NCBI RefSeq assembly: GCF_013409345.1
Contig: NZ_JACCBB010000001.1
Span: 248,001-312,000, forward strand
From: Kineococcus aurantiacus
GTDB taxonomy: Bacteria; Actinomycetota; Actinomycetes; Actinomycetales; Kineococcaceae
DNA: 64,000 bases
Reading direction: 5' to 3'
Below, piece by piece: positions 1 to 64,000 of the stretch. Position numbers and translations under genes: made by a program. The notes under the pieces are model-generated. The model searched no databases. It saw only the letters and a list, made by a program, of their open reading frames with translations, and was not told the origin of the DNA. The stretch's first letter is position 1. Each line of letters begins with the position of its first letter.

Positions 1-451
1 GGGTCTGGACCTGGCCACGGTGCACTACCCGCCGGCGACCGACGGTCCCGACGGGGACGACCTCGACACGGCCGCCGCGCGCTACGCCGCCGAGCTGCTG
101 CGGTTCGGCGCCGGCGCGGAGGCGCCCGAGTTCGACGTCCTGCTGCTGGGCATGGGCCCCGACGGGCACGTCGCCTCGCTGTTCCCGCACCACCCCGGCC
201 TGGGCCGGGACGACTCCAGCGTCGTGGGGGTGCGGGAGTCGCCCAAGCCCCCGCCGTTGCGGGTGTCGTTCACCTTCGGGGCCATCGCCCGCGCCCGCGA
301 GGTGTGGCTGGTGGCCTCCGGCGCCGAGAAGGCCGCCGCGGTCGCCCGCGGTGTCGCCGCCGGCGACGTCGCGCAGACCCCGGCCGCGGGCGTGGCCGGG
401 ACCGAGCGGACGCTGTGGCTCGTGGACGAGGCGGCTGCCGCCGACCTGTGA
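1..451 (+). CDS. pgl: 6-phosphogluconolactonase, C-terminal part
   Basis: The reading frame is open from the left edge to a TGA at 449-451, so the 5' part lies outside the window. The visible 150 residues match the C-terminal half of the DevB/Pgl family, which hydrolyses 6-phosphogluconolactone to 6-phosphogluconate in the oxidative pentose phosphate pathway in the cytosol. The conserved stretch LLLGMGPDGHVASLFP is present, followed by the typical sugar-phosphate isomerase-fold ending (VWLVASGAEKA...). A strong symmetric hairpin starts 8 nt after the stop. The identification is safe; only the start is missing. Confidence 0.93.
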   Translation, partial: GLDLATVHYPPATDGPDGDDLDTAAARYAAELLRFGAGAEAPEFDVLLLGMGPDGHVASLFPHHPGLGRDDSSVVGVRESPKPPPLRVSFTFGAIARAREVWLVASGAEKAAAVARGVAAGDVAQTPAAGVAGTERTLWLVDEAAAADL

Positions 452-458
452 GCCCCCG

Positions 459-510
459 CACGCACGCGAAAGCCCCCCGCAGCCGGCTGCGGGGGGCTTT
501 CGCGTGCGTG
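459..510. terminator. Bidirectional terminator hairpin between pgl and rbpA
   Basis: This is a perfect 26+26 nt palindrome centred at 484/485, with arms running from CACGCACGCG to CGCGTGCGTG. It lies between two convergent genes, so it can serve both strands. No long T-tract follows on either side, as is common in very GC-rich actinobacteria. Confidence 0.85.
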
Positions 511-522
511 GTGACCGGTGGG

Positions 523-873
523 TCAGCGGATGAGGCCGCGGGCGCGCAGGCTCTCGAGCGCCTCGTTGAGGATGGCCTCGCCGTCGGAGTCCGAGCGACG
601 CTCCTTCACGTACGCCAGGTGCGTCTTGTACGGCTCGTTCTTCGGCGGGGCGGGCGGGTTGGCCCGGTCGGTGCCCGCCGGGAACCCGCACCGCGGGCAG
701 TCCCAGGTCTCGGGCGGCTCGACCCCGGACTCCTCGGCGAAGCTGGGCTTGGTCTCGTGCCCGTTGGCGCACCAGTAGGAGATCCGGATGCGGGGAGCGG
801 TGTCCCCCCGCTCGGCTTCGCCCATGGGGCCGGCGCCGACCCTGCTGCCTCGGATGGCGTTGCCACCTGCCAC
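523..873 (-). CDS. rbpA: RNA polymerase-binding protein RbpA
   Basis: The 116-residue product matches RbpA, an actinobacterial protein that binds RNA polymerase and the principal sigma factor and stabilises the open promoter complex. The N-terminal arm begins MAGGNAIRGSRVG. It is followed by a zinc-binding core with a CANGH motif (residues 35-39) and CPRCG, and by the C-terminal sigma-interaction helix (EAILNEALESLRARG). The start is GTG, with a GAGGAG-like ribosome site about 10 nt upstream. It lies 13 nt downstream of secG on the same strand and may be co-transcribed with it. Confidence 0.95.
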   Translation of the reverse strand: MAGGNAIRGSRVGAGPMGEAERGDTAPRIRISYWCANGHETKPSFAEESGVEPPETWDCPRCGFPAGTDRANPPAPPKNEPYKTHLAYVKERRSDSDGEAILNEALESLRARGLIR

Positions 874-886
874 GTCGGTCGTCTCC

Positions 887-1138
887 TCAGAACTCGTTGG
901 TGAAGCGCTCGACGAGGCCGAGCAGCACGACGGTCGCGAACCAGACGCAGCCGATCGTGACGGTGAACCGGTTGAGGTTGCGCTCCGCCATGCTGGACCC
1001 GGACAGGCTGGTGGTCACGCCCCCGCCGAACATGTCCGACAGCCCACCGCCCTTGCCCTTGTGGAGCAGGATCAGCAGGGTCAGGAACAGGCTGGAGATC
1101 GCGAGGATCACCTGCAGCACGATGCGGAGGACGCTCAC
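887..1138 (-). CDS. secG: Protein translocase subunit SecG
   Basis: This 83-residue protein has two predicted membrane helices (about residues 4-24 and 60-77) joined by a Gly-rich cytoplasmic loop with LLHKGKGGGLSDMFGGG, which is diagnostic for SecG. It is the small subunit of the SecYEG channel in the cytoplasmic membrane. The GTG start is preceded at exactly 6 nt by a TAAGCT box, so a leaderless mRNA is likely. This promoter would sit in the 14-nt gap after tpiA, allowing secG (and perhaps rbpA) to be transcribed independently of the glycolytic genes. Confidence 0.95.
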   Translation of the reverse strand: MSVLRIVLQVILAISSLFLTLLILLHKGKGGGLSDMFGGGVTTSLSGSSMAERNLNRFTVTIGCVWFATVVLLGLVERFTNEF

Positions 1139-1144
1139 CGGGTC

Positions 1145-1150
1145 AGCTTA
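1145..1150 (-). promoter_or_regulatory. Putative -10 box for leaderless secG
   Basis: TAAGCT on the minus strand is followed by 6 nt (GACCCG) and the GTG start codon. The layout is the same as for other genes in this window. No convincing -35 box is visible. Confidence 0.5.
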
Positions 1151-1152
1151 GG

Positions 1153-1941
1153 TCATCGGGCGGGGTGGTCGCGGTACCTCACGATCGCGGCGAAGTCGCC
1201 CGCGTCCGTGCTCGCGCCGCCCACGAGGGCGCCGTCGACGTCGGCCTGCTGCATGATCGCGGCGATGCTGGCCGGTTTGACGCTGCCGCCGTACAGGACG
1301 CGGACCGCCTCGGCGGTCGCGGCGTCGAACTGCTCGGCCACCGCGGCGCGCAGCGCGGCGCAGACCTCCTGGGCGTCCTCGGGGGTGGCGACCTCACCGG
1401 TGCCGATGGCCCACACCGGTTCGTAGGCCAGGACGAGCCCGGCCACCTGCTCCTTGGCCAGCCCCGACAGGGCCTGCGTGACCTGCCCGACGGTGAACTC
1501 GACGTGCTGCGCGGCCTGGCGCACCTCCAGCGGCTCACCGACGCAGACGATCGGGACGAGGCCGTGGGCCAGGGCCTGCTTGGTCTTGGCGTTCACGACC
1601 TCGTCGGTCTCACCGTGGTACTGGCGGCGCTCGGAGTGCCCGACCGCGACGTAGGTGACGCCCAGCTTGGCCAGCTGCGCACCGGAGACCTCACCGGTGT
1701 ACGCGCCGGACTCGTGCGCGGAGACGTCCTGCGCGCCCAGGACGATCGAGAGCCTGTCGCCCTCGATGAGCGTCTGGACGGTGCGCAGGCTGGTGTGGGA
1801 GGGCAGCACGGCGACCTCCACGGCCGCGTAGTCGTGCTTGGCGTCCTTGAGGGTCCAGTCCAGCTTCTGCACGAGCAGGGTGCCCTGCTGGTGGTCCAGG
1901 ACCATCTTCCAGTTCCCGGCGATCAGCGGGGTGCGGGGCAT
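1153..1941 (-). CDS. tpiA: Triosephosphate isomerase
   Basis: The 262-residue TIM-barrel enzyme interconverts dihydroxyacetone phosphate and glyceraldehyde 3-phosphate in glycolysis. Catalytic residues are visible: Asn10 and Lys12 (AGNWKM), His102 (AVGHSERR) and Glu174 in the signature [11 protein letters not shown]. The phosphate-binding GGSVKP loop and the C-terminal LVGGAS segment are present. The ATG start has a clear AGGAGGT ribosome site. It lies 39 nt downstream of pgk and belongs to the gap-pgk-tpiA cluster. Length is normal for the family. Confidence 0.97.
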
Positions 1942-1980
1942 CGTGGGACCTCCTTCTCGTTCTGGGCGGGCGGCGCGGGG

Positions 1981-3219
<1,239 letters not shown>

Positions 3220-3290
3220 GGACGTTCCCTTCTGCTGTCGGGCCCGTTGCGGGGCCCGGTCCCGCGCCGGGCTGCGGGCGGACGGACGAC

Positions 3291-3325
3291 GGCCCGGGCC
3301 CCCTCCTGCGAGGAGGACCCGGGCC
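3291..3325 (-). terminator. Imperfect hairpin in the gap-pgk spacer
   Basis: GGCCCGGG and CCCGGGCC arms enclose a second CCTCCT/AGGAGG pairing with a bulge. It lies after the gap stop codon and before pgk. No T-tract follows on the minus strand, so it may be an attenuator or mRNA 3'-end stabiliser rather than a full terminator. Confidence 0.4.
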
Positions 3326-3341
3326 GGATCTTGTCAGAGGC

Positions 3342-4484
<1,143 letters not shown>

Positions 4485-4522
4485 CTATGGCCTGCGTCAC
4501 GTCGACGCGGAGCCGGGGTGCG

Positions 4523-4547
4523 GGCGGGCCCCGCCGCGGGGCCCGCC
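4523..4547 (-). terminator. Terminator hairpin after whiA
   Basis: GGCGGGCCCCG and its complement form an 11-bp stem with a 3-nt loop, starting 4 nt after the whiA stop codon. It separates the rapZ-yvcK-whiA block from gap. Confidence 0.65.
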
Positions 4548-4551
4548 GGGT

Positions 4552-6702
<2,151 letters not shown>

Positions 6703-6706
<4 letters not shown>

Positions 6707-7626
6707 TCCCGCCCCAGGTCGCGGTGCAGCACGCGCACGGTCAGCCCGTCCCGGCGCAGCCGGGCGCCGAGCTCCTCGGCCATCGCCACCGAGCGGTGCT
6801 TGCCGCCCGTGCAGCCCACCGCGATCGTCGCGTAGCGCTTGCTCTCGCGCCGGTAGCCGTCGAAGACCGGGTGCAGGGCCGACTCGTAGCGGTCCAGGAA
6901 CGGGGTGGCGCCCTCGGCCGCGAGGACGAACGCGGCCACCGGGGCGTCCTGCCCCGTCAGGGGGCGCAGCTCGGGGTCCCAGTGCGGGTTGGGGATGAAC
7001 CGCACGTCGGCGACGTGCTCGGCGTCGGCGGGGGTGCCGTACTTGAAGCCGAAGCTCATCACGGTGACGCGCAGGTCCTCGGCGCGCTCGGCCTCGAACA
7101 GCGAGGCCACCAGGGACCCCAGCTGGTGGACGTTGAAGGAGCTGGAGTCCACGACCACGTCGGCGCGCGCCCGCAGCTCCCCGGTGAGGGTGCGCTCGCG
7201 GGCGATGCCGTCGACGATGCGGTCCTCCCCCTGCAGCGGGTGCGGCCGGCGCACGCCCTCGAACCGGCGGACCAGGACGTCGTCGGTGGCGTCCAGGAAC
7301 AGCACGCGCAGCGAGACGTGGCGGGTGTCCAGCCCGGCCAGGGCCTCGGTGAGCTCGGCGAAGAAGCTGCGGCCGCGGACGTCGACGACCACCGCCAGGC
7401 GCGGGATCGCCTGCCCCGCACGGGCTGCCAGTTCGGCGAGGGGTTCGAGCATCTGCGGCGGCAGGTTGTCCACGACGAACCAGCCGAGGTCCTCCAGCGC
7501 CTTGCCCGTCGTGGACCGGCCGGCCCCGGACATCCCCGTGATGATGAGCAGCTCGGGACGGCGCGGCCTGTCGGTCCCGCCCCGCGCGCCACCCTGCGGG
7601 TCCGCGTCCTCCGCCGTCTCCTGCAC
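6703..7626 (-). CDS. rapZ: RNase adapter protein RapZ (YvcJ family P-loop NTPase)
   Basis: The 307-residue product has a Walker A motif GMSGAGRST at residues 31-39. The C-terminal RapZ domain contains [11 protein letters not shown], the [13 protein letters not shown] segment and the [10 protein letters not shown] loop. Family members bind nucleotides; in E. coli RapZ directs RNase E to a small RNA, but the actinobacterial role is less clear. A CAGGAT box lies 6 nt before the GTG start, suggesting a leaderless transcript that begins this operon. It is coupled to yvcK by a 4-nt overlap. Confidence 0.95.
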
Positions 7627-7632
7627 CCGCCC

Positions 7633-7638
7633 ATCCTG
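7633..7638 (-). promoter_or_regulatory. Putative -10 box for leaderless rapZ
   Basis: CAGGAT on the minus strand, then 6 nt (GGGCGG), then the GTG start. The same CAGGAT/6-nt layout precedes the methyltransferase gene at 39740. Confidence 0.45.
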
Positions 7639-7721
7639 TCATCCCCGGGCGTGTCGCCCGCGCCGAGCCCGGTACGCGTCGCGCTCGCGCGGTCACCTGC
7701 CGTGGCCGCCGGTGGGCCGGC

Positions 7722-9743
7722 TCAGTCGAGGAGCTCCCCCGTGGCCGTGTTCACGGCCGGTTCGCCGGCCCCTGCGGCGCCGGCGAGCGCCTCCACGACG
7801 GCGGCCGCGGTCCGCGGGCCCATGCCGGGGACGGCGGCGACCTCCTCGGCGGTGGCCGCGCGCAGCCGCTTGACGGAGCCGAAGTGCTTGAGCAGGGCGC
7901 TCTTGCGGGCCTGGCCGAGGCCGGGGACGCCGTCGAGGGCCGAGGTCGTCATGGCCTTGGAGCGCTTGGCGCGGTGGTACGTGATCGCGAAGCGGTGGGC
8001 CTCGTCGCGCACGCGCTGGAGCAGGAACAGGCCCTGGCTGGTGCGCGGCAGGACGACGGGGTGGTCCTCCCCGGGCAGCCACACCTCCTCGAGGCGCTTG
8101 GCCAGGCCGCACAGGGCGACGTCGACGACGCCGACGTCGGCCAGGGCCCGGGCGGCGGCCTCGACCTGGGGGCGGCCGCCGTCGACGACGACGAGGTTGG
8201 GGGCGTAGGAGAAGCGGCGGGGCCGGCCGGTACCGGGGTCGATGCCGGCCAGGACCTCCCCGCCGACCGGGGCGGAGGTTTCCACCTCCAGGCCGTCGGC
8301 GGTCTCGGTGAGGACCCCGGCGGTGGGCCCGGGGCCGCCCTCGTCCTGGGCCAGCCGCTTGAAGCGGCGGGTGAGGACCTCGCGCATGGCCCGGGTGTCG
8401 TCGAGGCCGCCCTCGTCGCCGCGCACGGCGAAGCGGCGGTAGTCGGACTTCTTGGGCAGGCCGTCCTCGAAGACGACCATCGAGGCGACGACGTTGGTCT
8501 CCTGGGTGTGGGACACGTCGTAGCACTCGATGCGCAGCGGGGCCTCCTCCAGGCCCAGGGCCTCCTGCAGCTCGGTGAGGGCCAGGCTGCGGGTGGTGAG
8601 GTCGCCGCCGCGGCGGGTCTTGTGCAGGGCCAGGGCCTGGGTGGCGTTGCGGTGGACGGTCTCCATGAGCGCCTTCTTGTCCCCGCGCTGGGGGACGCGC
8701 AGGTCGACGCGGGACCCGCGCAGCTCCGAGAGCCAGTCCTCCACGTCGGCCTCGACGGTGGCGGGCAGGGCCGGGACGAGGACCTCGCGGGGGACGCCCT
8801 CGCCGCTCTCCCCGCCGTAGACCTGCAGCAGGAGCTGCTCGACGAGCTCGGGGGTGCCGACGTCCTCGACCTTCTCGGAGACCCAGCCGCGCTGGCCGCG
8901 CACGCGGCCGCCGCGGACGTGGAAGACCTGCACGGCCGCTTCGAGCTCGTCGTCGGCGATGGCGAAGACGTCGGCGTCGGTCGCGTCGGGCAGGACGACG
9001 GCGGACTTCTCCAGGGCCTTGGTGAGCGCGCCGAGGTCGTCGCGCAGGCGGGCGGCGCGCTCGAAGTCGAGCTCGGCGGCGGCGGCCTTCATCTCGGCCT
9101 CGGCGCGGCGCACGAAGCGGGCGGTGTTGCCGGCCATGAAGTCGCAGAAGTCCTGGGCGAGGGCCTTGTGGTCCTCGGCGGAGATCTTGCCGACGCAGGG
9201 GGCGGAGCACTTGTCGATGTAGCCCAGCAGGCAGGGCCGGCCGACCTGGCCGGCGCGCTTGTAGACGCCGGTGGAGCAGGTGCGCACGGGGAAGACGCGC
9301 AGCAGGAGGTCGACGGTCTCGCGGATGGCCCAGGCGTGGGTGTACGGGCCGAAGTAGCGGGTGCCCTTGCGCTTGGCGCCGCGCAGGACCTGCACGCGGG
9401 GCACGGCCTCGCCCATGGTGACGGCGAGGTAGGGGTAGGACTTGTCGTCGCGGTACTTGACGTTGAACCGCGGGTCGAACTCCTTGATCCAGGAGTACTC
9501 GAGCTGGAGGGCCTCGACCTCGGTGGTGACGACCGTCCACTCGACGCTGGCGGCCGTGGTGACCATGGCCATGGTGCGCGGGTGCAGGGCCGACAGGTCC
9601 TGGAAGTAGTTGGACAGCCGCGCGCGCAGGCTCTTGGCCTTGCCGACGTAGATGACGCGACCGGCCGGGTCGCGGAAGCGGTACACCCCGGGTTCGACGG
9701 GGATCTCCCCCGGCTTGGGGCGGTAGGTGGCGGGGTCGGGCAC
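7722..9743 (-). CDS. uvrC: Excinuclease ABC subunit C
   Basis: The 673-residue UvrC makes the dual incisions in nucleotide excision repair after UvrA/UvrB recognise damage. The order of domains is complete. An N-terminal GIY-YIG nuclease (PGVYRFRD ... [14 protein letters not shown]) is followed by a Cys-rich segment ([15 protein letters not shown]), a UvrB-interacting UVR helix, an RNase H-like endonuclease ([22 protein letters not shown]) and C-terminal helix-hairpin-helix repeats. The GTG start lies 6 nt after a TAGGCT box, implying a leaderless mRNA. Upstream is a weak version of the damage-promoter element seen at uvrA, uvrB and polA. Confidence 0.97.
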
Positions 9744-9749
9744 GGGACG

Positions 9750-9772
9750 AGCCTAGGTCGCGAGTCCGACGC
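9750..9772 (-). promoter_or_regulatory. Weak RecA-NDp/PafBC-like promoter of uvrC
   Basis: Minus-strand GCGTCGGAC (9772-9764), 8 nt, TAGGCT (9755-9750), 6 nt, GTG. The GTCGG core and the spacing agree with uvrA and uvrB, but the flanking bases of the element do not, so damage control here is less certain. Confidence 0.45.
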
Positions 9773-9912
9773 GGTCCCACCGCGACCCGTCCACCCCTCC
9801 CCGCCGCGACGGTGCGTCAACGCCGGGGACGCTGCGCGACGGCGGGCGCGCGCTCGTGTGAACCGGGCCCCGCGGCGGCCGCACGGGGGTCCCCGAGCGG
9901 CCGGTGGTGACC

Positions 9913-9918
9913 TACCGT
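9913..9918 (+). promoter_or_regulatory. Putative -10 box deciding the start at 9925
   Basis: TACCGT is followed by 6 nt (CCGCTC) and GTG at 9925, the leaderless pattern seen elsewhere in the window. It favours 9925 over GTG codons at 9904 and 9907. Confidence 0.45.
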
Positions 9919-9924
9919 CCGCTC

Positions 9925-11058
9925 GTGGCCCCTGCGACGACCGTCCCGCCGACCGCGCCCAGCGCCTCCCCCGTCCCCGTCCCCGCTCCCGCGGCGGGCG
10001 GGTCCCCGCGGGTGCTGCGCCGCCCCCTGGGCTTCCCCGTCGGGGAGGGGGCGCCGGGGCCGGTGGCGGTCGTGCTCGCGGGGCTGGAGGACGAGGCGGC
10101 GCTGGGCGAGGTCCTGGACCGGCTCGGTGCGGCGGGGACCGCGGTCCGCAGCAGCACCCCCGACCGGCTGGACGTCGCGCTCTCCCGGTCCACGGCCCGG
10201 TTCGCGGCCTCGCGCCCCGGTGCCGTGCTCGTGCGCGGTGGCTCGGTGGCCGCGCTCGCGGGGGCGCTGGCGGCCCACACGGCCGGGGTGCCCGTGGTCC
10301 ACCTGGAGGCGGGGCTGCGCAGCTTCGACCGGCGCAGCCCGCAGGAGCAGCGCCGGGTGGTGCTGGACCAGCTGGCGACGTTGTGCTGCGCCCCGACGGC
10401 CACGGCCGTGGCCAACCTGCGCGCCGAGGGGGTCGCCGACGAGCGAATCCTGCGGACGGGCACGACGTGGACCGAGACGGTGCGGCGCTCGCTGCCCGAC
10501 GCCGGCGCGCAGGAGGCGGTGCTGGCCGAGCTGGGCGCGCCCCCCGGGCACGTCCTGCTGGCCTGGGACGACGCCCCCGGGGAGCAGGGGCCGGGCGTGC
10601 TGGAGCAGGTGCTGTCCCAGCTGTCCGCGCTCGCCGGCGAGGGCGTGCCCGTCGTCGTCCACACCGGTCCGCGGGTGCTGGACGCGGTGCGGGACCGCGG
10701 GGCCGGGGACCTGCTGCGCGGGCTCACCCTCGTGCCCCCGCAGCCCGTGGAGCGGTTCCTGGCCCTGGTGCGCGGCGCGCGGCTGGTCGTCTCGGACTCC
10801 GGCGACGTCCAGGAGGCCGCGGCCGTCCTGGGGCGGCGGCTGCTGGCCGTGCGCCCGGCGACCGAGCGTCCCGAGGGGCTGGGCTCGTCCGCCGTCCTCG
10901 TGCCCGGCGGGGTGGGGCTGGCCGCCGCCGTCCGCTCGGCGCCGGCCGGGGACCCCGGTGCCCCCGGCGCGCCGCCCGGGGGGCCTGGTCCCTACGGCGA
11001 CGGGTCGGCCAGCCGCGTGGTCGTGGAGTCCCTCGTCCGGCTCCTGGCGCCCTCCTGA
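9925..11058 (+). CDS. Divergent UDP-GlcNAc 2-epimerase-like protein, probably non-epimerase
   Basis: The 377-residue product has the GT-B-like fold signatures of WecB-type UDP-N-acetylglucosamine 2-epimerases: VPVVHLEAGLRSFD (Glu128), VSDSGDVQEAAAVLG and the TERPEG loop. Several catalytic positions are altered. The usual HGDT motif reads RGGS (104-107), the E(E/I)NR segment reads QEQRR, and the THRREN motif is replaced by AWDDAP (213-218), removing the conserved His. The N-terminus is a Pro/Ala-rich extension of about 25 residues. It may bind a nucleotide sugar without epimerising it, or be a decaying gene. It stands alone on the plus strand and converges on a flavoprotein gene 19 nt away. 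Confidence 0.7.
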   Translation: MAPATTVPPTAPSASPVPVPAPAAGGSPRVLRRPLGFPVGEGAPGPVAVVLAGLEDEAALGEVLDRLGAAGTAVRSSTPDRLDVALSRSTARFAASRPGAVLVRGGSVAALAGALAAHTAGVPVVHLEAGLRSFDRRSPQEQRRVVLDQLATLCCAPTATAVANLRAEGVADERILRTGTTWTETVRRSLPDAGAQEAVLAELGAPPGHVLLAWDDAPGEQGPGVLEQVLSQLSALAGEGVPVVVHTGPRVLDAVRDRGAGDLLRGLTLVPPQPVERFLALVRGARLVVSDSGDVQEAAAVLGRRLLAVRPATERPEGLGSSAVLVPGGVGLAAAVRSAPAGDPGAPGAPPGGPGPYGDGSASRVVVESLVRLLAPS

Positions 11059-11077
11059 GGGCTCGGTCCGGGGCTCC

Positions 11078-12427
11078 TCAGCGGGAGCGGACCGGCACCC
11101 GCGCGGCGAGCGCGCGGCCGGTGAGCAGGGCGCCGGCCGGCCCGTGCGGCCCGGGCCGGTCCGCCCGGGCGACCCGGACCAGGTTGCCGAGGCGGTCCAG
11201 CCCGGCCTCGCCGGTGCCGCCGGCCCCGGGCAGCGGTGCGGGGACGCTGCCGGGCACCCGGTGGACGTGGTGGTCCAGGACGCGGACGCCGCGGTGGACG
11301 CCGAGGGCGGGCAGTTCCGCGACGGCCGCCGCGGCGAGGTCCTCGTCGGACAGCACCGACAGCTCGTCGTCGCCGGAGCTCCAGAACTGCGCGCACACGA
11401 CGGTGCGGGAGGCGTCGCGGGAGGTCGCCGGCCGCCAGGGCCGGGTGGTGGTGAGCCGGCCGACGCGCAGGGAGGCGTCGAGGGCCGTGACGCTGTGCGC
11501 GTCCTGCCCGATCCCGCCGGTGCGGGGGTCGGGCTCCAGCAGGAGGTGGACGAGGTGGGTGTCGCGCCCGGTGGCGGCCGGGCCGGTGGGGGCGACCGTC
11601 CCCGGCAGCCAGGACCGCACGCCGGTGGCCGGGACGGCGGCGACGACGGCGCGGGCGGGCAGGACGTGGCCGCCGTAGCCGTCGCGCAGGCGCACGGCGC
11701 TCACGCGGTCGCCGTCGGTGATCAGCCCCTCGACGCAGGTGGACAGCAGGACCCGTGCACCGCGGGCGGTGAGGCGGCGGGCGAGCTCGGCCCACACGGC
11801 TCCGGCGCCCTCGCGCGCGGTGAGGACCTCGCCGTGGCCGCCGCGGCGGCGGGGCGTGCCCGCCAGCTCGTCGGCGAGCGCCGCGGGCAGCTCGCCGGGG
11901 TGGACGCCGAAGCGCTTGCGGCTGGCCGGGACGAAGACCTCGCGGGTTACGGCGGCGCCGTAGCGGGCGACGAGGACGTCCCAGGCGGAGGCGGGGGCGG
12001 GGGTGGCCCCGGTCGTGCGGTCCCGGCCCAGGTGCCGCGCGAGGCGCCGGACCGCGCCGCCGGGCGGCAGGAGGTCGGTGGGGCGCAGCGGGAGGTCCAG
12101 GAGCCGCCCGCCGACCACGGCGCGGTGGACGGCCCGCGTCCGCTCGACCCCGCCGGCCGCGCCGGCGAGGTCGAGCCAGCGGGTGAGGGCCTCGGCCGGG
12201 GCGTCGGCCGGGACGGCGCGGGGGCCGAGGTCGAGGCGGTGGCCCCACAGGTCCAGGGACCGGCTGGACCCGCCGACGGCGGCGGCCCGGTCGACGACGA
12301 CGACCTGCGCGCCGCCGTCGAGGAGCCGTTCGGCGGCCGCGAGGCCGACGGGTCCGGCGCCGACGACGACCACGGGGTCGTCGCTGCCGTGCCGGCTGGT
12401 GACGTCCTCGGCCACGAGTTGGCTCAT
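11078..12427 (-). CDS. FAD-dependent oxidoreductase of the amine-oxidase/UDP-galactopyranose-mutase-like superfamily
   Basis: The 449-residue protein begins with a dinucleotide-binding motif VVVVGAGPVGLAAAERLL about 20 residues in, then a GG(S/I)SR flavin motif (VGGSSRSLDLWGHRLDLGPR). This resembles flavoproteins found beside glycan-biosynthesis genes. A mid-section FVPASRKRFGV corresponds to the conserved substrate-domain segment of that group. The ATG start (MSQLVAEDV) has GGGGGAG 11 nt upstream; the frame stays open further upstream but reads as low-complexity Arg/Pro sequence. Substrate unknown. Its nearest neighbour is the epimerase-like gene, so a sugar-nucleotide role is possible but unproven. 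Confidence 0.75.
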   Translation of the reverse strand: MSQLVAEDVTSRHGSDDPVVVVGAGPVGLAAAERLLDGGAQVVVVDRAAAVGGSSRSLDLWGHRLDLGPRAVPADAPAEALTRWLDLAGAAGGVERTRAVHRAVVGGRLLDLPLRPTDLLPPGGAVRRLARHLGRDRTTGATPAPASAWDVLVARYGAAVTREVFVPASRKRFGVHPGELPAALADELAGTPRRRGGHGEVLTAREGAGAVWAELARRLTARGARVLLSTCVEGLITDGDRVSAVRLRDGYGGHVLPARAVVAAVPATGVRSWLPGTVAPTGPAATGRDTHLVHLLLEPDPRTGGIGQDAHSVTALDASLRVGRLTTTRPWRPATSRDASRTVVCAQFWSSGDDELSVLSDEDLAAAAVAELPALGVHRGVRVLDHHVHRVPGSVPAPLPGAGGTGEAGLDRLGNLVRVARADRPGPHGPAGALLTGRALAARVPVRSR

Positions 12428-12745
12428 GGTGCGCTGCTCTCCCCCACCTCGGTGGCCACCGTCGGCCTGCGGGTGCTGCGCGGGCCGGGGACGTCCCCGG
12501 CGGTGCTGCTGGCCCGGCGCCGTGCGCGCGGTGGTCCGATCCGTCCGTCCTGCTCCCCGGTGCGCCGGACCTGGTCCCCCCGGGTCCGGTGCGTGATCGC
12601 GACGAGTGTGGCAGTCGTGGGGGCGCCCGCGCGGCGGTTTCACCGGGTTCCCCAGGAGAAACACGGAACGTTCCCAGCCGCTCACGGCGAGTGCTGACCC
12701 CCGGTGCGACGTGCGCACCGGGGGTCGGTGGTCGGGACCTCCCGG
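12428..12745. other. 318-bp spacer between the flavoprotein gene and uvrA
   Basis: I see no credible gene here. The stretch holds the uvrA terminator hairpin at 12696-12726 and, upstream of the flavoprotein start, its ribosome site and presumably its promoter. No clear -10 or operator could be picked out. Confidence 0.5.
12696..12726 (-). terminator. Terminator hairpin after uvrA
   Basis: GACCCCCGGTGCG pairs with CGCACCGGGGGTC across a 5-nt loop, about 20 nt beyond the uvrA stop codon. Confidence 0.75.
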
Positions 12746-15718
<2,973 letters not shown>

Positions 15719-15724
15719 GCCCCA

Positions 15725-15747
15725 ACCCTAGGCGTCACCTCCGACAC
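15725..15747 (-). promoter_or_regulatory. RecA-NDp/PafBC-type promoter of uvrA
   Basis: Minus-strand GTGTCGGAG (15747-15739), exactly 8 nt, TAGGGT (15730-15725), 6 nt, GTG start of uvrA. The mycobacterial LexA-independent damage promoter is described as TTGTCRGTG-N8-TAnnnT; the element matches at 7 of 9 positions with identical spacing. The same 17 nt (GGGCTCGTGTCGGAGGT) precede uvrB. Confidence 0.75.
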
Positions 15748-15895
15748 GAGCCCCCGCGCGCCCGGCCCCGCGGCTGCGGGCGCCCCCGGGCGGTCCGCAG
15801 CGACCCCCCGTCGACGCCCCGTGGCCCCCGTCCGGGGGGTCCCGGGGGCGGCGGAGGAGGTGTCCACCTTTCGGCGGACGCTGGTAGTTGAGAGC

Positions 15896-15915
15896 AGTGC
15901 ATACGCTGAGTGCAT
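15896..15915 (+). promoter_or_regulatory. marR promoter with AGTGCAT direct repeat
   Basis: AGTGCAT occurs at 15896-15902 and 15909-15915, 13 nt apart. Between them TACGCT (15902-15907) lies 6 nt before the ATG, so the mRNA is probably leaderless. The repeat flanks the -10 box, as expected for an autoregulatory site. Confidence 0.4.
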
Positions 15916-16489
15916 GGCACCACCCGCAACGGTTATCGAAGAGTCCCCCGTCGACGACGGGTCCCCGTCCGCCCAGGCCGCGCCCCGCTGGCTGGACGAC
16001 GACGAGCAGGTCACGTGGCGCACGTTCCTGTCGACCGTCCAGCTGCTGCTGGACCGCTTCGACCGGCAGCTGCACCACGACTCCGGGATCGTGCTCACGT
16101 ACTACGAGATGCTGGTCCGCCTGTCCGAGGCGCCGCAGCGGTCGCTGCGCATGAGCGAGCTGGCCGAGTCCTCGCTGTCCTCGCGCAGCCGCGTCTCGCA
16201 CGCGGTGGCCCGCATGGAGGAGAAGGGCTGGGTGCGGCGGGACTCCTGCCCCACCGACGGGCGCGGGTTCGTCGCGGTCCTGACCGACGAGGGGTTCGCC
16301 GCGCTGGCCGCCGCCGCCCCCGGGCACGTCGAGACCGTCCGCGACGCCCTGTTCGACCAGCTCACACCCGAGCAGGTGGACCAGCTGCGGGTCATCAGCA
16401 CCGCGCTGCTGCGGCACCTGACCGACACCGGCAGCGTCCCGCCCGTCCCGGGGCTGGTCACCAGCGCGGGCGCGCCCGGGGCGCGCTGA
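15914..16489 (+). CDS. MarR-family transcriptional regulator
   Basis: The 191-residue protein has a winged helix-turn-helix of the MarR type: LTYYEMLVRLSEAPQRSLRMSELAE, the recognition helix SRSRVSHAVARMEEKGWV and the wing RDSCPTDGRGFVAVLT. It is flanked by dimerisation helices. MarR proteins are dimeric repressors that usually respond to phenolic or oxidative signals; the ligand here is unknown. It is a lone plus-strand gene between uvrA (divergent) and uvrB (convergent). The 166-195 bp between it and uvrA carry both promoters, so it could influence uvrA. The ATG was chosen from the -10 spacing. Confidence 0.85.
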   Translation: MAPPATVIEESPVDDGSPSAQAAPRWLDDDEQVTWRTFLSTVQLLLDRFDRQLHHDSGIVLTYYEMLVRLSEAPQRSLRMSELAESSLSSRSRVSHAVARMEEKGWVRRDSCPTDGRGFVAVLTDEGFAALAAAAPGHVETVRDALFDQLTPEQVDQLRVISTALLRHLTDTGSVPPVPGLVTSAGAPGAR

Positions 16490-16586
16490 CCGGTCCGGCC
16501 CGCGGGGACGACCGCTGCGGAGCCGGCCGATCAGGAGGGGACGGCCGGCCCGGAGCGCACCCCCGCCCCGGCGCGCGCGTGCAGCC

Positions 16587-16607
16587 GGCCCGGTGGGTCA
16601 CCGGGCC
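16587..16607. terminator. Hairpin between convergent marR and uvrB
   Basis: GGCCCGGTG pairs with CACCGGGCC across a 3-nt loop. It sits 20 nt from the uvrB stop and about 100 nt from the marR stop, so it mainly serves uvrB but is symmetric. Confidence 0.6.
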
Positions 16608-16627
16608 AGCCGCGGCCCCGGCGCCCC

Positions 16628-18757
16628 TCAGGCGCCCTGGGCCGCGCGCATCCCCCGCAGCTCCTTCTTGAGGTCCCCGACCTCGTCGCGCAGGCGGGCC
16701 GCCAGCTCGAACTGCAGCTCCGCGGCGGCGGAGTGCATCTGGTCGGTCAGCTCCTGGATGAGGTCGGCCAGGTCGGCCTGCGGCATGCCCCCGCGCGGCT
16801 CGGGACCGACCTCGCGCCCCACGTTCTTGCCCTTGGCCCCCTTGGCGGGGGTGGGGGCCTTGCCCCGCGACTGCGTCCGCCCGCTGCCGCCCTTGGCCGC
16901 GGCCAGCAGCTCGGCCGTGTCGGCGTCCTCGCGGGCGATGAGGTCGGTGATGTCGGCGATCCTCTTGCGCAGCGGCTGCGGGTCCACGCCGCGCTCGGTG
17001 TTGTACGCGACCTGCTTGGCGCGGCGGCGGTTCGTCTCCTCGATCGCCTCGGCCATGGACGGGGTGATCCTGTCGGCGTACATGTGCACCTGCCCGGAGA
17101 CGTTGCGGGCGGCGCGGCCGATGGTCTGGATGAGCGACTTCGCCGAGCGCAGGAACCCCTCCTTGTCGGCGTCCAGGATCGCCACGAGGGAGACCTCGGG
17201 CAGGTCCAGGCCCTCGCGCAGCAGGTTGATGCCGACGAGGACGTCGTACTCGCCCTGCCGCAGCTCGCGCAGCAGCTCCACGCGCCGCAGCGTGTCGACC
17301 TCCGAGTGCAGGTACCGCACCCGCACCCCCTGGTCGAGGAAGTAGTCGGTGAGGTCCTCGGCCATCTTCTTGGTCAGCGTGGTCACCAGCACGCGCTCGT
17401 CCTTGGCCGTGCGCAGCGAGATCTCGTGCAGCAGGTCGTCGATCTGCCCCTTCGTGGGCTTGACGACGACCTCCGGGTCGACCAGGCCCGTCGGGCGGAT
17501 GATCTGCTCGACCACGCCCCGGCCGCGCGAGAGCTCGTAGTCCCCCGGGGTCGCCGACAGGTACACGGTCTGCCCGATGCGCTCGAGGAACTCCTCCCAC
17601 CGCAGCGGCCGGTTGTCCATGGCGCTGGGCAGGCGGAACCCGAAGTCGACCAGCGTCCGCTTGCGCGACATGTCGCCCTCGTACATGGCTCCGATCTGCG
17701 GGACCGTCACGTGCGACTCGTCGATGACGAGCAGGAAGTCCTCGGGGAAGTAGTCCAGCAGCGTGTTCGAGGCCGACCCCGGCGCGCGGCCGTCCAGGTG
17801 CCGGGAGTAGTTCTCCACCCCCGAGCAGGACCCGACCTGGCGCAGCATCTCGATGTCGTACGTCGTGCGCATGCGCAGGCGCTGCGCCTCGAGCAGCTTG
17901 CCCTGCTGCTCCAGCTCGGCGAGGCGCTCGGCCAGCTCGGCCTCGATGGTGCCGATGGCCCGTTCCAGCCGCTCGGGACCGGCGACGTAGTGCGAGGCGG
18001 GGAAGACGTAGACGAGCTCCTCCTCGCGCAGCACCTCCCCCGTCAGCGGGTTCAGCGTGTACAGCTTGTCGATCTCGTCGCCGAAGAACTCGATGCGCAG
18101 CGCGTGCTCCTCGTACTGCGGGATGATCTCGACGGTGTCGCCGCGCACGCGGAACGTGCCGCGGGTGAAGGCCAGGTCGTTGCGGGTGTACTGCTCCTCG
18201 ACGAACTTGCGCAGCAGGACGTCCCGCTCGATGGTGTCGCCCACCTTCAGGGTCACCATCCGGTCGACGTACTCCTGCGGCGTGCCCAGGCCGTAGATGC
18301 ACGAGACCGTCGCCACCACGACGACGTCGCGGCGGGTCAGCAGCGAGTTCGTGGCGGAGTGCCGCAGCCGCTCGACCTCGTCGTTGATCGAGGAGTCCTT
18401 CTCGATGTAGGTGTCCGACTGCGGGACGTAGGCCTCGGGCTGGTAGTAGTCGTAGTAGGAGACGAAGTACTCGACGGCGTTGTTGGGCAGCAGCTCGCGG
18501 AACTCGTTGGCCAGCTGCGCGGCGAGGGTCTTGTTCGGTGCCATCACCAGCGTCGGGCGCTGCACCTGCTCGATGAGCCAGGCCGTCGTCGCCGACTTGC
18601 CCGTCCCGGTGGCGCCCAGCAGGACGACGTCCTGCTCCCCCGCGTCCACCCGCTTCGCCAGCTCGGCGATGGCGGCGGGCTGGTCGCCGGAGGGGGAGAA
18701 CTCGGAGACCACCTCGAAGGGGGCCACCCGGCGCTGGATCGTTGTCGTCGGCCGCAT
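16628..18757 (-). CDS. uvrB: Excinuclease ABC subunit B
   Basis: The 709-residue helicase-like UvrB loads onto damage found by UvrA and positions UvrC. It has Walker [12 protein letters not shown], the beta-hairpin that clamps DNA ([20 protein letters not shown]), DESHV, helicase motifs V and VI ([21 protein letters not shown]) and a C-terminal UVR motif ([20 protein letters not shown]). A Lys/Gly-rich low-complexity linker of about 40 residues precedes the UVR motif. The ATG start has no ribosome site but lies 7 nt after TAACCT, so translation is probably leaderless. The promoter overlaps the stop codon of coaE. Confidence 0.97.
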
Positions 18758-18764
18758 GGGCAAG

Positions 18765-18787
18765 AGGTTAGGCCGGACCTCCGACAC
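18765..18787 (-). promoter_or_regulatory. RecA-NDp/PafBC-type promoter of uvrB, inside the 3' end of coaE
   Basis: Minus-strand GTGTCGGAG (18787-18779), 8 nt, TAACCT (18770-18765), 7 nt, ATG of uvrB. The first three bases of the -10 box are the TAA stop codon of coaE. The upstream 17 nt are identical to those before uvrA. Confidence 0.75.
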
Positions 18788-19694
18788 GAGCCCGCCGCGC
18801 CGGCGGGTCGACCTCCTCCACGACCACGGCGCAGCCGGGGTCGGCGCTCGCGAACCACCCCTGACCTGCACGGACGTACCCGACGGCCCGCAGCGCGGCG
18901 TCGAGGTCACCGCCGGCGGGCGGCCGCGCGCGCTCCACGTCGAGCCGCAGCGGCCAGGAGTCCCCCGGCCGTGGGCGCACGTCGCCGCCGGTGGCCCGCG
19001 CCACCCGCCGCCGCGCCCGCTCGGCCTCGCCCGGGCCCGGGGCGCCGGGGGGCAGCGGCCCGGGGCGCCCGGCCCGCAGGCCCGCCTCGAAGGGCACCAG
19101 CCGGTCGTGCCAGAGCCGCTCGACCAGCCGCGGCAGCGGGTCGGGGGCGCTCCCGGGCGCCCGGCGGGGGTTGGGCAGCAGCACGTCGGCGGCGGCGCGC
19201 CGCTCACCGTCCGTGGCCTGCGCCGCCAGGCGCGCCCGGGCGTCGGCCTCGCTCATGCCGCGCTCGGCGACGAGGCGGCGGACCCGCTCGTCGGCCTCGG
19301 CGTCGACCACGACCACGAGCGGGTAGCCGGGCGCGGCACCCGTCTCGACCAGCAGCGGGACGTCCTCGACCACCACGGCGTCGTCGGGGGCGGCGGCGAC
19401 CAGCTCGGCCCGCCGGGCGGCCACGAGCGGGTGCACGATCGCGTCGAGGGCGGCCCGGCGTTGCGGATCACCGAAGACGACCTGCGCCAACGCGGATCGG
19501 TTGAGATCACCCTCCGTAGTCAAAATGTCATGGCCAAATTCCACGGTGATCGCGGCCAGACCAGGGGTACCCCGGGCGACGACCTCCCGGGCCAGGACGT
19601 CGGCGTCCACGAGGACCGCGCCCAGAGCGGTGAGAAGTCGAGAAACGGTGGATTTTCCCGCCCCGATTCCACCCGTCAGGCCTAGTCGCAGCAC
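18768..19694 (-). CDS. coaE: Dephospho-CoA kinase with C-terminal extension
   Basis: The first ~200 residues are CoaE, which phosphorylates dephospho-CoA in the last step of CoA synthesis. They show P-loop [27 protein letters not shown] and the usual ending [17 protein letters not shown] further ~100 residues follow. Many actinobacterial CoaE proteins carry a C-terminal GrpB/UPF0157 domain; this tail is short and only vaguely similar ([15 protein letters not shown]), so I read it as a reduced version. The GTG start lies 6 nt after TATGGT. Its 5' end and upstream DNA are less GC-rich than their surroundings. Confidence 0.93.
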
Positions 19695-19700
19695 GCAGCG

Positions 19701-19706
19701 ACCATA
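19701..19706 (-). promoter_or_regulatory. Putative -10 box for leaderless coaE
   Basis: TATGGT on the minus strand, then 6 nt (CGCTGC), then GTG. It lacks the damage element found upstream of the neighbouring uvrB. Confidence 0.45.
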
Positions 19707-19749
19707 CCTGACCGCACACAGTCATCCCACTTTCCGTTCCGTCACTTTT

Positions 19750-19758
19750 TCATGATCA
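19750..19758. repeat. TCATGATCA, shared with 22964-22972
   Basis: The same 9-mer occurs upstream of two GH16 genes in otherwise AT-richer leader DNA. It contains the palindromes TCATGA and TGATCA. It could be part of an operator. Confidence 0.3.
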
Positions 19759-19820
19759 ATGGAAGTTGAACGCGCCACGGACTTGCGCGAAGCCTTCTCG
19801 TCACGCTTGGGTAACGCCCA

Positions 19821-19842
19821 TGATGACTCTCCGCAGTCATCA
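19821..19842. promoter_or_regulatory. 8-bp inverted repeat upstream of the first GH16 gene
   Basis: TGATGACT and AGTCATCA are perfect complements separated by CTCCGC, 55 nt before the start codon. The internal ACTCTCCG recurs inside a smaller inverted repeat before the third GH16 gene. Either a protein-binding site or a 5'-leader hairpin would fit. Confidence 0.4.
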
Positions 19843-19896
19843 GCAGCACCTTCCCCCCCTTTGACCCCATGGTCCACGAGGACCGCAGGAGGAACC

Positions 19897-20697
19897 TTGT
19901 CCACCACGGCACCCCCCCGCTGCCCCGCCCCCCGCTCCCGCTGGCCCCTCGGGCTCGCCGGAGCGGCCGTCGCCGCCGCGCTCGCCGTCAGCACCGCCGC
20001 CCCCGCCGAAGCCGCCGTGACCCGCCCCCCGGCCAGCGGCGGGGGGTGGACGCGCACCTTCGTGGACGACTTCAACTCCCTCGACTCGACCAAGTGGTCG
20101 CGCTACGAGGGCACCTCCAGCGCCGGGGGCACCCGGTGGACCCGAGAGCAGGCCACCGTCACGAACGGCAAGCTCGTCCTGCAGACCGAGAAGACCAGCA
20201 GCGGCTGGCGCACCGGGGGCGTCAGCAGCGCCCGCGCCGGGTCGCAGTCCTACGGCAAGTGGCTCATCCGCTTCCGCGCCGACGCCGGCGACGGTCTCGG
20301 CTACGTCTTCCTGCTCTACCCGCAGGGCGGCGGCTGGCCCCCGGAGGTGGACATCGCCGAGAACGGCGGCGGCGACAAGCAGGAGACCCTGGGCGCGCTG
20401 CACTACGACGACGCCTACGGCAACCACCAGCGCATCCACAAGCGCCTCACCGGCGTCGACTTCACCACCTGGCGCACCGTGGGGGTCGAGCTGTCCCGCG
20501 GCAAGATCTCCTGGACCCTCGACGGCCAGCCGTGGGCCACCTCCTACACCTCCGGGGTCCCCGACGAGAAGATGTGGCTGGGCCTGCAGGGTGCGGTCCA
20601 CGACGACTGCACCTCGGGGCGGACCTGCGTGAACTCCACCACGCCCCGCTCGGCCGACATCGAGATCGACTGGGTCGCGCGGTACAAGCGCAGCTGA
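19897..20697 (+). CDS. Secreted glycoside hydrolase family 16 protein (first copy)
   Basis: The 266-residue product has a signal peptide (basic n-region ending RSRW, hydrophobic LGLAGAAVAAALAV, cleavage near AEA-A at about residue 39). A GH16 domain follows, with catalytic motif EVDIAE (Glu150, Asp152, Glu155) and YGKWLIRFRAD upstream. GH16 enzymes cut beta-1,3 or mixed-linkage glucans, galactans and bacterial EPS; the substrate here is unknown. The TTG start is chosen because AGGAGG lies 4 nt upstream and a proper signal peptide follows; an upstream ATG at 19759 would add 46 unlikely residues. It converges on the Thr-Pro-linker gene. Confidence 0.88.
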   Translation: MSTTAPPRCPAPRSRWPLGLAGAAVAAALAVSTAAPAEAAVTRPPASGGGWTRTFVDDFNSLDSTKWSRYEGTSSAGGTRWTREQATVTNGKLVLQTEKTSSGWRTGGVSSARAGSQSYGKWLIRFRADAGDGLGYVFLLYPQGGGWPPEVDIAENGGGDKQETLGALHYDDAYGNHQRIHKRLTGVDFTTWRTVGVELSRGKISWTLDGQPWATSYTSGVPDEKMWLGLQGAVHDDCTSGRTCVNSTTPRSADIEIDWVARYKRS

Positions 20698-20716
20698 TCG
20701 GCCCGGCAACGCACGA

Positions 20717-20750
20717 CGGCCGGCCTCCCGCACGTGCGGGAGGCCGGCCG
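20717..20750. terminator. Perfect palindromic terminator between convergent genes
   Basis: A 17+17 nt perfect palindrome centred at 20733/20734 (CGGCCGGCCTCCCGCAC and its complement) lies 20 nt after the GH16 stop and 34 nt before the end of the convergent gene. Confidence 0.8.
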
Positions 20751-20784
20751 CGTCACCCGCCCGCGCTGCGGGCGGCCCGTCGCG

Positions 20785-22863
20785 TCAGGACGCCGGGGTG
20801 ACGTTCTGCACCAGGAACACGTTGTCCTGGTAGTCGTAGTTGATCCCCTGCAGGTCCTGGGCCAGCAGGTACGTCCCCGGCACGACGGCCCCGGCGGCGT
20901 TGCGGACGACGAACACCCGCAGGTGGTGCCCGCACACCGTCGCGGTGCACCCCTTGGACCGGTCGGTGGTGTCGTCGTTCAGCCGCGGGTCACCGAACTC
21001 GCCGTCGGCCTTGAACCCGAACGACCCCGACGGGGTGAAGCTCGAGCGGGCCAGGCCGGTGGCGTCGGCCAGGGCCGCGCGCGCACTGCGCGGCAGCACC
21101 GTCTGGGCGTCCGTGTTGCTCTGCACCAGAGCGGTGTTCAGCACCGTCGGGGACCCCTGCGCGAACCACCGCAGGTACGCGTAGCTCGGGTACGTGTGGT
21201 AGCCGGCCAGCTGGGTCACCGTCACCGGCGTCCCCGACTGCCGCACCCGCCAGTACGGCGAGAGCACCTCGTCGCTGCTCCACGCCTGGTACGCACCGGC
21301 GCGGTTGATCCTCGACGGCAGCACGGTGGTGTAGCCGAAGGCCCTGACGAGTTCGGGCAGCGTCGGTTCGTAGCTGCCCTCGTTGTAGTTCTGCCACAGA
21401 CCCGACAGCGGCAGGGACGCGGTGGTCGACCCGGCGCGCACGTCCACGGTCCCCGCCCACACGTCACCCGACGTCGCGGTGAAGGTGACCGTGGCCGTGG
21501 CGGACTGGCCCGGCTGCAGGGTCAGCGGCGTGGGCACCCCGCTCACCGCGAACGGCCCCGTCGTCCCGATCGAGTCCACGGTCGCCGGGGACGTGCCCGT
21601 GTTGCGCACCTGGAACGTGGCCGAGGTGTGCGTGCGCTGCCCGCTCTTGGGGTGGGCGACCTTGCTCAGCACCAGGCGGTCGCCGGGCGCGGCGTCGCCG
21701 GGGACCAGGGCGAGCTTGGCCGGCACCGGGGTCGCCGTCGGCGTGGCGGTCGGGGTCGCGGTCGGGGTCGCCGTCGGCGTCTCGGTCGGAGTGGCGGTCG
21801 GAGTGGCCGTCGCCGTCGGAGTAGACGTCGGGGTCACGGTCGGAGTTTCCGTCGGGGTCGCCGTCGGGGTGGACGTCGGAGTGGCGGTCGGGGTCGCCGT
21901 CGGAGTCGCGGTCGGAGTTTCCGTCGGAGTCGCCGTCGGGGTGGACGTCGGCGTCGGGGTCGGCGTCGTGGAGGACTGCTCCGCCGTCACCGCGAACCGG
22001 TCGACCTTGACGGTCAGCGGCGTCGAGCGCCGCCGGTGGCTGGTGAACAGCCCGAGGAAGGTCGAGGCGCCGGGGGTGACCGCGGTCTGGCCGGGCAGGT
22101 CGAAGAACCCCGCCGGCACCGACAGGGACCCGAGCGCGACCGCGGCGGCACCGGGCACCTGGTAGGAACCCGACACGGTCCCGGCGGCGGGGTCGGCGAC
22201 CAGGGTCAGGGTGAGCGAGCCGCCGGTCACGGACAGCGTGCGGTAGCCCTTCTCGTCCGCGGTGGTGCTCGCCCCGCCGACCTCGCGCACCAGCTGGGGT
22301 TTCACGGTCCCGCCGGAGGCGGCCGTGGCGACCAGCTTGACGTAGTCGTCCTCGCCGGGGCCGAACCACAACCCGAACCCCTCCCCCAGGTTGGAGGTGG
22401 CGGGGACGTCGGTGAAGGTGATGGTGGCGGTCGTCCGGCGGGTGCCGTCCAGGCCGATCGCCAGCCCGTTGTCCAGCGAGTTCCCCGGCGGGGTCGTCCC
22501 CGTGCCCAGGTAGTTCGAACCCTTGGTCGTGGTGACCCGCAGGGTGCCGGTCCCGCTGGGGTCGACGGTGAGGTTCTGCGGCAGGTACGAGCCGGTCGTG
22601 CTGCGCTGCACCGCCGTGAACGCCCCCAGGTCGGCGGCGTCGTCGAAGTCGAGGTCCAGGGGCAGCGCGGGGGCCAGGTGGTCGCAGTCGTGACCGGACA
22701 GCACCGGCGGGCAGGACGCCGTCGGCAGCGCGGCGGCCGGTGCGGCCTGGACGACGAGGGAGGACAGGGCCAGGGGCACGGCGGCGACGGCGGCGAGGGC
22801 GGCGGGCACCCAGCGGCGGCGCGGGCCGGACAGGCCGGGCGGGGCGATCGGGTGGGTGGGCAC
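20785..22863 (-). CDS. Secreted multidomain protein with Thr-Pro repeat linker
   Basis: This 692-residue protein has four parts. First comes a signal peptide (about residues 1-45, ending in an AAPAAALP region). Residues ~48-295 look like a lectin/concanavalin-type beta-sandwich ([12 protein letters not shown] ... [16 protein letters not shown]). Residues ~298-378 are a linker of TPTATPTE-like repeats. Residues ~380-470 are an Ig-like choice-of-anchor domain ([18 protein letters not shown] ... [15 protein letters not shown]). A C-terminal region includes GHHLRVFVV and [14 protein letters not shown]. No catalytic motif is recognisable. I infer extracellular glycan binding, perhaps on the polysaccharide made by the nearby operon. 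The divergent spacer with the second GH16 gene contains a large inverted repeat. Confidence 0.8.
21731..21972 (-). repeat. Tandem repeat encoding the Thr-Pro linker
   Basis: About 240 bp of degenerate 6- and 12-nt units (GTCGGN GTNNCN on the plus strand) encode about 80 residues of alternating Thr/Pro with Ala, Glu, Ser or Val. Such linkers are flexible and often glycosylated in secreted actinobacterial proteins. Copy number may vary between strains by slippage. Confidence 0.85.
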
Positions 22864-22931
22864 GGGGTCTCCTCGCTGTGGTCCGCGTCACGCTCGGTCC
22901 GTGGAACCGGACGGCGGCGCCGGGGCGTTCT

Positions 22932-22961
22932 CGTGCAGTAGCGTGCGCAAGCTACCGCACG
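22932..22961. promoter_or_regulatory. 11-bp inverted repeat in a divergent promoter region
   Basis: CGTGCAGTAGC and GCTACCGCACG are complementary at 10 of 11 positions and flank GTGCGCAA. The element lies between the divergent Thr-Pro-linker gene (70 nt away) and the second GH16 gene (100 nt away). Its size and symmetry suit a dimeric repressor operator. Confidence 0.5.
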
Positions 22962-22963
22962 GG

Positions 22964-22972
22964 TCATGATCA
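22964..22972. repeat. TCATGATCA, shared with 19750-19758
   Basis: Second copy of the 9-mer found upstream of the first GH16 gene, here 2 nt from the large inverted repeat. Confidence 0.3.
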
Positions 22973-23061
22973 GCGAGACGCTCCGCCGGATCGGGCGCGC
23001 GGCCGGGAGAGCACGACGGTGACGGCGATCACAGGGGGCCCGGTTGCAGGAGGGATCCGCG

Positions 23062-23904
23062 GTGCGACGGCACCGACGGCCGTCACAGCGGGTGCTGTTG
23101 TCGGCACTCGCCGCGGTGGTGGTCCTGGTGGTCCTGGTCACGGTCCTGGTCGTCCGGTTCGCGCCGCCGCGGCACGAGCCGTCGGGGCAGGCCCCTCCCG
23201 GCGACGGCGGCGGGTGGCGCCGCACGATGGTCGACGACTTCACCGGCAGCACCCTGGACACCTCCACGTGGGGCAGCTACGACGGCAGGCCCGCGGGCAA
23301 ACCCATCAGCTACTGGCGCTCGGAGAACGTCTCCGTCACCGGCGGCACGTTGCGGCTGACCGCCGAGCGCGTCTCGGCGCGGGCCTGGCGCACCGGGGGC
23401 GTCTCCAGCGCCACCTCCGGCGGGCAGACGTACGGCAAGTGGTCGGTGCGGATGCGGGTCGACCCGGGCGACGGCATCGGGTACGCGGTGCTGCTGTACC
23501 CCCTCGGCGGCGGGTGGCCCCCGGAGGTCGACATCGCAGAGGACTCCGGCGGCCCGCGGCAGGGGTTCCGCTCGACCTTCCACTACAGCCCGCAGAACCG
23601 CACCCTCGGCCGGCGCAACGAGGACGTCGACATGACCCGGTGGCACACCGTGAGCGTGGTGCTCGAGCCGGGGAAGCTGACCTACCTGGTCGACGACGTC
23701 CCGTGGTACGTCCAGGAGACCGAGGAGGTGCCCGACGTGCCGATGTGGCTGGGGGTCCAGCAGACCGCGAACGTGCGCACGGGCGACCCCGACCAGCTCG
23801 AGCGCAGCTACGTGGACGAGGAGACGCCGGAGCGCTCGGTGCTCGAGGTGGACTGGGTGGCCCGTTACACGCGCCTGGACGAGGTCCCCCGTTCGGCCAG
23901 ATGA
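23062..23904 (+). CDS. Membrane-anchored glycoside hydrolase family 16 protein (second copy)
   Basis: The 280-residue product starts with a basic stretch (MRRHRRPSQR) and one long hydrophobic helix (about 11-33) with no signal-peptidase site, so it is probably anchored with the catalytic domain outside. The GH16 motif EVDIAE is intact (Glu155, Asp157, Glu160), and the flanking YGKWSVRMRVD and GYAVLLYPLGGGWPP match the two paralogues. The GTG start is chosen because GGAGGGA lies 6 nt upstream. It differs from its neighbours in lacking the C-terminal Cys-containing loop. It is followed after 99 nt by the third copy. Confidence 0.87.
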   Translation: MRRHRRPSQRVLLSALAAVVVLVVLVTVLVVRFAPPRHEPSGQAPPGDGGGWRRTMVDDFTGSTLDTSTWGSYDGRPAGKPISYWRSENVSVTGGTLRLTAERVSARAWRTGGVSSATSGGQTYGKWSVRMRVDPGDGIGYAVLLYPLGGGWPPEVDIAEDSGGPRQGFRSTFHYSPQNRTLGRRNEDVDMTRWHTVSVVLEPGKLTYLVDDVPWYVQETEEVPDVPMWLGVQQTANVRTGDPDQLERSYVDEETPERSVLEVDWVARYTRLDEVPRSAR

Positions 23905-23906
23905 TC

Positions 23907-23921
23907 GTCACTCTCCGTGAC
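23907..23921. promoter_or_regulatory. Small inverted repeat upstream of the third GH16 gene
   Basis: GTCAC-TCTCC-GTGAC, preceded by ATGAT. The core ACTCTCCG and the preceding ATGAT are also found in the inverted repeat at 19821-19842 before the first GH16 gene, suggesting a common control element. Confidence 0.35.
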
Positions 23922-24003
23922 AAAAGGGGGGAGTTACAGGGCGAACGGGTGAACCTGCGTCCCCGGGGAGAGGATCACCGCCGCACCCCCCGAAACACCT
24001 TGC

Positions 24004-24918
24004 ATGACCACTCCGGCCCCCCGCCGCCGCCGCACGCTTCGAACCCTCGTCGCCTCGGCCGGCGCTGCCCTGTCCGTGCTGACCCTGGCGACCGCCGCCC
24101 CGGCCGACGCCGCCGGCACCGGCGTCACCCGCGGTGCGCGCACCCTGTCCGCCGCCGCCGACACCGTCGGCGCGACCACCGGCACGACCACGACCACCAC
24201 CCCCGTCAACCTGGCCACCACCCCGTCCGGGGTCCGGATCCCCGGCAGCTACGGCAAGTGGAAGCGCGTCTTCGCCGACGACTTCACCAGCACGCTGAAC
24301 AGCGACAACTGGAGCCGCTACCAGGGCACGCCGCGCGGCAAGGAGAACGCCGAGTGGCGCCGCGAGAACACCTTCGTCAAGGACGGCAAGCTGGTCCTGC
24401 GCACCCAGTACGAGAACGGCACGTGGTACTCCGGCGGGACGTCCAACGCCCGCTCCGGCTCGATGACGTACGGCAAGTGGCTGGTCCGCTTCCGCGCCGA
24501 CGCCGCTGACGGCATCGGGTACGTCTTCCTGCTGTACCCCCAGGGCGGCGGCTGGCCGCCGGAGGTCGACTTCGCCGAGGACTCCGGCGGCGACCGCCAG
24601 GAGTTCATGGCGACCACGCACTGGAGCCCGCAGAACAAGCAGGCCCACGCGTGGCTCAAGAGCGACTCCACCCAGTGGCACACCGTGGGCGTGACCATCG
24701 AGCCCGGTCTGATCCAGTACACGATCGACGGGCGCGTGTGGGCCACGTACACCGGTGAGGGCGTCCCGAACCAGCCGATGTGGCTGGGTCTGCAGGCCCA
24801 CCACAGCGACTGCAACCCCAAGTACCCCGGCAGCTGCTCGAACATCGCCAGCGGTGCCACCCCGGTGCAGTCCGACATCGAGGTCGACTGGGTCGCCCGG
24901 TACACGCTGGCGCAGTGA
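24004..24918 (+). CDS. Secreted glycoside hydrolase family 16 protein (third copy)
   Basis: The 304-residue product has a signal peptide (RRRR n-region, cleavage near ADA-A at about 37), a Thr-rich spacer (about 55-75) and a GH16 domain with EVDFAE (Glu187, Asp189, Glu192). It shares the YGKWLVRFRAD and GYVFLLYPQGGGWPPEVD blocks with the first copy. Both secreted copies also have two Cys near the C-terminus that could form a disulfide (here CNPKYPGSC). The three genes are clear paralogues from local duplication. It converges on the EPS operon and ends before a strong terminator. Confidence 0.88.
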   Translation: MTTPAPRRRRTLRTLVASAGAALSVLTLATAAPADAAGTGVTRGARTLSAAADTVGATTGTTTTTTPVNLATTPSGVRIPGSYGKWKRVFADDFTSTLNSDNWSRYQGTPRGKENAEWRRENTFVKDGKLVLRTQYENGTWYSGGTSNARSGSMTYGKWLVRFRADAADGIGYVFLLYPQGGGWPPEVDFAEDSGGDRQEFMATTHWSPQNKQAHAWLKSDSTQWHTVGVTIEPGLIQYTIDGRVWATYTGEGVPNQPMWLGLQAHHSDCNPKYPGSCSNIASGATPVQSDIEVDWVARYTLAQ

Positions 24919-24941
24919 CCCCGGGGGGGGTCGGACGGCGG

Positions 24942-24981
24942 GGGGAACCGGTCAGGTCGAGGACGACCTGACCGGTTCCCC
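24942..24981. terminator. Terminator hairpin between GH16 and the EPS operon
   Basis: An 18-bp perfect stem (GGGGAACCGGTCAGGTCG and its complement) with a 4-nt AGGA loop. It lies 14 nt from the end of the eight-gene minus-strand operon and 23 nt from the GH16 stop. Confidence 0.85.
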
Positions 24982-24995
24982 GGTCCGCGGGCTCC

Positions 24996-25682
24996 TCAGT
25001 CCGACGGCGTGAAGCTGCGGCGCAACCGCGCCGGGGAACCGGCGTACACGCCCGGTTCGAGGCAGTCCTTGACCACCGTGGAGTTCGCGCCGATGACCAC
25101 CCCGTCGCCGATGGTGACGCCGGGGCAGATGACGGACCGGGCGCCGATGAAGCACTTCGACCCGATGGTCACCCCCCGCAGTTCCGCCTGCCGGCTCACG
25201 TGGCCCGCCGCGTCGACGGGGTGCACCGACGTCAGGACGAGCACCTGCGGGCCGATGTGCGTGGAGTGCCCCACCGAGATGGGCGCCAGCGCCTCGAAGT
25301 AGGTGCCGCGCGCGATGGCCGCGCCCGGTCCGACGCTCAGGTGGGACCCCACGATCTCCACCCCGGGCCGGATCAGCGGCGACCGGACGTCGTGCGCCGA
25401 CACCTTCAGCATGAGGTAGCGCAGCGCCCGCGGGGTCATGGTGGACCCGGCCAGGGTGTTCACCCACAACCCGCGGAAGGCTTCGCGGTAGTCCTGCCGG
25501 ATCGACCACACCGCCCCCCGCACCCGCGTGGCGAAGTCCTCGTCCAGCGGGTCGGTGCCCTTGAGCGCGGGCGGGGGTTTGCGGGCCCGCTGACCCGCCG
25601 GCGGCGGGACGTGCGCCCGCGGCGGGGGTTCGACGGCCTGGTCCCCGGTGGGGAGCGTCTGCGCCGGAACGGTGTCCGTCAC
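24996..25682 (-). CDS. Hexapeptide-repeat (LbH) O-acetyltransferase
   Basis: The 228-residue protein ends in a left-handed beta-helix acyltransferase domain of the maltose/WcaF acetyltransferase type: GHSTHIGPQVLVLTSVHPVD, GVTIGSKCFIGARSVICPGVTIGDGVVIGA, AGSPAR. The catalytic His in TSVHPVD is present. About 100 residues of Pro-rich sequence and a helical segment precede it. It would transfer acetyl from acetyl-CoA to a sugar hydroxyl. The GTG start overlaps the flippase stop (GTGA) and has AGGAGG 6 nt upstream. It is the last gene of the EPS operon, so an O-acetyl decoration of the glycan is the likely role. Confidence 0.85.
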   Translation of the reverse strand: MTDTVPAQTLPTGDQAVEPPPRAHVPPPAGQRARKPPPALKGTDPLDEDFATRVRGAVWSIRQDYREAFRGLWVNTLAGSTMTPRALRYLMLKVSAHDVRSPLIRPGVEIVGSHLSVGPGAAIARGTYFEALAPISVGHSTHIGPQVLVLTSVHPVDAAGHVSRQAELRGVTIGSKCFIGARSVICPGVTIGDGVVIGANSTVVKDCLEPGVYAGSPARLRRSFTPSD

Positions 25683-27034
25683 CGGTTTCCTCCTGTGGTC
25701 TCGAACGGTTCCCCGGTGACCTCGGCGGCCTCCCGGGAGCGGGGTGCGGGCACCCCGGCCGATGCGCGCGGCCGCAGCACCCGCAGCAGACCCGCGGTGC
25801 ACGGCACCGCGAGGACGACCTGGGTCGCCAGGACGACGAGGGCCAGGTCGGTCAGCGAGGCCGCCCACCCCGTCAGCAGGGCCACGACCGGCGGCACGAG
25901 CTGGAACGCCTGGACGCCCACCACGGCCCACGTCCGGTCGGTGGCCCGCCACACGGCGACCTGCAGCACCTGCACCAGGCGGAACGCGAAGGCCACCGCC
26001 AGCAGCCGCAGCGCCGTGCCGCCCTCGGCGGCGTAGCGGTCGCCGAACAGGGCCAGCACCCACGGGGCCACGACCACGAGCACCACCAGGGCGGGGGCGG
26101 CCAGCGCTCCCAGGCGGGTCAGGGACCGCACCGAACGGCGCAGGGCCCCCGGCTCGCGCGCCACCGCGACGATGAGCTGCCCGCCGAAGCGGGCCCCGAC
26201 GTTGTCCATCGTCTGGTAGATGACCCACAGCACGGCGAACACCGCCGAGACGGCCGCGCCGTCGCGCTGCAGGACCAGCAGCGGCAGGCCGCTGAAGAAC
26301 AGCGTCGCCCACACCGAGGCGACCCAGCTGCTGCCCGCGTACCGGGCCACCTGGCGACGGCCCGGCAGGTCCGGTTCGACGCCGGCGAACTCCGGCAGGG
26401 CCCCGCGCCGCAGCAGGAACCCGACCACCAGCAGGCTCAGGGCGCACGGCACCCACCAGCTGGCCGTGGCGGCGAAGACGCCCATCGGTGCGAGCACCAG
26501 CAGCATCCCCAGCCGCACGGCGGAGAAGACCGCGCTGGCCGGGGGCGCCCACCGGGCCCGGCCCAGCGCGCCCAGCGCCTGGCTCTGCAGCGCGAACAGG
26601 CTCCACAGGACCGCCGTCCCGGTCAGCACGAGCCACCCCGCGGGCATGCCCTCGGTGACGGTGCGACCGGAGGGCGTCAGCAGGTAGACGGCCGAGACCA
26701 CGAGGACCGACAGGACCATGGCGCCGTAGGCGGCGGCCAGCACCCGGCCCGCGAGGCGGCCGGCGGCCGGCACGAAGCGGGCCACCGCCAGCCCCAGCCC
26801 CAGCTGCGCGGCGCCGGAGACGAGCATCATCCCGTTGACGAACCCGGTGAGCCGGCCGACCTCCTCGACGGGCATGCTGCGGGCCGCGACCGTCCAGGTC
26901 GCGAACCCCGCCACGGAGACGATGAGCATGGACAGCGCCATGGAGGAACCGCTGGCGACCACCCCGCGACGCCCGCCCCCGCTCTCGGCGCGGTGCTGGG
27001 CACGACGCCCCCCGCGGAACACGGCGTACCTCAC
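25679..27034 (-). CDS. Polysaccharide flippase (MOP superfamily, Wzx-like)
   Basis: The 451-residue integral membrane protein has about 12 hydrophobic segments with the MOP-flippase pattern: an early AARSMPVEEVG motif, a central RRQVARYAGSSW segment and paired helices throughout. Members move lipid-linked glycans across the cytoplasmic membrane. It begins at a GTG overlapping the stop of the preceding membrane-protein gene (GTGA) and overlaps the acetyltransferase start at its own end. In this operon it is the only obvious exporter. Sequence divergence prevents a firm assignment to Wzx rather than another MOP subfamily. Confidence 0.8.
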   Translation of the reverse strand: MRYAVFRGGRRAQHRAESGGGRRGVVASGSSMALSMLIVSVAGFATWTVAARSMPVEEVGRLTGFVNGMMLVSGAAQLGLGLAVARFVPAAGRLAGRVLAAAYGAMVLSVLVVSAVYLLTPSGRTVTEGMPAGWLVLTGTAVLWSLFALQSQALGALGRARWAPPASAVFSAVRLGMLLVLAPMGVFAATASWWVPCALSLLVVGFLLRRGALPEFAGVEPDLPGRRQVARYAGSSWVASVWATLFFSGLPLLVLQRDGAAVSAVFAVLWVIYQTMDNVGARFGGQLIVAVAREPGALRRSVRSLTRLGALAAPALVVLVVVAPWVLALFGDRYAAEGGTALRLLAVAFAFRLVQVLQVAVWRATDRTWAVVGVQAFQLVPPVVALLTGWAASLTDLALVVLATQVVLAVPCTAGLLRVLRPRASAGVPAPRSREAAEVTGEPFETTGGNR

Positions 27035-29346
27035 GAACCCGTGGCGACGAGGACCTGACCGCCCGCGCCGTCGTCGTAGACCGAGCGGTAGTCCCCCGTC
27101 GCGACGAGGCCCGCGGTCAGCGTGCTCAGCCAGTCGGCGGGCAGGCCCAGCGTCACCGTGCCGAAGGCGGCCTGCGACCGGGTCGCGAGGACGACGTCGG
27201 GCGACAGTTCCTCGATGCACGCGACGTCGATGGTCCGCAACGGGCAGGGACCCTGCAGGGACCGTTGCCGCACGACGCCGATCCGCTGGGAACGGGCCGG
27301 GGAGCTGGCCGCCACGGTGGCCAGGAAGTCGCCCGGCGACGTCTGGGCGTACGCGGCCCGGGTCGCGGCCAGGTCGGAGTCGGTGAAGCCGTAGTACGAG
27401 TCGTTCTGCCCCTTGATGACGACCGTGCTCAGCAGGAGGCAGCCCAGCCCGGCCGCGGTCAGCGCGACCGCCGGCACCCGCAGGCGAGAACGCCCGCGGG
27501 CCGCGGTGTGCGCACCGCGCCGGGAGGGCACCGCCTCGCCGAACGCGGCGCAGCGGGGCAGCGCGGCGGCCGCCCCGATCGCCAGACCGGGCAGGGCGAA
27601 GAACAGCGAGCGCATGAGCATCTCGCCGCCGTAGGGCTGGAGCGCGGCCATGCCGAACGGCAGCAGCGCCCACACCGTCAGCGTCAGCCAGGCACCGCCC
27701 GTGCGACGCCACCGGAGGATGCCGATGACGGCGACGAGGCCGAGCGCGGCCACCGACACCAGGCGCGTGAAGATGATCAGCTGCCGGGCCTGCGACCCGG
27801 AGAACCGGTCCCCCACGTTCTCGGTCAGCGACGCCGAGACGTCGCCGACGGCACCGAACATCGAGGCCCAGTAGTTCATCCAGAACGAGCGCGCGCCGGT
27901 GGCCCACCACAGCAGGACGACGGCGAGGACGAACACGGGCGCCCACCGCGGCACCCGGCGGGTGAGCGCCAGCGGCACCAGGAGCAGGGCCAGGAACAGC
28001 GGGGTCAGCTGGTGGGAGGGGGCCAGCGCGAACGCGCCCAGGACGACGGCGACGGTCGCGGCCCAGGACCGGGCCCCGGGTTCGGCGGTCCAGGCCGCCG
28101 CGCGCAGCGGGCTGATCCGGTCCGGTCCGGTGGGCCGCCGGCGGCGGACCGACAGGGGTTCACCGGTGGCCGCGGCGCAGGTGCACACGACACCCAGCAC
28201 GGCCATCGCCACCGCCCACGTCGCCCCCTGCGGGGAGAAGTACTCCTGCCCGACCCAGTTGCCGGCCACGAACACCCACGTCGCGATCCACGCCCGGGGG
28301 CCGGGCCCGAAGAAGGCCCGCGTCACGGCCACCGCACCGGCGGAGCCGACGGCGCCGAACCACAGCGGCGTCCAGCGCAGGATCTCGGTCGGGTCCCCCA
28401 CGGCGGCGATCGTGCGCAGCACCCCGGCCGCGGCGAAGAACCCCGGCCAGGAGTACCGGCTGTCGTAGTTCGTCAGCCCGTGCCCGTCCGTGGCGATCTG
28501 GCTGGCGAAACCCCAGTGCAGCCAGCCCACCGGGTTGCGCCCGTCGGCCAGCGCGTAGGACTGCACGCCGAAGACCCCCACGACCAGCGCGAGGGTCACC
28601 GCTCCCAGCACGAGGGGCCGGCGCGCGCCGACGAGTTCGCCGACGGCGGCCGCCACGAGGAGCACGTAGGCCAGCCAGACCAGGGGGGACAGCGTGCTCA
28701 GCAACCCGGTGGGTCCCATCCGCGCCGGGTCCTGACCGGGGACGAGCACGAGCCACAGCACCACCGCGACGACGAGCGCGGCCACGGGGAGCACCCGGCG
28801 GACGTCGCGGAGCTCGGCAGCGCCCCGCCGGCCGGCGGTGCGCGCGGCGGGGCGCCGGCGCGCGACCTCCAGCCCCAGGGGGGCGGAGGTGTCGGCGCGC
28901 AGGCTCCACGCCACCCCGGCGCGCACCAGCAGGGACAGCGCGGCGAGCGCGCCGGTGATCCCGGCGCCCACCCGCGGGTCCCACGCACCGGCGCTGAGCA
29001 TGGTCTGCGCCAGCAGCAGGAGCACCGCCAGCGACCCGCCCGCGGCGACGACCGCGAACAGCAGGTCCACCCGGCGTCGCCACCAGACCGCCAGGGCGGC
29101 ACCGGGTCCCAGCAGCCACCAGACCACGGTGAGCGGCCCGCTGCCCGCCGCACCGGGACGGCCCACGACCAGGGCCGTGAGGACGGCGCCGGTCAAGCCG
29201 AGCAGACCGGCCACGACGACGAGCGCGGGGCTGGTCCGTCCGGGGCGGTCGGCGGGCACGCCGGCGCGCCCGCCCTGGCGGGGCAGGCGGTCACCGCCCT
29301 CGCGGGGAGTCGCGTCGAGCTGGGACTCGGGGGGGGAACTCGTCAC
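27031..29346 (-). CDS. Large polytopic membrane protein of the EPS operon
   Basis: The 771-residue product has at least 12 predicted transmembrane helices. A cytoplasmic Arg-rich loop near residues 145-180 and a C-terminal soluble tail of about 130 residues (after LLLSTVVIKGQ) are also visible. The segment YDSRYSWPGFFAAAG and a DGRNPVGWLHW stretch lie between helices, as in GT-C glycosyltransferases or O-antigen-polymerase-like proteins, but I see no decisive motif. By position it could polymerise repeat units or add a terminal sugar from a lipid donor. The GTG start overlaps the dioxygenase-like gene's stop (GTGA). Confidence 0.65.
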   Translation of the reverse strand: MTSSPPESQLDATPREGGDRLPRQGGRAGVPADRPGRTSPALVVVAGLLGLTGAVLTALVVGRPGAAGSGPLTVVWWLLGPGAALAVWWRRRVDLLFAVVAAGGSLAVLLLLAQTMLSAGAWDPRVGAGITGALAALSLLVRAGVAWSLRADTSAPLGLEVARRRPAARTAGRRGAAELRDVRRVLPVAALVVAVVLWLVLVPGQDPARMGPTGLLSTLSPLVWLAYVLLVAAAVGELVGARRPLVLGAVTLALVVGVFGVQSYALADGRNPVGWLHWGFASQIATDGHGLTNYDSRYSWPGFFAAAGVLRTIAAVGDPTEILRWTPLWFGAVGSAGAVAVTRAFFGPGPRAWIATWVFVAGNWVGQEYFSPQGATWAVAMAVLGVVCTCAAATGEPLSVRRRRPTGPDRISPLRAAAWTAEPGARSWAATVAVVLGAFALAPSHQLTPLFLALLLVPLALTRRVPRWAPVFVLAVVLLWWATGARSFWMNYWASMFGAVGDVSASLTENVGDRFSGSQARQLIIFTRLVSVAALGLVAVIGILRWRRTGGAWLTLTVWALLPFGMAALQPYGGEMLMRSLFFALPGLAIGAAAALPRCAAFGEAVPSRRGAHTAARGRSRLRVPAVALTAAGLGCLLLSTVVIKGQNDSYYGFTDSDLAATRAAYAQTSPGDFLATVAASSPARSQRIGVVRQRSLQGPCPLRTIDVACIEELSPDVVLATRSQAAFGTVTLGLPADWLSTLTAGLVATGDYRSVYDDGAGGQVLVATGS

Positions 29347-30317
29347 CGGCTGCCTTTCACGAGTCGGACGTGGCGGAACACCTCGGACGCGCCCGGGTCG
29401 GTGCCCGGGGCCGCGTGCAGCGAGCGGGGCCGGCAGCAGGCCGCCGACGCCCACAGGACCTGCGTCAGCAGGCGTTCGGTGTCGACGGCGTGCCCGCCGC
29501 GGTGGATGCCGCGGGTGTCGGCGAACACGACCGTGCCGGCGGGGGCGCTGGCGGTGCGGATCTCCAGCCCGGGGTTCTGCTCGACCAGCCGCTCGACCCC
29601 GGAGTCGTCGAGACGGTACCCCACCCCGTCCCAGTCGTTGCGGACCTGCAGGGTGCGCCCGGTGCGGGTGGCCGAACCGGCGAGGTAGCGCAGCGGCCCG
29701 GCGCCCGGGGTGACGTCGCGGACGTAGACGAACATCTTGACGATGTCGTGGTCCTCGGGCAGGTCGCGGTGCCAGCGCTGGGACTGCACGGCCGCCCCGC
29801 CCGTGGGCAGGTTCAGCCACGCGTTGAGGTCGTGCACCTTCAGCGACATCTGCGCGTACTCCTCGGCGATCCCCCGCAGGCGGGGGTCGACGGCCAGCTG
29901 GAGCAGGGGGTCGTCGGCGGCCACGACGGGCTCGGAGCCCATGAGCTCGACGAGGAAGCTCTTGCCGAACGCCCGCTCACCGTCGGCGGAGGCCGCCCGC
30001 AGGTCCTCGACGTGCCGGCGCAGCTGCTCGAAGCGGCCGGGCTCGCCCAGCAGGTCGTCGAGCTGGGCCGTGGCCACGCCGTCGCGGCGCAGGTCGCCCA
30101 GCAGGTCGCGGCCGGCCTCGGTCAGGACCGGGGGACGGCGGCGGTGGGACAGCACCGCGGGGGTGTTGAAGCCGTAGCGGGAGACGAGGCGGTTCTCGCA
30201 GCGCACCCGGCGCACCGTCTCGCGCGCGCGGCGGCGGGCCTCGTCCAGGACGCCGGCGGCGGCCGGGGCGGGCGAGGGCGCGGGGGCGGGCGCGGGACCG
30301 GAAGTGGTGGTGCTCAT
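29343..30317 (-). CDS. Phytanoyl-CoA dioxygenase (PhyH)-family protein
   Basis: The 324-residue product matches the PhyH branch of Fe(II)/2-oxoglutarate oxygenases. The HxD motif WHRDLPEDHD (His183, Asp185) and a distal His in DTRGIHRGGH (His272) form a complete metal triad, and an Arg follows about 10 residues later (TERLL) as expected for 2-oxoglutarate binding. The N-terminus is an Ala/Pro-rich tail of about 22 residues. The family hydroxylates diverse small molecules, including some antibiotics and sugars. Embedded in an EPS operon by ATGA and GTGA overlaps, it may hydroxylate a sugar or lipid carrier; the substrate is not known. Confidence 0.82.
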   Translation of the reverse strand: MSTTTSGPAPAPAPSPAPAAAGVLDEARRRARETVRRVRCENRLVSRYGFNTPAVLSHRRRPPVLTEAGRDLLGDLRRDGVATAQLDDLLGEPGRFEQLRRHVEDLRAASADGERAFGKSFLVELMGSEPVVAADDPLLQLAVDPRLRGIAEEYAQMSLKVHDLNAWLNLPTGGAAVQSQRWHRDLPEDHDIVKMFVYVRDVTPGAGPLRYLAGSATRTGRTLQVRNDWDGVGYRLDDSGVERLVEQNPGLEIRTASAPAGTVVFADTRGIHRGGHAVDTERLLTQVLWASAACCRPRSLHAAPGTDPGASEVFRHVRLVKGSR

Positions 30318-32623
30318 CGGGACTCGACCTCCTGGGACGTGCGGTGCGGGTGGCGGGAAGCGGTGTCCGGCTGCGGACCGGGCTGGGCCGGGACGGGGCG
30401 CACCGGACGGTCCCGGGCGGTTGCGCGCCCGGCGGGGACGGCCGCGTCGGTGAGCGCGGCCTCGACGGCGTCGGCGGTCGCGCTCAGGGGGAAGCGGCGG
30501 GCGACGTGCTCGCGCGCGCGGCGGCCCAGGTCGCGGTCCTCGTGCGTGGCGTCGAGGGCGTGGTCGAGGGCCCGGGCCAGGTCGGCGGGGTCGCCGGGGG
30601 TGACCAGCCAGCGCGCGAACTCCCCGGTGAGGATCTCCGGGATGCCGCCCGTGCGGCTGGCCACGACGGGCAGGCCGGCGGCCATGCCCTCGACCACGAC
30701 CCGCCCGAACGGTTCGGGGGTCAGCGCCGGCAGGGCCACGACGTCGGCGGCGGCCAGGACGGCCAGCAGGTCCTCGCCGCTGCGGGCCGGCAGGTGCCGC
30801 ACGCCGGGGGTGTCCCCGACCCGGCCGTCGCGCTCGGCGGGCGGCTGGTCCCCCACGAGCAGGAGCAGGACGTCGCCGCCGCGCGCGGCGCGCCGGGTCC
30901 GCAGCAGCGGCAGCGCGGCGCGCAGGACGTGCAGCCCCTTGTCGGCGGTGAGCCGCCCGTAGTGCAGGACGACCTCGGTGTCGGCGCCGATGCCCAGGGA
31001 CAGCCGGGCCGCGGCCCGCTGGGCGGCCGTCGCCGGCGGGTACCGCCGGACGTCGACGCCGTTGTGGACCACGTCGATCCGCCGGGGGTCCAGCCCGGCG
31101 CGGACCCAGTCGCCGAGCACGGCGCCGGAGACCGCGAGGTAGCGCGTGGCCCGGCCCCGCAGGGCCCGCACGGCCGGGCCGGCGAACGGCCCGTGCCGCA
31201 GCTGGCAGACGACCGGCGCCCCGCTGGCCCAGCCGGCCAGGGCGCCGAACAGCAGCTGCTCGGCGCGGTTGAGCCAGATGACGTCGGGCCGGGCCCGGCG
31301 GGCGGCCAGGACGGGGCCGACCAGGCGCACGGCCCGCCAGGGGGCGCGGACGGGGACGGTCAGCGCGGGCGTGCGCACGACGCGGGCGGCGGCGCGGCCC
31401 CAGCGGGGGGCCTGCGGGCCACCGGCCGCGGCGAAGACCACGAGCTCGTGCCCGCGCGCGGCGAGCTCCTCGCCGACCTCCAGGGTGCTGACCTCGACCC
31501 CGCCCAGGGGGGCCATCGCGTCGGTGGGGACCAGGACGCGCAGCCCGGTGCGGACCGGCGGGGGCGTGGCGGCGGAGCGGGCCTGCCACCGGGCGCGCGC
31601 GTACAGCAGGGGCGCCTCGGCCACGCCGAGCAGCTCGGCCAGGGCGAGGTCGCGCGGGAAGGAGTCGCTGCGCCGGGCGTTCTTGGCCGATCCGGGGTCC
31701 AGCAGGTGCCGCACGCCGGAGGGCAGGGCGCGCAGCAGCTCGGGCGCGGCGGCGGGACGGGTCACCACGTGGTGCAGCACCATGGCCGCCAGGCCCGAGC
31801 CGTAGCTGCGGACCTGCGCGCGCAGGGCGCCCATCTCGTCGCGGTGGCGGTGCGTGACCTGCGCGGCGGGTTCGTAGACGACGGCGAGGCCGACCTCCAG
31901 GACGCGCAGGAACGCGAAGAGGTCCTCCCCCCCGCCGACGGCGGTGCCGGCCCCCAGCGAGGGGGGGAACCCGCCGATGCGGCGCAGCGCGTCCACGGTG
32001 AAGGCCATGTTGTTGCCGGAGCCGAAGACGCCGCTGTAGGGGAAGAAGGACGGCCGGACACCCGGTTCGCCCAGCTCCGGCGGCGGGGTGGAACCGTCGG
32101 GGGTCCAGCAGCAGCGGTGGTCCCCGCGGGTGAAGGAGCCGAACTCCTCGAACAGCTCCTCGGCCCGGGAGGCGGGGTCGAGGGCGACGGTCAGCCCGGT
32201 CACGCACCCCACCGCGGGGTGCGCGGCAGGACCGCACAGGGGGGCGGTGAGGGCCGCGAGCCAGCCGGGCGCCACGGCGCAGTCGTCGTCGGTGAAGGCG
32301 ATGACGTCGACGTCGAGGTCGTCCACGGCCCGGTTGCGCGCCCGCGCCAGCCCGCGGCGGGGTTCGGCCAGCACGCGGACCCCGGGCAGGTCGCCCAGCT
32401 GCGCGCGCACCGCTCCCGAGGCGGGGTCGTTGTCGACGACGACGACCTGGTGCTCGGCGCGGTGCGGCAGTTCCTGCGCCAGCAGGTCGACGACCAGGTC
32501 GCGCAGACCGGGGCGGGCACCGAGGGTGCACACGACCGTGGCGATCCTGGGCAGCCCGCTGCGCGCGGGGGTGCCCGGGCCGCCCGGCCGCGGGACGGCG
32601 CGCACGGCGCCGGGCACCCTCAC
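30314..32623 (-). CDS. Bifunctional glycosyltransferase, GT2-GT4 fusion
   Basis: This 769-residue protein fuses two glycosyltransferases. Residues ~25-345 form a GT2 (GT-A) domain with the metal-binding DDD at 112-114 (AFTDDDCAVAP), the FGSGNNMAF acceptor-site motif and a GGEDL catalytic acidic pair. Residues ~358-725 form a GT4 (GT-B) domain with PLGGVEVST near its start and the EPFGRVVVEGMAAGLPVV Ex7E motif. The tail is low-complexity. The GTG start overlaps the pyruvyl transferase stop (GTGA). The GT2 half is closely similar to the second GT2 domain of the gene at 33762. It probably adds two consecutive sugars. Confidence 0.85.
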   Translation of the reverse strand: MRVPGAVRAVPRPGGPGTPARSGLPRIATVVCTLGARPGLRDLVVDLLAQELPHRAEHQVVVVDNDPASGAVRAQLGDLPGVRVLAEPRRGLARARNRAVDDLDVDVIAFTDDDCAVAPGWLAALTAPLCGPAAHPAVGCVTGLTVALDPASRAEELFEEFGSFTRGDHRCCWTPDGSTPPPELGEPGVRPSFFPYSGVFGSGNNMAFTVDALRRIGGFPPSLGAGTAVGGGEDLFAFLRVLEVGLAVVYEPAAQVTHRHRDEMGALRAQVRSYGSGLAAMVLHHVVTRPAAAPELLRALPSGVRHLLDPGSAKNARRSDSFPRDLALAELLGVAEAPLLYARARWQARSAATPPPVRTGLRVLVPTDAMAPLGGVEVSTLEVGEELAARGHELVVFAAAGGPQAPRWGRAAARVVRTPALTVPVRAPWRAVRLVGPVLAARRARPDVIWLNRAEQLLFGALAGWASGAPVVCQLRHGPFAGPAVRALRGRATRYLAVSGAVLGDWVRAGLDPRRIDVVHNGVDVRRYPPATAAQRAAARLSLGIGADTEVVLHYGRLTADKGLHVLRAALPLLRTRRAARGGDVLLLLVGDQPPAERDGRVGDTPGVRHLPARSGEDLLAVLAAADVVALPALTPEPFGRVVVEGMAAGLPVVASRTGGIPEILTGEFARWLVTPGDPADLARALDHALDATHEDRDLGRRAREHVARRFPLSATADAVEAALTDAAVPAGRATARDRPVRPVPAQPGPQPDTASRHPHRTSQEVESR

Positions 32624-33765
32624 CCGCTGACCGCGTCGTCGAGGGTGGCCACGACGGTGGCCGCGCCGGCGTCGAAGGCCTTGGCCACCGCGTCGCCGAT
32701 CTCCCCCAGCCGCTCGGGGAGCTCCTGGACGCGCTGCAGGACGTCGCGGGCCGTGACGGTCCGCACGTCCAGCAGCAGGTCGGCCAGGCCGGCGTCGGTG
32801 AGCAGGCCGTCGAGCTTGGCGTGGGTGCGCGGGTCGGTCAGCACGAACGCGCAGGTGCCCTGGGCCAGGGCGAGCAGGAACGTGTGCAGCCGGTTGGTCA
32901 GGACGACGTCGGCCGCGGCGTACGCGGCGAGGACGGCCCGGGCCCCCGCGGGGGTGCGGTCGAAGACCGTGCGCGGTGCGGGGCCGTCGGCGACCTCGGC
33001 GGCGAACCGCTCGTCGGAGACGACCTGGGAGACCCACACGGGCCGCCGGCCGGCCTCGCGCAGCAGGGGCTGCAGCTCGGTGACCAGGGCGCGCAGGCGC
33101 CGCTGGTAGTCGTCCTGGCGCTCGTACCCGGAGGTGCTGGAGCGCAGGCTGAGGACGACGTCGCCGTTGCCCGGGCCGGGCCGCAACCCGGTGGCGGGCA
33201 CGGTCCAGGCCAGGTCGGCGGAGGTGCCGGTGACGCGCAGGCCGCGGGAGCGGGCGTACTCGACGCTGCGGCTGTCGCGCGGGGCGTAGCCGTGCATGAG
33301 CCGGGTCTGGGCGCGTTCGAGCCACAGCATCGACGGGTGCAGGTCGGCCACCGAGAACGCGGTGCGCACGACGCGGGCCCCGAGCGCGCGGCAGCCGGCG
33401 GTGACGCCCAGCAGCGCGACGCGCTCGGCGACGGCCCGCGCCGAGGGCACCCCGCCGATGTGCCCGGGTTTGAGCACCAGGACCCGACGGGGCCGGCGGT
33501 GGGCCGGCGACAGCCTGTCGCGCAGGCTGTCCCCGAGGATGCGCAGCGGCAACGCCGGGGCCTGCCGGTACCGGCCGGCGCCGGTCAGCTCCAGGAGGGC
33601 GGGGTCGACCCCCTTGGCGTCGACGACGACCTCGCCCCGTTCGCCGAGCAGCGTCAGCAGCCGCTCGAGGATGACGTCGTCGCCGAGGTTGTCGAACTGC
33701 GTGTGGGCGTCGACGTACGCCACGACACCCGCGCCGGACCGTCCCTGTCGTCCTGTCCCGTTCAG
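32620..33765 (-). CDS. Polysaccharide pyruvyl transferase-family protein
   Basis: The 381-residue product matches the polysaccharide pyruvyl transferase family (CsaB/ExoV/WcaK type), which adds ketal-linked pyruvate from phosphoenolpyruvate to sugars. Visible hallmarks are the N-terminal DNLGDDVILERLL motif and C-terminal LTNRLHTFLLALAQGTCAFVL, with the conserved R-H pair. I place the start at a CTG whose last two bases overlap the preceding TGA (CTGA), because AGGAGG lies exactly 6 nt upstream and all other junctions in the operon overlap by 4 nt. A GTG at 33723 is the conservative alternative. Pyruvylation would give the glycan acidic groups. Confidence 0.83.
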   Translation of the reverse strand: MNGTGRQGRSGAGVVAYVDAHTQFDNLGDDVILERLLTLLGERGEVVVDAKGVDPALLELTGAGRYRQAPALPLRILGDSLRDRLSPAHRRPRRVLVLKPGHIGGVPSARAVAERVALLGVTAGCRALGARVVRTAFSVADLHPSMLWLERAQTRLMHGYAPRDSRSVEYARSRGLRVTGTSADLAWTVPATGLRPGPGNGDVVLSLRSSTSGYERQDDYQRRLRALVTELQPLLREAGRRPVWVSQVVSDERFAAEVADGPAPRTVFDRTPAGARAVLAAYAAADVVLTNRLHTFLLALAQGTCAFVLTDPRTHAKLDGLLTDAGLADLLLDVRTVTARDVLQRVQELPERLGEIGDAVAKAFDAGAATVVATLDDAVSG

Positions 33766-36122
33766 CTGGCACCTCCTGCAGGTCCGGTCGCACCGCTCAC
33801 CGCGGGCGGGGCGGCCACGGCCGCACCGTCGGGGACGGCGGGGCGGGTGGACTGGTCGGGGATCTGCGCTCCGGGCCGGGCGGTGGGGCCCGACGTCGGC
33901 GACCGCAGCGCTCCGGTGGTGCGAGCCGTGCGGTCCAGGCGGCCCCGCAGGTACGCGGGAACGCCTTCGGCGAGGCCACGGTACTCGGCCCAGGCCAGGG
34001 AGCGGGGGTAATCCGCACCACGGTCGGCGTTCTTCTCCGAGGAGGGGGAGAACAGGTACCGGGCGGCCCGCGGCAGGCGCACCAGGACCCCCGCCGCCCG
34101 CTCGGGGGAGGTGGAGACGTGCTTGGCCATGACGGCCGCCAGCCCGCGACCGTAGTTGTGGACCTGCCGGTGCAGGGCCTCGCTGCTGTCGCGGTGCTCG
34201 TGGAACACCATCGCGGCCGGTTCGTACACCAGGGTGCACCCGGCGAACAGCACCGCCAGGAACAGGTCGAGGTCCTGACCGGCGCGCACCACCGACCCCG
34301 GCCCCAGCAGCGGGTCGTACCCGCCGGCGCGCACCACGGCCGAGCGCCGGTAGGCCACGTTGTTGCCGGAACCGAACTTGCCGGCGGAGTACGGGTGCAG
34401 CGGGTTCTGCTGGACGTGGCTGTCGCGCGTGAAGCGCTGGGGGTCCAGGCCCTTGGAGAAACCGCCGTACTGCTCGAAGGTCTCCTGGGCCGGGACGCGC
34501 AGGCCGTCGGCCAGGACCAGCCCGGTCACGACGTCGACCTCGGGGTCGGTGAAGGCGCCCAGCAGGGTGCCGACCCACGCGGGGTGGGCGATGACGTCGT
34601 CGTCGGTGGCGGCGATGACGTCGGCCCGCGCTTCGAGGATGCCCCGGTTGCGGGCCCCGCTGGAACCCCCGGCGGGTTCGTGCACGAGCCGCAGCCGCGG
34701 GTCGGCGGCCAGCGCCGCGGCCAGCAGGCCGGCGACGTGACCCGGTTCGGCGTTGTTGTCGACGACGATGACCTCGAGGTCGGTGAAGCGTTGCGCGAGG
34801 AGGGATTCCACGCACCGCACGAGTTGCTCGCCGCGGCCGGCCGTGGGGACGACGACGGAGACCGCGACGTGCCCGGGCAGGGACGGGACCGCGGGTGCCG
34901 GGCGGCGGTGGTCCGGGCCGGCGAGGCGGCGCACACCGTCCTCGGTCAGCCAGTTGCGCACCTCGGCGGCGTGCACGGGGGTCGGCCGGGGCCGGGCCAG
35001 GACGTGCTCGGGCACGTCGACCAGGTCGATCGGCCGGTCGTCGGAGGTCACCAGGAGGCGCAGCCGGGCGTCCTCGGGGGTGACGGTGAAACCCTCGCCC
35101 TCCAGGTCGACCTCGAGCATGCGCAACGGGCGGAAGGACTCCTCGGCCGGTGCCGGCGCGGGGGCCGCGGACCGGGTGCTGACGAAACCGGCGGCCGTCA
35201 CCAGGGTCCCGGCGGCCAGGACGCCCGCGCGGGCCGGGCCGGCGACCTGGCCCCGGACCAGGGCCGCGAGGTGGCGCAGCACGCCGCTGCCGACGGTGCG
35301 CACGACGTAGGCCCGTTCGCTGGAGAGCCCGTCGGCGGAACCGACGCGGGCGGCGAGCAGGCCCTTGGAGCGGCCCTCGTGCCAGCAGCGGCTGAAGACG
35401 TAGGAGACCTTCTGCCGGGCGGCCGGGACGAGGTGGTCGACCGCGGCGGTGGGGCGGCGCAGGACGAGGACACCCGGGTCGGCCTGGCGCAGCCGGATGC
35501 AGAAGTCGGTCTCCTCGCAGCCGACGGGCAACGCGCCGACCCGGCCCGCGGAGGTGTCGAAACCGGCCACGGTCCCGAAGGCGGTGGTCCGGATCGCCAT
35601 GTTGGCGCCGATGGGGTTGCGCATCGGCTCCCCCTCGTCGGGCATCCCGCGGAAGTCGCAGCCGACGACCCAGCCGAACTCCTCGGGGAACCAGCGGGGT
35701 GCGCGGCCGCCTTCCCAGGCGGGCACGACGCCGCCGCCGACGACCCCGACGGAGGTGCGGCGGAAGTCCGCGCGCAGTCCCTCCAGCCAGCCGTCGCGGG
35801 GCACGGCGTCGTCGTCGAGGAACGCGACGACGTCACCACGGGCTTCGGCGATCCCGGAGTTGCGCGCACCGGACAGGCCGCGCGGGCCGGAGTTCTCGAC
35901 GACCCGGGCGAGCGGGAAGTCGGCACGGACGCGGTCGAGGAGTTCGGGGTTGTGGTCCACCACGACGACGAGTTCGTCGTGGTCGCGCAGTTGTGCGGCG
36001 ACCTCGTGCAGAGCGGCGCTGAAGACCGGGTAACGGGCCGCGGTGTACGTGCACACCACGACGCTCATCGTCGGGTCGGCCTGCGCGCCGGCCGGGGCCG
36101 TGGTCCCCGGCGTGGTCGTCAC
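33762..36122 (-). CDS. Tandem glycosyltransferase, GT2-GT2 fusion
   Basis: The 786-residue protein carries two GT-A domains. Domain 1 (about 18-300) has VVVCTYTAARYP, DDD at 103-105 and a GCEETDFCIRL acidic motif. A linker of about 100 residues includes a hydrophobic AGVLAAGTLVTAAGFV stretch that may touch the membrane. Domain 2 (about 418-720) has VSVVVPTAGRGEQL, DDD at 507-509, FGSGNNVAY and the AGQDLDLFL acidic motif. It ends in a Pro/Ala-rich tail. Its GTG start overlaps the upstream GT2 stop (GTGA). The two domains probably add different sugars to the same growing lipid-linked unit. Donors cannot be predicted. Confidence 0.86.
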   Translation of the reverse strand: MTTTPGTTAPAGAQADPTMSVVVCTYTAARYPVFSAALHEVAAQLRDHDELVVVVDHNPELLDRVRADFPLARVVENSGPRGLSGARNSGIAEARGDVVAFLDDDAVPRDGWLEGLRADFRRTSVGVVGGGVVPAWEGGRAPRWFPEEFGWVVGCDFRGMPDEGEPMRNPIGANMAIRTTAFGTVAGFDTSAGRVGALPVGCEETDFCIRLRQADPGVLVLRRPTAAVDHLVPAARQKVSYVFSRCWHEGRSKGLLAARVGSADGLSSERAYVVRTVGSGVLRHLAALVRGQVAGPARAGVLAAGTLVTAAGFVSTRSAAPAPAPAEESFRPLRMLEVDLEGEGFTVTPEDARLRLLVTSDDRPIDLVDVPEHVLARPRPTPVHAAEVRNWLTEDGVRRLAGPDHRRPAPAVPSLPGHVAVSVVVPTAGRGEQLVRCVESLLAQRFTDLEVIVVDNNAEPGHVAGLLAAALAADPRLRLVHEPAGGSSGARNRGILEARADVIAATDDDVIAHPAWVGTLLGAFTDPEVDVVTGLVLADGLRVPAQETFEQYGGFSKGLDPQRFTRDSHVQQNPLHPYSAGKFGSGNNVAYRRSAVVRAGGYDPLLGPGSVVRAGQDLDLFLAVLFAGCTLVYEPAAMVFHEHRDSSEALHRQVHNYGRGLAAVMAKHVSTSPERAAGVLVRLPRAARYLFSPSSEKNADRGADYPRSLAWAEYRGLAEGVPAYLRGRLDRTARTTGALRSPTSGPTARPGAQIPDQSTRPAVPDGAAVAAPPAVSGATGPAGGAS

Positions 36123-36994
36123 AGGGGTTCCTGGACGGCCTCGGAGCGGACGGGAGCAGGGGCCCCGGCGGCGGCCGGGACCTGCGCCGGAGCCGTGCGG
36201 GGTTCGGGCAGCTCGATGACCCGGTTGCGAGAAACGTTGCGGCGCAGGCGCTCGCTGGCGATGATGCGCAGGACGCGCAGGCCGTCGGTGACGGCGTTGA
36301 GGTTGCTCTCCCCGTGGATGCGCGGCTGCTCGACGCTGGGGACCTCGTCGATGACCATGCCCGAGCGGGCGACGCGGACGTTGATGAGGGTTTCGATCTC
36401 GAAACCGTCACCCCAGACCTTCGACCCGTCGGCCGGGGCCGGCTGGTCGATGGCGGGCAGGTCCATGACCTCCAGCGCACTGCGGTGGAAGGCGTTGTAG
36501 CCGTAGCACAGGTCGCTGAACCGCGTGCCGAACAGGACGTTGACGAGGGTGTTCAGACCCCAGTTGCCGGCACGGCGGACGGGGGTGATGTCGTGCGAAC
36601 GGCCCCCGCGGCAGAAGCGCGAACCCTTGGCGAACTCGGCGCCCTGCAGCAGCGGGGCCACGAAGCGAGGGATCTCCCGCACGTCGGTGGAGCCGTCGGC
36701 GTCCACCATGACGATGATGTCCCCGCTGGCCCGGGCGAACCCGCACGCGAGGGCGTTGCCCTTGCCGCGACGGGTCTGCTTCACCACGACGATGTCGGGC
36801 ATGAGCTCACGGGCGGCCTCGACGGTGCCGTCGGTGGACCGGCCGTCGACGAGGATGACCTCGTGCAACCCGGACGGCAGGTGGGGCAGGACGTGCGGGA
36901 GGTTCTTGGCTTCGTTGAGCGTCGGGATGATGACGCTCACGCGCAGGTTCGGGCCATCGACGGGGATGACCGGGGGATTCGCCGTTTCTGCCAC
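36119..36994 (-). CDS. GT2 glycosyltransferase (dolichyl-phosphate-mannose-synthase-like), first gene of the EPS operon
   Basis: The 291-residue product has a GT2 domain with VSVIIPTLNEAKNLPHVLP near residue 20, VDGRSTDGT and the metal-binding DAD at 98-100 (VDADGSTD), as in DPM1/undecaprenyl-phosphate sugar transferases. There is no C-terminal membrane anchor. It may make a lipid-phosphate sugar used by the membrane protein at 27031, or prime the chain. The GTG start has AGAGGAG 4 nt upstream; extending 30 codons to the in-frame upstream start is less likely. It begins the eight-gene operon, behind an AT-richer 300-bp control region. Confidence 0.88.
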   Translation of the reverse strand: MAETANPPVIPVDGPNLRVSVIIPTLNEAKNLPHVLPHLPSGLHEVILVDGRSTDGTVEAARELMPDIVVVKQTRRGKGNALACGFARASGDIIVMVDADGSTDVREIPRFVAPLLQGAEFAKGSRFCRGGRSHDITPVRRAGNWGLNTLVNVLFGTRFSDLCYGYNAFHRSALEVMDLPAIDQPAPADGSKVWGDGFEIETLINVRVARSGMVIDEVPSVEQPRIHGESNLNAVTDGLRVLRIIASERLRRNVSRNRVIELPEPRTAPAQVPAAAGAPAPVRSEAVQEPL

Positions 36995-37080
36995 GGTGCT
37001 CCTCTGGGAAAGGGAGGGGTGCGGTGCCCTCGGATTCAGGACGCAAGTGCCCGCAGGAATGAAAGCCCTACTGCGAGTTA

Positions 37081-37102
37081 CCAACTGCCTACGTTCAGTT
37101 GG
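37081..37102. promoter_or_regulatory. Inverted repeat in the EPS operon leader
   Basis: CCAACTG and CAGTTGG are perfect complements separated by 8 nt, about 90 nt before the first start codon of the operon. It could be an operator or a leader hairpin. Confidence 0.4.
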
Positions 37103-37173
37103 CTTTCTCCTCCTATCGGACTAATCTGCTCCGGAACGTACCAGAGTCGACACTGAACGCTCATATCTGTGGA

Positions 37174-37190
37174 GTTAAGAGAGCGTTAAC
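37174..37190. promoter_or_regulatory. GTTAA direct repeat with 11-nt period
   Basis: GTTAA-GAGAGC-GTTAA(C) has an 11-nt repeat period, the spacing used by OmpR/PhoB-type response regulators that bind one face of the helix. The outer bases also form an inverted repeat (GTTAA/TTAAC). Candidate binding site for control of the EPS operon; the regulator is unknown. Confidence 0.35.
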
Positions 37191-37330
37191 CGCTGGCACA
37201 GGCCCCGAACAGCGGACTCCTCCGGTGGCGCACCGTCCCACGAACTCCACGTGACGTCCACCCTCGCTGCGGCTCCCACCGCTTACGGTGGGTACCGCAC
37301 CACCCGCCCCGCGCCGCCCGAGAGGAACCG

Positions 37331-37477
37331 ATGCGCGCCTCCCCCGCGTCCTCCTGCGTCTGCGGTCACCCCGCCGACTCCCACCGGCACTACCGCCGGG
37401 GCAGCGACTGCAGCCTGTGCGACTGCCCCCGCCTGCGCCGCCGCGACAGCTTCTGGCGGCGGCTGCTCGGCCGCTGA
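37331..37477 (+). CDS. Small Cys/His-rich putative zinc-binding protein
   Basis: A 48-residue reading frame starts at ATG with GAGAGGA 4 nt upstream and ends at TGA 37475-37477. The sequence contains CVCGH (9-13), HRHYRRG (18-24), and CSLCDCPR (27-34), giving six Cys/His-type ligands arranged like a minimal zinc ribbon, followed by a basic tail. Small actinobacterial proteins with this C-x-C-G-H ... H-x-H-Y-R-x-G ... C-x-x-C-x-C-P pattern are familiar to me as uncharacterised conserved proteins, but I cannot confirm homologues here. Ribosome site, regular motif spacing and a clean stop support it as real. Confidence 0.6.
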   Translation: MRASPASSCVCGHPADSHRHYRRGSDCSLCDCPRLRRRDSFWRRLLGR

Positions 37478-38043
37478 CGCGGTCCGTGCCGCCGGGGACC
37501 CCGGCGACACCCCTTCCCGACCGCGCCCCGCGCACGGACCCCTCGACACCCGTCGCGGAGGCAGCGCAGGACGGACGGCGGTCGTGCGGCACCCCTGCGT
37601 CACCGCGACAGCGCTCCCTCGTGCTGCCGCACGCGGGGGCGCCTCGTGGACGAGCGGGGTCACCCGTCTTCCGCGGGTGGACGCGCCTCTGCGGGCTGCG
37701 TCGGACGCTCAGGAGCAGGCGAAGGGCGGGGCGCCCGTCGGGGCGCCCAGGGGGCCTCACGACGCGATGGCGGTCCTCGCGGAGCCCTCAGGGTGATCGC
37801 TCCGACGACGCGCAGTCGCGGACGCCGGTGTCCGGGCCGGTGCGCCGCGTGAGCGCGGGCTCGCCTCGTCGGCCCGCGCTCGCGGGCGGCGGCGAGCCGG
37901 CAGCGGCCTCGTGAGGCGCCGCGCGACGAGGCCGACGGGCGGGGGACGCCGACCCGCTCCCCCGCCGGCAGCACGAAGGCCCCGCCCGGGGATCCCGGGC
38001 GGGGCCTTCGTCAGGTCCTCAGACCGTCAGCCGGTCAGCGGGT
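37478..38043. other. 566-bp region without a convincing gene
   Basis: Several open frames cross this stretch on both strands, but all are Arg/Pro/Gly-rich, lack ribosome sites and match nothing I recognise. Only the rpsA terminator at 37974-38010 can be supported. It may be a degraded gene or the edge of the accessory block. Confidence 0.5.
37974..38010 (-). terminator. Terminator hairpin after rpsA
   Basis: A 17-bp perfect stem (CGAAGGCCCCGCCCGGG and its complement) with a 3-nt loop, 33 nt beyond the rpsA stop codon. Confidence 0.85.
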
Positions 38044-39549
38044 TCAGTTCCCGCCGGTCAGCTTCTCGCGCAGAGCGGCGAGGGCCTCGTCGGACGCGAG
38101 CGTGCCCGCGGCCTCCGGAGCCTCCGAGGTGTAGGACGACGGAGCCGAGGAGCTGCTCGAGGAGGAGGAGCTGCTCGACGTGGTCGCGGTGCCCTCGGCC
38201 TCGGCCTTGGCCTCGGCCTCGGCGCGCTCGGCGACCTGGCGCTTGTGCTGCTCCCAGCGCTCGTGAGCGAGGGCGTACTGGCCCTCCCACTCCTCGCGCT
38301 GCGCCTCGAAGCCCTCGAGCCAGTCGTTCGTCTCGGGGTCGAAGCCCTCGGGGTACTTGTAGTTCCCCTGCTCGTCGTAGTCCGCGGCCATGCCGTAGAG
38401 CGACGGGTCGAACTCGTCGCCGGCCGCGGCCAGGGACTCGTCGGCCTGCTTCAGCGACAGGGAGATGCGACGACGCTCCAGGTCGATGTCGATGACCTTG
38501 ACGAAGATGTCGCTGTTGACCTGGACGACCTGCTCGGGCACCTCGACGTGGCGCTCGGCCAGCTCGGAGATGTGGACCAGGCCCTCGATGCCGTCGTCCA
38601 CGCGGACGAACGCACCGAACGGGACGAGCTTGGTGACCTTGCCCGGCACGACCTGACCGATCGCGTGGGTGCGGGCGAACTGCTGCCACGGGTCTTCCTG
38701 GGTCGCCTTGAGCGACAGGGAGACGCGCTCGCGGTCCATGTCCACGTCGAGGACCTCGACGGTGACCTCCTGGCCGACCTCGACGACCTCGGAGGGGTGG
38801 TCGATGTGCTTCCAGGACAGCTCGGAGACGTGCACCAGGCCGTCGACGCCGCCGAGGTCGACGAACGCACCGAAGTTGACGATCGAGGAGACGACGCCGG
38901 AACGGACCTGACCCTTCTGCAGGGTCGTGAGGAAGTTCTGGCGGACCGCGGACTGGGTCTGCTCCAGCCAGGCGCGGCGGGACAGGACCACGTTGTTGCG
39001 GTTCTTGTCCAGCTCGATGATCTTGGCCTCGATCTTCTGGCCGACGTACGGCTGCAGATCGCGGACGCGACGCATCTCGACCAGCGACGCGGGCAGGAAG
39101 CCACGGAGGCCGATGTCGAGGATGAGCCCACCCTTGACGACCTCGATGACGGTGCCCTCGACGACCTCGTCGGCTTCCTTCTTGGCCTCGATCGTGCCCC
39201 AGGCGCGCTCGTACTGCGCACGCTTCTTGGACAGGATCAGACGGCCTTCCTTGTCCTCCTTCTGGAGGACCAGGGCCTCGACCTCGTCGCCGACGCCCAC
39301 GACCTCGTTGGGGTCGACGTCGTGCTTGATCGAGAGCTCGCGCGAGGGGATGACGCCCTCGGTCTTGTAACCGATGTCGAGGAGGACCTCGTCACGGTCG
39401 ACCTTCACGATGGTGCCGGAGACGATGTCACCGTCGTTGAAGTACTTGATGGTCGCGTCGACCGCGGCAAGGAAGTCCTCAGCCGATCCGATGTCGTTGA
39501 TCGCGATCTGAGGAGTGGTGCCCGCCGGCGCGGTCGTGGTGGTCGTCAT
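38044..39549 (-). CDS. rpsA: 30S ribosomal protein S1
   Basis: The 501-residue protein has four S1 RNA-binding repeats (about residues 35-105, 120-190, 205-275 and 290-360). Each shows the pattern G-x-V-x-x-I/V-x-x-x-G-A/G-F/L-V (for example VVSSIVNFGAFVDLGGVDGLVH). It helps mRNA binding on the 30S subunit. The C-terminal tail is acidic/Ala-rich and contains a run of 11 consecutive Ser, encoded by two near-identical 14-nt units. The start is ATG (MTTTTTAPAG). Four repeats rather than six is usual in actinobacteria. The gene is monocistronic, with its own leader and terminator. Confidence 0.96.
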   Translation of the reverse strand: MTTTTTAPAGTTPQIAINDIGSAEDFLAAVDATIKYFNDGDIVSGTIVKVDRDEVLLDIGYKTEGVIPSRELSIKHDVDPNEVVGVGDEVEALVLQKEDKEGRLILSKKRAQYERAWGTIEAKKEADEVVEGTVIEVVKGGLILDIGLRGFLPASLVEMRRVRDLQPYVGQKIEAKIIELDKNRNNVVLSRRAWLEQTQSAVRQNFLTTLQKGQVRSGVVSSIVNFGAFVDLGGVDGLVHVSELSWKHIDHPSEVVEVGQEVTVEVLDVDMDRERVSLSLKATQEDPWQQFARTHAIGQVVPGKVTKLVPFGAFVRVDDGIEGLVHISELAERHVEVPEQVVQVNSDIFVKVIDIDLERRRISLSLKQADESLAAAGDEFDPSLYGMAADYDEQGNYKYPEGFDPETNDWLEGFEAQREEWEGQYALAHERWEQHKRQVAERAEAEAKAEAEGTATTSSSSSSSSSSSAPSSYTSEAPEAAGTLASDEALAALREKLTGGN

Positions 39550-39727
39550 GGAGGTAGGGGCTCCGTCAAGGACAATCGTGGGTGGCACGGTCCGGGGGTC
39601 CCCGGCCGTCACGCGTGACCACCTGCTGTTCCCGGTTCCCGGACGGTTCCCGCGGACGACGGGCAGACGCGCGCCCGGTAAGCCTACCCGTGCCCGCGGG
39701 TCGGGGCAAAGCCGCCCCGGCGGCTGA

Positions 39728-39733
39728 CAGGAT
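39728..39733 (+). promoter_or_regulatory. Putative -10 box for the methyltransferase gene
   Basis: CAGGAT, 6 nt (CGGCGC), GTG at 39740. Same layout as rapZ. Confidence 0.45.
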
Positions 39734-39739
39734 CGGCGC

Positions 39740-40570
39740 GTGGAGCACCAGGAGCACAGCCCCGACCAGGCCCAGCCCAGCGTCGGCCGCCGGGGCGTGG
39801 GCCCCGAGGAGACCGTCGCCGCGCAGCGGGCCTGGTGGGACGCCGAGGCCGCGCAGTACCGCCGCGAGCACGGCGCCTTCCTCGGCGACGACCGCGACGG
39901 CTCGGACCTGGTGTGGGGGCCCGACGGCCTGCGCGAGGCCGACGCCGGCCTGCTCGGCGACCTGGCCGGGGCCACCGTCCTGGAGTTCGGGGCCGGGGCC
40001 GGGCAGTGCGCCCGCTGGGTCGCCGGCCGCGGCGCCCGGGTCGTGGCGACCGACCTGTCCCTGGGGATGCTGCGCGAGGGCGCCGGGGCCGCCCGGGAGG
40101 CCGGGGTGCCGCTGGCGCAGTGCGACGCGCGGGTCCTGCCGTTCGCCGACGCCTGCTTCGACGTCGCCTTCACCTCCTACGGGGCGCTGCCCTTCGTCGC
40201 CGACGCCGACCGGGTCCTCGCGGAGGTCGCGCGGGTGCTCAAGCCCGGCGGGCGGCTGGCCGCCAGCGTGCCGCACCCCGTCCGCTGGGCCTTCCCCGAC
40301 GTGCCCGGGCCCGAGGGGCTGACCGCCACCCACTCCTACTTCGACCGCCGCGCCTACGTCGAGGCCGACGAGCACGGCACCGTGACCTACGCCGAGCACC
40401 ACCGCACCGTGGGCGACTGGGTCCGGCTGCTGGTGGCCGCGGGGTTCGCGGTGCGCGACCTCGTCGAACCGGAGTGGCGGTCCGGGGACGCCGAGTGGGG
40501 CGGGTGGAGCCGGCTGCGCGGGGAGCTGCTGCCGGGCACCCTCGTCCTCGTCGCCGACCGCCGCGACTGA
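39740..40570 (+). CDS. Class I SAM-dependent methyltransferase
   Basis: The 276-residue protein has the Rossmann methyltransferase motif I LEFGAGAGQCARW, the acidic residue of motif II (VVATDLS) and motif IV (FDVAFTSYGALPFV). A motif VI-like LKPGGRLAASVPHP follows. It belongs to the UbiE/Methyltransf_11 group; the C-terminal half includes a TYAEHHRTVGDW segment typical of actinobacterial homologues found beside rpsA/polA. The methyl acceptor is unknown. The GTG start is supported by the CAGGAT/6-nt promoter layout. It is divergent from rpsA and convergent with polA, separated from the latter by a short CCCCGG repeat. Confidence 0.85.
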   Translation: MEHQEHSPDQAQPSVGRRGVGPEETVAAQRAWWDAEAAQYRREHGAFLGDDRDGSDLVWGPDGLREADAGLLGDLAGATVLEFGAGAGQCARWVAGRGARVVATDLSLGMLREGAGAAREAGVPLAQCDARVLPFADACFDVAFTSYGALPFVADADRVLAEVARVLKPGGRLAASVPHPVRWAFPDVPGPEGLTATHSYFDRRAYVEADEHGTVTYAEHHRTVGDWVRLLVAAGFAVRDLVEPEWRSGDAEWGGWSRLRGELLPGTLVLVADRRD

Positions 40571-40573
40571 TCC

Positions 40574-40595
40574 CGGCCCCGGCCCCGGCCCCGGC
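40574..40595. repeat. Short (CCCCGG)n tandem repeat between convergent genes
   Basis: About 3.5 copies of a 6-nt unit fill the 27-bp gap between the methyltransferase and polA stops. No hairpin terminator is visible here, so read-through into the opposite strand is possible. Confidence 0.6.
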
Positions 40596-40597
40596 GG

Positions 40598-43387
40598 CTA
40601 GTGCCCCGCCTCGTGCCAGCTGCGGCCGACCCCCACGGACACGTCCAGCGGCACCGCGAGGTCGGCGGCCCCGGCCATCGTCGAGCGCACCAGCGCCTCC
40701 AGCGCCTCCCGCTCCCCCGCTGCGACCTCCAGGACCAGCTCGTCGTGCACCTGCAGCAGCAGCCGGGACCGCAGGCCGCTCTCGCGCAGCCCCGCGTCCA
40801 GGTCGAGCATCGCCACCTTGATGATGTCGGCCGCGCTGCCCTGGATGGGGGCGTTGAGGGCCATCCGCTCGGCCATCTCCCGGCGCTGCCGGTTGTCGCT
40901 GGCCAGGTCGGGCAGGTACCGGCGCCGGCCCAGGATGGTCTCGGTCCAGCCCGTGCGGCGGGCCTGCTCGACGACGCCGTACAGGTAGTCGCGCACCCCG
41001 CCGAAGCGCTCGAAGTAGTCGTCCATGAGGCCCTTGGCCTCCTCGGTGGAGATCTTCAGCTGGTTCGACAGGCCGAAGGCCGACAACCCGTACGCCAGGC
41101 CGTAGGACATCGCCTTGATCTTGGCGCGCATCTCGGGCGTGACGTCCGCCGGCGCGACCCCGAAGACGCGGCTGCCCACGAAGCGGTGCAGGTCCTCCCC
41201 GGAGGTGAAGGCCGCGATGAGGCCCTCGTCCTGGGACAGGTGCGCCATGATCCGCATCTCGATCTGGGAGTAGTCCGCGGTGAGCAGGCACTCGAACCCG
41301 TCGTCGGAGCCGACGACGAAGGCCTGCCGGATGCGCCGGCCCTCCTCGGTGCGGATCGGGATGTTCTGCAGGTTCGGGTCGGTCGAGGACAACCGGCCGG
41401 TCGCGGCGATCATCTGCTGGTAGGTGGTGTGGATGCGCCCGTCGTCGGCGACGGACTTGCGCAGCCCCTCGACGGTCTGCCGCAGCCGGGAGGCGTCGCG
41501 GTGCTCCAGCAGGTGGGCCAGGAACGGGTGCTCGGTCTTGACGAACAGCGCCGCGAGCGCGTCGGCGTCGGTGGTGTAGCCCGTCTTGGTCCGCTTGGTC
41601 TTGGGCATCTGCAGCTGCTCGAACAGCACCGTCTGCAGCTGCTTGGGGGAGCCGAGGTTGATCTCGGTGCCGATGACCTCGTAGGCCAGCGACTGGGCCT
41701 GGGCGACGCGGTCGGCGAAGTGCTCCTCCAGGTCGGCCAGGAGCACGCCGTCGACGGCGACCCCGACCCGCTCCTGGCGGGCCAGGACGTCCACCAGCGG
41801 CAGCTCCACGTCGGCCAGCAGCTGCGTCCCGCCGCGCTCGGACAGCTCCACGGCCAGGACGCCGGCCAGCTCGGAGATCGCCAGCGCGCGCACCATGCCC
41901 TCCTCGGCGCGGGCCTGCAGGTCCCCGCCGACGGGGCCGTCGCCGCCGTCGAGCGTCAGCTGCTCGTCCGCCGGGGCCGCCGGCAGCGACCCCTCGGCGC
42001 GCAGCTCGCGCTTGAGGTGGCGCACGGCGAGGTCGGCCAGGTCGTAGCTGCGCTGGTCGGGCCGGCACAGGTACGCCGCGAGCGCGGTGTCGAACACGAC
42101 CCCGGCCAGCTCCCAGCCGCGGGCCAGGAGCGCGTGGGAGGGGCCCTTGACGTCGTGGGCGACCTTGGGGCGGTCGGCGTCGGCGAGCCAGGCGACCAGG
42201 GCCCGCTCGTCGCCCGGCTCGATCGTCACCGGGTCGACCCAGGCGGCCACGCCGTCGGCGCCCGCCAGCGCCAGGCCGGTGACCTCACCGGTGCCGCGGC
42301 CCCACTCCCCCTGCACGTGCAGCCCCGTGCGGCCCGTGGCGTGCTCGTCCAGCCAGGGGCCGACCTCCCCGGCCAGCAGGACGGCGCCGTCGACGCCGAA
42401 CCCCTCCTCGGCCTCGGGCTCGGCCGACTCCAGGGTGGCGAAGAGGCGGTCGCGCAGGACGCGGAACTCCAGGCCGTCGAAGACGGTGTGGACCTGCTCG
42501 CGGTCCCAGGCCCGGCGCAGCAGCTCCGGGACGGTGGTGTCCAGGCTCAGGTCCGTGACCAGGGCGTTGAGCCGGCGGTTGCGGATGACGGAGTCGAGGT
42601 GGGCGCGCAGGTTCTCCCCCGCCTTGCCCTTGACGAGGTCGGCGTGGGCGATGACGCCGTCGAGGCCGTCGTACTCGCCGATCCACTTGGCGGCGGTCTT
42701 GGCCCCCACGCCGGGCACGCCGGGGAGGTTGTCGGAGGTCTCCCCCACGAGCGCGGCGAGGTCGGGGTACCGCTGCGGCGGGACGCCGTACTTGGCCTCC
42801 ACGGCCTCGGGAGTCATGCGGGACAGCTCCGAGACGCCCTTGACGGGGTACAGGACGGTCACCTCGGGCCGGACGAGCTGGAGGGCGTCGCGGTCGCCGG
42901 TGCAGACGAGGACGTCGAAGTCCTGGGCGACGGCCTGGGTGGTGAGGGTGGCGATGACGTCGTCGGCCTCGTAGCCCTCCTTCTCCACCACGGGCACGCG
43001 CAGCGCGGCGAGCACCTCCTTGACCAGCTCGACCTGGCCGCGGAACTCGTCGGGGCTCTTGGTGCGGGTGCCCTTGTACTCGGGGTAGGCCTCGGTGCGG
43101 AAGGAGTGGCGCGAGACGTCGAAGGTGACGGCGAAGTGGGTGGGGTCCTCGTCGCGCAGCAGGTTGATGAGCATCGAGGTGAAGCCGTAGACGGCGTTCG
43201 TCGGCTGCCCGGTGGTCGTGGCGAAGTTGCCGACCGGCAGGGCGTAGAAGGCGCGGTAGGCCATCGAGTGCCCGTCGATGAGCAGCAGCCGGGGCCGCGT
43301 CGGTGCGGCCTTCGCGGTCCGGGCCGCCGCGGCGGTCGTGGCGGCGGTGCGGGGAGCGGCTGCTCTGCGGGCAGCGGGCGGTGTCAC
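40598..43387 (-). CDS. polA: DNA polymerase I
   Basis: The 929-residue enzyme fills gaps in replication and excision repair. The N-terminal 5'-nuclease domain starts at LLLIDGHSMAYRAFYALP and has the VEKEGYEADDVIATL and GVGAKTAAKW blocks. The middle exonuclease domain lacks the catalytic DxE (reads VQGEWG), so proofreading is lost, as usual in actinobacteria. The polymerase domain has DYSQIEMR, the O-helix KAMSYGLAYGLS and VHDELVLE. The start is a GTG 11 codons inside the longest frame, chosen because TACCCT lies 7 nt upstream and the damage-type promoter element precedes it at the exact spacing of uvrA and uvrB. Confidence 0.96.
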   Translation of the reverse strand: MTPPAARRAAAPRTAATTAAAARTAKAAPTRPRLLLIDGHSMAYRAFYALPVGNFATTTGQPTNAVYGFTSMLINLLRDEDPTHFAVTFDVSRHSFRTEAYPEYKGTRTKSPDEFRGQVELVKEVLAALRVPVVEKEGYEADDVIATLTTQAVAQDFDVLVCTGDRDALQLVRPEVTVLYPVKGVSELSRMTPEAVEAKYGVPPQRYPDLAALVGETSDNLPGVPGVGAKTAAKWIGEYDGLDGVIAHADLVKGKAGENLRAHLDSVIRNRRLNALVTDLSLDTTVPELLRRAWDREQVHTVFDGLEFRVLRDRLFATLESAEPEAEEGFGVDGAVLLAGEVGPWLDEHATGRTGLHVQGEWGRGTGEVTGLALAGADGVAAWVDPVTIEPGDERALVAWLADADRPKVAHDVKGPSHALLARGWELAGVVFDTALAAYLCRPDQRSYDLADLAVRHLKRELRAEGSLPAAPADEQLTLDGGDGPVGGDLQARAEEGMVRALAISELAGVLAVELSERGGTQLLADVELPLVDVLARQERVGVAVDGVLLADLEEHFADRVAQAQSLAYEVIGTEINLGSPKQLQTVLFEQLQMPKTKRTKTGYTTDADALAALFVKTEHPFLAHLLEHRDASRLRQTVEGLRKSVADDGRIHTTYQQMIAATGRLSSTDPNLQNIPIRTEEGRRIRQAFVVGSDDGFECLLTADYSQIEMRIMAHLSQDEGLIAAFTSGEDLHRFVGSRVFGVAPADVTPEMRAKIKAMSYGLAYGLSAFGLSNQLKISTEEAKGLMDDYFERFGGVRDYLYGVVEQARRTGWTETILGRRRYLPDLASDNRQRREMAERMALNAPIQGSAADIIKVAMLDLDAGLRESGLRSRLLLQVHDELVLEVAAGEREALEALVRSTMAGAADLAVPLDVSVGVGRSWHEAGH

Positions 43388-43394
43388 GTCCGCC

Positions 43395-43417
43395 AGGGTA
43401 GTCAGCTCCCCCGACAC
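43395..43417 (-). promoter_or_regulatory. RecA-NDp/PafBC-type promoter of polA
   Basis: Minus-strand GTGTCGGGG (43417-43409), exactly 8 nt, TACCCT (43400-43395), 7 nt, GTG. The element matches TTGTCRGTG at 7 of 9 positions. It sits in the 59-bp gap after the GNAT gene. Confidence 0.7.
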
Positions 43418-43446
43418 CACCGGCGCGCGCGGCCGCCCGGTGCCGC

Positions 43447-44034
43447 TCAGCTGGCGGTGGGCACCTCGAGCGTGTCCCCCGAGCGGGCCAGCCGGGCCCG
43501 TAGGGAGCGGCGCCGGGCGACGACGTCGGTGGTGTGCGCGGAGGCGCCGGGGGCGTCGGACAGCTTGCGGCGCAGCACCGGCAGCGGCGCGGCGCGGCGC
43601 ACGACGACGGGGGCGAACCCGAGGCGGGCCATGTAGCGGGTGTAGTCGCGGTCGCCGGGCAGGACCGTGCAGGCCAGCTGCTCGGCGCCCTCGCTCTCGG
43701 CGACGTGGACGGCCTTGCGCAGCAGGGCCCGGCCCACGCCGCGGCGGCGGGCGCCGGGGACGACGTGCAGGTGCTCGACGCTGGGGCCGGCGCAGTTGCC
43801 CAGCGGCAGCAGCGGGGTGGAGGTCAGGAGGGCGTAGCCGACCGGCTCGGACCCGGCGAAGGCGAGCAGGACGCGGACCTCACCGCTGTCCAGGGAGCGC
43901 AGCAGACGGGCGCGCACGCTGTCGACGGAGGCCCGCAGCTGGGCCTGGTCGAAGCGGGCGGAGGTGTACAGGTCCATCAGGACGTCGACGTCGGCGGTGC
44001 CGGCGGCGCGCACCTCGACTGCGGGTCGTGCCAC
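43447..44034 (-). CDS. GNAT-family N-acetyltransferase
   Basis: The 195-residue protein has an acetyl-CoA-binding GNAT core: VEHLHVVPGARRRGVGRALLRKAV (motif A with the R-R-G-V-G-R-A loop), AESEGAEQLACTVLPGDRDYTRYMARLGF (motif B). A basic C-terminal tail of about 40 residues follows. The acceptor is unknown. The GTG start is chosen from GGGAGGGGA 4 nt upstream. It lies upstream of polA on the same strand, but polA has its own promoter in the gap. Homologues next to polA are common in actinobacteria. Confidence 0.85.
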   Translation of the reverse strand: MARPAVEVRAAGTADVDVLMDLYTSARFDQAQLRASVDSVRARLLRSLDSGEVRVLLAFAGSEPVGYALLTSTPLLPLGNCAGPSVEHLHVVPGARRRGVGRALLRKAVHVAESEGAEQLACTVLPGDRDYTRYMARLGFAPVVVRRAAPLPVLRRKLSDAPGASAHTTDVVARRRSLRARLARSGDTLEVPTAS

Positions 44035-44248
44035 GTGATCCCCTCCCGCGCGGCGCACCCGCGGGTGCGCACGACGAAGCAGACCGGGCCCCCGCTCCGG
44101 TGGCCGCCCCACTCGGGGGAGCGGCTGCGCCGGACACTAGGGCACGGCGGGCCGCAGGGGAAGATCCCGCCGCGATCGCACCGTGACCTTCACCCGCTGT
44201 GGCGAACTGCCCGCCCACGGCCACGGGGTGTGACCGGGCCGGGGAACG

Positions 44249-44287
44249 CCGACGCGGGGGGCCGCACCTTCCGGCCCCCCGCGTCGG
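44249..44287 (-). terminator. Terminator of the liv operon
   Basis: A 16-bp stem (CCGACGCGGGGGGCCG and its complement) with a 7-nt loop, 11 nt after the livF stop codon. Confidence 0.8.
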
Positions 44288-44297
44288 TGCTCACCGC

Positions 44298-45023
44298 CTA
44301 GACGTCGCCGCCGAGGTAGGCGGCGCGGATCGAGTCGTCGGCGGCCAGCTCGGCGCCGGTCCCCGACCGCACGACCGTCCCCGTCTCCAGGACGTAGGCG
44401 ACGTCGGAGATGCGCAGCGCCTGGGCGGCGTTCTGCTCGACCAGCAGCACCGTGGTGCCCTGCTGGTTGATCTCCACGATGATCGAGAAGATCTGCTGGA
44501 TGAGCTTGGGCGCCAGCCCCATGGAGGGCTCGTCGAGCAGCAGCACCCGCGGGCGCGACATGAGGGCGCGGCCGATGGCGAGCATCTGCTGCTCACCCCC
44601 GGACATCGTCCCGGCGAACTGCGACCGGCGTTCGGCCAGGCGCGGGAACAGGGAGAAGACCCGGTCCAGGTCCTGCCGGTAGGCCGCGGTGCGCCGGTCC
44701 TTGCGGGTGTAGGCGCCCATGTCGAGGTTCTCCTCGACGGTCATCCCGACGAACGTCCCACGGCCCTCGGGGGCCTGGCACAGGCCCTTCTGGACGAGCT
44801 TGTGCGAGGGGACCTTGGTGATGTCCTCCCCCTCGAACACGATGGAACCGGTGCGGACGGTGCGCAGCCCCGACACGGTCTTCAGCGTGGTCGTCTTGCC
44901 GGCGCCGTTGGCGCCGATGAGCGTCGCGATGGCACCTTCGGGCACGGCGAAGGAGACGTCCCGGATGGCCTCGATGCGCCCGTAGTTGACGCTGAGGTCC
45001 TTCACGACGAGCTGGTCGCTCAC
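44298..45023 (-). CDS. livF: Branched-chain amino acid ABC transporter ATP-binding protein LivF
   Basis: The 241-residue ATPase has Walker A GANGAGKTTT, signature MSGGEQQMLAIGRALM, Walker B VLLLDEPSMGLAP and the switch His-region (VLLVEQN). The LivF-specific GRGTFVGMTVEENL is present. With LivG it powers the LivHM permease for leucine, isoleucine and valine or related substrates. It starts at a GTG overlapping the livG stop (GTGA) and is the last gene of livKHMGF. Confidence 0.95.
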   Translation of the reverse strand: MSDQLVVKDLSVNYGRIEAIRDVSFAVPEGAIATLIGANGAGKTTTLKTVSGLRTVRTGSIVFEGEDITKVPSHKLVQKGLCQAPEGRGTFVGMTVEENLDMGAYTRKDRRTAAYRQDLDRVFSLFPRLAERRSQFAGTMSGGEQQMLAIGRALMSRPRVLLLDEPSMGLAPKLIQQIFSIIVEINQQGTTVLLVEQNAAQALRISDVAYVLETGTVVRSGTGAELAADDSIRAAYLGGDV

Positions 45024-45862
45024 AGTTGCTCGTCCCCCTCGGACAGCTGGTCGTCCTCGACGCCCAGGTAGGCGGCGATGACCGCCGGGTCGTTGCGGAT
45101 CTCCGCGGGCAGCCCCTCGGCGATCTTCTTGCCGAACTCCAGGACGACGATGCGGTCGGTGACGCCCATGACCAGGCGCATGTCGTGCTCGATGAGCAGG
45201 ACGGTGTTGCCCATGTCGCGGACGCGGCGGATGAGGTCCATCAGCCGCTGCTTCTCCACGGGGTTGAACCCCGCGGCCGGCTCGTCCAGGCACAGCAGCT
45301 TGGGCTTGGTGGCCAGCGCCCGGGCGATCTCCAGGCGGCGCTGCTCGCCGTAGGACAGGTTGCGCGCCAGGTCGTCCGCGCGGTGGCCCAGGTCCATCAT
45401 GTCGAGCAGCTCGTCGGCCAGCGCGTGCCCCTCGCGGGTCTCCCGCCGGTGCCGCGGCAGCCGGAACAGGGAGTTCAGCACCCCCGAGCGGTGGTGGGAG
45501 TCGGCCCCCACCAGCACGTTCTCGCGGGCCGTCATGTTCCCGAACAGGCGGATGTTCTGGAACGTGCGCGCGATCCCCAGCCGGTTGATCTGGTACCGCT
45601 TGCGCTTGCCCAGCGGCTGGCCGTCGAAGACGACGCGCCCCTCGGTCGGCTGGTACACGCCGGTGAGGGCGTTGAAGCAGGTCGTCTTCCCAGCGCCGTT
45701 GGGGCCGATGAGCCCGAGGATCTCCCCCTGGCGGATGTCGAAGGAGACGTCGTTGAGGGCCACGACCCCGCCGAAGCGCAGGGTCACGTTCTCCATGGTC
45801 AGCAGCGGCGGGCCGAACTCGCGCGGTGCGGCCACGGGGCTGTCCTCCGTCAGTTCAGGCAC
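45020..45862 (-). CDS. livG: Branched-chain amino acid ABC transporter ATP-binding protein LivG
   Basis: The 280-residue ATPase has Walker A GPNGAGKTTCFN, the LivG-type RTFQNIRLFGNMTARENVLVG, signature LSYGEQRRLEIARAL, and Walker B LCLDEPAAGFNPVE. The His switch LLIEHDMRLVMG is followed by the family ending PAVIAAYLGVE. The GTG start lies inside the end of livM (8-nt overlap) with GGAGGAGGG 5 nt upstream. It partners LivF on the cytoplasmic side. Confidence 0.95.
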   Translation of the reverse strand: MPELTEDSPVAAPREFGPPLLTMENVTLRFGGVVALNDVSFDIRQGEILGLIGPNGAGKTTCFNALTGVYQPTEGRVVFDGQPLGKRKRYQINRLGIARTFQNIRLFGNMTARENVLVGADSHHRSGVLNSLFRLPRHRRETREGHALADELLDMMDLGHRADDLARNLSYGEQRRLEIARALATKPKLLCLDEPAAGFNPVEKQRLMDLIRRVRDMGNTVLLIEHDMRLVMGVTDRIVVLEFGKKIAEGLPAEIRNDPAVIAAYLGVEDDQLSEGDEQL

Positions 45863-47012
45863 GAGCGCCCTCCTCCGTCCCCTCGAGTTCCTTGGTGACC
45901 GCGTCCGCGCGCTGGGCCCGGCGGGCCCGGCGCGGCGGCAGCAGGCCCTGCGGCCGGAAGTTGGCCAGCAGCAGCAGGAGCAGGCCGAACACCACGATGC
46001 GGAAGTCGGCGAACTCGCGGAACCGCTCGGGCAGGTAGGCGACGACGACACCGCCGACGATGGCGCCCCAGCGGTTCCCCTGCCCGCCGATGACGACGGC
46101 CGCGAGGAACATCATCGACAGCTGGATCATGAAGGAGTCCGGGTTGATGGCCCCGACGCGGGAGGCGTACAGCGCCCCGGACAGGCCACCCACGAACGCG
46201 CCCATGGCGAAGGCCAGCAGCTTGAAGCGGAACGTGGGCACGCCGTTGAGCTCGGCGGCCTCCTCGTCCTCGCGGGTGGCCTCCCACGCGCGGCCGACGC
46301 GGCTGCTCTGCAGCAGCCGGTCGGCGATGAGCACCAGGATGATCACGGCGAGGGCGAGCCAGTAGTACGGGACCGCGTCCAGCAGGCCGAACTTGAGGAA
46401 GACCGAGCGGGCCCCCTCCCCCAGGTCGACCTTCGCGACGGCGCCGTCCCAGACCAGGCTGGGCAGCCCGAACAGCTCCGTGGACGGCGGCCGCGGGATG
46501 CCGGTGATGCCGCGGGCCCCGTTGAGCCACTCGGTGTTCAGCGCCGTGAGCCGGATGATCTCCCCGAACCCCAGCGTCACGATGGCCAGGTAGTCGCCGC
46601 GCACGCGCAGCGTGGGCGCGCCCAGCAGCAGACCGCTGGCCGTGGAGATCGTCACGGCCATGACGATGAGCACGAACCACGGGACCTGCCCGTGCAGGGA
46701 GCCGAAGACGCCGACGGTGTAGGCGCCGATGGCGTAGAAGCCGACGTACCCCAGGTCGAGCAGACCGGCGTACCCCAGCACGATGTTCAGCCCGAGGGCC
46801 ACGAGCGCGTAGTTCGCCACGGTCGCCAGCACGGCGCCGAACTCGGCGTCCTCGGTGGAGACGATCGGCAGGTTCAGCAGCGGCAGGATGAAGAAGAAGA
46901 GCGCGATGAGGACCCAGATCGCGATCTGGACCGGTTTGGGCAGCGTCGTCCACCGGTCGGCGAACGTGGGCTTGGCCGGGCTCCGCTTGGCGGGAGTGGT
47001 CGCTGTGCTCAT
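45855..47012 (-). CDS. livM: Branched-chain amino acid ABC transporter permease LivM
   Basis: The 385-residue permease has about 9-10 membrane helices and the LivM blocks LNIVLGYAGLLDLGYVGFYAIGAY, LRVRGDYLAIVTLGFGEIIR and the coupling loop RVGRAWEATREDEEAAELNGV. It ends with a basic C-terminal tail. It overlaps livH by 4 nt (ATGA) and livG by 8 nt, so the four transport genes form one tightly coupled unit. Confidence 0.95.
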   Translation of the reverse strand: MSTATTPAKRSPAKPTFADRWTTLPKPVQIAIWVLIALFFFILPLLNLPIVSTEDAEFGAVLATVANYALVALGLNIVLGYAGLLDLGYVGFYAIGAYTVGVFGSLHGQVPWFVLIVMAVTISTASGLLLGAPTLRVRGDYLAIVTLGFGEIIRLTALNTEWLNGARGITGIPRPPSTELFGLPSLVWDGAVAKVDLGEGARSVFLKFGLLDAVPYYWLALAVIILVLIADRLLQSSRVGRAWEATREDEEAAELNGVPTFRFKLLAFAMGAFVGGLSGALYASRVGAINPDSFMIQLSMMFLAAVVIGGQGNRWGAIVGGVVVAYLPERFREFADFRIVVFGLLLLLLANFRPQGLLPPRRARRAQRADAVTKELEGTEEGARA

Positions 47013-47989
47013 GCGCGGGCCTTCCCGAGGGACTCACCGAGGATGCCGGTGGGCCGGAACAGCAGGACGACGACGAGGAGCAGGAACGACACGACGTCCT
47101 TCCAGGACGAGGCGAGCCCGAGCAACGTCGCGTAGTTCTCGACCAGGCCGAGGACCAGACCGCCCACGAGGGCACCGCGGATGTTGCCGATGCCGCCCAG
47201 GACCGCGGCCGTGAAGGCCTTGATGCCCAGGACGAAGCCCACGTTGTAGCGGGTCACCCCGATGTGGACGAGGTAGAGCAGGGCCGCGGCGCCGGCCATC
47301 AGGCCGCCGATGAAGAAGGTGAGCTGGACGACGCGCTTCTGGTTCACGCCCATGAGGGCGGCGGCCTCGGGGTTCTGGGACACGGCCCGCACCCCCCGGC
47401 CCAGCCGGGAGCGGCTGACGAACTGGTCCAGGGCGATCATCATGAGCACCGCGGCGATCAGCACGATGAGCTGGTTGCTGCGGACCTGGAACCCGGCGAT
47501 CTCCAGCACCTGCACGTTCGGCAGCGGGTTGACGAACGCGGTGTTCTCCCGGGCCTGCCGGACGTAGGGCGCCAGCACGGTGTCCAGGTTGAGCCAGCCG
47601 GCGATCCGGTCCCGCAGGCCCATGATCTCGGAGAGCATGAAGGACGCGCCGATGGCGGAGATGAGGGCGACCAGCGGCGGGGCGTGCTTCTCCCGCAGCC
47701 GCCGGTAGGCGATGCGCTCCACGACGAGCGCGACGCCGCCGCTGACGGCCATCGCCGCGACGAGGGCCACCAGCAGCAACCCGATGGCGGCCGGCCAGCT
47801 CATGCCCGAGCGCGCTCCGAGCAGGGTCATCGCCCACACGGCCCCGAAGCTGCCCCACATGAAGACTTCGGAGTGCGCGAAGTTGATGAGGCGCAGGACG
47901 CCGTAGACGAGGGTGTAGCCGAGGGCGAACAGGGCGTAGATCGCGCCGACCACCAGACCCGTGAAGGTCAGGTTCAAGAACGTGGACAG
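47009..47989 (-). CDS. livH: Branched-chain amino acid ABC transporter permease LivH
   Basis: The 326-residue permease has about 8 membrane helices and LivH signatures: GAIYALFALGYTLVYGVLRLINFAHSE-like start, SRLGRGVRAVSQNPEAAALMGV coupling loop and KAFTAAVLGGIGNIRGALVGG. I place the start at CTG 47989, because GGGGAG lies 5 nt upstream; the next start, TTG 47977, lacks a ribosome site. Either way the N-terminus is short. It follows livK after a spacer containing a hairpin, so it is probably expressed less than the binding protein. Confidence 0.92.
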   Translation of the reverse strand: MSTFLNLTFTGLVVGAIYALFALGYTLVYGVLRLINFAHSEVFMWGSFGAVWAMTLLGARSGMSWPAAIGLLLVALVAAMAVSGGVALVVERIAYRRLREKHAPPLVALISAIGASFMLSEIMGLRDRIAGWLNLDTVLAPYVRQARENTAFVNPLPNVQVLEIAGFQVRSNQLIVLIAAVLMMIALDQFVSRSRLGRGVRAVSQNPEAAALMGVNQKRVVQLTFFIGGLMAGAAALLYLVHIGVTRYNVGFVLGIKAFTAAVLGGIGNIRGALVGGLVLGLVENYATLLGLASSWKDVVSFLLLVVVLLFRPTGILGESLGKARA

Positions 47990-48036
47990 GGGAACTCCCC
48001 GGGGTGAGGGGTGCGTACGGGGGGAAGGGTCGGAAC

Positions 48037-48076
48037 GCGCGACGACCCCACCCGCGCGGAGCGGGTGGGGTCGCGC
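48037..48076 (-). terminator. Hairpin between livK and livHMGF
   Basis: ACCCCACCCGC and GCGGGTGGGGT form an 11-bp stem with a 5-nt loop, extended by flanking CGCG pairing with a 2-nt bulge. It starts just after the livK stop. It may reduce read-through into the permease genes and protect livK mRNA. Confidence 0.6.
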
Positions 48077-48082
48077 GGCGGA

Positions 48083-49258
48083 TCAGGAGGCGTTGATCTC
48101 CTGGTCGGCGACGATCTGACCGCCCTGGACCTTGTAGGCCCAGACGGAGACCTCGCTGGGCTCGCCCTTGTCGTCGAACTTCAGCTGCTTGGTGACACCC
48201 GGCTCGTCGTAGCTCTTGACGTACGACAGCAGGTCCTCGCGGGTGACCTGGCCGTCGGCGATGCCGTTGAGCAGGATCGTGGCGGCGTCGAAGGCCTCGG
48301 CCGAGTAGGTGGCCGGCGCGGTGCCGTAGGCCTTGGTGTAGTCCTCCACGAACGTGCCGCCCGCCTTGTCCGGCGGCAGGCACGGGCAGGTCATGAGGGC
48401 GCCCTCGGCCGCCTCCGCACCGGCGGCGGTGACCAGGCCCTCGTCCTTGGCGCCGTCGTCGGTGATGAAGGCGAGCTTGTCGGCGCTCAGGCCGGCCTCG
48501 CGCAGCTGCTTCAGGAGCAGGCCGCCCTCGGGGTAGTACCCGCCGAAGAACACCGAGTCGGCGCCGGAGGCCTGGACGTCGGCCACGACGGCCGAGAAGT
48601 CCGTCTGCCCGGTCTGGACGGTGTTGTCCTTGACCTTCTTGGCGCCGAGGTTCTCGCGGACGATGTCGGCCAGGCCCTTGCCGTACTCGGTGGCGTCGTC
48701 GATGACGTACACCTTCTGCTTGCCGAGGGTGTCGGTGATGTACTTCGCGGCCGCCGGGCCCTGGGAGGCGTCGTTGCCCAGCACGCGGAAGAAGGTCTTC
48801 CAGCCGTTCTCGGCCAGCGCGGGGTTGGTCGCCGAGGGGCTGATGCCGACGATGCCGGCCTCGTCGAAGATCGGGTCGGCGACCTTGGACTCGCCGGAGA
48901 AGGCCGGCCCGACGATGCCGACGACCTTCTCGTCGCCCACGACCTGCTGGGCCAGGCCCTGGGCCTGGTTCTGGTCACCCTGGGAGTCGTAGGGGGTGAG
49001 CGTGACCTGGCAGGCGCCGCTCTCGGCGTTGTGCTGGTCGATGGCGAGCTTGACGCCGTTCTGCTCGTTGACGCCGAGGTTGGCGTTGGGGCCGGTGAGG
49101 GCGCCGAAGAAGCCGATGCTGATGCCGTCCGGGCAGCTGCCGCTGCCGCCGGAGGAGGCGGAACCGGACGACGTGTCGTCACCGCCGGTCGTGCCGCAGG
49201 CCGCGAGCAGGAGGGCGGCCGCCGCGGCGGGGGCCGCGATTCTGACGATGGAGCGCAC
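48083..49258 (-). CDS. livK: Branched-chain amino acid ABC transporter substrate-binding lipoprotein LivK
   Basis: The 391-residue protein has a lipoprotein signal (LLLAAC, lipidated Cys21), a Ser/Gly-rich tether and a type I periplasmic-binding fold of the Leu/Ile/Val family. Typical blocks are ISIGFFGALTGPNANLGVNEQNGVKLAID, VGIVGPAFSGESKVADPIFDEAGI and YSAEAFDAATILLNGI. It captures the substrate outside the membrane and delivers it to LivHM. The GTG start has AGGAGG 9 nt upstream. It is first in the livKHMGF operon. Confidence 0.94.
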   Translation of the reverse strand: MRSIVRIAAPAAAAALLLAACGTTGGDDTSSGSASSGGSGSCPDGISIGFFGALTGPNANLGVNEQNGVKLAIDQHNAESGACQVTLTPYDSQGDQNQAQGLAQQVVGDEKVVGIVGPAFSGESKVADPIFDEAGIVGISPSATNPALAENGWKTFFRVLGNDASQGPAAAKYITDTLGKQKVYVIDDATEYGKGLADIVRENLGAKKVKDNTVQTGQTDFSAVVADVQASGADSVFFGGYYPEGGLLLKQLREAGLSADKLAFITDDGAKDEGLVTAAGAEAAEGALMTCPCLPPDKAGGTFVEDYTKAYGTAPATYSAEAFDAATILLNGIADGQVTREDLLSYVKSYDEPGVTKQLKFDDKGEPSEVSVWAYKVQGGQIVADQEINAS

Positions 49259-49349
49259 TGGCTAGTCCTCCTGGAGGAGAGGGCACGGGAGCACGCGCCA
49301 CGACGCGCGTTCACGTGAGCGCCACCCGGGAGCGGTGGAGCCGTGGTGA

Positions 49350-49355
49350 ACACTA
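49350..49355 (-). promoter_or_regulatory. Possible -10 box for the liv operon
   Basis: TAGTGT on the minus strand about 92 nt upstream of livK, in the only sizeable spacer before the operon. No -35 box is evident, so this is tentative. Confidence 0.25.
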
Positions 49356-49540
49356 GGGGGCCGACACGCGTTCTGCGCAGCTTCCGTGGGCGAGTTCACC
49401 GGGTCGTTACACAGATCGGCCACCGCAGAGCCCCTGGACTGCGCAGATGTACCGGCCCGACTGCGCACAGGCACCACACCGGTCCACGACGACAGCCCCG
49501 CCCGCGCGGGGCGCGGACGGGGCTGTGCGGTGGCGGGGGC

Positions 49541-50158
49541 TCAGGCGCGGTCGTCGCCCGCGCTGATGACCGTGGTGGCGACCTCGCGCATCGTCAGGCG
49601 CTTGTCCATCGAGGTCTTCTGGATCCAGCGGAAGGCCTCCGGCTCGGTCATGCCGAACTGGGTCTGCAGCTTGGACTTGGCGCGGTCGACGAGCTTGCGC
49701 GTCTCGAAGCGGTCGGCGAGGTCGGCGACCTCGTCCTCCAGCGCCATGATCTGCTGGTAGCGGCTGACCGCGATCTCCACGGCGGGCAGCAGGTCCGCGG
49801 AGGTGAAGGGCTTCACGACGTACGCCATGGCACCGGCGTCGCGGGCGCGCTCGACGAGCTCGGCCTGGGAGAAGGCGGTGAGCAGCACGACGGGGGCGAT
49901 GCGGGCCTTGGCGATGCGCTCGGCCGCCGAGATGCCGTCCAGGACGGGCATCTTGATGTCCATGACGACGAGGTCCGGTTTGTGCTCCTCGGCCAGCGCG
50001 ACGGCCTGCTCGCCGTCGCCGGCCTGGCCCACGACGTCGTAGCCGGCCTCGGTGAGCATCTCGACGATGTCGAGACGGATGATGGCCTCGTCCTCCGCGA
50101 CGACCACCCGACGTGTGGTCGTGGAGGAGGAGGCGGGGGTGTCGGCAGTGTTCGTCAC
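49541..50158 (-). CDS. pdtaR: ANTAR-domain response regulator (PdtaR-like)
   Basis: The 205-residue protein has an N-terminal receiver domain with VVAEDEAIIRLD, phosphoacceptor Asp67 (VVMDIKMPVLDG), TAFS and Lys in VVKPF. A C-terminal ANTAR RNA-binding domain follows (about 137-200: DLADRFETRKLVDRAKSKLQ ... EAFRWIQKTSMDKRLTMREVA). ANTAR proteins prevent premature termination at paired hairpins in target mRNAs; the mycobacterial homologue PdtaR works with the kinase PdtaS. No kinase gene is adjacent. The GTG start lies 6 nt after TAGGAT, suggesting a leaderless mRNA. Confidence 0.93.
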   Translation of the reverse strand: MTNTADTPASSSTTTRRVVVAEDEAIIRLDIVEMLTEAGYDVVGQAGDGEQAVALAEEHKPDLVVMDIKMPVLDGISAAERIAKARIAPVVLLTAFSQAELVERARDAGAMAYVVKPFTSADLLPAVEIAVSRYQQIMALEDEVADLADRFETRKLVDRAKSKLQTQFGMTEPEAFRWIQKTSMDKRLTMREVATTVISAGDDRA

Positions 50159-50164
50159 GCGGGC

Positions 50165-50170
50165 ATCCTA
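50165..50170 (-). promoter_or_regulatory. Putative -10 box for leaderless pdtaR
   Basis: TAGGAT, 6 nt (GCCCGC), GTG start of the ANTAR regulator gene. Confidence 0.5.
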
Positions 50171-50294
50171 GTGCGTGCCCCGCGCCTACTACGAACCGTC
50201 GTCGCCCTCGGGGCGCCGCGTGCCCCGTCCGGACCACCCCGGTGGCCCCGGTAGGGTGATCGACGCAGCCCGCCGGCCAGGCCCGGACGGGCAC

Positions 50295-50368
50295 GCCCTG
50301 GTAGCCCAACCGGCAGAGGCAATCGACTCAAACTCGATCCAGTGTGGGTTCGAATCCCACCCAGGGCA
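50295..50368 (+). tRNA. tRNA with CAA anticodon (Leu), short variable loop
   Basis: The 74-nt cloverleaf has a 7-bp acceptor stem (GCCCTGG/CCAGGGC), a D-arm with three good pairs, a 5-bp anticodon stem (ATCGA/TCGAT) and loop CTCAAAC giving anticodon CAA. A 5-nt variable loop (CCAGT) and a perfect T-arm (GTGGG-TTCGAAT-CCCAC) follow. The discriminator base is A; CCA is not encoded. CAA reads the UUG Leu codon, yet bacterial tRNA-Leu normally has a long class II variable arm, which this one lacks. It stands alone between pdtaR and pyk, followed by a terminator. Confidence 0.85.
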
Positions 50369-50376
50369 CGCGTGCC

Positions 50377-50408
50377 AGAGCCCCGGGGCGTTCCCGCCCC
50401 GGGGCTCT
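50377..50408. terminator. Terminator shared by the tRNA and pyk
   Basis: A 14-bp perfect stem (AGAGCCCCGGGGCG and its complement) with loop TTCC, between the plus-strand tRNA and the minus-strand pyk stop. Confidence 0.85.
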
Positions 50409-50428
50409 TCGCGTGCTCGGCGGCGCGC

Positions 50429-51868
50429 TCAGGCGTACGCCGCGGACACCCCCGACGTGGCGTCGCCGATGCGGTGCACGCGCACCGCGTTGGTCGAGCC
50501 CACGATCCCCGGAGGGGCACCGGCGACGATGACGACCAGGTCGCCGACGACGCACCGGCCCGTCTCCTGCAGGCGGCGGTCGACCTCCTTGACCATCTCG
50601 TCGGTCGTGGAGATGAACGCCGCGTACTGCGGGTCCACGCCCCACGACAGCGCCAGCCGGCGCCGCGTGGTCTCCTCGGCCGTGAAGGCGACCAGCGGGA
50701 TGCCCGAGCGCAGCCGCGACAGGCGGCGGGCGGAGTCGCCGGACTGGGTGAAGGTCACCAGCAGCTTGGCGTCGAGCTGCTTGCCGATCTCCGAGGCCGC
50801 CAGGGTGATGGCGCCGCCCTTGGTGTGCGGGACGGTGCCCAGGGCCGCGATGCGGTCGGCGCCGTGGGTCTCGGTGTTCTCGATGATGCGCGCCATGGTC
50901 CGCACGGCCTCGTAGGGGAAGGCCCCCACGCTCGTCTCCCCCGACAGCATGAGGGCGTCGGCGCCGTCGAGCACCGCGTTGGCGCAGTCGGAGGCCTCCG
51001 CGCGCGTCGGGCGCGGCGCCGTGATCATCGACTCGAGCATCTGCGTGGCGACGATGACGGGCTTGGCCTGGCGGCGGGCCAGCTCGATGGCGCGCTTCTG
51101 GACCAGCGGCACCTCCTCCAGCGGCAGCTCCACGCCCAGGTCGCCGCGGGCGACCATGATGCCGTCGAAGGCCGCGACGACCTCGCGCAGGTTCTCGACG
51201 GCCTGCGGCTTCTCGACCTTGGCGATGACGGGGACGGTGATCCCCTCCTCGTCCATGATCTTGTGCACGTCGTCGGCGTCGGCGGCCGAGCGCACGAAGG
51301 ACAGCGCCACCATGTCCACGCCCAGCCGCAGGGCGAAGCGCAGGTCCTCGACGTCCTTCTCGGACAGGGCCGGGACGCTGACGGCCACCCCGGGCAGGTT
51401 GATGCCCTTGTTGTTGCTCACCGGGCCGGGGACGGTGACCCTCGTGGTCACCCGCGGGCCTTCGACGGCGGTGACCTCCAGGCCGACCTTGCCGTCGTCG
51501 ATGAGGATCCGGTCGCCCACCGACACGTCACCGGTCAGGCCCCCGTAGGTCGTGGAGGAGACGTCCTTGGTCCCCAGCACGTCCTCGGTGGTGATGGTGA
51601 AGACGTCCCCGACGGCGAGGTCGTGGGGTCCGTCGGCGAACTTCCCCAGACGGATCTTCGGACCCTGCAGGTCCGCGAGGACGGCGACGGACCGGCCCGA
51701 GGCCTCGGCGGCCGCCCGCACCCCCTCGAAGTTCGCCCGGTGGTCGTCGTGGGAGCCGTGGCTCAGGTTCATCCGGGCGACGTCCATCCCGGCGTCCACC
51801 AGTGACCGCAACCCTTCGGGGCCCGCGACCGCGGGACCGAGGGTGCAGACGATCTTCGCTCTGCGCAT
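50429..51868 (-). CDS. pyk: Pyruvate kinase
   Basis: The 479-residue enzyme makes pyruvate and ATP from phosphoenolpyruvate. It starts MRRAKIVCTLGPAV and has MNLSHGSHDDH, the active-site signature IPVIAKVEKPQA-like helix, VARGDLGVELPLEEVP and GETSVGAFPYEAV. The C-terminal domain is complete. It is monocistronic, with a TAGGCT box exactly 6 nt before its ATG (leaderless) and a terminator after the stop. It lies apart from the gap-pgk-tpiA cluster. Confidence 0.97.
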   Translation of the reverse strand: MRRAKIVCTLGPAVAGPEGLRSLVDAGMDVARMNLSHGSHDDHRANFEGVRAAAEASGRSVAVLADLQGPKIRLGKFADGPHDLAVGDVFTITTEDVLGTKDVSSTTYGGLTGDVSVGDRILIDDGKVGLEVTAVEGPRVTTRVTVPGPVSNNKGINLPGVAVSVPALSEKDVEDLRFALRLGVDMVALSFVRSAADADDVHKIMDEEGITVPVIAKVEKPQAVENLREVVAAFDGIMVARGDLGVELPLEEVPLVQKRAIELARRQAKPVIVATQMLESMITAPRPTRAEASDCANAVLDGADALMLSGETSVGAFPYEAVRTMARIIENTETHGADRIAALGTVPHTKGGAITLAASEIGKQLDAKLLVTFTQSGDSARRLSRLRSGIPLVAFTAEETTRRRLALSWGVDPQYAAFISTTDEMVKEVDRRLQETGRCVVGDLVVIVAGAPPGIVGSTNAVRVHRIGDATSGVSAAYA

Positions 51869-51874
51869 GACCCG

Positions 51875-51880
51875 AGCCTA
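51875..51880 (-). promoter_or_regulatory. Putative -10 box for leaderless pyk
   Basis: TAGGCT, 6 nt (CGGGTC), ATG of pyk. Confidence 0.5.
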
Positions 51881-52016
51881 TTCCGCCCGCCGCGGTGGCC
51901 GACGCGTGGGGCGCGCCGCGCACCGCGTCGTCACCGCGCGGTCACCGCACCGTCGCCCCCTCGCCCCCTCGGGGCGCCCCGGGGCGTCCCGGGGTGCGGC
52001 CGGGGCGGCCTGGTCC

Positions 52017-52022
52017 CAGCAT
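52017..52022 (+). promoter_or_regulatory. Putative -10 box for the gene at 52029
   Basis: CAGCAT, 6 nt (GAGCGC), GTG. It is similar to the CAGGAT layout of rapZ and the methyltransferase gene. Confidence 0.35.
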
Positions 52023-52028
52023 GAGCGC

Positions 52029-52421
52029 GTGAACACGCAGGAGCCGCAGCAGCACGACGGGGCCGGGGACGACTTCGAGTTCGAGGTCGAGGACCTGGTC
52101 GAGGAGTCGATCGAGCACGAGTACGCCGTCTACGTCCGGTTGCACGAGGACGGCGGGTGGCCCGAGGGCGCCCTGGCCGGCCTGGTGGCGGACCTGCGGG
52201 CCAGCCACCCGCGGGTGGAGCGGGTCGACGCCCCCGCCCACGACGTCGTGCTCAGCGTCGACGGGGACGGCCTGGACGCGCAGGGCGCGGCCCGGCACGC
52301 GCTGGGCAAGGTGACGGCCGCCGCCTCGGCGCGGGGGCTGTCCGGGCACGCCGCGGACGTCACGGTGCTGTCCGACGACTCCGTCTGGACCTACGACGCC
52401 GAGCAGGTCGCGACCTGGTGA
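52029..52421 (+). CDS. Conserved-looking acidic hypothetical protein
   Basis: The 130-residue product has an acidic N-terminal stretch (DDFEFEVEDLVEESIE) and a compact alpha/beta-looking region (YAVYVRLHEDGGWPEGALAGLVADLRA ... VVLSVDGDGLDAQGAARHALGKVTAAA). I do not recognise a family. The codon use (strong GC at third positions), the lone terminator after it and the promoter-like spacing to the GTG support a real gene. It is divergent from pyk and convergent with gltD. No signal peptide or membrane segment, so it is probably cytosolic. Confidence 0.7.
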   Translation: MNTQEPQQHDGAGDDFEFEVEDLVEESIEHEYAVYVRLHEDGGWPEGALAGLVADLRASHPRVERVDAPAHDVVLSVDGDGLDAQGAARHALGKVTAAASARGLSGHAADVTVLSDDSVWTYDAEQVATW

Positions 52422-52450
52422 GACCGGGCCCGCCCACGGGGGCGGGACGC

Positions 52451-52489
52451 GCGAGGGGGTGGGCACCGGTGCGGTGCCCACCCCCTCGC
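52451..52489. terminator. Terminator between the hypothetical gene and gltD
   Basis: A 17-bp perfect stem (GCGAGGGGGTGGGCACC and its complement) with a 5-nt loop, 14 nt from the gltD stop. Confidence 0.85.
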
Positions 52490-52502
52490 CGTGCCGGGCC
52501 GC

Positions 52503-53960
52503 TCAGGCCGTCAGCGGCACCGCGTCGGCGCGGATGGGCGAGGGCAGCGCCGTGTCCCCCATGAGGTGCTCGTCGACGGCGGCCGCGCACGCGCGGCCCT
52601 CGGCGATGGCCCACACGATGAGCGACTGACCGCGCCCGGCGTCACCGGCCACGAAGACGCCCGGCGTGCCGGTGGCGTAGCCGGGGGTGCGCGTGAACCG
52701 CGTGCGCGCGTCGGCCTCCAGCCCCAGCTGGCCGACCAGGCCGCCGTGCTCGGGACCGGAGAACCCGATCGCCAGCAGCACCAGCTGCGCCGGCAGGTCC
52801 TGCTCGGTGCCCTCGACGGGCGTCCAGACGCCGTCGACCTTCTGGACCTCGACGACGCGCAGCCCGGTGACCCGGCCGTCCTCGCCCACGAAGGCCTGCG
52901 TGGAGGCCGAGAACTTCCGCTCCCCGCCCTCCTCGTGGGAGGAGGAGACCGAGAAGACCTTGGGCACGGTGGGCCACGGCTCGTGCTCGGCGCGCTCGGA
53001 GGGACCCATCGGGTAGATGTCGAGCTGGGTCACCGACTTCGCGCCCTGCCGCAGCGCCGTGCCGTAGCAGTCCGAGCCGGTGTCGCCGCCGCCGATGACG
53101 ACGACGTCCAGCCCCGCCGCGTCGATGTAGTCGGCCGGGCGCTCCTGGCCGACGGCGACGCGGTTGGTCGGGGGCAGGTACTCCATCGCCTGGTGGATGC
53201 CGGCCAGGTCGCGGCCGGGCAGGTCCACCTCGCGCCACTGGGTGGCCCCGGTGGCCACGACGACCGCGTCGAAGCGCTCGCGCAGCTGCTCACCGGTGAT
53301 GTCGACGCCGATCTCGACGCCGGGGCGGAAGCGGGTGCCCTCGGCCTCCATCTGCGCCAGGCGGCGGTCCAGGACCGAGCGCTCCATCTTGAACTCGGGG
53401 ATGCCGTAGCGCATCAGCCCGCCGATGGCGTCGTCGCGCTCGTACACCACGACCGTGTGACCGGACCGGGTCAGCTGCTGGGCCGCGGCCAGGCCGGCCG
53501 GGCCGGAGCCGACGACGGCGACGGTCTTGCCGGTCAGCCGCTCGGGCACCTGCGGGGTGATCCAGCCGGACTCGGCGGCGTTCTCGGCGATCATCACCTC
53601 GACCTGCTTGATGGTCACCGGCGGCTGGTTGATGCCGAGCACGCACGCCGACTCGCACGGGGCCGGGCACAGCTTCCCGGTGAACTCCGGGAAGTTGTTC
53701 GTCGCGTGCAGCCGCTCGATGGCCTCGCGCATGTCACCGCGGCTGACCAGGTCGTTCCACTCGGGGATGAGGTTCCCCAGCGGGCACGCGTTGTGGCAGA
53801 ACGGGATGCCGCAGTCCATGCAGCGGCCGGCCTGCCGCTGCAGCTGGGCCTGGTCCTGCTTCTCGTAGACCTCGCGCCAGTCCATCAGGCGCAGCGGGAC
53901 CGGCCGCCGGGGCGGCAGCTCCCGGTCGCGGACGGTGAGGAACCCCCGGGGATCAACCAT
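52503..53960 (-). CDS. gltD: Glutamate synthase small subunit
   Basis: The 485-residue subunit passes electrons from NADPH to GltB. The N-terminal iron-sulfur region has [22 protein letters not shown] and [12 protein letters not shown]; then an FAD site ([17 protein letters not shown]) and an NADPH site ([15 protein letters not shown]). It starts at an ATG overlapping the end of gltB by 8 nt, so the two subunits are translationally coupled. It ends next to a strong terminator. Confidence 0.96.
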
Positions 53961-56900
53961 GCGAAGCCTCCATGATGCGGGTCAGCACGGCGTCGGAGTC
54001 GGGCTCCAGACCGTCAGAGACGGCCTTGGCCTTGACCTCGAGCACCCGGGCGTAGTCCCGCGGGACGATCGTCGAGAAGCGCTGCCGGGCGGCACCCCAG
54101 TCGGAGAGCAGCTTGGCGGCGACGGTGGAGTCGGTGTTCTCGCGGTGGGCCACGAGCAGGCGGTGGACGCGGGCGGCCGTCTCGTCGTCCATCGGGACGA
54201 CGTCGACCATGTCGCGGTTGACGCGCTGCTCCTTCAGGTCCAGCACGTGGGCGAAACCGCCCGACATGCCCGCGGCGACGTTGCGGCCCACGCGGCCGAG
54301 GATGACGACCTCACCGCCGGTCATGTACTCCAGCGCGTGGTCGCCCACCCCCTCCACGACGGCCGTCGCCCCGGAGTTGCGGACGCAGAACCGTTCGCCG
54401 ACCTCGCCGCGCAGGAACAGGGTCCCCGTCGTGGCGCCGTAGGCGATGACGTTGCCGGCGATGATGTCGCGCTCGCGCGAGCCGGAGGCGGTGTCGGGCC
54501 GCACCACGATGGTGCCGCCGGACAGGCCCTTGCCCACGTAGTCGTTGGCGTCGCCGAACAGCCGCAGGGTGATGCCCTTGGGCAGGAAGGCGCCCAGGGA
54601 CTGGCCGGCCGACCCCGTCAGGGTGATGTCGATCGTGCCGTCGGGCAGACCCTCCTCACCCCACCGCTTGGTCAGCTCGTGACCCAGCAGCGTGCCGACG
54701 GTGCGGTTGACGTTGCGCACGGGCAGCTCGACGCGCACCGGGGTGCCCGAGGTGAGGGCGTCCTGGGCGCGCTCGACGAGCACGTGGTCCAGCGCCTTCT
54801 CCAGCCCGTGGTCCTGGGTCACCGACTGGTGCAGCGTCGTGCCCTCGGGGGCCGTCGGCGCGTGCAGGATCGGCGCCAGGTCGAGTCCGGACGCCTTCCA
54901 GTGCGCGACCGCGCGGCGGGTGTCGAGGACCTCGACGTGCCCCACGGCCTCCTCGATCGAGCGGAAGCCGAGGGAGGCCAGCAGCTCGCGGACCTCCTGG
55001 GCGATGAACTCGAAGAAGTTCACCAGGTACTCGGCCTTGCCGGTGAAGCGGGCGCGCAGCTCGGGGTTCTGGGTGGCGACCCCGACCGGGCAGGTGTCCA
55101 GCTGGCAGACGCGCATCATGATGCAGCCCGAGACGACCAGCGGGGCGGTCGCGAAGCCGAACTCCTCGGCGCCCAGCAGCGCGGCGATGACGACGTCGCG
55201 GCCGGTCTTGAACTGCCCGTCCACCTGCACGACGATCCGGTCGCGCAGCCCGTTGACGACCAGGGTCTGCTGGGTCTCGGCCAGGCCGAGCTCCCAGGGA
55301 CCGCCGGCGTGCTTCAGGCTCGTCAGCGGCGCCGCACCCGTGCCGCCGTCGGCCCCGGAGATGAGCACGACGTCGGCCTTGGCCTTCGACACGCCCGTGG
55401 CGACCGTGCCGACACCGACCTCCGAGACCAGCTTCACGTGGACCCGGGCGGCCGGGTTCGCGTTCTTCAGGTCGTGGATGAGCTGGGCGATGTCCTCGAT
55501 CGAGTAGATGTCGTGGTGCGGCGGCGGGGAGATGAGCCCCACGCCGGGCGTGGAGTGCCGCGTCCGGGCGATGTTCGGGTACACCTTGTGACCGGGCAGC
55601 TGCCCGCCCTCACCGGGCTTGGCGCCCTGGGCGACCTTGATCTGCAGGTCGGTGGCCGAGGTCAGGTAGTTGCTCGTGACCCCGAAGCGGCCCGAGGCGA
55701 TCTGCTTGACCCGCGAGGTGCGCTCGGGGTCGTACAGGCGCTCGACGTCCTCGCCGCCCTCGCCGGAGTTGGACCGCCCGCCGAGGCGGTTCATGGCGAT
55801 CGCGAGGACCTCGTGGGCCTCCTGGGAGATGGAGCCGTAGCTCATCGCCCCGGTGTTGAACCGCTTGACGATCTCGCTGACGGGCTCGACCTCGTCCACC
55901 GCGACGGGCTCGCGGGAGCCCTTCTTGAGCTGCAGCAGCCCGCGCAGCGTCATGAGGCGCTCGGACTGCTCGTCGACGCGGCTCGTGTACTTGCGGAAGA
56001 GGGCCTCGTTGCGCTGGCGCGTGGAGTGCTGCAGCTGGAAGACCGTCTCGGGGTCGAACAGGTGCGGCTCGCCCTCGCGGCGCCACTGGTACTCCCCGCC
56101 GGTCTCCAGCCGGCGGTGGGCGCGCTCCTGCCCCTCGACGGGGTAGGCCAGGCGGTGGCGCTGGGCGACCTCCTCGGCGAGCACGTCCAGGCCCACGCCG
56201 CCCAGGCGGGAGGTCGTGGCCGTGAAGTACTCGTCGACCAGGGTCTGGGACAGGCCGAGGGCCTCGAAGACCTGGGCGCCGCGGTAGGAGGCGACGGTCG
56301 AGATGCCCATCTTGGACATGACCTTCAGGACGCCCTTGCCGAGCGCCTTGATGAGGTTCTTGACGGCCTTCTGGGCGTCGACGTCGGTGATGACCTCGCG
56401 GCGGACGAGGTCCTCGACGGTCTCCATCGCCAGGTACGGGTTGATCGCGGCCGCGCCGTAGCCGATGAGCAGCGCGACGTGGTGCACCTCGCGCACGTCA
56501 CCGGCCTCGACGACCAGCCCGACCTGCGTGCGCAGCTTCTGCCGCACCAGGTGGTGGTGGACGGCCGAGGTCAGCAGCAGGGAGGGGATGGGCGCGTACT
56601 CGGCGTTGGAGTCGCGGTCGGAGAGCACGACGAAGACGGCGCCGTCGGCGATGGCGCGCGAGACCTCCGCGCGGATCTCCTCGATGCGCCGGGCCAGCTC
56701 GGCCCCGCCGCCCGCGACCCGGTACAGGCCCTTGACGGTGTGCGTCGTGCGGCCCGGGTTCCGGCGGTCGCGGTCGATGTGGACGATCTTGGCGAGCTCG
56801 TCGTTGTCGATGACCGGGAAGGGCAGCACCAGCTGGCGGGCGTGCGCGGGCGACTCGGCCAGCGGGTTCTGCTGCGGGCCGGCGGTGGTGATGAGGGAGG

Positions 56901-58551
56901 TGACCAGCTCCTCCCGGATGGCGTCCAGCGGCGGGTTGGTGACCTGCGCGAACAGCTGGGTGAAGTAGTCGAAGAGCATCCGCGGGCGCGTGGACAGCAC
57001 GGCCAGGGGCGTGTCGGAGCCCATCGAGCCGATGGGCTCGGCGCCGGCGCGCGCCATCGGGGCCAGGATGAGCCGCAGCTCCTCCTCCGTGTAGCCGAAG
57101 GTCTGCTGGCGGCGGGTCACCGACGCGTGCGAGTGCACGATGTGCTCGCGCGGGGGCAGGTCGCCCAGGTGCACGACGTTCTTCAGCCACTCCGCGTAGG
57201 GCTGGGCGGCGGCCAGCTCGGCCTTGACCTCCTCGTCGTCGACGATGCGGCCCTTGGCCGTGTCGACGAGGAACATCTTGCCGGGGGCCACGCGCCCGCG
57301 CGCCACGATGGAGGACGGGTCGAGCTCCAGGACGCCGGCCTCGGAGGCGAGGACGACCAGGCCGTCGTCGGTGACCCAGTACCGCGAGGGGCGCAGGCCG
57401 TTGCGGTCCAGGACGCCGCCGATGACGGTGCCGTCGGTGAAGGTGAGGTTGGCGGGCCCGTCCCAGGGCTCGGAGAACATCGAGTGGAACTCGTAGAAGG
57501 CCCGGCGGGCCGGGTCCATCTCGGTGTTGTTCTCCCACGGCTCGGGGATCATCATCAGCACGGCGTGCGGCAGGGACCGGCCCGAGAGGTGCAGCAGCTC
57601 GAGGACCTCGTCGAAGGAGGCCGAGTCCGAGCCCTCGGTGGCGCAGACGGGACCCAGGCGCTGGATGTCGCCGGGGATGAGCGGGGTGCTCATCGTGGAC
57701 TCGCGCGCGGCGGTCCAGTTCCGGTTGCCCTTGACGGTGTTGATCTCACCGTTGTGGGCGATGGTGCGGAACGGGTGGGCCAGCGGCCAGCTGGGGAACG
57801 TGTTGGTCGAGAAGCGCGAGTGGACCAGGCCCAGCTCGGAGGTGAACCGGCGGTCGGACAGGTCCGGGAAGAACGGCTCGAGCTGCCCCGTGGTGAGCAT
57901 GCCCTTGTAGACCATCGTGCGCGAGGACAGCGAGGGGAAGTAGACGGGCAGCTCGCGCTCGGCGAGCTTGCGCAGCGGGTAGACGCGGCGGTCGAGGTCG
58001 ACGCCGGTCTCGGGGCCGGCCAGGCCGGTGGGGGCGCTGGCGACGAACAGCTGCGCGAAGTGGGGCATGGCCGCGCGGGCCTGCTGGCCCACCAGGTCGG
58101 CCGTCACGGGCACGTCGCGCCAGCCCAGGACCTCCAGGCCCTCGGCCTCGGCGATCTCCTCGATGCGGGCCACGGCCGCGGCGCGCTCGGCCTCGTCCAC
58201 GGGCAGGAAGACGTTGCCGGCGGCGTAGGCGCCCTTGGGGGGCAGCGTGACGCCCTGCTCGGCCATCACCGCGCGCAGGAACTCGTCCGGGACCTGGGTG
58301 AGGATGCCGGCGCCGTCGCCGGTGTTGGTCTCGGCGCCGACGGCGCCGCGGTGGTCGAGGTTGCGCAGCGCCGTGAGGGCGTGCTCGACGATGTCGTGAC
58401 CGGCCTCACCGCGCATCGTGGCCACGAAGGCGACACCGCAGGCGTCCTTCTCCTGGGCGCGGTCGTACAGCCCGGCCTGGGACGGGAAGCTCGTGAAGGG
58501 CAGCGGGCGGACCTGCTGCGGGGCGCTGTGGTGCTGGGGGTGGAACGACAT
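53953..58551 (-). CDS. gltB: Glutamate synthase large subunit
   Basis: The ~1532-residue subunit makes glutamate from glutamine and 2-oxoglutarate. The N-terminal glutaminase domain begins at Cys38 (DACGVAF) after a propeptide that is normally cleaved to expose Cys1. The central domain, the FMN/synthase domain ([19 protein letters not shown]) and a 3Fe-4S Cys cluster ([15 protein letters not shown]) follow. The C-terminal GXGXG beta-helix ends the protein. I choose the ATG at 58551 (MSFHPQHH); a GTG at 58581 would add 10 residues. It heads the gltBD operon behind a long leader. Confidence 0.96.
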
Positions 58552-58680
58552 GCGGTGCACCGTCCTGAAGAGAGAGGCCACGGGCCTCGGTGGACAGGGG
58601 GTCTCTCGACGGGTCTCCTCGAGCGTTCGCCCCGGTGGGCGGATCTCGGTGAGCCGGGTCAGTCTCTTCGAGATGAGGCT

Positions 58681-58742
58681 CGCGCCTGGAGGGCGCGATC
58701 CACGAACGAGGGGCGGCGCTGACCCACGTTCACCTCACTGTA
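58681..58742 (-). promoter_or_regulatory. gltB leader: possible -10 box and small hairpin
   Basis: Minus-strand TACAGT at 58742-58737 fits TAnnnT and would give a 5' leader of about 180 nt. Within it CGCGCC and GGCGCG (58681-58697) form a 6-bp stem with a 5-nt loop. No riboswitch could be recognised. Confidence 0.3.
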
Positions 58743-58798
58743 ACGCGCGTGAAGCCGTGCTCACGTGCACACGGTCACCACACGAGGATCCAGCTTCG

Positions 58799-59782
58799 TC
58801 ACGAATCCTGCGCGTCCGGACGCTGGTCGCGGTCCGGTGAGGGGCGATCGGCAGAAGCGGAGACGGTCGGTCCGCCGGACTGGATCGCGGTGTCACCGGC
58901 TGGGGTGGTGGCCACCGGCGACTCGGAGGAATGTACCCGCTCCAGCACCTCGTCCCGACCAGCATTCACCTTCCGTGACCGGATGAACGCGACGAGTGCC
59001 AACAGGAAGACGAGACCCGCGACCCACTGGTTGACGCGCAGGTGCAGGAAGTGGTTGGCGGTGTCGATGCGCAGCGCCTCGAAGACGCTGCGACCCAGGC
59101 AGTACAGCGCGACGTAGGCGAAGAACGCCTGCCCGTGGCGCAGCTGCCAGCGCCGGTCGGCCACGACGATCACCAGCGCGACCAGCAGGCACCACAGCGA
59201 CTCGTAGAGGAAGGTCGGGTGGAAGGTCCCCAGCACCTGCGGGGTGCCGTCGGCGCCGAGGACGGCCCGCCCGGCCGACTCGTCCCAGCGGTGGACCGTC
59301 AGGGCCCACGGCACGTCGGTGGCCCGGCCGTACAGCTCGTTGTTGAACCAGTTGCCCCACCGGCCCGCGGCCTGGGCCACCAGCAAGCCCGGCGCCATCG
59401 CGTCGGCCAGCGGCAGGAACCGGTACCCGGCCCGGCGGCAGGCGATCCAGGCCCCCAGCGCTCCCCCGGCGATGGCGCCCCAGATGCCCAGGCCGCCCTC
59501 CCAGACGTACAGGGCGCGCACGGGCTGCCCATCGTCGCCGAAGTAGGCCTGCGGGGAGGTCAGGACGTGGTAGAGCCGGGCCCCCACGACGCCGAGCGGG
59601 ACGGCCCACACGGCGACGTCGAGGACGAAGTCCTGCTTGCCGCCGCGGCGCCGCCACCGGCGCTCGGCGACGAGCACCCCGAGCACGATCCCGGCCACGA
59701 TGCACAGCGCGTAGGCGCGCACCGGGACCGGCCCGAGGTGCCAGACCGCGACGGTCGGGCTGGGCAGCGAGGCGGTGAGCAC
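58799..59782 (-). CDS. lgt: Prolipoprotein diacylglyceryl transferase
   Basis: The 327-residue membrane enzyme attaches diacylglycerol to lipobox Cys residues. About 7 membrane helices are visible with the essential blocks GARLYHVLTSP, the Lgt signature GRWGNWFNNELYG and HPTFLYESLW, including the catalytic-region His and Arg. The C-terminal ~40 residues are hydrophilic and Ser/Asp-rich. The GTG start directly abuts the dsbA-like gene's stop codon, so it is probably co-transcribed with that gene. LivK, encoded in this window, would be one of its substrates. Confidence 0.95.
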   Translation of the reverse strand: MLTASLPSPTVAVWHLGPVPVRAYALCIVAGIVLGVLVAERRWRRRGGKQDFVLDVAVWAVPLGVVGARLYHVLTSPQAYFGDDGQPVRALYVWEGGLGIWGAIAGGALGAWIACRRAGYRFLPLADAMAPGLLVAQAAGRWGNWFNNELYGRATDVPWALTVHRWDESAGRAVLGADGTPQVLGTFHPTFLYESLWCLLVALVIVVADRRWQLRHGQAFFAYVALYCLGRSVFEALRIDTANHFLHLRVNQWVAGLVFLLALVAFIRSRKVNAGRDEVLERVHSSESPVATTPAGDTAIQSGGPTVSASADRPSPDRDQRPDAQDS

Positions 59783-60640
59783 TCAGGACGCCCGGGTGGC
59801 GGCCGCGACCGCGTCGGTGAGGAACCGGGCGCCGTCGGCGCCCAGCAGCTGCGCCAGGCTCCCGTCGCCACCGCCGGAGGTGGGCTGGGAGATGTTCTGC
59901 TTCGTGCCGTCCGCCGCGGTCAGGACGACGGTCGGGGTGCCCGAGACGCCCTGGTCCGACATCGCGCCCTGGACCCGCTCGACGAAGCCCTGCCACGTCC
60001 GGTCGTCCAGCTGCCGGCGCCACGTCGCGGTGTCGGCCACGCCGGCGTCCTTCGCGAACTGCTCCAGCTGGTCGTCGGTGTAGCCCTCGCCCTCCTGCTC
60101 GGGCTGGTTCGCGAACACCTCCTGGGTGTACTCGACGAACCGGCCCTGGGCGGCCGCCGCGGCCGCGCCCTGCGCCGCGCGGCTGGAGGAGTCGTTGCCG
60201 AGGTTGGCGTCCAGGAAGCTCAGCGTGTGCACCACGACCCTGGCCCTGCCCTCGGCCGCGAGCTGCGGGTACACCTCGCCGCTGACGTCCTCGAACTGCT
60301 TGCAGACGGGGCACTGGTAGTCGAGCCAGATGTCCAGGGTCGGCGCGCCGGCGGCCGGGGTGCCCGGCAGCACGTACCCGCCGTCGTCGGCCGTGACCCC
60401 CGGCGGCGTGCCGGTGCCGGCGGCGACCTCGTCACCGCGGGAGCGGTCGACGACCACCGCGACGACGGCGACGAGCACCAGCACGACCACCACGGCGACG
60501 CTGATGAGCAGCACCCGCCGGCTGCGCTCGCGGGCCAGCTCGCGCTGGCGCATGGCCGCGGCCCGGGCGCGGCGCGCCTCGCGGGCGTCCTCGGCCTGCG
60601 CGGCGCGCGCCGGGTGACCGCCGGGCTTCCTGGTGCTCAA
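59783..60640 (-). CDS. Membrane-anchored DsbA-like thioredoxin-fold protein
   Basis: The 285-residue protein has a charged, Arg/Ala-rich N-terminus that looks helical (about 10-42), one membrane helix (about 43-64) and an extracytoplasmic DsbA/Thioredoxin_4 domain. That domain has active site C110-P-V-C113 (WLDYQCPVCKQFE) and the cis-Pro loop SGTPTVV. It probably oxidises or isomerises disulfides in exported proteins. The start is TTG with GAGGAG upstream. It sits between trpA and lgt on the same strand, a common actinobacterial arrangement. Confidence 0.88.
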   Translation of the reverse strand: MSTRKPGGHPARAAQAEDAREARRARAAAMRQRELARERSRRVLLISVAVVVVLVLVAVVAVVVDRSRGDEVAAGTGTPPGVTADDGGYVLPGTPAAGAPTLDIWLDYQCPVCKQFEDVSGEVYPQLAAEGRARVVVHTLSFLDANLGNDSSSRAAQGAAAAAAQGRFVEYTQEVFANQPEQEGEGYTDDQLEQFAKDAGVADTATWRRQLDDRTWQGFVERVQGAMSDQGVSGTPTVVLTAADGTKQNISQPTSGGGDGSLAQLLGADGARFLTDAVAAATRAS

Positions 60641-60686
60641 CTCGTCGCTCTCCTCGTGCGGGGTCGGGTGAGGGGTCCGGCGAGGG

Positions 60687-61514
60687 TCAGGACCGGGCGC
60701 GGACGCCCGCGGCCAGGGCCTCGGCCAGCTCGCCGACGGCCTTCACGCCGGCGGTGGTGGAGTCGGCGTCCAGCAGGCGCTGGACGAACGCCGACCCGAC
60801 GATGACGCCGTCGGCGTAGCCGGCGACCTCGGTGGCCTGGGCCGGGGTCGAGACCCCCAGCCCGACGCAGACGCGCTCGGCGCCCGCGGCGCGGGTGCGC
60901 CGGACCAGGTCCGCCGCCCCGGCGCCCACGCTCGCGCGGGTGCCGGTGACCCCCATGAGCGAGGCCGCGTACACGAACCCGCGGCAGGCCGCCGCGGTCG
61001 TGGCCAGCCGGGCGTCGGTGGAGCTGGGGGCGACGAGGAAGACGCGCTCGAGGTCGTGGGCGTCGCTGGCGGCCAGCCACGCCCCGGCCTCGTCGGGGAT
61101 GAGGTCGGGGGTGATGAGCCCGGCTCCCCCGGCGTTCGCCAGGTCCGCGGCCCAGCGGTCCACGCCGTAGCGGTCGATCGGCGGCCAGTACGTCATGACC
61201 AGCACGGCCGCCCCGGTGGCGGCCACGGCCTCGACGGCGCGCAGCACGTCGGCCGGGCGCGTCCGGTTCGTCAGGCACACCTCGGTGGCCCGCTGGATCG
61301 TGGCGCCGTCCATCGTGGGGTCGGAGTACGGCAGACCCAGCTCCACGACGTCGGCCCCGCCGGCGACGGCCGCCTTCGCGGCCTCGATCGAGCCGTCGAC
61401 GTCGGGGAAGCCGACGGGCAGGTACGCCACCAGCGCGGCCCGGCCCTCGGCCGTGGCCCGGTCGATCGCCGCGGCCGCCGTGCCCACGCGCGCGGGCGTC
61501 TCCAGAGCGCTCAC
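60687..61514 (-). CDS. trpA: Tryptophan synthase alpha chain
   Basis: The 275-residue TIM-barrel subunit cleaves indole-3-glycerol phosphate to indole. Motifs are [30 protein letters not shown] (catalytic Asp in the YSDP region; the usual Glu in VELG), and the GVTGTR and [10 protein letters not shown] phosphate-binding segments. The GTG start overlaps the trpB stop by 4 nt (GTGA), allowing coupled synthesis of the alpha2beta2 enzyme. It is the last gene of trpCBA. Confidence 0.96.
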
Positions 61515-62836
61515 CAGCCCGACCCCTCGGTGTCCTGGGGCGCCTCGGCGACCCGTTCGGCTTCCGACGCGACCAGGTCCGCGTCGCTGACCAGCCCGAA
61601 CCAGCGGGCGGCGGTGTCGACGTCCTTGTCCCCGCGCCCGGACAGGCTCACGAGGACCACCGCGTCGGGACCGAGCTCCTTGCCCAGGTCCAGCGCCCCG
61701 GCCAGGGCGTGGGAGCTCTCGATGGCCGGGATGATGCCCTCGGTGCGGCACAGCAGCCGGAAGGCCTCCATGGCCTGGGCGTCGGTGACCGGGTGGTACT
61801 GCGCCCGGCCGCTGGCGGCCAGCCAGGAGTGCTCCGGCCCGACGCCGGGGTAGTCCAGCCCGGCCGAGATCGAGTGCGACTCGACCGTCTGGCCGTCCTC
61901 GTCCTGCATGACGAACTGGCGCGCGCCCTGGAAGACCCCGGTGCTGCCGGCCGAGATGGGGGCCGCGTGCCGGCCCGACGCGAGGCCGTCGCCGCCGGCC
62001 TCGTAGCCGTGCAGCGCGACCGAGGGGTCGTCGAGGAAGGCGTGGAAGATGCCGATGGCGTTGGAGCCGCCGCCCACGCACGCCGCGACGGCGTCGGGCA
62101 GCCGGCCGGTCAGGTCCAGGACCTGCTGGCGCGCCTCGATCCCGACGATGCGCTGCAGGTCGCGCACGAGGACGGGGAACGGGTGCGGGCCCGCGACGGT
62201 GCCGAAGGCGTAGTGCGTGGTGTCCACCGAGGCCACCCAGTCGCGGAACGCCTCGTTGACGGCGTCCTTCAGCGTGCGGCTGCCCGCGGTGACGGGGACG
62301 ACCTGCGCGCCGAGCAGGCGCATCCGGGCGACGTTGAGCGCCTGCCGGCGGGTGTCCTCCTCGCCCATGTAGATCGTGCACTCCAGCCCCATGAGAGCCG
62401 CGGCCGTGGCCGTCGCGACGCCGTGCTGACCGGCGCCGGTCTCGGCGATGATGCGTTCCTTGCCCATCCGGCGGGTCAGCAGCGCCTGCCCGAGGACGTT
62501 GTTGATCTTGTGCGAACCGGTGTGGTTGAGGTCCTCGCGCTTCAGGATCACCCGGGCGCCGCCGGCGTGGGCGGCGAAGCGCGGGACCTCGGTGAGGATG
62601 CTGGGCCGGCCCGTGTAGGTGCGGTGCAGCTCGGCCAGCTCGGCCAGGTACCCGGGGTCGGACATCGCCGCGGTGTGCGCGGCCTCGATCTCGTCCAGGG
62701 CGGCCACGAGTGCCTCGGGGACGAACCGGCCGCCGAAGGCGCCGAAGTAGGGCCCGCGCTCCTGGGAGAAGGTGCGGTCCGAGGTGGTCTGCGAGGTGGT
62801 CTGCGAGGTGCTCACGGGGGTCTCCGAGGTGGTCAC
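61511..62836 (-). CDS. trpB: Tryptophan synthase beta chain
   Basis: The 441-residue PLP enzyme joins indole and serine. Lys110 in [11 protein letters not shown] binds [15 protein letters not shown], the phosphate-binding [12 protein letters not shown] and [13 protein letters not shown] are intact. The first ~25 residues are a Ser/Thr-rich tail repeating SQTTSQTTS. The GTG start overlaps the trpC stop (GTGA). Confidence 0.96.
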
Positions 62837-63657
62837 GGGCGCACCGCCTGCACGGCCGGGTGCGCTCCGGCGGCGACGAGGTCGGCCACGGCCCGGCGCG
62901 GGTCGTCGCCCTTGACCAGCGTCTCGCCGACCAGCACCGCGTCGGCGCCGGCGCGGGCGAACTCCACGACGTCGCGCGGCCCGGAGACGCCGGACTCGGC
63001 GACCTTGACCTTGCCGTCGGGGATCAGCGGGGCGAGGTCGGCGAAGGTGCCGTTGTCGACCTCGAGCGTCTTGAGGTTGCGGTTGTTGACCCCGATGACG
63101 CGGGCGTCGGCGTCGAGGGCGCGGGCGACCTCCTCGGCCGTGTGCACCTCCACCAGCGCGGTCATGCCCAGGGAGTGGGTGCGTTCGATGAGGGACACGA
63201 GGGCTTCCTGCTCCAGGGCGGCCACGATGAGGAGCACGACGTCGGCTCCCCAGGCGCGGGCCTCCCACAACTGGTACGACTCCACGACGAAGTCCTTGCG
63301 CAGCACCGGGACGTCCACCGCCAGGCGGACCGCCCGCAGGTCCTCGAGGCTGCCGCCGAAGCGGCGCTGCTCGGTCAGGACGCTGATGACGCTCGCGCCA
63401 CCGGCCTCGTACTGGGCGGCGAGGGCGGCCGGGTCCGGGATGCCGGCGAGCACGCCCTTGGAGGGGCTCTTGCGCTTGACCTCGGCGATGACCTTGACCC
63501 CGCGCTGCTCGGCGTCGCGCGGCTTCAGCAGGACGTGCGCGTCCTTGGCGGGGACCTGCCGCCGCGCGCGCTCCTTCAGCTCGTCGAGGGAGGTGAGCGC
63601 CTTGCGCGCCGCCAAGTCCTCGCGGACGCCGGCCAGGATGTCGTCGAGGACTGTCAC
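62833..63657 (-). CDS. trpC: Indole-3-glycerol phosphate synthase
   Basis: The 274-residue TIM-barrel enzyme closes the indole ring in tryptophan synthesis. Signature [13 protein letters not shown] (catalytic Glu and Lys), [35 protein letters not shown]-type block and [12 protein letters not shown] are present. The GTG start lies 6 nt after TACCCT, so trpCBA is probably transcribed as a leaderless mRNA; with no leader there is no room for a leader-peptide attenuator or T-box in front of it. trpE, trpD and trpF are not in the window. Confidence 0.96.
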
Positions 63658-63663
63658 GCGACG

Positions 63664-63669
63664 AGGGTA
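63664..63669 (-). promoter_or_regulatory. Putative -10 box for leaderless trpCBA
   Basis: TACCCT, 6 nt (CGTCGC), GTG of trpC. Confidence 0.5.
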
Positions 63670-63721
63670 TCCCCGCGCGGGGGCGCCCCGGTCCCGGGCC
63701 GGGCCGGTCCGGGCGCCGGGC

Positions 63722-64000
63722 TCAGCGCTTGGGGCGGCCGACGCCGACGGGCTTGCCGTCGGGGCCCTTGACGCCGTACCCGGCCTTGGCCAGGACGGCG
63801 GCGACGACGAGCGAGGCCACGATGACGACCCCGCCGACGATCCCCCACACCAGGCTGGGGAAGACCACGGCCAGCGACAGGATGAGGAACCCGACGAGGC
63901 AGACGGCGACGCCGGCCCAGGCGGCGATGCTGTGCCCGTGGCCGTGCTCGTCGGCGATGTCGACGTCCGCGGGGGAGGACGGGTTGTGCTGGGTGCTCAC
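63722..64000 (-). CDS. Small membrane protein with HGxSxAAW motif
   Basis: The 92-residue protein has a short His-rich N-terminus with HGHSIAAW (21-28), two membrane helices (about 29-48 and 51-71) and a soluble tail ending [12 protein letters not shown] recognise it as a conserved actinobacterial membrane protein often found upstream of trpC, function unknown. The GTG at the very right edge is a plausible start, but an earlier start outside the window cannot be excluded. It is on the trp strand, 64 nt upstream of trpC, which has its own -10 box. Confidence 0.8.

What the first reader, a model, noticed from the sequence alone, without database searches (positions are those of the whole stretch)
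15725..18793. Identical damage-type promoter element upstream of uvrA and uvrB
The minus strand carries the same 17 nt, GGGCTCGTGTCGGAGGT, before both genes (15753-15737 and 18793-18777). In both, GTGTCGGAG is followed by exactly 8 nt and a TAnnnT box (TAGGGT, TAACCT), then 6 or 7 nt to the start codon. The sequence downstream of the 17 nt differs, so this is not a recent duplication of the gene start. Established knowledge: mycobacterial LexA-independent DNA-damage promoters (RecA-NDp, bound through PafBC) have TTGTCRGTG-N8-TAnnnT. Inference: this lineage uses PafBC-type control for nucleotide excision repair.
Basis: partly seen in the sequence, partly recalled or inferred. Interest (0 to 1): 0.78.

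Follow-up and report, generated by a model that had tools for sequence, protein, structure and literature searches.

The report
PafBC-type damage promoters on repair genes
Two DNA-repair genes of this actinobacterium carry the same promoter sequence that mycobacteria are known to use to switch on DNA repair after damage, so this is most likely a known control system found in one more genus.

Summary
In detail: GGGCTCGTGTCGGAGGT precedes uvrA and uvrB, then TAnnnT at fixed spacing and a start codon 6-7 nt on. The inference is well supported by sequence; there are no expression data. TGTCGG-N10-TAnnnT is the published PafBC motif. The genome has 21 sites, reversed pattern 2; nine of 21 precede core replication/repair genes (recA, uvrA, uvrB, polA, mfd, recO, recR, ruvA, dnaG). 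Four congeners have 80 against 4. pafB and pafC lie by pafA, about 100 kb from uvrA. No SOS box (up to one mismatch) was found around the uvrA and uvrB sites. The exact leaderless promoter precedes uvrB in 18 of 29 loci with UvrB at least 66% identical, and in 0 of 49 more distant ones. Two Bifidobacterium genomes lack PafC and motif excess.

Corrections: the 17-mer is near the genus consensus of the site (15 of 17 bases), so its identity is not extra evidence; the promoter is spread over many actinomycete families; PafBC control of UvrABC is in print for M. smegmatis. Misfits: Corynebacterium has PafC without motif excess, as do several families outside the class.

The parts
15725..15746 (-). 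uvrA promoter: TGTCGG (-26 type, 15746-15741), N10, TAGGGT (-10 type, 15730-15725)
   Evidence: best-scoring site of the window with a matrix made from 80 congener sites (33.8 bits; largest of 20 random sequences 17.4)
12746..15718 (-). uvrA, GTG start 6 nt after TAGGGT (predicted leaderless)
   Evidence: NF001503, 1582.6 bits against cut-off 1147
18765..18786 (-). uvrB promoter: TGTCGG (18786-18781), N10, TAACCT (18770-18765); its TAA is also the stop codon of coaE
   Evidence: second-best site (28.0 bits)
16628..18757 (-). uvrB, ATG start 7 nt after TAACCT (predicted leaderless)
   Evidence: NF003673, 1068.6 bits against cut-off 743
15737..15753 (-). the shared 17-mer before uvrA
18777..18793 (-). 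the shared 17-mer before uvrB
43395..43416 (-). third exact site, before polA: TGTCGG-N10-TACCCT, GTG 7 nt later
   Evidence: third-best site (21.0 bits)
41897..43387 (-). polA, N-terminal 497 codons (the part examined)
   Evidence: NF004397 E 4.4e-121, 406 bits; partial sequence, below the full-length cut-off of 720 (L004:3-1493)
9750..9771 (-). candidate uvrC promoter: CGTCGG-N10-TAGGCT, GTG 6 nt later; one base off the motif
   Evidence: 10.8 bits, within the random range and behind two other window sites (24163, 24184); congener G647 has the exact motif at uvrC
8241..9743 (-). uvrC, part examined
   Evidence: tblastn 91% identity to the G647 UvrC; Pfam UvrC_RNaseH E 6.2e-36
18768..19694 (-). 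coaE, upstream of uvrB; its 3' end overlaps the uvrB promoter
   Evidence: PF01121 E 3e-55 on residues 4-175 of 308
15914..16489 (+). MarR-family gene between uvrB and uvrA, divergent from uvrA
   Evidence: PF12802 E 1.2e-11

Best explanation
The element is a PafBC-dependent (RecA-NDp type) promoter. On DNA damage, single-stranded DNA activates the PafB-PafC heterodimer. PafB then reads TGTCGG at about -26, and PafC bridges to domain 4 of the housekeeping sigma factor in place of a -35 box. RNA polymerase starts a few bases after TAnnnT, at or near the start codon, giving leaderless uvrA and uvrB mRNAs. NER is thus induced together with recA, polA, mfd, recO, recR and ruvA; at uvrA and uvrB no LexA box is seen, so this control should not need LexA. 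Shown here: motif, fixed spacing, target set, conservation, and PafB/PafC homologues. Inferred from the mycobacterial work: ssDNA trigger, contacts, induction and start sites in this organism.
For: Exact published motif TGTCGG-10N-TA-3N-T (PMC8151990 section 17). 21 against 2 reversed-pattern sites in the genome. Five genomes of the genus: N10 102 sites, N8-9 4, N11-12 8. Targets named by HMM. Start codon 6-7 nt after the box in 55 of 100 sites against about 4.4% at random positions. pafA, pafB, pafC at C1:165.4-171.5 kb; PafB vs 9fnd_X E 1.9e-68 and vs 6sj9_A (titled PafBC) 2.2e-64, PafC vs 6sj9_A 4.8e-66 and 7p5x_AX (titled PafC) 1.7e-58. No SOS box within one mismatch in the 320 nt examined at uvrA and at uvrB. 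uvrB promoter in 18 of 29 loci of at least 66% identity, 0 of 49 others. Congeners: uvrA 4 of 4, recA 4 of 4, uvrB 3 of 4. Two Bifidobacterium genomes lack PafC and motif excess.
Against: No expression or binding data. Corynebacterium gottingense has PafC (E 3.6e-32) but 5 sites against 5 control. G411 has no PafC hit but 15 against 2; G616 (14 against 6) and the Rothia genome (weak PafC, 14 against 4) also lean to excess. Families f12, f19, f20 and f50 (40 genomes outside the class, 39 with a PF19187 hit) show no clear motif excess. 12 of 21 own sites precede genes that are not core replication/repair genes. At uvrB the motif overlaps the coaE frame. 11 of 29 uvrB loci lack the exact motif, and uvrA has it in 5 of 10 such loci.
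Confidence: 0.9

Rival explanations
1. A PafBC-type -26/-10 promoter, but read by another WYL regulator of the genome rather than by PafBC itself.
For: PF13280 rings at 9 places in the genome. M. smegmatis has a second damage-related WYL activator, SiwR (PMC10693628, abstract start in the listing). PafC-like proteins outside the class do not predict the motif.
Against: The motif is that published for PafBC, and the own PafB and PafC match the solved PafBC chains over nearly full length. Motif excess is lower where PafC is weak or absent (18 strong against 9 weak or none, genomes chosen and grouped by me, Mann-Whitney p 0.008).
Confidence: 0.05
2. An ordinary SigA promoter with an extended upstream consensus, not damage-regulated.
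For: TAnnnT is a plain -10 type box, and some targets (dnaG, dprE1, the clpC-like gene) look like housekeeping genes.
Against: About 15-28 sites per genus genome; exact 10-nt spacing; many repair genes; no TTGACA-like hexamer in positions -22 to -1 of the logo.
Confidence: 0.02
3. Shared sequence by recent duplication or gene conversion between the two gene starts, without regulatory meaning.
For: 17 identical bases 3 kb apart.
Against: Downstream sequence differs; the 17-mer is near the genus consensus; both sites recur in congeners and the uvrB site in many families.
Confidence: 0.01
4. LexA control of uvrA/uvrB as in many bacteria.
For: LexA binds the uvrA promoter in S. venezuelae (PMC9380542, passages).
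Against: No GAACN4GTTC among the listed places between C1:110413 and C1:367466 and none with one mismatch in the 320 nt examined at uvrA and at uvrB.
Confidence: 0.02

Closest known systems
PafBC-dependent promoter (RecA-NDp, P1) of Mycobacterium smegmatis / M. tuberculosis
   Same: TGTCRG-N10-TAnnnT before recA and repair genes; PafBC genes near pafA; UvrABC in the regulon (PMC8223512, PMC8151990, passages and one section)
   Different: Flanks GTGTCGGAGG rather than TTGTCRGTG; R is G in 94 of 100 sites. Mycobacterial recA is under PafBC and SOS; here the recA region has only a one-mismatch box, GAACACGTGTAC, 85 nt upstream of the motif
RecA-NDp promoter of Streptomyces coelicolor recA and SCO6735
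   Same: Same promoter class; SCO6735 is UV-inducible (PMC5087735, passages)
   Different: Different genes; the passages I saw do not mention PafBC
LexA/SOS box
   Same: Controls overlapping repair genes elsewhere
   Different: Different sequence; not found at uvrA and uvrB here

Membership tests
PafBC-dependent (RecA-NDp) promoter | TGTCRG -26 element | tested here: met
   exact at uvrA, uvrB, polA
PafBC-dependent (RecA-NDp) promoter | 10-nt spacer to TAnnnT, strict | tested here: met
   (genus-wide only gaps 8-12 were counted)
PafBC-dependent (RecA-NDp) promoter | no canonical -35 hexamer | tested here: met
   logo of 100 sites shows no TTGACA-like hexamer at -22 to -1 before TGTCRG
PafBC-dependent (RecA-NDp) promoter | regulon rich in DNA repair genes incl. 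recA | tested here: met
   9 of 21 own sites; no background gene set was counted
PafBC-dependent (RecA-NDp) promoter | pafB and pafC present, near the Pup-proteasome genes | tested here: met
PafBC-dependent (RecA-NDp) promoter | transcription start just after TAnnnT | not testable with these tools
   only start-codon geometry seen
PafBC-dependent (RecA-NDp) promoter | damage induction that needs PafBC | not testable with these tools
   no expression data
PafBC-dependent (RecA-NDp) promoter | motif goes with presence of PafC across genomes | tested here: inconclusive
   59 of 59 class genomes of the phylum sample have both; two Bifidobacterium genomes lack both; Corynebacterium, G411 and families f12/f19/f20/f50 do not fit
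LexA SOS promoter | GAACN4GTTC box at the promoter | tested here: not met
   none at uvrA or uvrB up to one mismatch in the regions examined

The most novel reading that the evidence does not exclude
A leaderless PafBC promoter on uvrB is the ancestral wiring of nucleotide excision repair in the whole class Actinomycetes, Streptomycetaceae included. Acidimicrobiia keep it with a changed -26 element (TGTCAC), and Bifidobacterium, without PafC, has uvrB under LexA instead. In the genus studied here (Kineococcus by inference), recA and NER would then depend mainly on PafBC rather than on SOS.
Probability: 0.4. Interest if true: 0.55.

Novelty: new member of a known kind. Interest (0 to 1): 0.38.

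Why it matters
PafBC control has been worked out in mycobacteria. A paper on Streptomyces venezuelae says that an initial search suggested the motif is not conserved there and leaves a LexA-independent response open (PMC9380542, passages). The exact uvrB promoter in the streptomycete Peterkaempfera griseoplana (L049) and counts of 1591 against 167 in 19 genomes of one unnamed genus with 6-11 Mb genomes (Streptomyces by inference only) suggest that the response is wider. The site list also gives concrete targets to test in a genus that, if it is Kineococcus, includes the radiation-resistant K. radiotolerans.

Tried and rejected
Duplication of the gene start: rejected because the downstream sequence differs and the 17-mer is near the genus consensus. 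LexA control of uvrA/uvrB: no box. PafC family as a predictor of the motif: tried phylum-wide, does not hold outside the class. uvrC as a further member: geometry fits, but the score is in the random range and two other window sites score higher; left as a candidate. TGTCAG variant in the own genome: 1 site against 1 control, no excess.

Rows dropped and choices made: one search used 100 of 102 genus sites (the own TGTCAG site was not given; one lies too near a contig end). One search kept the best 80 of 588 candidates. Two of the 80 (L051, L066) lack enough upstream DNA for uvrB. I split the other 78, at UvrB identity 66% or more (29 loci, several of them unnamed MAGs) and 63% or less (49 loci; among these L088, titled Actinomycetes, and L079, titled Bifidobacterium breve). 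In one search the six outside families (57 of 336 same-phylum genomes outside the class) were chosen. The genomes were chosen for their PafC status or uvrB locus. L058 was not held. The random scan looked only at positions that begin with TG or hold GTC at the second place. Own target genes at L020 (no NCBIfam family, not run in Pfam) and L021 (no Pfam family) stay without a firm name. In one search, 2 of 10 congener proteins (L180, L163) had no family at the 1e-25 limit used.
Full report
Observation. Both copies of GGGCTCGTGTCGGAGGT are where stated, with TGTCGG-N10-TAnnnT and a start codon 6 or 7 nt on. None of 100 shuffles holds one exact 17-mer, though with 3 mismatches allowed two copies are common in shuffles (26 of 100). 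The structured motif is the better test: 3 sites, shuffle mean 0.04, 0 of 100 shuffles reach 3. UvrA and UvrB are confirmed. The third site precedes polA at 43416-43395. uvrC, at 9743, has the same layout with one base off in the -26 element; congener G647 has the exact motif there.

The genome. The window lies in a 5.03 Mb, two-contig genome (contigs 4.85 and 0.17 Mb). No call named the organism. I infer Kineococcus from this layout and from the gene order uvrB, one gene, uvrA, then uvrC, which fits the tags Krad_2942, 2940 and 2935 of K. radiotolerans (PMC2587704, passages). TGTCGG-N10-TAnnnT occurs 21 times, the reversed pattern 2 times.

The 21 sites precede, in genome order: DUF3099, uvrA, uvrB, polA, ruvA, a carotenoid-synthesis (CruF-like) gene, dnaG, recO, napA/DUF3263, a DrrA-type ABC ATPase gene, a clpC-like gene, an MFS-like gene, recR, dprE1, a SNF2 helicase gene, mfd, a GNAT-domain gene, recA, a SWIM-domain gene, a DNA-methyltransferase-like frame and an unnamed frame. 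polA and mfd are partial sequences that score below full-length cut-offs; clpC and the methyltransferase are named by eye; the MFS gene and CruF fall below NCBIfam cut-offs (the carotenoid Pfam model is passed). Nine of 21 are core replication, repair or recombination genes.

Spacing and geometry. In five genomes of the genus, own included, N10 gives 102 sites, N8-9 together 4, N11-12 together 8; reversed-pattern controls are 7, 22 and 15. In 100 of the 102 sites, the first ATG/GTG lies 6 or 7 nt after the box in 55, against about 4.4% at random positions. The commonest bases read GTGTCGGAGG, with G before TGTCRG in 79 and A after it in 52.

Conservation in the genus. Four congeners hold 80 sites against 4 reversed. 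uvrA, recA and a drrA-like gene carry the site in 4 of 4, uvrB in 3 of 4, clpC in 3 of 4; three of the four are assemblies in many contigs, so a miss may be a gap. Further targets there: uvrC, radA, xthA, a DEDD exonuclease and dnaX above a cut-off; pcrA (partial), photolyase-like and ssb-like genes below. A matrix from the congener sites alone ranks uvrA, uvrB and polA first, second and third in the window (33.8, 28.0, 21.0 bits); the best of 20 random 64 kb sequences is 17.4.

Across named records. Of the 80 uvrB loci kept, 2 lack upstream DNA. Among the 29 with UvrB at least 66% identical, 18 have the exact motif, all 18 with the start codon 6-7 nt on; among the 49 at 63% or less, none. Two more of the 29 (Saccharothrix, Hamadaea) are one base off at the same place, as are L077, L078 and L086 of the 49, with TGTCAC or TGTCGC. 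TGTCAC is a variant reported for M. tuberculosis (PMC8151990 section 17). Shifted spacers N9 and N11 give none in these regions. At uvrA the exact motif is in 5 of 10 loci of the closer group that reach uvrA, and in 0 of 28 of the others.

Regulator. pafB, pafC and pafA lie at C1:165.4-171.5 kb. PafB matches chain 9fnd_X at 1.9e-68 (titled transcriptional regulator-like protein; M. smegmatis PafB by my recall) and 6sj9_A, titled PafBC, at 2.2e-64; PafC matches 6sj9_A at 4.8e-66 and 7p5x_AX, titled PafC, at 1.7e-58. In the class sample, 292 of 295 genomes have a PafC HTH hit. In 59 of 59 class genomes of the phylum sample, own left out, the motif exceeds control, 3289 against 542 in sum. Two Bifidobacterium genomes have no PafC hit and no excess (9 against 13, 9 against 8), and GAACN4GTTC lies upstream of uvrB, at -47 and -183 from the estimated start.

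Results that do not fit. Corynebacterium gottingense has PafC but 5 against 5. G411 has no PafC hit but 15 against 2. The other genomes without or with weak PafC gave 14 against 6 (G616), 13 against 9 (G438), 13 against 6 (G622), 16 against 10 (G468), 15 against 10 (Mobiluncus), 14 against 4 (Rothia). Outside the class, f18 (216 against 28) and f51 (194 against 37) show an excess, while f12 (67 against 70), f19 (43 against 29), f20 (19 against 22) and f50 (30 against 45) do not, though PF19187 rings in 39 of those 40 genomes. So PafC presence alone does not predict the motif; the -26 element may have drifted, or PF19187 may catch other WYL proteins.

LexA. The strict SOS box occurs at 65 places; among the listed ones none is near uvrA, uvrB or recA. 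With one mismatch allowed, none lies in the 320 nt examined around the uvrA and uvrB sites; recA has GAACACGTGTAC 85 nt upstream of its motif and ruvA has GTACACGTGTTC within its promoter region, so weak LexA input there is not excluded. Whether lexA is present in this genome was not tested.

Mechanism. From PMC11804915 (abstract and passages): ssDNA binds PafBC, the PafB HTH engages the -26 motif, the PafC HTH interacts with SigA domain 4. PMC8223512 (passages) puts UvrABC in the M. smegmatis regulon and says recA, uvrA and uvrC are under both systems; PMC5656591 (passages) reports uvrB expression down 37% without pafBC. Everything about induction in the present organism is inference.

Print status. 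I saw listings only: 40 of 49 papers for PafBC, 15 of 25 for a Kineococcus combination and 15 of 15 for Streptomyces with PafBC. No title or abstract start there is about PafBC sites in Kineococcus; PMC11164402 holds both words and was not read. PMC9380542 (passages) states the motif seemed not conserved in S. venezuelae, while PMC5087735 (passages) shows RecA-NDp in S. coelicolor. Gamulin 2004 and Muller 2018 were not seen; I know them through these papers.

Verdict. The system is a known kind, found here in one more genus, with a list of candidate targets.

Noticed in passing
18765-18786: The uvrB -10 box TAACCT contains the stop codon of coaE, so the uvrB promoter is embedded in the 3' end of the upstream reading frame.
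   Followed up: partly
L071, L072 (Bifidobacterium uvrB loci): GAACN4GTTC upstream of uvrB where PafC and the PafBC motif are not found: possibly uvrB under LexA instead of PafBC.
   Followed up: partly
L077, L086, L081 (loci of the 49 more distant ones): TGTCAC or TGCCAC-N10-TAnnnT 6-7 nt before an in-frame start of uvrB: possibly a changed -26 element in Acidimicrobiia; the class of L077 is not given.
   Followed up: no
L006 (C1:623351-623372): A carotenoid-synthesis (CruF-like) gene carries the motif, with TGTCGGAGG once more just upstream in the own genome; the gene also has the site in congener G647 (L187).
   Followed up: partly
L073 (Corynebacterium gottingense uvrB): A TAnnnT box 7 nt before an ATG is kept but the -26 position reads GTTGGG, although the genome has PafC.
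   Followed up: partly
L015, L019 (C1:3539475, C1:4608203): A SNF2 helicase gene and a SWIM-domain gene, far apart here, both carry the motif.
   Followed up: no
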